A DNA stretch of 40,025 nucleotides. It comes from Nitrospira sp. GTDB taxonomy: Bacteria > Nitrospirota > Nitrospiria > Nitrospirales > Nitrospiraceae. The position numbers and the translations under genes were made by a program. The notes under the pieces are model-generated. The model saw only the letters and a program-made list of their open reading frames with translations, searched no databases and was not told where the DNA came from. Position 1 is the stretch's first letter. Each line of letters starts with the position of its first letter. This document shows positions 1-40,025 of this stretch, in pieces. Location: assembly GCA_005116885.1 (NCBI GenBank), contig SWDP01000007.1:105921-145945 (forward strand), written 5' to 3'.

Positions 1-1
1 C

Positions 2-64
2 AGTGACGAGTCAGAATATTCTCGGATGCCAAACTCATCACTCTTCACCCATCACTCGTCACTT
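2..64. repeat. Heptamer tandem repeat and inverted repeat over the pth stop
   Basis: Bases 37-64 are four successive 7-mers (ATCACTC, TTCACCC, ATCACTC, GTCACTT). Bases 2-11 (AGTGACGAGT) are the exact reverse complement of 54-63, giving a possible hairpin with a 42-base loop just past the pth coding end. The pth stop codon lies inside the repeat at 52-54, so the repeat also encodes the last residues of Pth. It may help terminate transcription, but no T-run follows. Confidence 0.6.
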
Positions 65-633
65 TCCTCTCGTTCCCGGACGTTAAACTCGTTCATTGCT
101 ACCGCGACTCCTCGATGAATCACACATTCCAACGCATCGACCGCACGGTCAAGACAGGGAGTCAACATGTCGATGTCTTCCCTCGTAAATGCTTGCAACA
201 CATAATCCGCTGAGTCCTGACGCGGCGCCGGTCGGCCGATTCCGATCTTGATTCGCACAAACTGAGGTGTCCCAACTGCATCGATGACGGACCTGATCCC
301 ATTATGTCCCCCATGCCCGCCGGCTTGTTTGATCCGGAGACGCCCTAGATCGAGATCAAGATCGTCATGGACGAGAATGAGGTCGTCGGCAGCCAGCGAA
401 TACTCGCGCAGCAGGCCTTTGAGCGGAGGACCCGTGATATTCATCCAATCGAGGGTGCCGGCAAGTTCGAGAAGTTCCGACCCAAGCCGCCCCGATCCAC
501 GATGAGTTATACCGCGCCTGGCGAGACGGATGGACCACCGAGCCGCGGCCCGCTCGATGACCCACATGCCGACGTTGTGGCGGGTTTGGGCATAGGCAGC
601 GCCCGGGTTGCCCAGCCCAACGATGAGACGCAA
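52..633 (-). CDS. pth: Peptidyl-tRNA hydrolase
   Basis: A cytoplasmic esterase that frees tRNA from peptidyl-tRNA dropped by stalled ribosomes. The 193-residue length is normal for the bacterial Pth family. The family landmarks are visible: GLGNPG at 6-11 with Asn9, the catalytic His19 in RHNVG, Asn65 in the WMN segment, HDDLDL with the Asp pair at 90-91, and GGHGGHNG with Asn111. The start must be TTG at 633, because the family N-terminus MRLIVGLGNPG begins there and no ATG or GTG precedes it. It begins 2 bases after the rplY stop, so the two are co-transcribed. This rplY-pth pairing is common in bacteria. The C-terminal ESDE comes from a tandem DNA repeat. Confidence 0.97.
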   Translation of the reverse strand: MRLIVGLGNPGAAYAQTRHNVGMWVIERAAARWSIRLARRGITHRGSGRLGSELLELAGTLDWMNITGPPLKGLLREYSLAADDLILVHDDLDLDLGRLRIKQAGGHGGHNGIRSVIDAVGTPQFVRIKIGIGRPAPRQDSADYVLQAFTREDIDMLTPCLDRAVDALECVIHRGVAVAMNEFNVREREESDE

Positions 634-635
634 CG

Positions 636-1421
636 TTATTTCTTCTTTTCAGCTTCTTTCTTCTCACCTTTTGGCGCAGACGCGCCCTTCTTGTCGCCGC
701 CTTTCGCATCAGGAGCAGCCGCCGCCGCGCCGGCTTTCGCCGCATCACCACCCTCAGCGCCTTCACCCACCACTTTACCCTTCGTCGCCACTTCAGGCTC
801 TTTCCCGCCCTCCGGTGCAGCTGCGCCGCTCGCAAGAAGCGATTCGAGCTTGGCATCCGTCATCGGCGCGGCCACGCTCACAACCATTTGCTCAGGATCA
901 TCGAGATAACGGATCCCGTCGCGCGCGGTCAGATCTTTCACGTGGAGGCCTTGTGCAATGGCAAGTCCTGAGGCATCGACTTCGATAAAGTCCGGCAACA
1001 CTCCCGGCAGACACTCAATATGTAACTCGCGCATATTGTGATGAAGAATGCCACCTTCTTTGACGCCGGCAGGCACCCCACCGGTTAAATGCAGGGGCAC
1101 CTTCACGCGAATCGGCTTGTCCATCGAAATTTCAAATAGATCCGCATGCAGTATATGTCCTTCAACCGGATCGACCTGGAAATCGCGTAACAAAGCAGTA
1201 CGGTTCGGTTTCGATTTCGCACCGGTGAGGGTGAGTGACACGAGCGCCGCGCCACCAGCCTGTGCTTTTAAAATCTTGACGAGACGATCTGGTTCAATTG
1301 TTAACAGCAGGCATTCGCCCTGCCCATACAACACGCCAGGAACCTTACCTTCCCGCCGAAGTTGGCGCGCCGCACCCTTTCCCGTTTTCTCTCGTACTGT
1401 AACTGCTAGATCGAACTTCAT
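636..1421 (-). CDS. rplY: Ribosomal protein bL25 (Ctc/TL5 long form)
   Basis: This protein binds 5S rRNA in the large ribosomal subunit. The N-terminal half has the L25 signature (EKTGKGAARQLRREGKVPGVLYG, about residues 12-34), and a TL5/CTC C-terminal beta domain follows to about residue 190. The last 60 or so residues are a low-complexity tail rich in Ala, Gly, Lys and Glu that ends in a Lys run, probably disordered and RNA-contacting. At 261 residues it is the long form. The ATG at 1421 has GGAGG 7 bases upstream. It lies between prs (51-base gap) and pth (2-base gap) in one apparent operon. Confidence 0.96.
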   Translation of the reverse strand: MKFDLAVTVREKTGKGAARQLRREGKVPGVLYGQGECLLLTIEPDRLVKILKAQAGGAALVSLTLTGAKSKPNRTALLRDFQVDPVEGHILHADLFEISMDKPIRVKVPLHLTGGVPAGVKEGGILHHNMRELHIECLPGVLPDFIEVDASGLAIAQGLHVKDLTARDGIRYLDDPEQMVVSVAAPMTDAKLESLLASGAAAPEGGKEPEVATKGKVVGEGAEGGDAAKAGAAAAAPDAKGGDKKGASAPKGEKKEAEKKK

Positions 1422-1472
1422 GATTAGGCCTCCGTCCCCTTCTCGCTGATCTCTAAGTGTCTCTGTCTCACA

Positions 1473-2414
1473 TTAGGCAAACAATGAACTCACCGATTCA
1501 TCTTCATGGATTCGCCTGATCGCCTCACCTAACAGTGGCGCGACTGATAATTGATGTAACTTCGGACAAATCTGCTCTTTGCCCCGCAACGGAATAGAAT
1601 TGGTCACGATCACTTGCTTCAGACAGGATTGTTGGATCCGCTCCAATGCAGGCCCGGTCAGTACCGCGTGCGTACAGGCCGTCCACACTTCCCGAGCCCC
1701 ACGATCCATACAGGCCTGCGCCCCCTTCACGATTGTGCCGGCCGTGTCGATCATGTCGTCAAGCAAGAGCGCGCTCTTGCCGGCCACGTCACCGATGATG
1801 TTCATAATTTGTGTTTGATTGGGTCCTTCACGTCGCTTGTCGATAATCGCCAAGCTCGCTTCCAGCCGTTTCGCAAAAGCGCGAGCCCGCTCGACTCCAC
1901 CGGCATCCGGCGAGACGACCACCAGATCGTCCACCTTTTTCTTGGTAATGTAATCCAGCAAGACGGGCAGCGCATACAGATGGTCCACCGGTAGATTGAA
2001 GAACCCCTGGATCTGCCCGGCATGAAGGTCCATTGTCAGCACCCGATCGGTACCCGCTGTGCTGATCAGATCGGCCACGAGCTTCGCTGAAATCGGTACG
2101 CGCGGCTGATCCTTACGATCCTGGCGAGCATAGCCGAAATACGGAATGACCGCGGTGATGCGATGGGCGGAGGATCGTTTCAGTGCATCAATAATAATCA
2201 ACAGCTCCATGAGAGAGTCGTTGACCGGCTGGCAACTCGACTGCACAACGAACACATCGCCGCCACGAACATTTTCCTCGATCTTGACGCGAATCTCGCC
2301 GTCACTGAATGATCCGACCGTCGCCTCCCCGAGCCTGGTCCCAAGATAGGCACAAATCTCATGGGCAAGGGCCGGATTCGCGTTGCCAGAGAATACTTGT
2401 AGCTCTCCGCTCAT
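1473..2414 (-). CDS. prs: Ribose-phosphate pyrophosphokinase
   Basis: Makes PRPP from ribose 5-phosphate and ATP, feeding nucleotide, His and Trp synthesis. The 313-residue length is typical of class I Prs. The ATP/Mg site near residues 128-133 ([11 protein letters not shown]), the flexible catalytic segment with KRREGPN, and the PRPP-binding loop [10 protein letters not shown] are all present. The start ATG at 2414 has GAGG 5 bases ahead. A 189-base gap separates it from ispE. A tRNA-Gln gene often sits here in other bacteria, but I see no tRNA on either strand. Confidence 0.97.
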
Positions 2415-2603
2415 CGATTCCTCAGAGGGTCTCTTGATGCGAGTGCGTCACGTTCTGATTTCGTATCGGGTTCGTCTCGACGGCGGGCGTCGGTGGGCGT
2501 GATCGTAACCCGCCTACCTCTATTCGCTACGCGCTGTTGAGGGAGCCAACTAAGGGATGCAACTTTAGCGGAATGTGCGAGGAGTTGTCAACCGAACTAC
2601 GGC

Positions 2604-3545
2604 TTAGCGTGATCGTTCGTATCGCCAAACGAGCGGACCTGAACAGGTGGGAATAGTAAATACGTTCATAAACTTTTCACTCACGAACTGGGCATAGGCG
2701 CGACGTGCGCCCGCTTCGTCCGCGAACACCCCAAACACGGTCGCTCCACTTCCAGACAGTAGCGCGATCTCGGCGCCGTGGGCCTGCAAGCTCTGTTTAA
2801 TCTCTCGCAGCGTGCCATGCGCGGCAAAGACCGGCGCTTCGAAATCATTTTCTGCCGCAGCCATCAATTGAGCCCAACCCATCCGTGATTGTCGGTCGAG
2901 CTCCTGCTGGGCGTGCGATAGCGGCCTGACAGAGGTCCTCGTCGCAGCGAGTTCTTGATAGGCCCACTTGGTATTGACCCCAAACCCCGGGTTCACAAGC
3001 ACGACCCATCGCGCCCCTTCAACGACGACCGGACGAACGGTTTCTCCCCGGCCCGTGACACAGGCGGCGGGGGCAAAAAGGAAGAAGGGCACATCGCTCC
3101 CTAACGATTGTCCGACCTCTGCCATCTGCGCCGGAGACCATTTGAGCTGCAACAAACCATTCAATCCTAAAATGGTGGCTGCCGCATCACTGCTTCCGCC
3201 CCCGAGCCCTGCTCCCATCGGAATGCGCTTTCGCAGTTCTATGTCTAGTCCAACCGCTTGCTGGGCCCGCGCCAATACTGCAGCCGCAGCCCGATACACG
3301 AGATTACTCTGGTCTGTAGCCAGACCCGTCGCGTCGCATCGCAGCTGAATATCTTGCCGGTCGGCTCGCAACCTAATCTGGACTTCGTCGTCGAGGGCGA
3401 CCGTCTGCATGACCGACCAGAGATTGTGGAAACCGTCGGAGCGGCGGTCGAGGATTCGCAGGATGACGTTGACTTTGGCAGGAGCAAAGACAGTGATGTC
3501 GGAGGGGCTCTGCGGCAGATTAATCACGGCCTCCCTTGATCGCAT
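2604..3545 (-). CDS. ispE: 4-diphosphocytidyl-2-C-methyl-D-erythritol kinase
   Basis: A GHMP kinase of the MEP isoprenoid pathway that phosphorylates CDP-ME at the 2-hydroxyl. FAPAKVNVILRIL near the N-terminus and the ATP-binding loop MGAGLGGGSSDAAAT identify it. A third GHMP motif, LSGSGATVFG, is near the C-terminus. The ATG at 3545 overlaps the end of pilR by 26 bases. A GTG at 3527 preceded by AAGGGAGG is an alternative, although its spacing of 2 bases is short. The overlap implies co-transcription with the pilS/pilR pair. Confidence 0.95.
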   Translation of the reverse strand: MRSREAVINLPQSPSDITVFAPAKVNVILRILDRRSDGFHNLWSVMQTVALDDEVQIRLRADRQDIQLRCDATGLATDQSNLVYRAAAAVLARAQQAVGLDIELRKRIPMGAGLGGGSSDAAATILGLNGLLQLKWSPAQMAEVGQSLGSDVPFFLFAPAACVTGRGETVRPVVVEGARWVVLVNPGFGVNTKWAYQELAATRTSVRPLSHAQQELDRQSRMGWAQLMAAAENDFEAPVFAAHGTLREIKQSLQAHGAEIALLSGSGATVFGVFADEAGARRAYAQFVSEKFMNVFTIPTCSGPLVWRYERSR

Positions 3546-4902
3546 ACTTCTCTAGTCGATAGCGAAAGGATCGCGTATTGAGCTTGAGAAGCCGTGCGGC
3601 CTTTTTCTTCACCCACATCGTCCGTTCGAGTGCCTTCAAAAGCAAATCCTTTTCAATCCCGTTAATAAGCCCCTCCAAATCCAACCCGTCTTCGGGCAAG
3701 TCGGTAGGGACACCCTGCTGTTGAGGAGACAGGACTCGATGAAGCCAACCGCGAATGTCGTCGTCCGAGACGGGGGTACCGGCGGAAAACGTGACGACAC
3801 GTTCCATCAAGTTTTCAAGCTCGCGCACGTTGCCTCGCCACTCATGTCCCAACAAGACATGCATCGCCTGCGATGTCAAGACAGGAACCGCCTTCCCGCC
3901 ATCCTGGGAAAACTTCTCGAGGAAATGCTTCACGAGAAGCGGGATGTCTCCCGTCCGAAGGCGCAATGGGGGAAGCCGAATTGGAATGACATCTAAGCGG
4001 TAGTACAAGTCTTCTCGGAATGAGCCGTCAGCCACGGCCTTTTCAAGATCCTTATTGGTCGCGGCGACAATCCGCACATCGACCTTGACATCCTGGTTGC
4101 CGCCCACACGGCGAAACTCTCGTTCTTGAATGACGCGCAGCAGCTTGACTTGAATCGTTGGCGTCGTATCGCCGATTTCATCCAAAAAAATCGTGCCCCC
4201 ATTGGCCACTTCGAACAGCCCAGCCTTATTGGCCATCGCGCCGGTAAAAGACCCCTTCATGTGCCCAAAGAGTTCGCTTTCGAGCAACGTTTCCGGCACG
4301 GCGCTGCAATTCACCGCCACAAAGGGCATCGGGCTCCTGATACTGTTGTAGTGAATCGCCCGCGCCACCAACTCTTTTCCCGTTCCACTCTCCCCACAAA
4401 TCAGCACATTGCTCTTAGCATCGGCGACTTTGCGCACCACATCGAACACCTTCTGCATGCCTTCGCTCTGCCCGACGAGCTGCGCGAACGACGACTGGCT
4501 CGCCATTTCACGCTTTAACAGGATATTCTCCGTCGAGAGACGCCTCTTTTCCAACGCGTTGCGGATGATCAACTGCACTTCATCGACCTGGAACGGCTTG
4601 GTGAGGTAGTCGTACGCACCTTGTTTCATGGCATCGACTGCCGAGTCCGCAGTCGCAAACGCCGTAATGACAAGGACCACGGTTTCAGGAGAAGTAGATT
4701 TCACCGCCTTCAGGACCGCCATGCCGTCGGCTTTGGGCATGCGGAGGTCCGTGATGACGAGATCGAATATTTCTTTACCAACATGACCGATGGCCTCTTC
4801 ACCATCTGATGCTTCGGTTACGGCATAGCCCGCACGTTTGAGCATGATGCTCATGACTTCACGCAACCCCCGCTCGTCATCGACAACTAGGATCTTTTCC
4901 AC
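3520..4902 (-). CDS. pilR: Sigma-54-dependent response regulator, PilR-like
   Basis: An NtrC-family activator. It has a receiver domain (residues 1-120, phosphoacceptor Asp52 in VITDLRMP), an AAA+ domain (about 140-380) with Walker A GESGTGKE at 170-177 and Walker B FLDE at 239-242, and a Fis-type helix-turn-helix at the C-terminus (LLKLNTRSFRYRLEKY). The sigma-54 contact loop reads GSFTGA (217-222) instead of the usual GAFTGA. The start is GTG at 4902, inside the end of pilS (16-base overlap), with GAGGGG upstream. The partner kinase and the adjacent pilC support a PilR role in pilin transcription, but other NtrC-type functions are possible. No pilA is in the window. Confidence 0.9.
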   Translation of the reverse strand: MEKILVVDDERGLREVMSIMLKRAGYAVTEASDGEEAIGHVGKEIFDLVITDLRMPKADGMAVLKAVKSTSPETVVLVITAFATADSAVDAMKQGAYDYLTKPFQVDEVQLIIRNALEKRRLSTENILLKREMASQSSFAQLVGQSEGMQKVFDVVRKVADAKSNVLICGESGTGKELVARAIHYNSIRSPMPFVAVNCSAVPETLLESELFGHMKGSFTGAMANKAGLFEVANGGTIFLDEIGDTTPTIQVKLLRVIQEREFRRVGGNQDVKVDVRIVAATNKDLEKAVADGSFREDLYYRLDVIPIRLPPLRLRTGDIPLLVKHFLEKFSQDGGKAVPVLTSQAMHVLLGHEWRGNVRELENLMERVVTFSAGTPVSDDDIRGWLHRVLSPQQQGVPTDLPEDGLDLEGLINGIEKDLLLKALERTMWVKKKAARLLKLNTRSFRYRLEKYAIKGGRD

Positions 4903-6584
4903 GGCGTCCGCCCCTCATGCCACAACCGTATCCCGGCGCCCCCGGAACACGGCATACATACGACAAACCGTGAGCCTTGATGCTCCCGGCTTTCGACCTT
5001 GATCCACCCCCCGTGCAAGTCGACGATCCGATGCACGGCGGCGAGACCCAATCCTGAGCCTTCTTTCTTCGTGGTGAAAAACGGAAGAAATATTTTGTCT
5101 AAGTTCTGTGCCGGAATACCTTCCCCTGTGTCTTGAAATGCCACTTCGATCACGTCACCCTTGCGGCCGCCGGCATCAACATGGCGGCAGTTCGTCGAGA
5201 TCGTCACCTGTCCACCATCCGGCATCGCCTCAAACGCATTCGTCGCCATATTCCAGAAGACCTGCCGGAGCTGATCTTGATCGACCAAGGCCAGGAGCGC
5301 CCCAGACGCCAACGACGTGACAATCTTGATCTTGGAACGTGTTCGCGCTTCATGTTGAACGAGATCGAGCGTCTCGGCAAGTACTTTGTTAAGATCGTGC
5401 TCTGCAAGATTGAGCGCCGGAGGACGTGCATACTGAAGGAATTCAGTAATAATATTGTCGAGCCTGGTGGCCTCCCGAATCGCAATGTCCATCAACCGGC
5501 GATTGGTTTCGTCTTCCACGGCATCTTTTCGCAGCATTTGCATCGCGCCGGCCAACGCACCCAATGGATTCCGAATCTCATGGGCCATCCCGGCAGACAT
5601 TTCACCAAGACTCGCCAGCCATTCCTTGCGCCGCATCTCCTCTTCAAGCTCCCGAATCTCCGTCAAGTCTTTGAACACACCAACCAACCCTGTCTGCTTC
5701 CCCTGCTCGTGTAATGGGGAAAGGGTCATTCCGAGAATCAAACGGTTCCCATCTGCCCGCTTACATTCCACTTCAAATCGGGTTGTCGCCGACAGGGTGC
5801 TATTCAATTGCTCGTCTGACTGCTGGTTAGGGTGCCAATTGAAGACCTCGCGCCACTGACGCCCGGACACGTGAGCGATCGTGTACCCGATCGCTTCCTG
5901 TGCCGCCGGATTGAAGGACGTAATGCACCCGGTGGCATCGGCCGTAAACACGCCGCTGCTGATGCTATGAACAATATTCTCATGGAAGACTTGGAGACGG
6001 GTCAGTCCCTGCTCTTTTTCTCGCAGCGATTGATCCGCCTGCTGAAGCTGCTCAGCGAGGGCCCCACCCAGGATTCCCACGACAAGAATGGCCAGCGCAT
6101 AGACGCCGAAGGTCTGGAACGTTTCAGGCACCGTCAGCCGACTCGGCGGCAGCCACCCCCACCCCCCGATGAGGCCATGCAACTGAATGTTCGTTAAGAG
6201 CCCGAACAGAATAATGCAGAAACAGGCGGTAAGGAGCCCCACTCGTCGGCGGGGAACAAGACTAGCCACTGCCACCGTCATGACATACAGCACCGCAAAG
6301 GGACTCTCGATCCCTCCTGTCCTGGCAACCAACATCGTCTCAAGGAGGAAATCGATACCTACTTGCATCCAAAAAAGTATTGTGAGAGCCGTTGAGGACG
6401 TACACACTCGGAGTAAAATGGCGGAAGGAATCGTGAGAGCGTAGGTGGCAATAATCAAGACGTAGAATGTTTCGACCCACACGCCCTTCGCAACTTGAAA
6501 GGCGAGGGACAGACCGAGCATCAGGGTCACGAAGGCCATCCGGAGCCCCATGATCCAGTACAGTCGTGTCCGGAGATCATTCAT
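4887..6584 (-). CDS. pilS: Membrane sensor histidine kinase, PilS-like
   Basis: 565 residues. Roughly six hydrophobic segments occupy residues 10-175, typical of PilS. A PAS domain follows (about 200-310) with FNPAAQEAIGY, then HisKA with the phosphorylated His335 in AGMAHEIRNPLG, and an ATPase domain with the N box (WNMATNAFEAMPDGG), DTGEGI and GSGLGLA. It should phosphorylate the regulator encoded directly downstream (16-base overlap). The ATG at 6584 has no strong ribosome site. A 199-base stretch between it and pilC (6585-6783) contains no recognisable gene. Confidence 0.9.
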   Translation of the reverse strand: MNDLRTRLYWIMGLRMAFVTLMLGLSLAFQVAKGVWVETFYVLIIATYALTIPSAILLRVCTSSTALTILFWMQVGIDFLLETMLVARTGGIESPFAVLYVMTVAVASLVPRRRVGLLTACFCIILFGLLTNIQLHGLIGGWGWLPPSRLTVPETFQTFGVYALAILVVGILGGALAEQLQQADQSLREKEQGLTRLQVFHENIVHSISSGVFTADATGCITSFNPAAQEAIGYTIAHVSGRQWREVFNWHPNQQSDEQLNSTLSATTRFEVECKRADGNRLILGMTLSPLHEQGKQTGLVGVFKDLTEIRELEEEMRRKEWLASLGEMSAGMAHEIRNPLGALAGAMQMLRKDAVEDETNRRLMDIAIREATRLDNIITEFLQYARPPALNLAEHDLNKVLAETLDLVQHEARTRSKIKIVTSLASGALLALVDQDQLRQVFWNMATNAFEAMPDGGQVTISTNCRHVDAGGRKGDVIEVAFQDTGEGIPAQNLDKIFLPFFTTKKEGSGLGLAAVHRIVDLHGGWIKVESREHQGSRFVVCMPCSGGAGIRLWHEGRTPWKRS

Positions 6585-6783
6585 GATTGGAAGACCACTG
6601 GGTAAGAAGGAAGTCGGCGGGGCATGAAGAAGAGGGTATCTTGTTCATTCTCCTCGGATTTGGGACTTGGAACCGTGTCATCGCACATTTGACGGAGGCC
6701 GACTGGTTTGGCCGGAATGAAAGCTAGAACCTCCACCTTGGGAACTAGGCCCAACTCCGTGAGAGGGACCTGAACACCATCCT

Positions 6784-8007
6784 CTATCCGATCGCAGACG
6801 CCATTTTGAAGATCGGGAGGTACATCGCAATCACGATAAACCCAATCACAACCCCCAGGAATACCATCATCATAGGTTCAAGTAGTGCCGTCAACGAGGC
6901 AACGGCCTGATCAACTTCGTCTTCGTAAAAATCTGCAATTTTCCCCAACATCGCGTCCAGCGCGCCCGTTGACTCCCCCACGGCAATCATATGCGTGACC
7001 ATTTTCGGGAAAACCCCGCTTGCAGCTAAGGGATCGGCGATGGTCTTTCCACCACTGATACTCTGGCGAGCGTTGATCAATGTTTCTTCAATAACCTTAT
7101 TGCCTGATGTCTTTGCACAGATTGTCATTCCATCGAGTAATGGGACCCCGCTGGAGAGCAATGTCCCGAGTGTGCGGGTAAACTTGGCAACCGAAGCTTT
7201 TCTGATCAAGTCTCCAACTACTGGTAACTTGAGAAGCAACTTATCAATAACCATCCGCCCTTGAACGGTCCCGCGATATTTTTTAATGCCAAAAACGGTC
7301 CCCACAATCGCCCCAAGAATGACATACCAGTAAGCGATAAAGAAGTTGCTGGTGTCGATGACTATTTGCGTAGGGCCGGGCAACGCCACTTTCCCGCCTG
7401 ACAGTTCAAGAAACATCTTTGCAAAGATTGGAATGACAAAAAGCATGAGAATAACGATAACAACAACGGCGACTCCCATGATCGTGGCAGGATAGACCAT
7501 GGCAGACTTGATCTGCCCTTTGAGCTTCATCGCTTTCTCGATGTATTTTGCGAGACGCGTCAGGATCGTATCGAGCAAGCCACCCACCTCACCTGCATGG
7601 ACCAAGTTCACGTACAGATCGTCGAATACTTTAGGGTGGCGACGTAACGCATCCGAAAAAGTTGAACCGGCCTCTACCTGCGTCTTTACTTCCCCGATAG
7701 TCTCCCGCAGCACCTTGTTTTCAGACTGGGTCGAGAGGATTTCGAGACACTGCACCAAGGGCAGACCGGCATTGATCATCGTGCCAAATTGTCGTGTAAA
7801 TACAACCAGATCTTTATCCGTAAGGCCGGATCCAAGACTCAGTTTGATCTTGAATCCGCCAGCGCCGCTCTTCTTTTCTTCAAGGCTCGTGACGACGACG
7901 CTTTGCTTACGCAGTTGATCCACCGCCTCATCTCGGGTTTTCGCACTCAGCTCGCCCTTCTTGACGGCACCCGATCTGGTTCGTCCGACATACGCAAAGG
8001 TAGCCAT
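6784..8007 (-). CDS. pilC: Type IV pilus inner-membrane platform protein PilC
   Basis: A GspF/PilC-family polytopic protein on which the PilB and PilT ATPases act during pilus extension and retraction. Residues 1-60 carry the start typical of the family (MATFAYVGRTRSG). Two repeated T2SSF cytoplasmic domains follow, each containing a G-x-P-L-V/L-x-x-L element (GLPLVQCLEIL and GVPLLDGMTIC), and there are three main hydrophobic segments, one ending the protein. I chose the ATG at 8007 because AAGGGTGA lies at good spacing. A GTG at 8016 would sit on the ribosome site. pilB and pilT are not adjacent. Confidence 0.94.
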   Translation of the reverse strand: MATFAYVGRTRSGAVKKGELSAKTRDEAVDQLRKQSVVVTSLEEKKSGAGGFKIKLSLGSGLTDKDLVVFTRQFGTMINAGLPLVQCLEILSTQSENKVLRETIGEVKTQVEAGSTFSDALRRHPKVFDDLYVNLVHAGEVGGLLDTILTRLAKYIEKAMKLKGQIKSAMVYPATIMGVAVVVIVILMLFVIPIFAKMFLELSGGKVALPGPTQIVIDTSNFFIAYWYVILGAIVGTVFGIKKYRGTVQGRMVIDKLLLKLPVVGDLIRKASVAKFTRTLGTLLSSGVPLLDGMTICAKTSGNKVIEETLINARQSISGGKTIADPLAASGVFPKMVTHMIAVGESTGALDAMLGKIADFYEDEVDQAVASLTALLEPMMMVFLGVVIGFIVIAMYLPIFKMASAIG

Positions 8008-8163
8008 ACGCAACACTCACCCTTCGATGTGGCCATCTACCTGGCCGGTTGTAAATTGACGGGAATATCTATCGGCGAGTCTACTGGCGACCCCAAAACC
8101 TGTCAAACAAATGCACAATCTCTGCGCGGTGGGCAGGCATACGGGTTGACGTCACAGAAAGCC

Positions 8164-8700
8164 CTAGCTCCTGATTGCACTCGTCTGCCGAATACCTCGA
8201 TAGAGATAATGCAATCCGGACAATAACGTGAAGGAGACCATACCGAACAACAGCGGCAAGATATTGGCGAGATCGATGCGGCGGGAACTGAGAAAGATAA
8301 CCATCACAACATAAGCTAGCTGGAGAAACGTCGTGCCCTTGCCCAAAAAGGTGGGCGTAAGATCCACGCGATAATCTGTGAAATGCGCCACCGCCGTCCC
8401 CATCAGCAATATAACGTCCCGGCTGGCCACAAGGATGGTGACCCACAACGGAATCACATGAATCAGCGAAAGGGTAATGAACCCTGAGGTGAGCAGCAGC
8501 TTATCGGCTAAAGGGTCTAACACAGCACCCAGCCGAGTATGCTGATTTTTCATACGGGCGATCAGCCCATCAAGCGCATCGGTAAGCCCAGCCACAAGAA
8601 GCACAATGAGTGCTTGATCGAATCTGCCGTAGATAAGCAACCCAATGTAGCAGGGAATCAGGAGAATACGGAGGATGGTCAAGCTGTTGGGGATATTCAT
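8164..8700 (-). CDS. pgsA: CDP-alcohol phosphatidyltransferase, probably PgsA
   Basis: Probably makes phosphatidylglycerophosphate from CDP-diacylglycerol and glycerol 3-phosphate in the membrane. The complete CDP-OH-P motif is present: Asp41, Asp44-Gly45, Ala48-Arg49, Gly58, Asp62 and Asp66. The 178-residue length and the NIPNSLTILRILL start fit PgsA better than phosphatidylserine synthase, although substrate choice is inferred. It has its own promoter (8738-8766) and lies 156 bases upstream of pilC. Confidence 0.9.
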   Translation of the reverse strand: MNIPNSLTILRILLIPCYIGLLIYGRFDQALIVLLVAGLTDALDGLIARMKNQHTRLGAVLDPLADKLLLTSGFITLSLIHVIPLWVTILVASRDVILLMGTAVAHFTDYRVDLTPTFLGKGTTFLQLAYVVMVIFLSSRRIDLANILPLLFGMVSFTLLSGLHYLYRGIRQTSAIRS

Positions 8701-8737
8701 ATCTTTAAGAACATCGCGGCGACGACAGCGGGGGGAG

Positions 8738-8766
8738 ATGATAGGAGGGTGCTACACGGTTGTCAA
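8738..8766 (-). promoter_or_regulatory. Sigma-70-type promoter for pgsA
   Basis: On the minus strand a perfect -35 TTGACA (8761-8766) is separated by 17 bases from TATCAT (8738-8743), upstream of the pgsA start at 8700. It lies back to back with the promoter of the plus-strand gene at 8843. Confidence 0.75.
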
Positions 8767-8770
8767 CGGC

Positions 8771-8799
8771 TTGCGGTCGGCGCGGTCCCACCCTATAAT
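8771..8799 (+). promoter_or_regulatory. Sigma-70-type promoter for the small gene at 8843
   Basis: TTGCGG at 8771-8776, a 17-base spacer, and a consensus TATAAT at 8794-8799. The predicted transcript starts near 8806. Confidence 0.7.
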
Positions 8800-8804
8800 C
8801 ACGC

Positions 8805-8817
8805 ACTAGACTCTAGT
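8805..8817 (+). promoter_or_regulatory. Inverted repeat at the predicted transcription start
   Basis: ACTAGA-C-TCTAGT, a perfect 6-base palindrome around one base, lies at the expected +1 of the promoter above. It could be a repressor operator or simply chance; nothing else identifies a regulator. Confidence 0.35.
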
Positions 8818-8842
8818 ATATCGTGTGAGTGCAATGGGGGGT

Positions 8843-9163
8843 ATGATGAGTTCGTTGCCGCTGCTTTTCAAAAAAGAAGGATTGATTGAAAAGCACCAGA
8901 TTGAAGGGGTTGACCCGAGCGATCGGTATTTCAATCGCATGATCCTTGTCAATCGGACACCCTCTGGCTACGCCGCGAAAGTTATGTATGAAGCCCTGAA
9001 CGTCGAAGGCCACCCTCATCCCACTATTACGGCTGCGGTACAAGAGCTCATCGACATGATGCAGCGGTTCGGCTTCAGTAAAATGAGAACACGCGCCAAT
9101 TTCAAAGGCACGAAATATCTCGCCGAAAAAGAAACCTGGATGGATTATCAGGACCTGGCGTAG
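8843..9163 (+). CDS. Small conserved-looking protein of unknown function
   Basis: About 106 residues, not recognised. It is soluble, with no signal peptide or membrane segment, and mixed in charge. Sequence features include PLLFKKEGLIEKHQIEGVDPSDRYFNRM and a C-terminal half that looks helical (AAVQELIDMMQRFGFSK). In-frame starts lie at GTG 8825, ATG 8834, ATG 8843 and ATG 8846; the run of G at 8836-8841 favours 8843 or 8846. A consensus promoter stands directly upstream, so it is very likely expressed. It is the only plus-strand gene in the first 31 kb and ends 9 bases from the convergent serine hydrolase gene. Confidence 0.75.
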   Translation: MMSSLPLLFKKEGLIEKHQIEGVDPSDRYFNRMILVNRTPSGYAAKVMYEALNVEGHPHPTITAAVQELIDMMQRFGFSKMRTRANFKGTKYLAEKETWMDYQDLA

Positions 9164-9172
9164 CTGCAACTC

Positions 9173-10309
9173 TTACGCGGAGACATACTCCCGATAGACC
9201 AGATCGTGAATCCGTGGGCGGAAGATCTTGATCTTCTCGTTTCTTCGATTCGGATGCACTCGATTGGATAACAGCACCACCTCCAATTCACGGAGTGGAT
9301 CAATCCATAACGACGTCCCCGTAAAGCCGAGATGACCGAACGACCGCTCAGAAAAACTGGACCCCGATGAAGACGGCGCAGACGGAGTATCCCATCCCAA
9401 CGCCCAACTCGATCGAGCGACAGATTCCTGGCGGGTCGTAAACTGCCTGACAAGATCTCCTTCCAGAATCGACTCTCTCCCATGATAGCCGCGGAGCCAG
9501 GCTCCAGAGACCGCCAGTACTGATTCAGCAGTCCCGAATAATCCTGCATGACCTGCAACACCACCCAGCGCTGCAGCATTCTCGTCGTGCACCTCCCCAC
9601 GTAAGAGTCGATTGCGCCACTCGTCCCGTTCAGTCGGGGCGATGCATGACACATCGACAATTGGGCGAAGGCTATCGCGTTGCGCTCCCCCTGCCGTAGG
9701 GCAAAACATCATAGGGTCCGCCCGTAGCGGTCGGACGATGGCATCTTCGCACCAGCGGTCCAACGGCATTCCACTGATACGCTCTACCAGAAACCCCAAC
9801 AACATGAATCCAAGGTCACTATAGACGCAGCGCTCCCCCCGCGCATAGAGCAGCGGCTCATCTCGAATCATCTTCAGTACCAGTTGCGTGACAGCATGAT
9901 TTCCGCCGGAAGGTTCAAGGCCAATCCCTCTGGTCCCCAGCCGCTCGTAGAAGGGCCGCCATCCTGGCAAGCCCGAACGATGAGTCAAAAGGTCTTTCAC
10001 CGTTGCCTGACCGATTGACGTCCCGTCAAGTTCAGCCAAGACTTCCTGTACAGGATCTTCAAGCCTTACCTTGGCCTGTTGCGCCAGAAGCAAGAGCGAT
10101 GTCCCCGTTACTAACGGCTTCGTGAGGGACGCGAGGTCATACAGGCTAGTGGGTTGTACCGGAAGGCCCGAAGGCTCTGACGACAATCGCCCAGCCACCA
10201 CCACACATTGCAGCTCCCCACGAAGACGCACCGCCAGCTGAGCACCGGGGAAGACACCCTCGTCGACGGCCGATTGCAAAGCCGCCTGAATGACATGATG
10301 AGTAGCCAT
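9173..10309 (-). CDS. Serine hydrolase of the beta-lactamase/class C fold
   Basis: 378 residues with the penicillin-recognising fold. The nucleophile motif is S61-L-T-K64. The second motif is Y162-S-D where YxN is usual, and GHLGFTG near residue 325 stands in for the KTG/HTG strand. There is no signal peptide, so it should be cytoplasmic unless the start is misplaced. Substrates of this family include peptidoglycan peptides, esters and beta-lactams, so the exact reaction cannot be named. As the last gene of the dcw run (105 bases after divIVA), a role in cell-wall peptide turnover is plausible but inferred. Confidence 0.85.
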   Translation of the reverse strand: MATHHVIQAALQSAVDEGVFPGAQLAVRLRGELQCVVVAGRLSSEPSGLPVQPTSLYDLASLTKPLVTGTSLLLLAQQAKVRLEDPVQEVLAELDGTSIGQATVKDLLTHRSGLPGWRPFYERLGTRGIGLEPSGGNHAVTQLVLKMIRDEPLLYARGERCVYSDLGFMLLGFLVERISGMPLDRWCEDAIVRPLRADPMMFCPTAGGAQRDSLRPIVDVSCIAPTERDEWRNRLLRGEVHDENAAALGGVAGHAGLFGTAESVLAVSGAWLRGYHGRESILEGDLVRQFTTRQESVARSSWALGWDTPSAPSSSGSSFSERSFGHLGFTGTSLWIDPLRELEVVLLSNRVHPNRRNEKIKIFRPRIHDLVYREYVSA

Positions 10310-10414
10310 GGGCGGGATACCCTATTGTGGGTGGGAAACAATGCGGTTGCGGGGAGCCGCGAGAGCCAGCCTAGAGAACGCCTGAGCCAGCGAGAAGTGG
10401 TCGCTTCTGACGAG

Positions 10415-10927
10415 TTAGAGCCTCGGGCTCGATTCTCCTTCAAGCTTCTCTACCGATGCGGTTGCGGCGTCATGGAACGCCTCATGTTCTTCCACTTCCA
10501 GCATCCGTTCGAACATGCGCAACGACGCCCGCAAGCGTTCAACCATCAGCAAGCGTTGTTTTTGGAGAGACGTGAGGTCACGCTGTGTATCGGTCAGCTC
10601 GACCCTGACCTGATGGATCAGTTGGCCCGCCTTCTGTTCAGCTTCTTTGATGACGAGATCGGCCTCCCGATGAGCATTCCGCTTTACATCCTCTGCCAGC
10701 GATTGAGCAGATAACAGCGTACTCGACAATGTTGCTTCCGTCCGTTTTAACTCGGCAAGTTGCTGTTCCAGAAATACGATCTTTTCTCGCTGAACCGCAT
10801 CGTCTCGATTCAATAATTCGACCGTCTGTGCTATTTCTTCGAGGAAGCGATTCACCTCTTCCTTGTCATATCCGCGGAAAGCAACCTTGAACACCATTTG
10901 CTGGATATCAAGCGGCGTCATTCTCAT
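10415..10927 (-). CDS. divIVA: DivIVA-family cell-division/polarity protein
   Basis: The N-terminal membrane-binding motif (MTPLDIQQMVFKVAFRGYDKEEVNRFLEEI) is typical of DivIVA and is followed by a long coiled coil to about residue 160, rich in Glu, Leu, Gln and Arg. Such proteins gather at curved membrane at the septum or poles. The ORF extends to 10945; I prefer the ATG at 10927, which has GGGGGA about 5 bases ahead. Either start overlaps the end of yggT. Position after ftsZ-yggT matches the usual Gram-positive and Nitrospirota arrangement. Confidence 0.9.
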   Translation of the reverse strand: MRMTPLDIQQMVFKVAFRGYDKEEVNRFLEEIAQTVELLNRDDAVQREKIVFLEQQLAELKRTEATLSSTLLSAQSLAEDVKRNAHREADLVIKEAEQKAGQLIHQVRVELTDTQRDLTSLQKQRLLMVERLRASLRMFERMLEVEEHEAFHDAATASVEKLEGESSPRL

Positions 10928-11243
10928 GGCATCCCCCATGCTCATCTAAGTTCATCCTCATGGCCAATTCCTTGAGTGACTGCACAACCGCGATTTGCAG
11001 GAAATTGATAATCAGGATCACGACGATGGGCGATACATCCATGCCAATCCGCGTGCCAATCAGCCGTCGAATTGGAGCGAGGACCGGTTCGGTCGCACGA
11101 TTGAGAAATTGGACGATCGGATTCCATGGATCCGGGTTAACCCACGAGATCAGGGCGCGAGCAATGATCACCCACATATAGAGCCATAATACATAGTCAA
11201 GAATCGAGGCCATTGCCGAAAGAACATTCCCCGCGACAAACAT
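10908..11243 (-). CDS. yggT: YggT-family membrane protein
   Basis: 111 residues with two hydrophobic segments (about 8-30 and 70-90) flanking the signature WVNPDPWNPIVQFLNRATEPVLAPIRRLI. The family is linked genetically with cell division and envelope assembly but has no settled activity. Its ATG shares bases with the proC stop (TGATG), and its own end overlaps divIVA. Confidence 0.92.
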   Translation of the reverse strand: MFVAGNVLSAMASILDYVLWLYMWVIIARALISWVNPDPWNPIVQFLNRATEPVLAPIRRLIGTRIGMDVSPIVVILIINFLQIAVVQSLKELAMRMNLDEHGGCHENDAA

Positions 11244-12061
11244 CAGCGCCCCAACTCTTTCGATCGCGTGGTAGCCGCTTCAACCGCAGCCATTAATGTA
11301 GCACGAAACCCCCCCTGTTCAAGCCGATGAAGTCCGGCGATGGTGGTGCCTCCAGGTGAGGCCACTCGATCTTTCAGCTGAGCAGGGTGTGCGCCTGATT
11401 CGAGCACCAAGCGAGCCGCGCCAAGTACTGTCTGTGCCGCAAGGAGTTCGGCGGTCTGCCGTGGCAAACCCATCATCACTCCCCCATCCGCCAACGCTTC
11501 AATGGCCTGAAACACATAGGCCGGGCCACTCCCACTCAGGCCAGTCACCGCATCCATCAATCGTTCCTCAACCAGGACCACACGACCGACCACTTCGAAT
11601 ACCATTCGAGCCACATGACCATCATCCTCAGTGACCGTGCTACCAAAAGTTAGCGCAGTCATACCCTCCCGGACCAATGCTGGAATATTCGGCATCGCAC
11701 GAACAACCCGCCCCCCCCCGGAAATCTGTTCGGCGATTGTCGGAATCTTCACCCCTGCCACAATAGAGATCACAAGGGCATGGGCCAGGATTGGGGCAAG
11801 CTCCCTGAGCACAACAGGGAGTGCCTGAGGCTTCACGGCCAAAATGACCACGTCAGCCCAGACAACCGCTTCACGGTTGGCAGAACCAACCCGAATGCCG
11901 AACTGCTCTTTTAAGCGATCGCGGCGCTCGGGAACGGGATCCGTTGCCCAAATGACGTCAGCAGAACATACCTGCCCTGCAAGGAGACCACCGATCATGG
12001 CCTCAGCCATCTGGCCGCCTCCGATGAACGCAATCTTCTTTATGATCGTTGAACTAGACAC
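11243..12061 (-). CDS. proC: Pyrroline-5-carboxylate reductase
   Basis: The last step of proline synthesis: NAD(P)H-dependent reduction of pyrroline-5-carboxylate. The Rossmann fold begins with IAFIGGGQMAEAMIGGLL. The C-terminal dimerisation and active-site signature, GLSGSGPAYVFQAIEALADGGV and later SPGGTTIAGLHRLE, is complete. 272 residues is standard. A yggS-type PLP gene often lies between this gene and pgeF elsewhere, but here only 127 bases lie there, with no gene. Confidence 0.97.
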   Translation of the reverse strand: MSSSTIIKKIAFIGGGQMAEAMIGGLLAGQVCSADVIWATDPVPERRDRLKEQFGIRVGSANREAVVWADVVILAVKPQALPVVLRELAPILAHALVISIVAGVKIPTIAEQISGGGRVVRAMPNIPALVREGMTALTFGSTVTEDDGHVARMVFEVVGRVVLVEERLMDAVTGLSGSGPAYVFQAIEALADGGVMMGLPRQTAELLAAQTVLGAARLVLESGAHPAQLKDRVASPGGTTIAGLHRLEQGGFRATLMAAVEAATTRSKELGR

Positions 12062-12188
12062 ACCCGCTCCCCAACCGTACCACGATACTCATCCGACATA
12101 CCGATTGCGCGCCCCCTCAAAGAAATGCGACGAAGCTCTGACGTATTGTACAGACCCCCCAGATAAATGTCAGCGCACACCCTCCGAC

Positions 12189-12935
12189 TCACTCTGAGTT
12201 GTGAGAGAGTAGCGTGATCCCGCTGACCATCGTTCCGTTCACCCGGCCTTCCCGTCGATAGGAATAAAACAGCTGATCGTGGCAGATCGTGCATACATTC
12301 ACCGCTGAAACAGCGGATGTGGACACGCCCGCTCCTTCCACTTGCCGGCGGATCAAGCCCTTGAGATCGAGCCGAGCTTTATGCCCTCGATAGTCATGCA
12401 CGACCGACTCCCAATCAGACAACCCCAATCGAAGCTGGTCGAGCACCGGATTGTCCACTTCATAGCAGCAAGGGCCGGCTGATGGTCCAATACTGACTCG
12501 CAGATCCGACTGGGTCGACCCGAATCGGCTCGCCATCAGTGTGAGCGTTTTCGAAACAATCCCAGCCACCGCGCCCCGCCAACCGGCATGAATCGCTGCG
12601 ACAACGCGCCGGCGTGGGTCATGCACGAGCACGGGGACACAATCCGCCGTGCGCACGGCTACTGTCACGCCTGGTTGATCGGTCACCAACGCATCCCACC
12701 CACCGGGAAACCGATCCGACTCCGTGAGTGGACGATCCAGCACCAGCGCCTCAGTTCCGTGCACTTGCTTGACGGACAGCAGCCAGCCGCGCCCCTGCGC
12801 ACCAGACTGACGAGCGGGAATTCCGACATCGAATCCCAGTGAGTGTGCGTGACGGCGCGTGCCGAAGAAATGCCGAACACCGTCGCGCGCGGACGCAAAG
12901 GCAGGAACCGTAATGACTGCTGCACTCATAGTCAT
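12189..12935 (-). CDS. pgeF: Peptidoglycan editing factor / purine nucleosidase-like, PgeF (YfiH/DUF152)
   Basis: A YlmD/YfiH-family protein. Known members hydrolyse or edit wrongly made UDP-MurNAc-L-Ser and act on purine nucleosides. The metal-site residues are present: His in KQVHG, Cys in RTADCVPV, and His in AAIHAGWRG. The later IGPSAGPCCYEVD and NVCTICHDQLFYSYRRE match the family. 248 residues; the ATG at 12929 is an alternative start with better GGGG spacing. It lies 39 bases after ftsZ, a conserved neighbourhood. Confidence 0.93.
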   Translation of the reverse strand: MTMSAAVITVPAFASARDGVRHFFGTRRHAHSLGFDVGIPARQSGAQGRGWLLSVKQVHGTEALVLDRPLTESDRFPGGWDALVTDQPGVTVAVRTADCVPVLVHDPRRRVVAAIHAGWRGAVAGIVSKTLTLMASRFGSTQSDLRVSIGPSAGPCCYEVDNPVLDQLRLGLSDWESVVHDYRGHKARLDLKGLIRRQVEGAGVSTSAVSAVNVCTICHDQLFYSYRREGRVNGTMVSGITLLSHNSE

Positions 12936-12974
12936 ACCCCGCTATGACCGACTCACGCCGACAACCGCGTCTGC

Positions 12975-14174
12975 TCAGTCGACCTGCTTGCGCAGGAAGG
13001 TGGGTACATCCCACTCGTCATCAGTGACCGCGGCAGCGCGTTCCATCGATACTCTTCCATCTCCCATCCGCCGCAAGTAGGTTGGGCGATCGAAATCTTT
13101 GAAGGGCCGCTCCGCGTACGATCGTTCTCCCACCGTCTGGCCGGCGCCGCTGGTCACCGTCTGTTGCACAGGACGGGACGCCCGAACCGCGGCCACGGGA
13201 ACCGGAGCAGGCAGATCCTCCCGTTCAAACCCTGTCGCAATCACGGTCACAACCAAGTCATCGCCCATATCGGGGTTGATCACCTGTCCAACAATGATGT
13301 TGGCTTCAGGGTCAGCGGTCTGTTGAACAATCGTCGCCGCTTCCTCGATCTCATGCAACGTCATGTTGGGCCCACCGGTGATATTCAGCAACACCCCACG
13401 TGCACCCTCGACACTCCCCTCCTCCAACAACGGACTACAAATCGCCTTTTGCGCCGCTTCGATCGCTCGATTCGTTCCGCGCGCCACGCCCATCCCCATC
13501 ACCGCGCGGCCCGTATGGGACATGACGGTTCGGACATCGGCGAAATCCACATTGACATGGCCGGTGGTCGTGATCACATCGGCAATTCCTTGAATGGCCT
13601 GCCGGAGGACATCATCAGCGACCTTAAACGCTTCGAGCAGCGGCGTCGCTTTGTCGACGATGCCGAGCAATCGCTGATTCGGGATTATCAGTAAGGTGTC
13701 AACATGCCGGCGGAGATCGCGGACCCCTTCGTCCGCATGGAGCATCCGGCGATGACCTTCATACGAAAAAGGCTTCGTGACGACCCCGACCGTCAAGATA
13801 CCGAGTTCACGCGCGATACTCGCCACAATCGGCGCGGCACCCGTTCCGGTTCCACCGCCCATTCCGGCGGTCACGAACACCATGTCGGCGCCCTCAAGAC
13901 ACTCCCGAATCTGATCTTTGCTTTCCAGTGCCGAATCCTTTCCGACTTCTGGCTTGGCCCCGGCGCCGAGCCCTCTGGTCCGTTCAGGGCCCAGCTGAAC
14001 TTTATACGACGCCCGCGATCGTTCCAACGCCTGCAGATCCGTATTCGCCGCGATGAAATCGACCCGAGCTAATCCGGACGTAATCATGGTGTTCAACGCA
14101 TTACACCCGGCGCCACCGACACCGATCACTTTAATCCGAACGGGAGACACAACATCCTCTTCAAACGAAAACAT
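12975..14174 (-). CDS. ftsZ: Cell-division GTPase FtsZ
   Basis: The tubulin-like protein that forms the division ring. The GTP-binding loop GGGTGTG is at about 106-112, the N-terminal [11 protein letters not shown] and the T7-loop [11 protein letters not shown] are intact, and the C-terminal peptide [13 protein letters not shown] should bind FtsA. The reading frame stays open to 14225, but the ATG at 14174 has AAGGGAGGTG 6 bases upstream and starts with the normal MFSFEED. This gives 399 residues and a 54-base gap after ftsA. Confidence 0.98.
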
Positions 14175-14228
14175 CAGGACACCTCCCTTGATAAAATCCG
14201 CAAGGCGGACATTCGCCTCACGCATCGG

Positions 14229-15473
14229 TTAGAACAACTCGAAGAACCATCCCCTCATACGAGTCAAGACCTTATCCAACGGCCGCCCACTGCGCAGACC
14301 CGCGATGGCCATCTCCTCAAGATGGCGTCGGGCATGGAGCAGCAGTCCGACGCCCGTGGCATGTATGGGGTTGCTGACGATGTCGCGAAGCCCTCCGAGA
14401 CCACCGGGTGCGCCACGGCGAGCCGGGAGATTCAAGACCTGCTCTGCCGCATCGGGCATCCCTTCCAACAACGATGTCCCACCGGTAATCACCACTCCGG
14501 CTCCCACCATGCCCTCGTAGCCGGCACGTGCGATTTCCCGACGAACCAGCTCGAATATTTCTTCGACCCGTGGCTCAAGAATCTCGGCAAGATCGCGGCG
14601 CAAGCACCTCCGTGCTGGACGGTCGCCGACCGACGGAACCTCGACCATTTCATGGCCCTGCACCAACCCTGTTCTGGCGATCCCGTGCTGCAATTTAATT
14701 TTCTCGGCTTCCGTTTGAGAGGTCAGCAATCCGATGGCAAGATCCTTCGTCAAGTTCTGCCCACCGATCGGCAAAACCGCAGAGTGCCTGATACTCCCGT
14801 CCAGGAAGATCGCGAGGTCGGTTGTCCCACCGCCAAGATCGATCATGACGACGCCCAGATCGCGTTCTTCCTGGCTGAGGACGGCCTCACTGGACGCCAA
14901 AGGCTGCAACACCATGTCGATAACATCGAGGCCCGCGCGATTCACACACTTGATGATATTCTGCGCCGACGTCACAGCGCCGGTAATGACATGAACATTG
15001 ACTTCGAGACGGTTCCCGGACAGACCTAACGGCTCCCGAACCCCTTCTTGCCCATCGACCATGAATTCACGAGGAAGCACGTGAAGAATCCGCCGTTCAT
15101 GGGGGACGACGGCCAGAGTCCGCGCACTTTCGATCGCACGCTGGATGTCTTCCCGCGTGACTTCTGCCTTTTTGAGCGCGACGACCCCTTTGCAGTTTTC
15201 CGCAGAGATGTGGCTGCCTGCAATGCCGGTATAGACGGAATTGATCTGAACCGCCGCCATCAGCTCGGCTTCCTCCACCGCCTTCTTGATCGATTCCACG
15301 GTGCTCTCGATGTCGACCACGACACCCTTGCGAAGCCCTCGCGACGGACTGGATCCCACCCCGATAATATTGAGCACGCCATCATCGGTGATTTCCGACA
15401 CGATGGCGCAGATCTTCGTGGTCCCGATATCTAACCCCACAAGAATCTGATCACGCTTCGGCACAGCCCTCAC
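14229..15473 (-). CDS. ftsA: Cell-division protein FtsA
   Basis: An actin-like ATPase that ties FtsZ filaments to the membrane. The phosphate-1 motif VGLDIGTTKICAIV opens the protein, the inserted 1C domain follows, and VVMIDLGGGTTDLAI and VVITGGTSLLEG complete the nucleotide site. The last residues, RMRGWFFELF, form the amphipathic membrane-targeting helix. The GTG start at 15473 overlaps the ftsQ stop (GTGA); a second GTG is three codons in. 414 residues, normal for FtsA. Confidence 0.97.
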   Translation of the reverse strand: MRAVPKRDQILVGLDIGTTKICAIVSEITDDGVLNIIGVGSSPSRGLRKGVVVDIESTVESIKKAVEEAELMAAVQINSVYTGIAGSHISAENCKGVVALKKAEVTREDIQRAIESARTLAVVPHERRILHVLPREFMVDGQEGVREPLGLSGNRLEVNVHVITGAVTSAQNIIKCVNRAGLDVIDMVLQPLASSEAVLSQEERDLGVVMIDLGGGTTDLAIFLDGSIRHSAVLPIGGQNLTKDLAIGLLTSQTEAEKIKLQHGIARTGLVQGHEMVEVPSVGDRPARRCLRRDLAEILEPRVEEIFELVRREIARAGYEGMVGAGVVITGGTSLLEGMPDAAEQVLNLPARRGAPGGLGGLRDIVSNPIHATGVGLLLHARRHLEEMAIAGLRSGRPLDKVLTRMRGWFFELF

Positions 15474-16339
15474 ACCCTTTCTCGCACAATGACGCGATTG
15501 TCATACCGTAAATCGATCTCGTTCACTGCACCCGTCCGATTATCGAATGGGCTGGTTTTAAATGACGGATTCACCTTCCGAAATCGCTCCCATTGATCGA
15601 CCAGAGAATCGCCTCCAAACTGAAATCGCACCCCGTTGGCCGACGCCACCACATTCGAGACATTCGTGAGATCGATTTCAACCCTCCCGCCGAACGTATT
15701 GGCGATGAGCTTGGCCAACACGACTCCGGACTGAACCGCATGACGTACACCTGATTCGCCGTGCTGAAGAGGCTGAGCCTCCAAGCCAATCAACAGGGGT
15801 AGAGCCTGATCATCCTGCCTGCCTAGTTTGGCGAGAAGATGTCCGCCTTCATCACTCAACCAATGGTCCGCGCCTGCGCGAATAATCACGGCTGGCGTTC
15901 GCTCCACCACCGTGATATGCAGAATATGCGGCGGCCGGCGTTCGACCGTCGCCTCCTTAATCCATGCGTGCGCCTGCACTCGCTCAGCAAGAAACGATGT
16001 GCTGATTTGATGCAGTCCCATGCCTGGCTTCAACACGAGCCGCTCTAATATTTCCGGTTTCGTCACTCGGTGCATACCCTCAATCTCTACGTCACGGATT
16101 TCTAGCCAACCCTGAAGCATGGGTCCCATTTCTCGCGTGATGATGGTCAATCCCCACGCCAACGCGGCAAGACCGAGAATCCATCGCCCCACGAGCAACG
16201 CACGCCTACGCCGTGAGAGCAACGTCTCCCGACGCGCCTGTTGGCGTTGATCCGCGACCTGACTGGCACGCGCGCCCTTCCATTGGTTCGACCGTGGGCC
16301 GATGGGAGGCGCCGCTCGTTTCCGCATGAGTATCTTCAT
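15470..16339 (-). CDS. ftsQ: Cell-division protein FtsQ
   Basis: A single-pass septal protein: a basic cytoplasmic N-terminus (1-50), one membrane segment (about 52-70), and a POTRA domain (about 80-150, beginning IRDVEIEGMHRVTKPEIL) followed by the FtsQ beta domain. It bridges the early Z-ring and the late FtsW/FtsI synthase. 289 residues. The ATG at 16339 or the ATG at 16327 could be used. It starts 7 bases after ddl and overlaps ftsA by 4 bases. Confidence 0.93.
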   Translation of the reverse strand: MKILMRKRAAPPIGPRSNQWKGARASQVADQRQQARRETLLSRRRRALLVGRWILGLAALAWGLTIITREMGPMLQGWLEIRDVEIEGMHRVTKPEILERLVLKPGMGLHQISTSFLAERVQAHAWIKEATVERRPPHILHITVVERTPAVIIRAGADHWLSDEGGHLLAKLGRQDDQALPLLIGLEAQPLQHGESGVRHAVQSGVVLAKLIANTFGGRVEIDLTNVSNVVASANGVRFQFGGDSLVDQWERFRKVNPSFKTSPFDNRTGAVNEIDLRYDNRVIVRERV

Positions 16340-16346
16340 GGCACGT

Positions 16347-17345
16347 TCACTTCCCCTGACGAACGGTCAAGGCGACCGCGCGAGTGAGTGCGGACTCAAG
16401 AATCCGTTCGGTCAACTCGTCATAGTCGATTCGGGCCTGTGCCGCCGCCATCGGGAGCAAACTCGTTTCAGTCATGCCCGGCGCGGTATTGATCTCCAAT
16501 ACGACCGGGCGGCCGCGCGGGGTGATACGGAAATCGACTCGGGCCGCACCCTCACAGCCCAGTACGTGATACGTGCGCAACGCCAACATCCGAATCTGCC
16601 TGGTCACTGCGGCGCTCAAGGGTGCAGGGCAGAGATATTGGGTTTTCCCCTTTTCGTACTTCGCGGCAAAATCGTAAAAGCCTCCCGGCGCCACGATTTC
16701 CACAGCAGGAAGCACCAGCGGAGAGACATGGTGTCCTCCGATGATCGACACCGTCACCTCATGCCCCGGGATATAGGTCTCGACCATCGCATCCACGTCA
16801 TAGCGATGGGCCAAGGCCAGAGCATCACGCCATTGCGACGGTTTGCGCACAATCGTGACCCCAATCGTGGACCCTTGCGAAGCAGGCTTCACCACAAGGG
16901 GCCAGCGCAATTTTTCCGCGCGCAACAGGGTGGCGCTGGAAACCTTCTCTCCTCGCTTCACAACCGCGCCGGCTGGGACAGGAATACGAGCTGAAGCCAA
17001 GAGTGTTTTCGTGGTGACTTTATGCATACCGATCGCACTCGCCTGGACACCGGATCCGGTGTAGGGAATTCCCAACGTCTCCAGAAATCCTTGAATCGCT
17101 CCATCTTCCCCGCCGGGCCCATGCAAAGCCAAAAACGCCAGGTCGATCTTCCGATCGTGCAGATCCTGAGAGAGCGTCGGCCCGACATCAATGGCGACTG
17201 CATCGTAACCACGGCGGACCAACGATCGGTGAACCGCTGCGCCTGTCCGAAGCGACACCTCGCGCTCAGCCGATTGTCCACCCATCAGCACCCCGATGCG
17301 GGCACGGGTCAGAAGCGGCCGCTCTGTCGAATGAAGCTCACTCAT
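16347..17345 (-). CDS. ddl: D-alanine--D-alanine ligase
   Basis: An ATP-grasp ligase making the D-Ala-D-Ala end of the peptidoglycan peptide. N-terminal GVLMGGQSAEREVSLRTG, the substrate segment LHGPGGEDGAIQGFLETLGIPYTGSG, the ATP-grasp KPASQGSTIGV and the Mg-binding EINTAPGMTE are all present. 332 residues, near family length. It starts 4 bases after murB ends, and ftsQ starts 7 bases after it, so translation is probably coupled. Confidence 0.97.
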   Translation of the reverse strand: MSELHSTERPLLTRARIGVLMGGQSAEREVSLRTGAAVHRSLVRRGYDAVAIDVGPTLSQDLHDRKIDLAFLALHGPGGEDGAIQGFLETLGIPYTGSGVQASAIGMHKVTTKTLLASARIPVPAGAVVKRGEKVSSATLLRAEKLRWPLVVKPASQGSTIGVTIVRKPSQWRDALALAHRYDVDAMVETYIPGHEVTVSIIGGHHVSPLVLPAVEIVAPGGFYDFAAKYEKGKTQYLCPAPLSAAVTRQIRMLALRTYHVLGCEGAARVDFRITPRGRPVVLEINTAPGMTETSLLPMAAAQARIDYDELTERILESALTRAVALTVRQGK

Positions 17346-17349
17346 ACCG

Positions 17350-18300
17350 CTATGTCTCTCCTACGATTTTCAGTTCAAGATCTAACCGCACCCCCACCCG
17401 ACGGCGAATTGCACGGCGGACCTTCCCGATCAACGCCGTCACATCTGCCGCATTCGCCTGACCACGATTAACCATGAAGTTGGCATGCTTCATCGAGACT
17501 TCCGCATCGCCGACACGTGCACCCTTGAGGCCGACTGCCTCAATCAGTCGCCCGGCAGAATCGTTCGGAGGATTCTTGAACACACACCCGGCGCTGGGCA
17601 TTGCGAGCGGTTGTGTGTCTCGTCGATAGTGGAGATAGTCCTTGACCACTCGCTGGATTTCCGATTGGACCCCTGGCTTTAATTGAAGCCAGACTCCCAC
17701 CACGATGCCGCGTGGCAGCAAGGCCCGTCGATATTCGAACCTCACCTGAGCTGCCTCCAGGTCCACAATCTGGCCTTTCATATTCACCATGCGAACAGCC
17801 TTGATCGAATCCTTCATTTCACCGAGCTTTGTCCCGGCATTCATGACGACACAGCCGGCCGCTGTTCCAGGAATTCCCGCCGCCCATTCCAGTCCCGCAA
17901 GGGAATGACGGATCGCGTACCCAATCAATGTCGGCATCCCGACTCCCCCTTCGGCATACAACACCGCCGTCGGTTCTTCCTTGATAGCCCGCAGCCGCGC
18001 CAAGCTGACCACAATGCCGCGAATGCCTCCGTCTCGGATAAGGAGGTTCGTTCCGCCCAGGACGAACAACGGGATCTTGCGTGCACGCGCCTGCCGAACC
18101 ACCAGACAGACATCGTCAATATCCGCGGGCTCACAGACGACATCCGCCGGCCCTCCGATCTTAAACGAGGTGTACTCTCGCAGCGGAGCCCGGAAGGATG
18201 TGGATCCCCTGAGACCGGCCACCGCAGCGCGCACATCTGTCTGCGTAAACTTCGCATGCGCGTGTGCGGTTGTCCTAACACCTTGGCTCCCTCGCGTCAT
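17350..18300 (-). CDS. murB: UDP-N-acetylenolpyruvoylglucosamine reductase
   Basis: An FAD enzyme that completes UDP-MurNAc. The FAD domain shows FKIGGPADVV and a G-G-T-N-L-L-I-R-D segment, and the active site shows SAGCVFKNP with AGRLIEAVGLKG. The C-terminal HANFMVNRGQA is typical of MurB. The roughly 316-residue length and absence of an extra C-terminal domain suggest a type II enzyme. It starts 4 bases after murC. Confidence 0.96.
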   Translation of the reverse strand: MTRGSQGVRTTAHAHAKFTQTDVRAAVAGLRGSTSFRAPLREYTSFKIGGPADVVCEPADIDDVCLVVRQARARKIPLFVLGGTNLLIRDGGIRGIVVSLARLRAIKEEPTAVLYAEGGVGMPTLIGYAIRHSLAGLEWAAGIPGTAAGCVVMNAGTKLGEMKDSIKAVRMVNMKGQIVDLEAAQVRFEYRRALLPRGIVVGVWLQLKPGVQSEIQRVVKDYLHYRRDTQPLAMPSAGCVFKNPPNDSAGRLIEAVGLKGARVGDAEVSMKHANFMVNRGQANAADVTALIGKVRRAIRRRVGVRLDLELKIVGET

Positions 18301-18304
18301 CGCA

Positions 18305-19696
18305 TCATCCGACCGGAGTCAATCGGGCCAACAGCCCAACCCCCGTCTTCCAAATATCCCCTGCCCCTAACGTCATGACGAGATCCCCCGATTTCAGATG
18401 AGGGAGCACCTGATCCACCATCTGATCTTTATGTTCTATAAACGTCACGGACGGATGGCCCGCCGCACGAACAATGTCGGCCAACCTGGCTCCGGACACT
18501 CCGGGAATCGGCTGCTCCCCCGCCGCATAGATGTCCGCCAAGAACAAGACGTCTGATTGGTCAAACGCCTTCGAAAAATCCTCCAGCAGGTCTCTCGTCC
18601 TGGTATAGCGATGCGGCTGAAACAGAACCACCAGCCGTCGGTCTCCCCACCCTTGCTTGGCAGCAGCCAGAGTGGCTTTGATCTCCGTCGGATGATGCCC
18701 GTAATCGTCTACGACCATGATCCCATTGGCCTCCCCCCGCAGATGAAAGCGGCGCTCAACTCCGGCATAGGCCGCCAGCGCCTTCCTGATGAGATCGACC
18801 GGGACATCCAATTCGAGACCGACCGCAATCGCCACAAGCGCGTTGGCAACATTGTGTCGGCCTGGCACCGCCAGGCGGAACGGGCCCAAATTGCGACCAC
18901 GGAACTGCGCCCGAAACTCAGCGCTCCATTTGCTTAAGCTGATGTCCGTCGCAAAGAAATCCGGCGTGACTCCATCTCGTTCCGAGAGTCCATAGGTCTG
19001 ATAGCGCTTCACGATGCTCGGGAAGAGCGCCCTGAGCCGATCATCATCGGCGCACAACACGGCTAACCCGTAGAACGGCACCTTATTGATAAACTCGAGA
19101 AAACATTCGTTGATGCGTTCCATACTGCCGTAATGATCGAGATGCTCCCGGTCGAGATTCGTCACCGCGACAATGGTCGGTGATAGACGGAGAAATGATC
19201 CGTCGCTCTCGTCGGCTTCCGCCACGAGGAGATCGCCCCGACCCAGGCGCGCATGACTCCCCAACGCATTCACTTTCCCCCCGATCACCATCGTCGGATC
19301 CAATCCACCCTGGGCCAAGACATTGGCCACCATCGACGTCGTAGTGGTCTTCCCATGTGCGCCGGCAATGGCGACCCCGAATTTCAGCCGCATCAACTCC
19401 GCAAGCATCTCGGCCCGAGGAATCACAGGAATTTGCTTTGTCTTCGCTGCCACGACCTCTGGGTTCTGTGCCGACACGGCAGAGGAGATGACGACCACTT
19501 GTGCTTCCCCGACATTCGTTTCCTGATGGCCGACAAAGATACGCCCACCGAGTTCCTCCAATCGTCGCGTCGTATCGGAAGCTTGCAGGTCCGAGCCCGT
19601 CACTTTGTACCCCAGCGTCAGGAGTACCTCCGCGATGCCGCTCATTCCCGATCCTCCAATTCCGACTAAGTGGATCTGTTGTGTCTTTCGAAACAT
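18305..19696 (-). CDS. murC: UDP-N-acetylmuramate--L-alanine ligase
   Basis: The first Mur ligase, adding L-Ala to UDP-MurNAc. From the ATG at 19696 the protein opens with [17 protein letters not shown], the usual N-terminus; the open frame back to 19837 runs into murG and is not coding. The ATP loop GAHGKTTTT is at 112-120, and the DYGHHPTEI motif is in the C-terminal domain. 463 residues. The 67-base gap after murG holds a small hairpin (CCACC/GGTGG, 19713-19726), making this one of the few real gaps in the cluster. Confidence 0.96.
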
Positions 19697-19763
19697 CGTC
19701 GTACGCCTTACTCCACCAACCGGTGGATACGATGGTGATCTCTGTCCACGTTGCCCAATACCA

Positions 19764-20882
19764 TTAGTTTCCTGCTGCTCCAACAGACCGGTGAACGTCA
19801 TGACGACCTCCCATGAGCGCGTAACATTCGCGGACAATCACTTCAGCTGCATCAATTCGCCGCAGAGAAAGACTCGCCTCGCCCATCGCCCGTAATCGGT
19901 CACGATCTCCAAGAATACCCGTCACGGTGCGGGCCAACAGAGGGCCGGTGAGCACAGATTGCGGGAGCAGCACGGCGGCCCCGGCTGCTTCCATCACCTT
20001 GGCATTGTGTGTCTGATGGTCGTAGATGGCGGACGGCAGCGGAACAAGGATAGCCGGCTTTCTGCAGGCCGTGAGTTCCGCCACCGTCATAGCACCGGCC
20101 CTCGCCACCACAAGGTCCGCCTGCCGTAATGCCGCAGGCATGTCGTAAATAAATGGGACGACCTGCGACTCGATGCCGACCCGACGATAGGCCTCGGCCA
20201 CCCGCGCATGGTCGGATTCGCCGGTCTGATGGGTCACTGTGAACTGCGGCAGCTGTGTCATCAAATCGGGCAATCCTTCTATCACCGCTGTATTCATTGC
20301 CTTGGCGCCTTGACTCCCTCCGAAAATCAGCAGATGCGGCGATCCTGACTGCTCCTGGCTCTGCTCAATGCCCTCAAGGAATGCCTTGCGAATCGGCGTC
20401 CCCACCACACGTACCTTTGAACGATCGAACGAGTCGGAGGCAGATTCGAAGGCGAGAAACACACGCTGAACGAAAGGCCCCACCGCTTTGTTCGCCATGC
20501 CTGGATGTGCATTCGGCTCCAGAATCACTCGTGTCACCTTGGCTAACGCGGCCGCCAGCAACATCATGGGACTTGTATAGCCACCGACTCCAATCACCAG
20601 ATCAGCCTGTCTTGTTCGTAGGATTCGCAGGCACTGCCTCAAACTGACCGGCAGCGCACACAACCCTTTCAGTGCCCCGAACAGGCCCTTGCCCATCACC
20701 GGCTTGGCACTGATCAACGCCAGGTCGAACCCCTCATGGGCAAGTACCTTCGATTCAAGCCCACGTGCCGTCCCCACAAAAAGAACCGTGGTCTTGGGAT
20801 CGCACCGGAGAAACTCTCTTGCCAATGCCACAGCCGGATAGAGATGGCCACCGGTTCCTCCTGCGGCAATGACGATCGTCAT
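19764..20882 (-). CDS. murG: Lipid I N-acetylglucosaminyltransferase MurG
   Basis: A membrane-associated GT28 enzyme that adds GlcNAc to lipid I to make lipid II. GGTGGH is at 8-13, and the UDP-GlcNAc site [10 protein letters not shown] and [10 protein letters not shown] are present. The ATG at 20882 overlaps the ftsW stop by 4 bases (ATGA). Its frame stays open upstream to 22118, but that part runs through ftsW in another frame and has no relation to MurG. 372 residues. Confidence 0.96.
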
Positions 20883-22069
20883 CCGTGACCCGACCCACCG
20901 CGAGACCCACCGGTATGCCGATCTCGAGAAATATTGAGCAAGATCCCCACTCCGATCAAACTGACCACCAACGACGACCCTCCGTAGCTGACAAACGGTA
21001 AGGTAAGTCCTTTCGTCGGCAACAGCCCCGTCACCACCGACGCATTGACCAACGCCTGCACGCCAACTAACAAGGTAATACCCATGCCCAGATAGCGGCC
21101 AAACGGCTCTCGCGCACGTGCGGCAATCTGAACCCCTCGCCACACAAAAAATGCGAATAACAGGACGACCGTCACTGTGCCGATAAGCCCCAGTTCTTCG
21201 CCGATCAGCGCCAAAACAAAATCTGTGTGCGCCTCTGGGAGGAAATAGAGCTTCTGTTTGCCTTCGCCCAACCCCACTCCAAATGAACCGCCGCTGCCGA
21301 AGGCTAAGAAAGACTGTGTAATTTGGAACCCGGCATCCGACGGATCCTTCCATGGAGCAAGAAACGTCATGAGCCGTTGGCGCCGATAACTGGACCCAAG
21401 AACCAGCGCCATCACCGCCGGAATCGCACAGAGCCCTAACCCCAAGAGATGAGACAGACGTGCCCCGCCGAGAAAACACATCCCGATTGTGACTAATCCA
21501 AGCATCACAACCGTTCCGAGATCCGGTTCGAGCAACACCAATCCGCTCAGCAATCCAATCACGATCAGCGCCGGCAGCAGACCACTGCGAAACGATGTGA
21601 CCCTGTCTGGCTTTTTGCTCAGATACGCTGCCAGATAAATCACCGCGACAAGCTTGACCATTTCTGCCGGCTGCATGGAGATAGGTCCCAACGGCAACCA
21701 TCGCCGCGCTCCCTTGGCCGACAGGCCGAAAGACGGCACCAGTACCAGGACGAGCAGCAACAGGCCGCAGGCCAATATTGGAATGGAGAGTTTCTTCCAA
21801 ACCGTGTAATCGATATGCGATGCGAGATGCATCAACAGAACGCCGATGGCAAGCCAGGCGACTTGCCGCTTCAGATAAAATCCTGGATCCTGAAACCGGT
21901 TGCCCGCCACAATAGCGCTCGCGCTGAACACCATCACCAGTCCCACTAACGCCAGAATCATCGTGACCGCCAAAAGCGTGTGGTCCGCTGCGACCCGTTG
22001 CTTGCCTGACCGTTGGCTGGTGGCCTGGGACCATGGAAGCGCCAGAGTCCCCGCTGATCGATGCGCCAT
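20879..22069 (-). CDS. ftsW: Septal SEDS glycosyltransferase FtsW
   Basis: A polytopic protein with about ten membrane segments that polymerises lipid II together with FtsI. VGLVMVFSASAI, the SEDS Asp region in LLEPDLGTVVML, the segment PEAHTDFVLALIGEELGLIG and the late LPFVSYGGSSLVVSLIGVGILLNISR are diagnostic. The family position between murD and murG favours FtsW over RodA. 396 residues; 32 bases after murD. Confidence 0.96.
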   Translation of the reverse strand: MAHRSAGTLALPWSQATSQRSGKQRVAADHTLLAVTMILALVGLVMVFSASAIVAGNRFQDPGFYLKRQVAWLAIGVLLMHLASHIDYTVWKKLSIPILACGLLLLVLVLVPSFGLSAKGARRWLPLGPISMQPAEMVKLVAVIYLAAYLSKKPDRVTSFRSGLLPALIVIGLLSGLVLLEPDLGTVVMLGLVTIGMCFLGGARLSHLLGLGLCAIPAVMALVLGSSYRRQRLMTFLAPWKDPSDAGFQITQSFLAFGSGGSFGVGLGEGKQKLYFLPEAHTDFVLALIGEELGLIGTVTVVLLFAFFVWRGVQIAARAREPFGRYLGMGITLLVGVQALVNASVVTGLLPTKGLTLPFVSYGGSSLVVSLIGVGILLNISRDRHTGGSRGGSGHG

Positions 22070-22101
22070 AGCTCAGAATCGCCCCTCCCTTGCCTTGCAC
22101 G

Positions 22102-23511
22102 TCACGCCGGTAAGGCATGAATCAACGCCTTGTATTGACGACCACGGTCCTGATAATCCGCAAACATATCGAAGCTGGCACAGGCTGGAGACAACAACAC
22201 GACGTCACCCGGCGATGCCCCTTGCGCCGCGAACTCTACGGCCCCCCGTAGAGTGGTGGCCTCCGTCATCGTCGCGACACCCTCCCACGCCTGTCGCAAG
22301 AGCGGCGCTGCTTCTCCGATCAGAATCACGTGTGCGACCCGTCGGCTGACGGCTTGGGCGAGTCGAGAAAAATCTCCTCCCTTATCCCGCCCTCCGGCAA
22401 TGAGCCAAATCGGTTGATCAATACTCTCCAGCGCTTTGAGCGTGGCATCGACATTCGTGCCCTTCGAATCGTTCACATATCGGACCCCTCGACGCTCGCG
22501 GACGATTTCAAGCGCATGTTCGAGTCCAGGAAACGTCGCAAGCACTCGACGAATCGCATCGAGCGGACAGCCACACAGTAAGGCGTAGGTTGTCGCCGCC
22601 ATCACGTTTTCCACGTTGTGGTTGCCGATGATACGGATTTCGCTTCGATGGCAAATCTCCTGCCGCACCCCAGTCACCGTCGTCACGATTCGATCGCCTT
22701 CGAGATAGGCTCCCCCGTGCATCTCGGCGTCGATCGTTGCTCCGCGTGTAAACCCCAATCGTGTCGCATGAACTCGATGCCGCAAAGCTGCCACACGATC
22801 GTCATCAAGATTGAATACCGCAAAATCTGACGCGATCTGGTTCTCGAAAATCCGTTGTTTTGCCGCGACATATTCGTCCAGCGACTCATACCGGTCCTGG
22901 TGATCGACCGTCACGTTCAGCAACGCGGCGATCCAGGGATGGAACCGATCGATCGTTTCCAGCTGAAAACTGGAAACCTCGACGACAAGATAGTCGAACG
23001 GACTCGGGTTCCCCGTCTGGCCGGCACGAAGATCTTCCACCGCCGCTTCGCTCAAGGCAGTGCCTAAATTTCCGCCGACGAACGCCCGCTTCCCGCTCTC
23101 AGCGAGAAACTTGCCGATCAGAGTCACCGTCGTGCTTTTGCCGTTGGTGCCTGTGATAGCAAGGAGCGGGCTTCGGGAAAACTGTGAAGCCAGTTCCAAT
23201 TCGCTGATTACTTTCACGCCACGCCGACGCGCTGTTTCAAGCGGGGCTAGCCGATACGGCACTCCTGGACTGATCACCACAAGATCCGCCTTCTCGATCG
23301 ACGATTCATATTGCGCCCCAACGGTGACACCAACGTGATCACGGTCGATACCGGCGAGGGCCGATGTAAGCTCCGCCAACTCCTTCCGATCGGCCACTGT
23401 GACGCGCGCTCCCGCAGTCTGAAGCAATCGGCAAGCCGCGACCCCGCTTCTGGCAAGACCCATGACCGTGACACGCGCTCCCGCAAGTTCCACAGCCGCT
23501 TCTCCTAACAT
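22102..23511 (-). CDS. murD: UDP-N-acetylmuramoyl-L-alanine--D-glutamate ligase
   Basis: Adds D-Glu to the peptidoglycan precursor. N-terminal [14 protein letters not shown], the ATP loop GTNGKST at 121-127, [10 protein letters not shown] in the central domain and [13 protein letters not shown] in the C-terminal domain are all MurD hallmarks. 469 residues. The C-terminal [19 protein letters not shown] is also typical. It starts 4 bases after mraY. Confidence 0.97.
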
Positions 23512-23515
23512 GCCC

Positions 23516-24592
23516 TCACCGAAGCTTTAATGTGCTCAAGCTCAACAATGCCAACAGGATGGCGATAATCCACAAGCGCACCACGACTTTGGGCTCCTCC
23601 CAGCCTTTCATCTCAAAGTGATGATGGATGGGCGCCATGAGAAAAATGCGTTTCCCTCGTGACTTGAACGAGATCACTTGAAAAATGACCGAGACCGCCT
23701 CAATGACAAATACTCCGCCGACCATCAGGAGCAGCAACTCATGCTTACTGATCACCGCGACTGTGCCCAACGCCGCCCCCAGTGGAAGCGAGCCCACGTC
23801 CCCCATGAACACGGTAGCCGGATAGGTGTTGAACCACAAAAACCCCAAACTCGCTCCTAGAATTGCGGCGGTGAACACCGCGAGTTCACCGGCGCCTTCG
23901 ATGTGCGGGATGATCAGATAGTCCGACATGAGTCGATGGCCGGTGACATACGCCACGATCGTGTAGGCCATCGCCGCGATCATGACGGGTCCGATTGCGA
24001 GCCCATCGAGGCCATCGGTCAGATTGACGGCATTGGAACTCCCGACAATCACCATCACCGCAAAGGCGACATAGAACCAGCCAAGATCCGGAACGAAATT
24101 CTTAAAGAATGGGATACTGAGCTTGGTCGTATAACCAGGTAGAAAATAGAGAACCAGTGCGATCACCAAGGCCACCGCCACTTGCGCCGTAAACTTCTGC
24201 CCCGCCGATAATCCTTTTGATTGGGACTTGATGAACTTCAGATAGTCGTCGATAAATCCAATCGCGCCAAACCCCAGCATGGCAAGAAGCACAAGCCAGA
24301 CATACGGTCTTGCGATATCGGCCCACAGGAGCGTCGAGAGGACAACCGCGAAAAGAATGAGCATCCCGCCCATGGTAGGCGTACCACTCTTCGCCAGGTG
24401 GCGTTGGGGGCCGTCAGCTCGAATCTGCTGGCCCAGCTTAATCTCTTGCAACTTCTTGATCACCCAGGGAGCCAACACAAAGGCGATCAGAAACGCCGTC
24501 ACAGCCCCGTAGATGATCCGAAAGCTCAGATATCGAAAGACGTTCAGAAACGAATATTCTGTATGAAACGGATACAGCCAGTTGTAGAGCAT
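23516..24592 (-). CDS. mraY: Phospho-N-acetylmuramoyl-pentapeptide transferase
   Basis: Transfers phospho-MurNAc-pentapeptide to undecaprenyl phosphate to make lipid I. It has around ten membrane helices. Conserved segments are [42 protein letters not shown] and the His-rich [14 protein letters not shown] chose the ATG at 24592, which has AAAGG upstream and begins [10 protein letters not shown] like family members, over the upstream in-frame start at 24631. 358 residues. Confidence 0.97.
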
Positions 24593-24656
24593 GCGGCCTT
24601 TACTTTCACGATGAGCCGATCGTCCCACCAACTCTTGAGCCGATGGCTACAGCCCC

Positions 24657-26111
24657 TTACGATGCCTGCCTGATGACCGCCCTCATCCCTGCCAACGTTT
24701 GCACGACCTGTTCCATTTTCATACCTCGAGAAGCCTTTACCAACACGACGTCACCCTGCCGCAGAATTCTCTTAAGATGATCCGCAGCCGCTGCCGCATC
24801 GTCCACCTCATCGATCTGCACAGCCGCCATCCCACCTTGGCGCGCTCCTTCCGCAATCTCTCGGCCCAACGCCCCGCAGGCGATCAGCCGAGACAGCCCC
24901 TGTGTGGCAAGAAACTGCCCAACCTCCCGATGCAGGCGACCAGTCTCAGCGCCAAGCTCAAGCATGTCTCCCAGCACGGCAATCCGATCACGTGCAGGGC
25001 GCCACTGTGCCAGCAGTTGAAGCGCCGCGTTCATCGACGCCGGGTTGGCGTTATAACAGTCGTTGATGAAATGGACGCCATGAAGAGTCACCACCTGCGA
25101 CCGCATCGCGGCAGGACGGAATCGGCTCAACCCTTGGGCAATCATCGCACCGGAAAGATTCAAGGCTGCACCCACCGCAGCGGCTGCGAGTGCATTGGTG
25201 ACGTTGTGGGTCCCATGCACCTTCATTCTCACGATCGTGGGACGGATTTTCCCAGGGAGGTGCAAACGAAAGATCGTGCCCTGTCGAGCATCGGACGTGA
25301 CCTGACTTGCGCGAACATCGGCCATCGCTGAATTTCCGAACGACACCACGCGACATTGCGCGCGCGACGCAAGGTAGTCAAAATATGGATCGTCGGCATT
25401 CAGCATGGCCATGCCATCTGAAGGAAGCAGATCCAGCAATTCTGCCTTAGCCTGCGCGGACCCTTCCATGCTTCCAAAGAACTCGAGGTGATCGGGTCCA
25501 ATATTGGTAATCACCCCGATTGTGGGCCTGACAATCTCACAGAGTCTGGTCGTCTGCCCCTGCTGATCCACCCCCATCTCAATCACGGCTGCCTGATGCC
25601 GAGCCGTGAGCCGAAACAGGGTAGCGGGCACACCGATGCGATTGTTGAAATTTCCTTCGGTCTTCAGTATCGGCCACCGTTGAGCCAATACCGCCGCCAC
25701 CATCTCCTTCGTCGTTGTCTTGCCGTTGCTCCCAGTCACTGCCACCATCGGAATAGTGAATCGACTGCGATAGTGCGTCGCGAGCTGCTGGTAGGCAAAG
25801 AGCGGATCGCGCACGCCAAAGAGAAACGGCACAGATTGCCTCGCGATCCGGCGTACCGCCGGGAGACTTGAAGGAAGGTGGTATCCGTCATGGACGATGG
25901 CTCCCGCCGCGCCCTGTGCGAGCACAGCCGGTACAAACTCATGACCATCAAATCGATCGCCTCTGAGCGCGACAAAGAGATCCCCCCGACGAATCGATCG
26001 TGAGTCCGTGCTGATCTGCCTGATCCGGCGCTTCCCCGATAGCGAGGCCTGCCCCGCAAGAACTTTCACGCTGATCACTTCTCGTAACTCATCGACCGTA
26101 AACAACCCCAT
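24657..26111 (-). CDS. murF: UDP-MurNAc-tripeptide--D-Ala-D-Ala ligase
   Basis: Adds the D-Ala-D-Ala made by Ddl. The ATP loop is GSNGKTT at 127-133, and ITNIGPDHLEFF and INDCYNANPASM follow in order. A GTG at 26156 overlaps the murE stop (GTGA), but the ATG at 26111 has GGAAGGTGA 7 bases upstream, so I prefer it. This gives 484 residues and a 41-base gap after murE. Confidence 0.96.
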   Translation of the reverse strand: MGLFTVDELREVISVKVLAGQASLSGKRRIRQISTDSRSIRRGDLFVALRGDRFDGHEFVPAVLAQGAAGAIVHDGYHLPSSLPAVRRIARQSVPFLFGVRDPLFAYQQLATHYRSRFTIPMVAVTGSNGKTTTKEMVAAVLAQRWPILKTEGNFNNRIGVPATLFRLTARHQAAVIEMGVDQQGQTTRLCEIVRPTIGVITNIGPDHLEFFGSMEGSAQAKAELLDLLPSDGMAMLNADDPYFDYLASRAQCRVVSFGNSAMADVRASQVTSDARQGTIFRLHLPGKIRPTIVRMKVHGTHNVTNALAAAAVGAALNLSGAMIAQGLSRFRPAAMRSQVVTLHGVHFINDCYNANPASMNAALQLLAQWRPARDRIAVLGDMLELGAETGRLHREVGQFLATQGLSRLIACGALGREIAEGARQGGMAAVQIDEVDDAAAAADHLKRILRQGDVVLVKASRGMKMEQVVQTLAGMRAVIRQAS

Positions 26112-26152
26112 TGATTTTTCACCTTCCACGGCCCCGGCCATCGCCTGGATAC

Positions 26153-27670
26153 TCACGCGCAGTCTCGCAATTGCTGAATCGCCTCGCGTGCCACTTCACG
26201 GTCGTCAAAATGAAACTTTTGAGTGCCGATGATTTGATAATCTTCATGCCCCTTCCCGGCGATCAGCACCATATCGCCGTGGTGCGCCTCCCGGATGGCG
26301 GCGCCGATCGCCTCTCGGCGATCCGGCATCAAGTGATATTGCACGTGTTGCCGCCGCATGAGCGCATCGCGCACGCCGATCTCAACTTCATGAAGGATCG
26401 CCAGCGGGTCCTCAGTTCGAGGATTATCGGAGGTCAAGATCACCACGTCGCTATATTCAACAGCAGCGCGACCCATCTTGGGCCGCTTTCCTCGGTCCCG
26501 GTCACCGCCACAGCCAAACACGGTAATAATCCGATCGGTCTTTAACACGTGGGCTGCCGTGAGTAACCTGAGAAGCGCGTCTTCCGTATGGGCATAATCG
26601 ACAACAACCGTAAAGTCTTGTCCGGACGAGATCCGCTCGAAACGGCCGGGAACATTGTCGATATGGGCAGTCGCGTCACGGATCTGGTCGGCTGTCGCCC
26701 CGTCGTGAAGCGCCACTCCGATTGCTCCCAGCAAATTATAGACGTTGTGCTCTCCGACTAACCGGCTCTCGACGGGAAACGATCCCGATGGAGTGGCCGC
26801 CGTGAACGTGGTTCCGGTAAGCGAAAGACGCACGCGCTCTGCTTTGAGGTCTGCCTGGTTCTGAATGGCATACCCCCAGACCGGCACAGGACAGGCGGTC
26901 CGAATCGAGTTCCCTCGGGGATCGTCCAAATTAACCATCGCGCGCTTCCCGACCTTTTGCCCTCCTGCCAATCCGGTAAAGAGTCGCAGCTTTGCCTCAA
27001 AATACTCGTCCATGGTGCGATGAAAATCCAAGTGATCCTGCGTCAGGTTTGTGAAGACGGCCACGTCATACTCGCAGCCCGCTGTCCGGTCTAACGCAAG
27101 GGCATGAGACGATACTTCCATCACTGCGGCGGTGAGTTTCCTCTCGAGCATCTTCGCTAACAGTGCCTGGAGATCAAGTGCGCCGGGCGTTGTGTGAGAC
27201 GCAGGAAGTGTTTCTTGTCCGATCTGATACCCCACCGTACCAATTAACCCTACCCGCCGACCGATCCCTTCAAGTAAGGCCTTGCAGAGATACGTCGTCG
27301 TCGTCTTCCCATTTGTCCCCGTCACGCCTATCATTTTGAGACGGACGGACGGGTCACGATAAAACCGGCTACCGAGAAAACCAAGCGCCTTGCGCGAATC
27401 GTTCACCCGTACAAATGGTAATGACCCTGACGACAGTGGCGCCTGAGCGACTACCGCAACTGCTCCGGCCTTGATGGCCCGCTCGGCAAATTCGTGCCCG
27501 TCAACGCGCTCACCCTTCACAGCAACAAAAAGACTCCCACCCGTCACAGCCCGAGAATCATCCGTGATCCCAGTGATCGGACGACTCATATCGCCACGCT
27601 GCTCCAAGATATCGACGTTCCCCCAGAGCGCTGCAAGCAACTGTGAAAAGGGAACGGAGTCACTCGTCAT
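26153..27670 (-). CDS. murE: UDP-MurNAc-L-Ala-D-Glu--2,6-diaminopimelate ligase
   Basis: Adds the third stem residue. The ATP loop GTNGKTT is at 118-124. The substrate-selecting DNPR motif near residue 415 is the one that marks meso-diaminopimelate enzymes, so the wall should be DAP-type as in Gram-negative bacteria. The ATG at 27670, 5 bases after ftsI, begins MTSDSVPFSQLL; the longer open frame to 27793 is only the end of ftsI in another frame. 505 residues. Confidence 0.97.
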   Translation of the reverse strand: MTSDSVPFSQLLAALWGNVDILEQRGDMSRPITGITDDSRAVTGGSLFVAVKGERVDGHEFAERAIKAGAVAVVAQAPLSSGSLPFVRVNDSRKALGFLGSRFYRDPSVRLKMIGVTGTNGKTTTTYLCKALLEGIGRRVGLIGTVGYQIGQETLPASHTTPGALDLQALLAKMLERKLTAAVMEVSSHALALDRTAGCEYDVAVFTNLTQDHLDFHRTMDEYFEAKLRLFTGLAGGQKVGKRAMVNLDDPRGNSIRTACPVPVWGYAIQNQADLKAERVRLSLTGTTFTAATPSGSFPVESRLVGEHNVYNLLGAIGVALHDGATADQIRDATAHIDNVPGRFERISSGQDFTVVVDYAHTEDALLRLLTAAHVLKTDRIITVFGCGGDRDRGKRPKMGRAAVEYSDVVILTSDNPRTEDPLAILHEVEIGVRDALMRRQHVQYHLMPDRREAIGAAIREAHHGDMVLIAGKGHEDYQIIGTQKFHFDDREVAREAIQQLRDCA

Positions 27671-27675
27671 AGCCT

Positions 27676-29394
27676 TTAGTGATCCTTCATCGCCAATGCG
27701 ATTTTCACGGTATCTTCCCTGGACACGCCAAGATAGGTAAGCACCTGCTCCCCGACTCGCCGAAATACGGGCGCCGCCACGACCCCACCCCATGACTCAC
27801 CTTGAGGTTCATCGAGAACGACAATCATCGCCAGCCGTGGAGATTCTGCTGGAACATATCCAACAAACGACCCGACAAACTGCGTCGAGGAATAGGCGCC
27901 GGTTCGTGAATCGACTTTTTGAGCGGTCCCGGTTTTACCCGCCACACGAAATCCAGGAATGGCCGCTTTTGTCCCAGTCCCATTCGTCACGACACCTTCC
28001 AGCATCGTCGTTACCGCCCGAGCTGTCTCCGGCGACACGACTCTCCGCCTTACTTGTGGGAGCACTTCCTTGAGAACGTGACCTTTCTGATCACGTACTT
28101 CGGATACCACATACGGCTTCATCATCACGCCTCCATTGGCGAGAGCCGCAACCGCCGACACCATCTGGAGTGGCGTCACCCCGACTTCCTGACCCATCGA
28201 AATCGACGCGAGCGATCGACGGCCCCATTCTTTTGGCGCCTTCAAAAGTCCGCGCACTTCTCCCGGCAGATCAATTTCAGTACGTTGACCGAATCCGAAC
28301 GCTTGGAGATACCGATAGAGTCGCTGGTCTCCGAGAGCCATCCCGGTTTTGGCGGCACCGATGTTGCTGGATTTTTGAATCACCTCGGAGAATGTCATCC
28401 AGCCCAGCTTGTCATGATCATGGATCGTCGTATTCGCAACCACCATCTGGCCGTTTTCACCGAACACCATAGAACCGGGCGTCATCACGTTTTCTTCAAG
28501 CGCCGCGGCCGCGACCATCGCTTTCATAGTCGACCCTGGCTCATACGTATCCGTCAGAGCACGATTTCGCCACCGATCAGGTGTCAACGCAGTCACAACG
28601 TTTGGGTCAAATCGTGGGCTGACCGCCATCGCGAGGATCGCACCGGTTTGAGGATCCATGACGATGATTGTCCCGGACTTGGCACGAGAATGGGTGACGG
28701 CCTCGTCGAGTTCTTTTTCTGCAATGTATTGAATCACCTCGTCGACGGTCAGCGTGAGGGCATGTCCCGGCGTCGGTGTTTGCTCCGCCACATCCCTAGG
28801 AAACACCGTACGGCCTAACGCATCTCGCTGCAGCACGGTGACACGCTTTTCTCCCTGCAGATGCAAATCGTAGAGGCGCTCAAGGCCCTCAAGCCCTTGC
28901 CCATCCATTCCGGAAAACCCTAGGACATGAGCTAACAATGGGCCCTTAGGATAAAACCGCCTCCCCTCCATCACCACGCCGATGCCGTTCAACGACAACT
29001 GTTGCAACCTGCGGCCTTGCTCGGGCTCAACCTTTCGCGCCAACCACACAAAACTTTTGTCTTGCCGAAGCTTTTTCTCAAGCTCATCTCTTCGAATGTG
29101 GAGCACTGGAGAAAGATGACGAGCGACGGTTGAAGGGCTCTCCAGCGATGTCGGCACGCCGAACACCGATGGAACCTCGACATTCATCGCCAGTACTTTG
29201 CCATGACGATCCGACACCATGCCTCTGGCCCCTTCGAACGACACGGTCTTTTGATGTTGACGATCAGCCTTGGCTGTCAGTTCTGCGGCTTGGAGCACTT
29301 GGAGCGTAACCAGCCGAAAGAGAACAATACAGAACCCGCACAGGAGCAGGATCAGCATCACATAACGACGACCGCGCGAAGGTCCGGCAGTCAC
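27676..29394 (-). CDS. ftsI: Septal peptidoglycan transpeptidase FtsI (PBP3)
   Basis: A class B penicillin-binding protein: short cytoplasmic tail, membrane anchor at about 12-32, dimerisation/pedestal domain to about 220, then the transpeptidase domain. Active-site motifs are STMK at 288-291, SSN at 342-344 and KTG at 487-489. No PASTA repeats are present at 572 residues. It overlaps ftsL by 4 bases and works with FtsW. Confidence 0.96.
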   Translation of the reverse strand: MTAGPSRGRRYVMLILLLCGFCIVLFRLVTLQVLQAAELTAKADRQHQKTVSFEGARGMVSDRHGKVLAMNVEVPSVFGVPTSLESPSTVARHLSPVLHIRRDELEKKLRQDKSFVWLARKVEPEQGRRLQQLSLNGIGVVMEGRRFYPKGPLLAHVLGFSGMDGQGLEGLERLYDLHLQGEKRVTVLQRDALGRTVFPRDVAEQTPTPGHALTLTVDEVIQYIAEKELDEAVTHSRAKSGTIIVMDPQTGAILAMAVSPRFDPNVVTALTPDRWRNRALTDTYEPGSTMKAMVAAAALEENVMTPGSMVFGENGQMVVANTTIHDHDKLGWMTFSEVIQKSSNIGAAKTGMALGDQRLYRYLQAFGFGQRTEIDLPGEVRGLLKAPKEWGRRSLASISMGQEVGVTPLQMVSAVAALANGGVMMKPYVVSEVRDQKGHVLKEVLPQVRRRVVSPETARAVTTMLEGVVTNGTGTKAAIPGFRVAGKTGTAQKVDSRTGAYSSTQFVGSFVGYVPAESPRLAMIVVLDEPQGESWGGVVAAPVFRRVGEQVLTYLGVSREDTVKIALAMKDH

Positions 29395-29726
29395 TGGCGA
29401 ATCCTCCCAATCGAATCATGTCTCGCCACACGGATGAGCTCCACGGGTGGGGGTGTCAGGCTCGGAATCTCTCCCGGCAGATGCACCATCAGCACTTGCC
29501 CTTGCTGGGGTGGAACAAGCCCAAGTTTTTCAGTCGCCACCTTCGCAATCCGCTCCGGGGCCGCCAACGCGGAAACCTTCACTTGCAATTGGTCCCTCTC
29601 TCGCTCCAGCAAGATTTTCTGCGTCTTCAATCGTTCTATCTGATAACCCAATCGAACGACATCCACACGTTCCCATACAAATACGAAGACCAACAGCACC
29701 CCGGCCACTATCGTTAACGCCTTCAT
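29391..29726 (-). CDS. ftsL: Cell-division protein FtsL
   Basis: 111 residues: one membrane segment (about 3-19) followed by a leucine-zipper-like coiled coil (about 25-60) and the motif AAPERIAKVATEKLGLVPP that is characteristic of FtsL. Sequence identity in the family is low, so position between rsmH and ftsI with 4-base overlaps on both sides carries much of the assignment. Confidence 0.9.
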   Translation of the reverse strand: MKALTIVAGVLLVFVFVWERVDVVRLGYQIERLKTQKILLERERDQLQVKVSALAAPERIAKVATEKLGLVPPQQGQVLMVHLPGEIPSLTPPPVELIRVARHDSIGRIRQ

Positions 29727-30640
29727 AAACAGTCCTCCTTGGATACCCGTTGGGCAGCTCGCAACTTGGCACTGCGGGATCGAGGATTCCGGCCCGATTC
29801 CTCCCTGCTGGGAACCTGCGGCTTCTTGGTGAGAACCACCAGCGTAGGATCGTCCGTGCTGGAAAGCGTCCGTAACGTGTGTTTCACAATTCGATCTTCG
29901 AGCGAATGGAAAGAAATGACGCAGAGGCAGCCGCCGGGAGACAGTACATCCACGGCGTCACGCAACGCCGGCTCGAGACAGTCGAGTTCTTGATTCACGG
30001 CAATGCGAAGGGCTTGAAACGTGCGGGTGGCACAGTGGAGGCGACCATGCCGATAATTCGCTGGAACAGCCCCTTCAATCACTGAGACAAGCTCTTTCGT
30101 CGTCGCTAACGGATGACGTTGGCGCGCGCAGACAATGGCACGCGCAATTCGTCGAGAAAACCGTTCTTCCCCGAACTGAAAAATTGTGTCGGCCAACTGC
30201 GCTTCCGGCCAACGATTGACCAGTTCAGCGGCGGTCCCACCCATTGATTGATCCATACGCATGTCCAACGGACCGTCCTCTTGAAAGCTAAAACCTCGAG
30301 CAGGCTCCTCTAACTGGGGGGACGAGACCCCAAGATCAAACAGAATTCCATCAACCTGGCTAATACCACTCAAAGTTAGGTGCTGCTTCAGATCCACGAA
30401 ATGACCATGAAAAAGAAGAACGCGACCACCAAACCGTGCAAGCTTTTCTCGACTGGCTGCAATTGCCACCTCATCACGGTCAAATCCTATAAGCCTGCTA
30501 TTGGAATCACTTGCCTCAAGGATTTTCTCAGCATGCCCACTGTATCCCACCGTACAATCAAGATAGGTTCGATTAGTCCCTCGAACAAGCAATAAGAGGA
30601 CCTCTTCTGACATGACTGGAATATGTCGCGATACCTCCAT
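29723..30640 (-). CDS. rsmH: 16S rRNA (cytosine-1402-N4)-methyltransferase
   Basis: Methylates C1402 in the ribosomal P site. The start HIPVMSEEVLLLL, the SAM-binding LDCTVGYSGHAEKIL (GYSGH replaces the commoner GGGGH), DGILFDLGVSSPQLEEPARGFSF and DMRMD are family landmarks. 305 residues. It is the first gene of the dcw run. The usual preceding gene, mraZ, is absent, and a strong promoter with TGGG repeats stands directly upstream. Confidence 0.96.
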   Translation of the reverse strand: MEVSRHIPVMSEEVLLLLVRGTNRTYLDCTVGYSGHAEKILEASDSNSRLIGFDRDEVAIAASREKLARFGGRVLLFHGHFVDLKQHLTLSGISQVDGILFDLGVSSPQLEEPARGFSFQEDGPLDMRMDQSMGGTAAELVNRWPEAQLADTIFQFGEERFSRRIARAIVCARQRHPLATTKELVSVIEGAVPANYRHGRLHCATRTFQALRIAVNQELDCLEPALRDAVDVLSPGGCLCVISFHSLEDRIVKHTLRTLSSTDDPTLVVLTKKPQVPSREESGRNPRSRSAKLRAAQRVSKEDCL

Positions 30641-30662
30641 TAATTATTCTTTACCAGACCTC

Positions 30663-30714
30663 CCCACTTTTTCCCACTAAAATAGGAGTATACACCCACT
30701 CAAAGACTTGTCAA
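30663..30714 (-). promoter_or_regulatory. dcw promoter with MraZ-type TGGG repeats
   Basis: On the minus strand a perfect TTGACA (30709-30714) is 16 bases from TATACT (30687-30692), aimed at rsmH. TGGG occurs three times: at 30695-30698 between the -35 and -10 elements, and at 30673-30676 and 30663-30666 just downstream, the last two exactly 10 bases apart. Known MraZ operators are TGGGN units separated by 5 bases, the same 10-base period. Two units fit that phase and one does not. Confidence 0.65.
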
Positions 30715-31120
30715 TAGAAAATTCATGTACTTATGAAGCGTGGAGGCTCTCGGTTTTACCTAAAACTTAAGTAAAAGAAAGAGAGGGCGATGCGGGGATA
30801 AGTGGACACATGGGGATGAGGATATCTCGACTTTACTCTCTTTCAATTCATACGGAGAGACCAGGTTCAGCATTGACTGAGGGTAATCGCCCCCACGATG
30901 GTCAAAAAACAGACCGAGCGACCACCCAACACTCACGGTTCACTCTCCTGAGACATGGGGAGCAACACGACACCCCTTCTCGACCAACATCATTGAGCCG
31001 TCGCATCAAGAATAATCGCCATCTGGATATCTTTAATTTTAGATGGAATTAGACAAGCCCTTGGCTTAACTCCTGGATCGATCAGTCGATGTGTCAGACA
31101 CACGAAGTTGGCGAGTTTCA
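30715..31120. other. Long intergenic region without a recognised gene
   Basis: About 400 bases between the dcw promoter and the next gene, locally AT-rich. The open frames here are short, lack ribosome sites and do not resemble known proteins. I see no convincing RNA gene or terminator. Confidence 0.5.
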
Positions 31121-31148
31121 TTGACAAGAATTCAAGTCGGGATAAAAA
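31121..31148 (+). promoter_or_regulatory. Candidate promoter of the repeat-protein gene
   Basis: A perfect TTGACA at 31121-31126 is followed after 16 bases by TAAAAA (31143-31148), a partial -10. Transcription would begin near 31155, right at the ATG at 31156, so the message could be leaderless. No Shine-Dalgarno sequence is visible. Confidence 0.45.
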
Positions 31149-31155
31149 TGGTTTT

Positions 31156-32211
31156 ATGCGCTCGCTCACAACAACCAAAGCTCTCTGCCTAATCGCCTTC
31201 ATGGGGGGAACCGCCTTCACACTCGGCGAGATCTCCGACACCACGGCGACAGCGGCATCGCCACTCTATTGGTGCCCGGATCGAAAAGCCGATCAACAAT
31301 ACTCTTCCACCACAGGGCCGGGATGTGTGTCGCTTGCTGAGAAGAAATCGCCTCAGACAGCAGAACAAGAAGGGGAACTATCTCTTAGCGACAAATCACC
31401 ACGGGATTTCAAGATCGAGAATCTACAAGGTGACGTCTCGACATTCCTGAACACGTATCGCCAATTTCTCGATTGCTGCAAGACCGACCTTTCAGAACTT
31501 CAGCAGGTCGAAGAGATGGGAGACGAGGTCGGGGATTTGCTCATGTCCACTCAGGCTAATCTCTCGAATCATTCAATAGCCTCACGCGGCATCATGCTCC
31601 GCGAAATGATCACGGCAGTCGCAAAGGCCCGCGCTGATCTGAAAAAACTTCGCGCCACACTCCTACGCATCAACACCTCAACCAATACCCGCGATGCAGG
31701 AGACTTCGAATCCTCCGGTCGGGAAGCCCACGCGATTCGTGAAATGGAAGAATCGATCGAGAGAGACATCCGTGCGCCGAAGCTGTCGATAGGGCCAAAA
31801 ACAGGCGCCAGCATCGGTACCGCACCATCAGCTGGGACGAGCATCGGGAAAACCCCGAAGACCGGCGATGCGATCGGTGGCCGAGGCGTGACTGGCCAAG
31901 ATGCCGGAGCCTCTTCACGGAACAGCCACGACATTGGCTCATCCGGTCCAACCGGCTTTGCTATCGGAGGAACCGGTCGCGCCGGACCTTCGATTGGAGA
32001 ATCGAGACTCAACAGCGAGGAGTCCTCGTCGGTCGGGTCATCGCTGCAGCGTTCCACCGTAGAATCTAGCCTGTCCGATTCGACAGTGGGCTCAAGTTTT
32101 GGCGGCTCGAGCGTGGGCTCAAGCCTCGGAGAGTCAGGTGTTGGCTCTTCGTTCGGATCATCTTCCGTCGGTTCAACCATTCAAGAACGCAGCATCGCCC
32201 CTCAGCAATAA
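31156..32211 (+). CDS. Exported Ser/Gly-rich protein with two families of short repeats
   Basis: About 351 residues, function unknown. A signal peptide (basic start, hydrophobic KALCLIAFMGGTAF, then a polar Thr/Ala region) is followed by a short segment with Cys in YWCPD and PGCVS. Next comes a helical region with a Cys pair (LDCCKTDLSELQQVEEMGDEV) that may form a coiled coil. The last 145 residues are repeats: a decapeptide with an xIG core spaced 10 residues apart, then six nonapeptides of the form V(G/E)SS(L/F)xxSx. Repeats with this periodicity may form a beta-solenoid. The ATG at 31156 fits the signal peptide better than an in-frame TTG at 31108. It converges on the lipoprotein gene 6 bases away. 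Confidence 0.75.
   Translation: MRSLTTTKALCLIAFMGGTAFTLGEISDTTATAASPLYWCPDRKADQQYSSTTGPGCVSLAEKKSPQTAEQEGELSLSDKSPRDFKIENLQGDVSTFLNTYRQFLDCCKTDLSELQQVEEMGDEVGDLLMSTQANLSNHSIASRGIMLREMITAVAKARADLKKLRATLLRINTSTNTRDAGDFESSGREAHAIREMEESIERDIRAPKLSIGPKTGASIGTAPSAGTSIGKTPKTGDAIGGRGVTGQDAGASSRNSHDIGSSGPTGFAIGGTGRAGPSIGESRLNSEESSSVGSSLQRSTVESSLSDSTVGSSFGGSSVGSSLGESGVGSSFGSSSVGSTIQERSIAPQQ
31786..32007 (+). repeat. Decapeptide-encoding repeats (xIG core)
   Basis: Codons for SIG, AIG, DAG or DIG recur every 30 bases, seven times after a first 8-residue spacing, with Gly or Pro also recurring mid-unit. DNA copies have diverged while the protein period is kept, which suggests selection on structure. Confidence 0.7.
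32032..32193 (+). repeat. Six tandem 27-base (nonapeptide) repeats
   Basis: Six consecutive units starting with Val: VGSSLQRST, VESSLSDST, VGSSFGGSS, VGSSLGESG, VGSSFGSSS, VGSTIQERS. No insertions break the 27-base period. Confidence 0.85.
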
Positions 32212-32217
32212 TCTCCT

Positions 32218-33237
32218 TTACTGGCCTGACAACGCAGTCGGCACCGATTCCCATTTCTCTCCCCGATTGTGACTTCGATACAAGCCACTCCCATTTGTAC
32301 CTGCGTAAAACACGTCCGGATCGATTAGACTCTGCACGAGCGATCGAATATTCTGTGTCGCAAGACCCGTATTCAGCGTGACCCACGTCGCCCCACCATC
32401 TTCGCTCCGATGGATGCCTTCCCGGCCACCCAGATAAATAACGCCCTGTTTCGTACGGTCCAGAATCATCGAAAATAACATCTGATCTTGAAGCGACTGT
32501 CCAATCCTCACCCAGGCCTTCCCGCCATCCATGGTCTTATAGAGTCCTGTTAACGTGGAGGCGTACACCGTCTCCGGCTCAAACGGATCGACCAGCACCG
32601 ACGTTACGCTGAGCGCCCTCGACGACTTAATGATGTCTGGCGACACAAGGCCGTTGTTCACCTTTTCCCAATGGCCCGCTTCGTCGATCGTCTTATACAC
32701 TCCGCCACTCGTGCCTGCGTATAAGATCGACGGTCTCGTCGGATCCATCCCCAGCGTCACCACCATCAGCACTTCCTTCATCCCTTCCATTTTCTTCACC
32801 CAATGTTCCCCGCCGTCTTTTGTCTCGGATACACCCATCGTCGTGGCGAGATAGATATGATTGCTGTCCGTTGGATCGAAGACGAATTGATTGACCACCG
32901 AGGAAATCGTGGCATCGTCTAACCCCGAACGCATCGAAGCCCAGCGTTGCCCACCATCATGACTTTTATAGACCGCATCGCCCTTCGTCCCCGCATAGAC
33001 CGTCGCGGGATAGGCCGGATCGACTGCCATTGCAATCACCCGCGAATGGCTCATTCCTTTCGACAGATTCGTCCAGGTCTGCCCGCCATCGCGTGTCTTA
33101 TAGATATAGTCGTTCGTCGCAACGTAGATGATGTCAGGATTCTTCGGGTTGAGCTGAATGACCACGATGGGATCGCCGCGATCGCAGCCGACTAGAGAGA
33201 CGGCGAGAAGAAACAGAAGGGCAAGAACGCGTGTCAT
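32218..33237 (-). CDS. Lipoprotein with BNR/Ycf48-type beta-propeller repeats
   Basis: The ATG at 33237 starts a lipoprotein signal, MTRVLALLFLLAVSLVGC, with Cys in the lipobox LVGC; the frame also allows ATG 33282. The mature part has about six repeats containing (S/T)xDGGxxW (TRDGGQTW, SHDGGQRW, TKDGGEHW, TMDGGKAW, SEDGGATW) and VYAGT strands. These are the Asp-box motifs of Ycf48/HCF136 and sialidase-like propellers. It is probably periplasmic and membrane-anchored. Ycf48 proteins help assemble photosystem II, but here the function is unknown; a scaffold or binding role is likely. Confidence 0.85.
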   Translation of the reverse strand: MTRVLALLFLLAVSLVGCDRGDPIVVIQLNPKNPDIIYVATNDYIYKTRDGGQTWTNLSKGMSHSRVIAMAVDPAYPATVYAGTKGDAVYKSHDGGQRWASMRSGLDDATISSVVNQFVFDPTDSNHIYLATTMGVSETKDGGEHWVKKMEGMKEVLMVVTLGMDPTRPSILYAGTSGGVYKTIDEAGHWEKVNNGLVSPDIIKSSRALSVTSVLVDPFEPETVYASTLTGLYKTMDGGKAWVRIGQSLQDQMLFSMILDRTKQGVIYLGGREGIHRSEDGGATWVTLNTGLATQNIRSLVQSLIDPDVFYAGTNGSGLYRSHNRGEKWESVPTALSGQ

Positions 33238-33302
33238 GCGTTGAATGCTGCGGAATCTATCCAGGATGCTCAAACAGGTCATCCAACAAGGCCGCAGGGA
33301 GA

Positions 33303-33347
33303 ATCGAACACCGAGGCGTGCTGCCGCTGCACGTTGAGGTGTTCGAT
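33303..33347. promoter_or_regulatory. Nested hairpin between yajQ and the lipoprotein gene
   Basis: ATCGAACACC (33303-33312) pairs perfectly with GGTGTTCGAT (33338-33347), and inside it CGTGC (33316-33320) pairs with GCACG (33328-33332). It lies past the yajQ stop on the minus strand. No T-run follows, so it may be a weak terminator, an RNA-processing site or a protein target. Confidence 0.5.
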
Positions 33348-33388
33348 CGACTGAGAACGCAGTTGGGGACCTGTTTCAGCATCCTGCT

Positions 33389-33886
33389 TTAGCGGTAGTT
33401 GGTGAATTGCAAATCAATCCCAAAATCTTTGCTCCTGAGAAATGCCATGGCCGCTTGGAGATCATCCTTGCTCTTGCTCAGCACGCGCACTTGCTCACCT
33501 TGAATCTGCGCTTGCACTTTCAATTTCGACTCCTTAATAGCCTTTGTCACCTCTTTCGCCTTGTCCGCCGCGATGCCGCTTTGAATCTTCGCCACCTGTC
33601 GCACCGTCCCACTCAGCGCCGGCTCCACAGTCCCATAATCGAACGCCTTCAACGAGACCCCGCGCTTCACACACTTGGTCTTAATAATATCGTTCACCGC
33701 ATTGAGCTTATACTCATCGTCTGAGACCACAACCAACTCCTTTTCCTTCTCCTTCAACGTAATCTCCGTCTTCGAGTCCTTGAAGTCGAAGCGCTGCTTG
33801 ACCTCTTTCGTCGCCTGATCGACGACATTCTTCATCTCCTGCATGTCCACTTCCGAGACCACATCGAACGAAAATTGCTCAGCCAC
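33389..33886 (-). CDS. yajQ: YajQ-family nucleotide-binding protein
   Basis: A small cytoplasmic protein of the DUF520/YajQ family; some members bind cyclic di-GMP and nucleic acid. The family shape is complete in 165 residues: FSFDVVSEVDMQEMKNVVDQA at the start, VKRGVSLKAFDYG mid-protein, and a C-terminal LRSKDFGIDLQFTNYR. The start is GTG at 33886, with AGGAGG 6 bases ahead. Confidence 0.95.
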   Translation of the reverse strand: MAEQFSFDVVSEVDMQEMKNVVDQATKEVKQRFDFKDSKTEITLKEKEKELVVVSDDEYKLNAVNDIIKTKCVKRGVSLKAFDYGTVEPALSGTVRQVAKIQSGIAADKAKEVTKAIKESKLKVQAQIQGEQVRVLSKSKDDLQAAMAFLRSKDFGIDLQFTNYR

Positions 33887-33975
33887 GATCCCCTCCTCTC
33901 ATCACTCCAACCATTTAATTTTCAATAGGAAACTCTTTAATCCCTCTCTAAGGGAGCGGCCGAGGCTGCCCTTTA

Positions 33976-34210
33976 CTGCGCGCATCGAACGAGCACCATC
34001 AATCTAATTGATCTTTCCAAGCTTGCTCGCTCTCTCTCAGGGATGGGGGCTGATTGATCTTCCACTGCGCGCGTCCAACGAGGGCCTTCTGAGGCCGCGC
34101 GTTGCGCGAGCACAGAAGATTATCAGGCTCCATCCCTCCTTTGTTCTGCGAGCAAGAAGAACGGTCTGCCTGCTCCCTTGCATCCTTCTGCCACCGCGCG
34201 TTGCGCGGGC
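33976..34210. repeat. Cluster of GC-rich dispersed intergenic repeats
   Basis: Four related units: 33976-33996 and 34065-34086 share CTGCGCGC(A/G)TC(G/C)AACGAG, while 34095-34113 and 34194-34210 share CCGCGCGTTGCGCG(A/G)GC. Units two and three face each other across GGCCTTCTGAGGCC, which can form a hairpin. The region from the yajQ start to the higA remnant (33887-34266) holds no real gene. An 81-codon minus-strand frame over these units appears to be produced by the repeats. I associate such units with Nitrospira genomes, but cannot verify that here. Confidence 0.6.
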
Positions 34211-34266
34211 CAAGCGCGTAGAAGGAACCTCCGCGACGTTCCACCGTATCCGTCTCGAAACGCCTG

Positions 34267-34491
34267 CTAGGCCGCTGTGAGCCGGACCTTTCCGACCTTG
34301 CCGAGTTTCACATGCTGCTTGGTTTGCCAGAGATCGTAGTTGGACTGCATGGCAAGCCAACTCTCCGGAGAACGGCCAAGCGCCTTGGAAAGACGTAGCG
34401 CCATTTCAGGGCTGATACGGCTCGTACCCGTAAGAATGCGATTCAGCGTTGAAGCAGCCACACCGAGCTTCTGATCCAGTTCGCGTTGCAC
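34267..34491 (-). pseudogene. higA: HigA-type antitoxin, 5'-truncated
   Basis: 74 codons matching the helix-turn-helix and C-terminal part of HigA/VapI antitoxins: KLGVAASTLNRILTGTSRISPEMALRLSKALGRSPESWLAMQ, then YDLWQTK. Family members are about 95-105 residues and begin with an N-terminal helix that is missing here. The frame opens at a GTG (34489-34491) immediately beside the palindrome at 34496-34508, so the gene looks cut there. No HigB toxin is present. It could still fold as a short regulator, but lacks a ribosome site. Confidence 0.75.
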
Positions 34492-34493
34492 TT

Positions 34494-34510
34494 AAGGGGT
34501 CCGACCTCTT
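34494..34510. repeat. GGGGTC-N-GACCYC palindrome, copy 1
   Basis: AAGGGGTC-C-GACCTCTT. It abuts the truncated 5' end of the higA remnant. One base of the right arm departs from a perfect palindrome. Confidence 0.75.
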
Positions 34511-34629
34511 TTATTTCTCTCCAATCCAGCGTAGAGGAAACTACCCTACAACCATTGGTTACGCTTCGCCGGATGAAATACGTCCCACTGGAGCGGGTAT
34601 TCCTATATGCGGACCACAAGGACGTCTGT

Positions 34630-36060
34630 CTAACTCCGGTCCTTATTTTTCGTCATCGGCTTATTCTTGTCATCTTCCTTGTCTTCATCCTCCTCCTCTT
34701 CTGGACCGGACATATCGCCCCCTTGAAAGCGCGGTGTTTCTTTCAATCGTACTCCAATGCCATGCGCGTCCGCGCGCTCAATACGATCAGCATCAATGTT
34801 GTGGATAGGAATGACGCTGTTCAACTTACCGCTTCTCCCATTCTTAGTCACTTGGATGACGCCGAGTCCAGGCGTGCTGCCTGTAGAAAGATGCGGATCC
34901 CCGCTGAGCGGGTTCGGACCACGGAGGGAGACAAAGATACGATTCCCGGAAGGAGACCGACCAGCAAGATCTGGAGCCAATCCTGCGGGACCACCTTTGT
35001 TCAAATCGATCGTACTAATGTTCGCGCCTGTGCGTGTATTGAGGACCTCCGCGACGTTCTGTTCGCGATCAAACACCCAGACAAAGCGTTCGTGTTTCGT
35101 TACCACCAACCCGTGAGAATCCCGCTCTGCGCCATCGTCTGAGTACAAGAGAGCAGGTGTCGGAGTATTGGGGAAGTTCGCCGCACTGTAGCCTGAGAGA
35201 GGGAAAGCATAAACATCGAACCTAAACGGATCGAGTACCGAGCCACCGCCTGAATTCACATACATAACCCCAGCAGCTTGGGCGCCAGCAAACCCAGCGC
35301 CGCGCACCGTGTTGCGATCGTACTCGGCAATAATCTGCATCGGCGTGGCCTTGGGATTAACCACGAACAATCCTCCGCCACGCAAGGTGATGAATCCCAG
35401 CGTGCTGCTCGCATCTACCACCGCGACAATCGGCGCGTTGTCGGGCCTCCGTTCAGCATCCTGACAAGCAAATCCATTGGGAGCTGTACAGGTCGCCAGA
35501 TTAATCGTCGCCAGAGTATCCAGAGTAAACGTGTTGGTGGCAAAGTTGGCGTTGATACGTTCGAGCAATTTTCCATTCTGGTTTGATACGAGAATGTACG
35601 AATCATCTGGAGCGGGAGTCGCCGCGTGCGCTTGACGAGCGCCACCGGCGCCGGCTGACATGCGAAGGCACGCCACGGGTGCGCGAGTTTTGGCATTGAA
35701 AATCACGACATGGCCACTAGCGACAAAGGATAAGATCGCATGGCTATGAGTCGAGTTAAAAAAGACCATATGTGGACGGACGGGATTGGCTCCGGTGCTA
35801 TCCAAGCATAAAGTCGAGGTTGCTCCGGAGAGGTCAAGAACGTCGGTGGGAGTTGCTGACGAAGCTGCCTTCCCATCGAGGTCATCGCCATCGTAAATAT
35901 GAATCGTTCCGCCGAAGGTCTTGCCATTTGAGTTTGATTGATCCACTAGCCAGACCTCGAAGTCTTCAGCAAAAGCGGACGAGGCCAGTCCCATACCAAC
36001 GGCCAGAAAAGTCGCACTCACAAATAGGGATACAACAGTACGTGGTAGAAACATGAACAT
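34630..36060 (-). CDS. Secreted beta-propeller protein with acidic/basic tail
   Basis: 476 residues, function unknown. The ATG at 36060 has AAGGAGGAGAAC directly ahead and begins a clear signal peptide ending ASSAFA, so export to the periplasm or outside is expected. The mature part has repeated strands typical of YncE/lactonase-like propellers (GHVVIFNAKTRAPVACLRM, SYILVSNQNGKLLERI, RFVWVFDREQNVAEVLNTRTG, NRIFVSLRGPNP). Four Cys may form disulfides. The last 30 residues are a run of Glu/Asp then Lys-rich. It stands alone between two palindrome copies (34494 and 36602), so it may be a mobile or captured block. Confidence 0.8.
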   Translation of the reverse strand: MFMFLPRTVVSLFVSATFLAVGMGLASSAFAEDFEVWLVDQSNSNGKTFGGTIHIYDGDDLDGKAASSATPTDVLDLSGATSTLCLDSTGANPVRPHMVFFNSTHSHAILSFVASGHVVIFNAKTRAPVACLRMSAGAGGARQAHAATPAPDDSYILVSNQNGKLLERINANFATNTFTLDTLATINLATCTAPNGFACQDAERRPDNAPIVAVVDASSTLGFITLRGGGLFVVNPKATPMQIIAEYDRNTVRGAGFAGAQAAGVMYVNSGGGSVLDPFRFDVYAFPLSGYSAANFPNTPTPALLYSDDGAERDSHGLVVTKHERFVWVFDREQNVAEVLNTRTGANISTIDLNKGGPAGLAPDLAGRSPSGNRIFVSLRGPNPLSGDPHLSTGSTPGLGVIQVTKNGRSGKLNSVIPIHNIDADRIERADAHGIGVRLKETPRFQGGDMSGPEEEEDEDKEDDKNKPMTKNKDRS

Positions 36061-36440
36061 GTTCTCCTCCTTAATCCATTGATAAAAGCGGGAATCGGGA
36101 ACGGGTCGGTTTCTTGAACGTCCAGCAGCAATTCTTTGCGTAATCGCCGGGGGTGAACGCACCTGCATGGATGGAAGGCTCTTATGGGCGAGACCATCGG
36201 GCATCACCTCCTCTAACTCTGAACCTTGGGCGCCCGACAATAATTAGGCAGATCCGCATAAGCTACGGTCATTCGATTTCCAATCCCACCCTCCATCAGT
36301 TACTGGCCATGTTGCCATTTATCACGATATCGTATGCGGATTGGCATAACATACCCTCCCTGGAGGGGTCCATAACCCGTCCAGCGGACTATGAATGCAC
36401 GCCGGTCCACGGTTGAGGGGTAGCCTGGTCGATCCTCAAG
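36061..36440. other. Intergenic stretch upstream of the propeller gene
   Basis: About 380 bases with the ribosome site of the downstream gene, a degraded repeat at 36232-36268 and a small palindrome CCCTCC-CT-GGAGGG (near 36353-36366). No gene or clear promoter is recognised. Confidence 0.45.
36232..36268. repeat. Copy of the element at 39943-39979
   Basis: About 37 bases align with 39943-39979; both contain GATCCGCATAAG followed by ACGG, preceded by a degraded or intact GCCTAACAAT. The copy at 39943 looks like an attC end, so this may be a decayed cassette boundary. Confidence 0.5.
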
Positions 36441-36591
36441 TGCGCGTGCCAAGTGCGTAAAAGGACCCTCGAGACGGTTCACCGGATCTGCATCGAAACG
36501 CTTGCTATGCCGCTGTGAGCCGGACTTTTCCGACCTCGCCAAGTTTTACATGCTGCTTGGCTTGCCAGAGATCGTGGGTGGACTGCATGGC
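36441..36591. repeat. Diverged duplicate of 34204-34353
   Basis: About 150 bases align base by base with 34204-34353, covering the GC-rich repeat edge, the intergenic spacer and the 3' end of the HigA frame. Similarity stops about 12 bases before the palindrome at 36602. Confidence 0.75.
36505..36591 (-). pseudogene. Second HigA-type antitoxin remnant (3' end only)
   Basis: 28 codons plus stop: AMQSTHDLWQAKQHVKLGEVGKVRLTAA, nearly the same as the end of the remnant at 34267. Everything upstream in the gene is gone and the palindrome lies 11 bases away. It cannot be functional. Confidence 0.75.
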
Positions 36592-36601
36592 GGAGTCAAA
36601 G

Positions 36602-36620
36602 TAAGGGGTCTGACCCCTTA
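36602..36620. repeat. GGGGTC-N-GACCCC palindrome, copy 2 (perfect)
   Basis: TAAGGGGTCTGACCCCTTA, a perfect 19-base palindrome. The higA remnant ends on one side, and the lipoprotein frame ends inside it on the other. Confidence 0.85.
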
Positions 36621-36761
36621 TCGTTGTCCTGAAGCCATACGATCGCATACTGGCGCCTGTGGTAAAGGAGTCAGAATGATCGTAGTGCTGGCGCATCCCG
36701 CTAGGAACGCACCGTAGATGGCAGCGACTAAACCGTGAACGAGCGGCACCGAAGTAGGCAT
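36618..36761 (-). pseudogene. Small lipoprotein gene, 3'-truncated
   Basis: 47 codons: a short signal with lipobox FLAGC, then ASTTIILTPLPQAPVCD, then RMASGQR and a TAA formed by the palindrome at 36602-36620. The start resembles small lipoproteins that I recall from integron cassettes, but I cannot check this. The ATG lies 5 bases after GTTAGAC (36767-36773), the core sequence of integron attC sites, as expected for the first ORF codon of a cassette. Confidence 0.55.
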
Positions 36762-36766
36762 GTGAC

Positions 36767-36799
36767 GTCTAACGGCCCCGCGGATGACGATCTTCGGGG
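36767..36799 (-). mobile_element. Possible degenerate attC site after parE
   Basis: On the minus strand a hairpin GGCCCCG...CGGGGCC is followed by GTTAGAC, the usual right-hand core of an attC. The expected left core (like GTCTAAC) is not found, so this would be a shortened site. Confidence 0.4.
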
Positions 36800-36801
36800 C
36801 C

Positions 36802-37121
36802 TCACTCCGGCAGTTTCTTGCTCCGGGTGGAAAGCCTGCCTGGCCGAAGCAGGCGCTCGCTGCGCATGACGTACAGAATGAACAGGCGGGTGCCTTCTGG
36901 CCGATAGAAAATACGGCAGGGAGGTTCGACAATCTGTCTGTAGCGCCAGCCCTCCAGCTCCGGTGGCTTTGAACCGCTCCTGGGGTGATCGGCCAATTGC
37001 CCCACATGGCGAAATACTTTCTGTACAAGGCGCATTGCCGATTCTGGATTGTCCAACGCGATGTGTCGGCGATGGCATCCAGGTCGTTCAGCGCCGGTTC
37101 CGTCCAGATTACTTCAGCCAT
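36802..37121 (-). pseudogene. ParE/RelE-family toxin, frameshifted
   Basis: The frame from ATG 37121 gives MAEVIWTEPALNDLDAIAD. The rest of the toxin (LDNPESAMRLVQKVFRHVGQLADHP through FILYVMRSERLL) lies in the next frame from about 37060 to 36802. One base is missing between 37064 and 37065: restoring a T would make GAC-TAC-ATC-GCG-TTG-GAC and join them into a normal 106-residue toxin. Members of this fold either cleave ribosome-bound mRNA or poison gyrase. It overlaps its antitoxin by 13 bases. A sequencing error would look the same. Confidence 0.85.
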
Positions 37122-37366
37122 CGGGCCATGCGCTGCTTGGCCTGGGCGTGGCTCAGGGTGCGCCCTTCCTCAAGGGCGCGTTCCCCGCGGGCGATGCCTT
37201 CCAGCAGGCTTATCCGGCGTTGCAAGATCTCATAGGTTTCAATATCCACGAGATAGGCACTAGGTACCCCATGCCGGGTAATGAGAATGGGCTCCTTGCT
37301 CCGTTCCAGATCGGACAGGAGTTCCGTGGCTTGGCGCTTCAGGGCAGTGACAGGTTCCGTTCGCAT
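37109..37366 (-). CDS. Phd/YefM-type antitoxin
   Basis: 85 residues. The N-terminal part (residues 1-50: MRTEPVTALKRQATELLSDLERSKEPILITRHGVPSAYLVDIETYE) is the Phd/YefM DNA-binding fold, and the C-terminal helix should wrap its toxin. It precedes and overlaps the ParE/RelE-type toxin gene, the usual order. An imperfect inverted repeat with TGGT and ACCA arms lies just upstream at about 37374-37392 and may be the self-repression site. Confidence 0.88.
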   Translation of the reverse strand: MRTEPVTALKRQATELLSDLERSKEPILITRHGVPSAYLVDIETYEILQRRISLLEGIARGERALEEGRTLSHAQAKQRMARWLK

Positions 37367-37477
37367 AAAGTGGTACTAAAGTATCACCATGCGCAATGCA
37401 AGCGGTTTGAGGCTGGAGCGATTGTTTGGGCGGCAACCCCGTTATGACATACAGGCCAGCCTGTTGCTGAAAAGAAC

Positions 37478-37490
37478 GGGGTCTGACCTC
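37478..37490. repeat. GGGGTC-N-GACCYC palindrome, copy 3
   Basis: GGGGTC-T-GACCTC followed by TTTG, very like copy 1 on its right side. It lies in the gene-free stretch 37367-37568, between the Phd/ParE and BrnT modules. A short palindrome ACAGGC-CA-GCCTGT is at 37451-37464. Confidence 0.75.
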
Positions 37491-37568
37491 TTTGTTTTGT
37501 CTAGGAATCTGGCAGGTTTCTGTTCAGGACTCTAAATTAATCAGACTTTCCCTAGCTGAACCTACTGG

Positions 37569-37841
37569 TTAAGCAGCCGTTCGCTTACGGCGTGCGGAGC
37601 CCTTGCGGACCCGTCGCGACTGTCTCGCTGTCGCGCCAGCCGCATCCCGCAGGACACGCAGTGCCCGGTTCACGGAAGCGGTGTCCGGAAATACCTCTGC
37701 CAACTCTGGATCAATCAGCACAAGATTTGTTCCTGCCACTGCCCGCTGGTAATACTTGCCGCGAACGCCCCCTTTAAGCTTTGACAAATCATACTCGGGC
37801 CGGAGTTCGTCTTTCATCGCCTTAGGTGAGACCTTTCGCAT
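37569..37841 (-). CDS. Probable antitoxin partner of BrnT
   Basis: About 90 residues. The core RPEYDLSKLKGGVRGKYYQRAVAGTNLVLIDPELAEVFPDTASVNRALRVL occurs in small antitoxin-like proteins; it is not the ordinary BrnA ribbon-helix-helix sequence. The C-terminus is strongly basic (RKGSARRKRTAA), suggesting nucleic-acid contact. I chose the ATG at 37841, which has AAAGGA upstream; ATG 37856 is possible. It overlaps the brnT gene by 20 bases, in the toxin-first order of brnTA operons. Confidence 0.75.
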   Translation of the reverse strand: MRKVSPKAMKDELRPEYDLSKLKGGVRGKYYQRAVAGTNLVLIDPELAEVFPDTASVNRALRVLRDAAGATARQSRRVRKGSARRKRTAA

Positions 37842-38100
37842 ATTGCTTCCTTTCATTCGGTGTCGCCCGCCTAGCGCTTATGATCCGAATTCGGCCATCG
37901 CGATCGCAATGCGAGAGAAACAGCACACGGCCCCTTGTCGACACGCCGATCGTGATTTCACGCCGCTCATCCTCTGAATGGTCTGGGTCGTCGAAGGTGA
38001 ACGCCTTTGCATCCTGAAATACTGAGGCCGCTTCCTCAAATGAAACACCGTGCTTTCTTCGGTTCGTTTGAGCGTTTCTCGGATCCCATTCATAGGTCAC
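37822..38100 (-). CDS. brnT: BrnT-family ribonuclease toxin
   Basis: 92 residues of the DUF497/BrnT fold, complete: YEWDPRNAQTNRRKHGVSFEEAASVFQDAKAFTFDDPDHSEDERREITIG, then RVLFLSHCDRDGRIRIISARRATPNERKQY. The family is related to RelE and cleaves RNA. The only suitable start is GTG at 38100. With its downstream partner it forms an apparently intact type II module. Confidence 0.92.
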   Translation of the reverse strand: MTYEWDPRNAQTNRRKHGVSFEEAASVFQDAKAFTFDDPDHSEDERREITIGVSTRGRVLFLSHCDRDGRIRIISARRATPNERKQYAKGLT

Positions 38101-38267
38101 TCCGCTACGATAGCATGTCCCGCACCGTTAGGCGAATAGGCACTAGCCGTATCGGCAAAGGAAAGCCATCGACCTGTCAGACGTAACATGGATAAAGCGC
38201 CTCAGGAAATTCAATGCGCAGCGGACGAGCCATCGCTTATCCAAGACGATGTCATATAACAAGATGT

Positions 38268-38280
38268 GACCCCTATTTTT
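38268..38280. repeat. Half of the GGGGTC palindrome, copy 4
   Basis: GACCCCTATTTTT, the right arm of the element; the left arm has decayed (AAGATGT). It provides the stop codon of the truncated HEPN gene (38273-38275). The adjoining 38101-38267 holds no recognisable gene. Confidence 0.6.
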
Positions 38281-39097
38281 TACGCGCAATTGCATATGTG
38301 GCTTGAAGCGATTCGCTTTGTTTGTCCTCCCGCCCATGAGCAGCATCCGATCTTGAGTCGTATAGCTTCGCGATCGCTTTTTGAGCATTCATCCTGGGAA
38401 TGCCAGCTGGTTCTAAAAAGCTGGCAATTGCGCTCGACGTCCGATACCGAAGTTCGGCCTTACTCGGAGAGAACACAGCCTCAAGCCCACCCCAGAGCCA
38501 CACCAGCGCCAGTTCTGCGTGCTAGGCAAAACATGCTTGGTCTGCCGCGACAAATAGCCGCCCAAATGGGCCTTGCTCATAGAACAGTCGGGAAGATGCC
38601 AGCCAATGATTACCGACCCAAGCGAGGTCGAGCTCAGTGGCCGTGCGTCTGGCTTTCGGGTCCAAGATTAGAAACCTCTGCTCGGTTTCAATAAGGCAGT
38701 ACTTGGCCTCGTCGTGCCTAATCTTTGCGTTTTCGAAGGACTGCTCGCCCATCACAGGCACGCAGAATGCGGGGCCAAGGCGCAGGCGAAGGAGAGCAGT
38801 GATCCACCAAGCAATGAACTGCGGATCGAGCGTATGGCTAACAAACGTCGTCGGTGGCACTTGGAGTTGAACATGAATATCGAATGCCAAGCCACCGCCC
38901 GCCGCCGACCACGGTGCCGAATGATGCTTGCCGGGTGGCGCTGGCGTGTACGCCATCATGAAGTGAGCCATCAAGTGAGCGTACGTTTGCGTCAGGCGAA
39001 TGCCTGAGCCGAGCTCATATTCGGTCGGCCCGAGTTGAAGGTCGGCCAAGCCTGTGAATATCCCCTTGGACGTGTCCACCTTAGCCTTTGCTGCCAT
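38273..39097 (-). pseudogene. HEPN (ApeA-like) protein gene with amber stop, 3'-truncated
   Basis: The frame from ATG 39097 gives 191 residues, then TAG at 38522-38524, then continues in the same frame with HAELALVWLWGGLEAVFSPSKAELRYRTSSAIASFLEP...AIAKLYDSRSDAAHG to 38273. The second part has the HEPN motif RSDAAH (Arg-x4-His) and an ApeA-like layout, so the stop splits a real gene; CAG to TAG would explain it. The last HEPN helix is cut by the repeat at 38268-38280. The N-terminal 190 residues are not recognised. The ATG overlaps the attC core, as in a cassette. Readthrough cannot be excluded. Confidence 0.75.
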
Positions 39098-39167
39098 CTA
39101 ACGTTTGACATGAGCGGCAGGCGACGGGCGCAGCCCGTTGCCTGTCCGCTCAATGGAAGGGTTAGAC
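39096..39167 (-). mobile_element. Integron attC recombination site
   Basis: On the minus strand the 72 bases begin GTCTAAC and end GTTAGAT, matching the attC outer cores. Between them GAGCGG/CCGCTC, CAGGC/GCCTG and ACGGGC/GCCCGT pair with single unpaired bases and a TGC tip, giving the long bulged hairpin of folded attC. The stop codon of the upstream ORF (TAA, 39162-39164) lies in the left core and the start of the downstream ORF lies in the right core. No integrase gene is in the window. Confidence 0.9.
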
Positions 39168-39920
39168 ATCTTTCGCCCCTTCCGCAGCCAAGGATGCCCG
39201 AAGCTTTTCGGTTATGCGCTGCAGGCGCTGAATAGCAGGCTTGTTTACAGCTGTCTTGTGATCAACGATACCGTGAACGATCTCGTTGCGGAGTCTGCGG
39301 AGGTCGTCAATCTCCTTAGCATCTGATGGCTTGAAGACTCCCTGCTTGATCAACTCGTTGATTGCCATCATCGGAGGCCTCGTTCTGCCGCCAAGAGTTG
39401 AGAGCTTATCAATGTGTTGAAGGCTGACCTCAGCGATAACGCGCTCGAACGCAACCCATGAAGCAAGGAACTCGCCCAGCAGTTGGTGTTGGTCTTCGGT
39501 CTCGAAGGACAGCACGGTCTCAAACAAGCTCTCGAACAAGAGCTTTGCCAGTTCTGAATAGACTTCGACCTTGTCTCGGTCAACGGTGAGACCGTTGCCT
39601 TGGTGGTAGAGCTGATTTCTCAGGCGATGAAACCACTCGATTTCGCCCAAGTCGATGCCCGCAATCTTCAGCGACGCGTATTGCTCCAACGCATCGAGGA
39701 GCTTCGGAAAGCTTTCGCTGAATTCAACGTAGTCTTTTCGAGGGACGACGATTCCGTTTATGCGCTTTGGCAGACCGAGATAGGTCTTGATTGTGAGTTC
39801 GACAGCGTTGTCAACGCTGAGGAGAGCAAGGCGACGGTTCTTGTCGCTATCCTTTCGAAGGAGTGCGATTCCGTGTTCCAGGATCTCTCTTGGCCCAGAA
39901 GCCCAAGGTTGTGTTGCCAT
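39162..39920 (-). CDS. Protein with two HEPN-type motifs (integron cassette ORF)
   Basis: 252 residues, intact, function unknown. Two separate Arg-x4-His motifs of the HEPN type occur in similar contexts: RLRNQLYHQG (R101-H106) and RLRNEIVHGI (R211-H216). Each is preceded by a helical region (LLSVDNAVELTIKTYL; LLGEFLASWVAFERVIAEV). HEPN domains are often RNases of toxin-antitoxin, CRISPR and abortive-infection systems, and two in one chain could form an internal dimer active site. The ORF ends inside the attC core and starts 22 bases after a GTTAGGC, the full pattern of a gene cassette. No separate antitoxin is adjacent. Codon use looks less GC-rich than the core genes. Confidence 0.8.
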   Translation of the reverse strand: MATQPWASGPREILEHGIALLRKDSDKNRRLALLSVDNAVELTIKTYLGLPKRINGIVVPRKDYVEFSESFPKLLDALEQYASLKIAGIDLGEIEWFHRLRNQLYHQGNGLTVDRDKVEVYSELAKLLFESLFETVLSFETEDQHQLLGEFLASWVAFERVIAEVSLQHIDKLSTLGGRTRPPMMAINELIKQGVFKPSDAKEIDDLRRLRNEIVHGIVDHKTAVNKPAIQRLQRITEKLRASLAAEGAKDV

Positions 39921-39942
39921 AGTGTTGGGGATTACCGTAGAT

Positions 39943-39979
39943 GCCTAACAATGCTTAGACCGATCCGCATAAGAAACGG
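39943..39979 (-). mobile_element. Possible right end of another attC site
   Basis: On the minus strand GTTAGGC (39943-39949) precedes the ORF start at 39920. The flanking GTCTAAGCATT looks like part of an attC arm. The left core is not seen before the window ends, so only a half-site or a decayed site is supported. A diverged copy lies at 36232-36268. Confidence 0.4.
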
Positions 39980-40025
39980 AACTGCCATTTTCTAACCGCG
40001 CAACACGCCATCGGTTCTCTCGAAA

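Follow-up and report, generated by a model that had tools for sequence, protein, structure and literature searches.

HEPN protomers pair in the dimers of HepT and Csm6, and two HEPN domains pair in Cas13. HEPN domains are common in defence, and HEPN proteins have already been described on integron cassettes, according to the portions of PMC3710099 drawn on here. Integron cassettes are themselves a known store of phage defence; the portion of PMC12409362 drawn on here cites Darracq et al. for anti-phage cassettes of sedentary chromosomal integrons, with activity shown by expression. For the phylum Nitrospirota, the part of the IntegronFinder 2.0 paper used here gives two CALIN, both in N. inopinata (PMC9024848). 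We analyzed a stretch of 40,025 nucleotides from Nitrospira sp. (contig SWDP01000007.1, positions 105,921 to 145,945; hereafter the window) and found that one gene in it, gene 1, is a promising candidate for a new family of tandem-HEPN cassettes.

The source genome is 3.19 Mb in 49 contigs and is 83.9% complete. In the order of transcription on the minus strand, an attI-like site is followed by gene 1, an attC site, the pieces of a second gene (gene 2), a transposase-like remnant, and BrnT-, Phd- and ParE-type genes. A 100-N assembly gap begins exactly at the window end (contig position 145946), just beyond the attI region. The features, in window coordinates, are as follows.

39973..40025, minus strand: remainder of the attI region, the expected place of the cassette promoter; degenerate-looking by eye compared to six other copies
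39943..39972 (contig 145863-145892), minus strand: attI-like site TTATGCGGATCGGTCTAAGCATTGTTAGGC, 0 mismatches to the attI pattern; directly precedes gene 1
39162..39920, minus strand: gene 1, tandem-HEPN protein of 252 aa (ORF, motifs, alignment and structure model)
39603..39620, minus strand: R-x4-H motif of HEPN domain 1, R101..H106, RNQLYH; ends helix 91-106
39273..39290, minus strand: R-x4-H motif of HEPN domain 2, R211..H216, RNEIVH; ends helix 198-215
39096..39167, minus strand: attC, 72 nt (hairpin criterion and covariance model)
38522..39097, minus strand: 5' piece of gene 2, 191 codons and then TAG at 38522-38524 (ORF)
38273..38521, minus strand: continuation of the gene 2 frame, with RSDAAH at 38336-38353 and the 3' end missing (read-through frame)
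38170..38272, limits approximate, minus strand: transposase-like remnant (MARPLRIEFPEALY...), which we take to be RAYT (sequence; partial matches elsewhere in the genome)

When the region 38130-38300 was used as a query, four further partial matches were found in the source genome (74-88% identity). Downstream of both cassettes, the stretch 36802-38100 holds BrnT-type, Phd/YefM-type and ParE-type toxin-antitoxin genes. At another locus (L067), a BrnT-like ORF is, by eye, the first behind an attI-like site and is followed by an attC.

The gene 1 ORF (39920..39162, minus strand) encodes 252 aa with R101-x4-H106 and R211-x4-H216, and the doubled Arg-x4-His motif reported in the first-pass annotation is therefore real. 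In the AlphaFold model (pLDDT 92.8), each motif sits at the end of a helix. Domain 1 is a HEPN-type helical bundle that matches the structures of HepT-type toxins (PDB 7bxo, 6m6w, 5yep) and, when structurally aligned with HepT, is 13% identical in sequence; this fold match is one of domain 1, and the structure-comparison matches listed hardly cover residues 137-252. The motif of domain 1, at the end of helix 3, agrees with the superfamily description given in the part of PMC3710099 drawn on here. Structure prediction thus returned the HEPN bundle in domain 1, the absence of which would have counted against the first-pass reading. For domain 2, 9 of the 11 matches in a profile search of the PDB are HEPN-type, all of them weak (best E 0.013), and sub-threshold Pfam HEPN matches fall on residues 172-245. 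Gene 1 passes no Pfam cut-off (the best model, HEPN_RiboL-PSP, scores 23.1 bits where 28.4 are required), it matches no dedicated PADLOC defence model, and none of the models in Pfam, NCBIfam or PADLOC is specific to its family. Single members of the family weakly match HEPN_RiboL-PSP (14 of 42), DUF4145 (8), HepT-like (6), HepT_toxin (4) and Csx1/Csm6 (13) models.

By scanning genome contigs, we found 48 relatives of gene 1, in many bacterial groups and in archaea. Close to the source, the distribution is patchy, with the gene present in 4 of 100 near genomes when the source itself is counted. Four plasmid records, all from Leptospira, and two viral contigs carry relatives, and a search of phage records gave no match. 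The gene 1 protein is 78% identical to its relative in Manganitrophaceae (L018) and 75% identical to that in Pseudomonas khazarica (L019). Codons differ from these two at 151 and 162 third positions and at 32 and 35 second positions, and dS is beyond calculation. Because third-position differences far outnumber second-position ones and dS cannot be calculated, we conclude that the family is old and under strong purifying selection, as measured between hosts and not within the source Nitrospira. R101, N102, H106, R211, N212 and H216 are invariant in 42/42 aligned members, and for this reason both R-N..H motifs are more than chance. Within domain 2, where mean identity is 26%, no residue other than these R, N and H is invariant. 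The 42-member alignment omits 7 of the 48 loci, in which the ORF is short, shifted or extended (L038, L041, L045, L048, L062, L063 and L065). One of these, L038:6001-7014, has an extra C-terminal stretch that is coiled-coil-like, a CPLCG motif and no second HEPN His, and another, L062:5992-7083, has about 125 extra C-terminal residues and keeps the second His. In Pseudomonas khazarica, the gene 1 relative adjoins a TIR/SEFIR gene.

The attC that the first-pass annotation had placed between the two genes was found as a 72-nt hairpin at 39096-39167 on the minus strand. It folds as one long hairpin with R''/R' boxes GTCTAAC/GTTAGAT; the stop codon of gene 1 lies inside the R'' box and the ATG of gene 2 overlaps R'. 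At the stricter threshold, no attC-like site was found in 171,279 shuffled bases, and a looser criterion picked out one other place in the window, 13286-13371, which has a weaker folding energy and lies inside ORF 12975..14225. A covariance model built from ten attC sites found 39096-39167 as its sole match in the window, this site being itself one of the ten training sequences. Gene 1 is an integron cassette in first-cassette position, since an attI-like site precedes it, an attC lies behind it, and a site of the same type lies behind an intact intI in another Nitrospira genome (G016).

To relate the family as a whole to integrons, we ran the covariance model over 53 sources, which represent 52 unique gene 1 loci; this run and the neighbor-motif scan described below exclude L023, L037 and L059, from repeat genomes of L015, L014 and L016. 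In 13/52 loci, the gene 1 relative has an attC no more than 60 bases away on the same strand, compared to 0.23 expected, and 10 of the 13 are at E<=0.01; for this count, the gene limits of L015, L048, L063, L099 and L100 are rough ones placed by hand. When the training loci (the window and L040) are removed, the attC adjoins in 11/50 loci, 8 of them at E<=0.01. Wherever the attC is downstream (8 loci), it starts 4-5 nt before the gene end. We take the 13 loci to belong to four phyla, Nitrospirota, Acidobacteriota, Pseudomonadota and Desulfobacterota. The gene 1 relative of Halomonas (L060) comes first after a divergent integrase ORF and has an attC on both sides; the integrase ORF coincides with a place that exceeds the IntI cut-off (298.9 bits, profile positions 68-315). 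IntI exceeded the cut-off in 11 of the 36 host genomes searched, out of 48 genomes with gene 1 relatives. The remaining 39/52 loci have no adjacent attC, indicating that the family also lives outside integrons. Relatives of gene 1 do, then, occur in integrons, and the 13 loci fit the repeated cassette capture that had been put forward as one of two explanations for the locus.

The attI-like site upstream of gene 1 ends in CTAAGCATTGTTAGGC. Allowing up to three mismatches, we found 61 matches to the attI pattern in 27/32 Nitrospira genomes and none to the reversed pattern, while IntI exceeded its cut-off in only 2/32. In one of these two genomes, G016, an integrase that exceeds the TIGR02249 cut-off has its 3' end approximately 150 bases before the attI-like site (2 mismatches), after which come an ORF and an attC. 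At this locus (L092:2552-3958), intI runs in the same direction as the cassettes, with the attI-like site behind its 3' end. In the other, G019 (Nitrospira sp. RSF3), the nearest attI-like copy and intI are approximately 2.1 kb apart and separated by attC-bounded ORFs, and the link between site and integrase therefore rests on the intact example of G016 together with stubs of intI. Such a 3' stub, defined as a match to the C-terminus of the integrase that surpasses all 60 shuffles, is present upstream of 13/27 readable copies and absent from 14/27, and an attC follows within 2 kb in 18/28 copies; these counts cover the 28 distinct copies in the fetched loci, out of the 61 matches, and short loci hide some attC sites. 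In the source genome, no IntI exceeded the cut-off, in an assembly that is 83.9% complete and has an N gap adjoining the attI-like site.

The likeliest explanation for this pattern is that each Nitrospira genome holds several eroded integron platforms. We also considered that 39943-39972 is a mobile repeat, either a MITE or the end of an IS, given its scattered copies and the palindrome upstream of it; this reading is disfavored by the G016 site, which has an intact intI immediately before it and an attC-bearing cassette after it, and by the stub at 13/27 copies. The attI-like site itself may have undergone secondary spread, given the 14/27 copies with no stub and the distance from intI in G019. 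In Nitrospira sp. RSF3, three attI-like copies lie within 3 kb (L014:6366-9232), each before an ORF and with a repeated intergenic unit. In the window, an inverted repeat at 36244-36349 (29-nt arms, 72% complementary) has GATCCGCATAAG in common with the palindrome upstream of attI-like sites and is perhaps another platform remnant. The setting suggests a longer history of integrons in Nitrospira than the two CALIN given in the part of PMC9024848 used here would indicate, and we regard the scattered attI-like sites in this genus as provisionally novel.

The first-pass annotation had read the locus as two adjacent HEPN cassettes. This holds for gene 1, a HEPN cassette with a doubled motif; gene 2 is not intact, its cassette is incomplete, and it is only HEPN-like. 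The 191-aa ORF of gene 2 (39097..38522) halts at an in-frame TAG, the frame continues to 38273, and R249-x4-H254 is present only in the stretch after the TAG. It is possible that the TAG is a sequence error of the metagenome assembly; the missing 3' end is independent of it, as the frame ends approximately 28-32 residues short of both full-length relatives, at the point where the transposase-like remnant begins. Because neither the hairpin criterion nor the covariance model found an attC behind gene 2, its cassette is incomplete. One full-length relative, of 301 aa, is encoded on a Sphingomonas plasmid and is 36% identical over 266 residues; the other is an ORF of 350 aa in genome G028, with 29% identity over 271 residues. 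Gene 2 relatives were found in 1 of 99 other near genomes, in one plasmid record and, as a partial match, in 1 of 398 genomes of the phylum of genome G101; none was confirmed in viral contigs. The sequence R-S-x-A-A-H is conserved in all three known gene 2 sequences, and hhalign gave this region of gene 2 a probability of 57% against domain 2 of gene 1 and 32% against the whole gene 1 family. The conserved motif and the domain 2 match make the label HEPN-like fair but not proven. The more specific label ApeA-like was dropped: Pfam gave no match to the read-through protein or to two relatives, even with E values up to 10, the pieces match nothing in Pfam, PADLOC or NCBIfam, ApeA is not among the two PDB matches of the gene 2 profile, and the relatives are 301 and 350 aa long compared to 593-619 aa for ApeA chains. 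Gene 2 is a decaying bystander.

The two genes are adjacent, run in the same direction and both carry HEPN-type motifs, which is what makes a two-gene unit conceivable, with one gene encoding an effector and the other its regulator, or one a toxin and the other its antitoxin. The first-pass annotation had raised such an immunity unit and had asked whether the pair recurs elsewhere. When we searched the window and 88 loci with gene 2 (tblastn), the window and copies of that stretch were the sole places where it adjoined gene 1. ORFs with R-N..H-like motifs are not enriched next to gene 1 relatives (51 loci; 8/173 near ORFs compared to 7/195 far ORFs, p=0.41); by eye, roughly half of these near ORFs and one or two of the far ORFs look HEPN-like, and Pfam searches on ten hand-picked proteins gave no support for a two-gene unit. 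In L014, L017 and L022, a different R-x4-H or R-N..H ORF does adjoin the gene 1 relative; these ORFs have no Pfam match and no demonstrated kinship to gene 2 and, together with the non-recurrent pair, they fit the capture of similar small cassettes and not a fixed unit. With the TAG and missing end of gene 2 and an attC between the genes added to these results, we consider a joint unit very improbable, and the pair fits an origin by serial cassette capture.

For gene 1 itself, we favor a single-gene reading, to which we give an even chance: gene 1 would be a stand-alone RNase with two HEPN domains and a composite site, carried as first cassette at the attI-like site of an integron in the Nitrospira chromosome, restrained by itself and released by infection, with gene 2 separate and decaying. 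The two HEPN domains would pair within one chain to form one composite RNase active site and, because of this pairing, no partner subunit or separate antitoxin would be needed. The protein would hold its own activity off until an infection signal releases it, and the RNA cleavage that follows would lead to abortive infection. Gene 2 would once have been a second, separate HEPN-like cassette behind gene 1. An anti-phage role is proposed on indirect grounds: integron cassettes store phage defence, HEPN domains are common in defence, and no antitoxin gene adjoins gene 1. On this last point the first-pass annotation was borne out: the neighbors of gene 1 are the attI-like site and gene 2 (the assembly gap hides what lies upstream), no MntA-type nucleotidyltransferase antitoxin adjoins it in the window, and the next genes are of BrnT, ParE and Phd type. 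Gene 1 is best read as an RNase that has been captured repeatedly as a cassette and is probably anti-phage.

The same absence of an antitoxin in the window, along with the lack by eye of a recurrent partner in the relatives' neighborhoods inspected, weakens the alternative that gene 1 is a dormancy or growth-arrest toxin, in which case its HEPN RNase would serve in stress or in stabilizing the array and would not be specific to phage. The fold match to HepT toxins and the BrnT- and ParE-type toxin genes downstream are consistent with such a toxin, as is a 2013 proposal, made for other HEPN cassettes in the part of PMC3710099 used here, that HEPN domains in integron cassettes are dormancy-inducing RNases; this is the most credible of the rivals, and still a doubtful one. 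Next in rank, and unlikely in our judgment, is that the captured cassette is poorly expressed and of no use to the source host, and so amounts to inert cargo. The promoter region that looks degenerate by eye, the decay of the neighboring cassette and the lack of an IntI over the cut-off in a genome 83.9% complete would all be expected of cargo; against this, gene 1 is intact and its family is under strong purifying selection, measured between hosts rather than in the source host. Finally, one or both HEPN domains could bind RNA or protein without cutting, as the portion of PMC3710099 cited here describes certain HEPN families as lacking the motif or as inactive. The invariance of R, N and H in both domains (42/42), with nothing else invariant in domain 2, speaks against this, and we think a non-nuclease improbable. 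If the favored reading of gene 1 as a phage-triggered RNase is true, one gene and its two motif pairs would be enough for a search for the trigger.

Compared to known systems, gene 1 differs from HepT of MntA-HepT (PDB 7bxo, 6m6w, 5yep) in having two HEPN domains per chain instead of one; its identity to HepT is 13%, and no MntA-type antitoxin gene adjoins it in the window. Cas13 also has two R-x4-H HEPN motifs in one polypeptide, and gene 1 is about a quarter of its size. In contrast to Csx1/Csm6, gene 1 has no separate sensor (CARF) domain in its 252 aa, and both of its halves are HEPN-type. Gene 2 resembles ApeA in having an R-x4-H motif near the C-terminus, but it has no profile match and is about half the length. 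The integron cassette HEPN family represented by PDB 3jrt is like gene 1 a HEPN protein on an integron cassette; the part of PMC3710099 drawn on here makes no mention of tandem domains for it, and 3jrt is absent from the PDB matches listed for gene 1 and its profiles. The anti-phage cassettes of sedentary chromosomal integrons are, like gene 1, small and single-gene; their anti-phage activity was shown by expression, and that of gene 1 is proposed. We tentatively suggest, as a possibility we would not yet count on, that gene 1 represents a new class of self-contained anti-phage RNase, which would hold a sensor, a lock and a composite two-HEPN site in approximately 250 residues with no guide RNA, second messenger or antitoxin, would have spread in bacteria and archaea partly as cassettes, and would be fed in Nitrospira by scattered attI-like sites on which an integrase could act in trans. 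What is new compared to these systems is that one small chain holds two conserved HEPN half-sites, in a family conserved from Nitrospira to archaea and found repeatedly beside attC.
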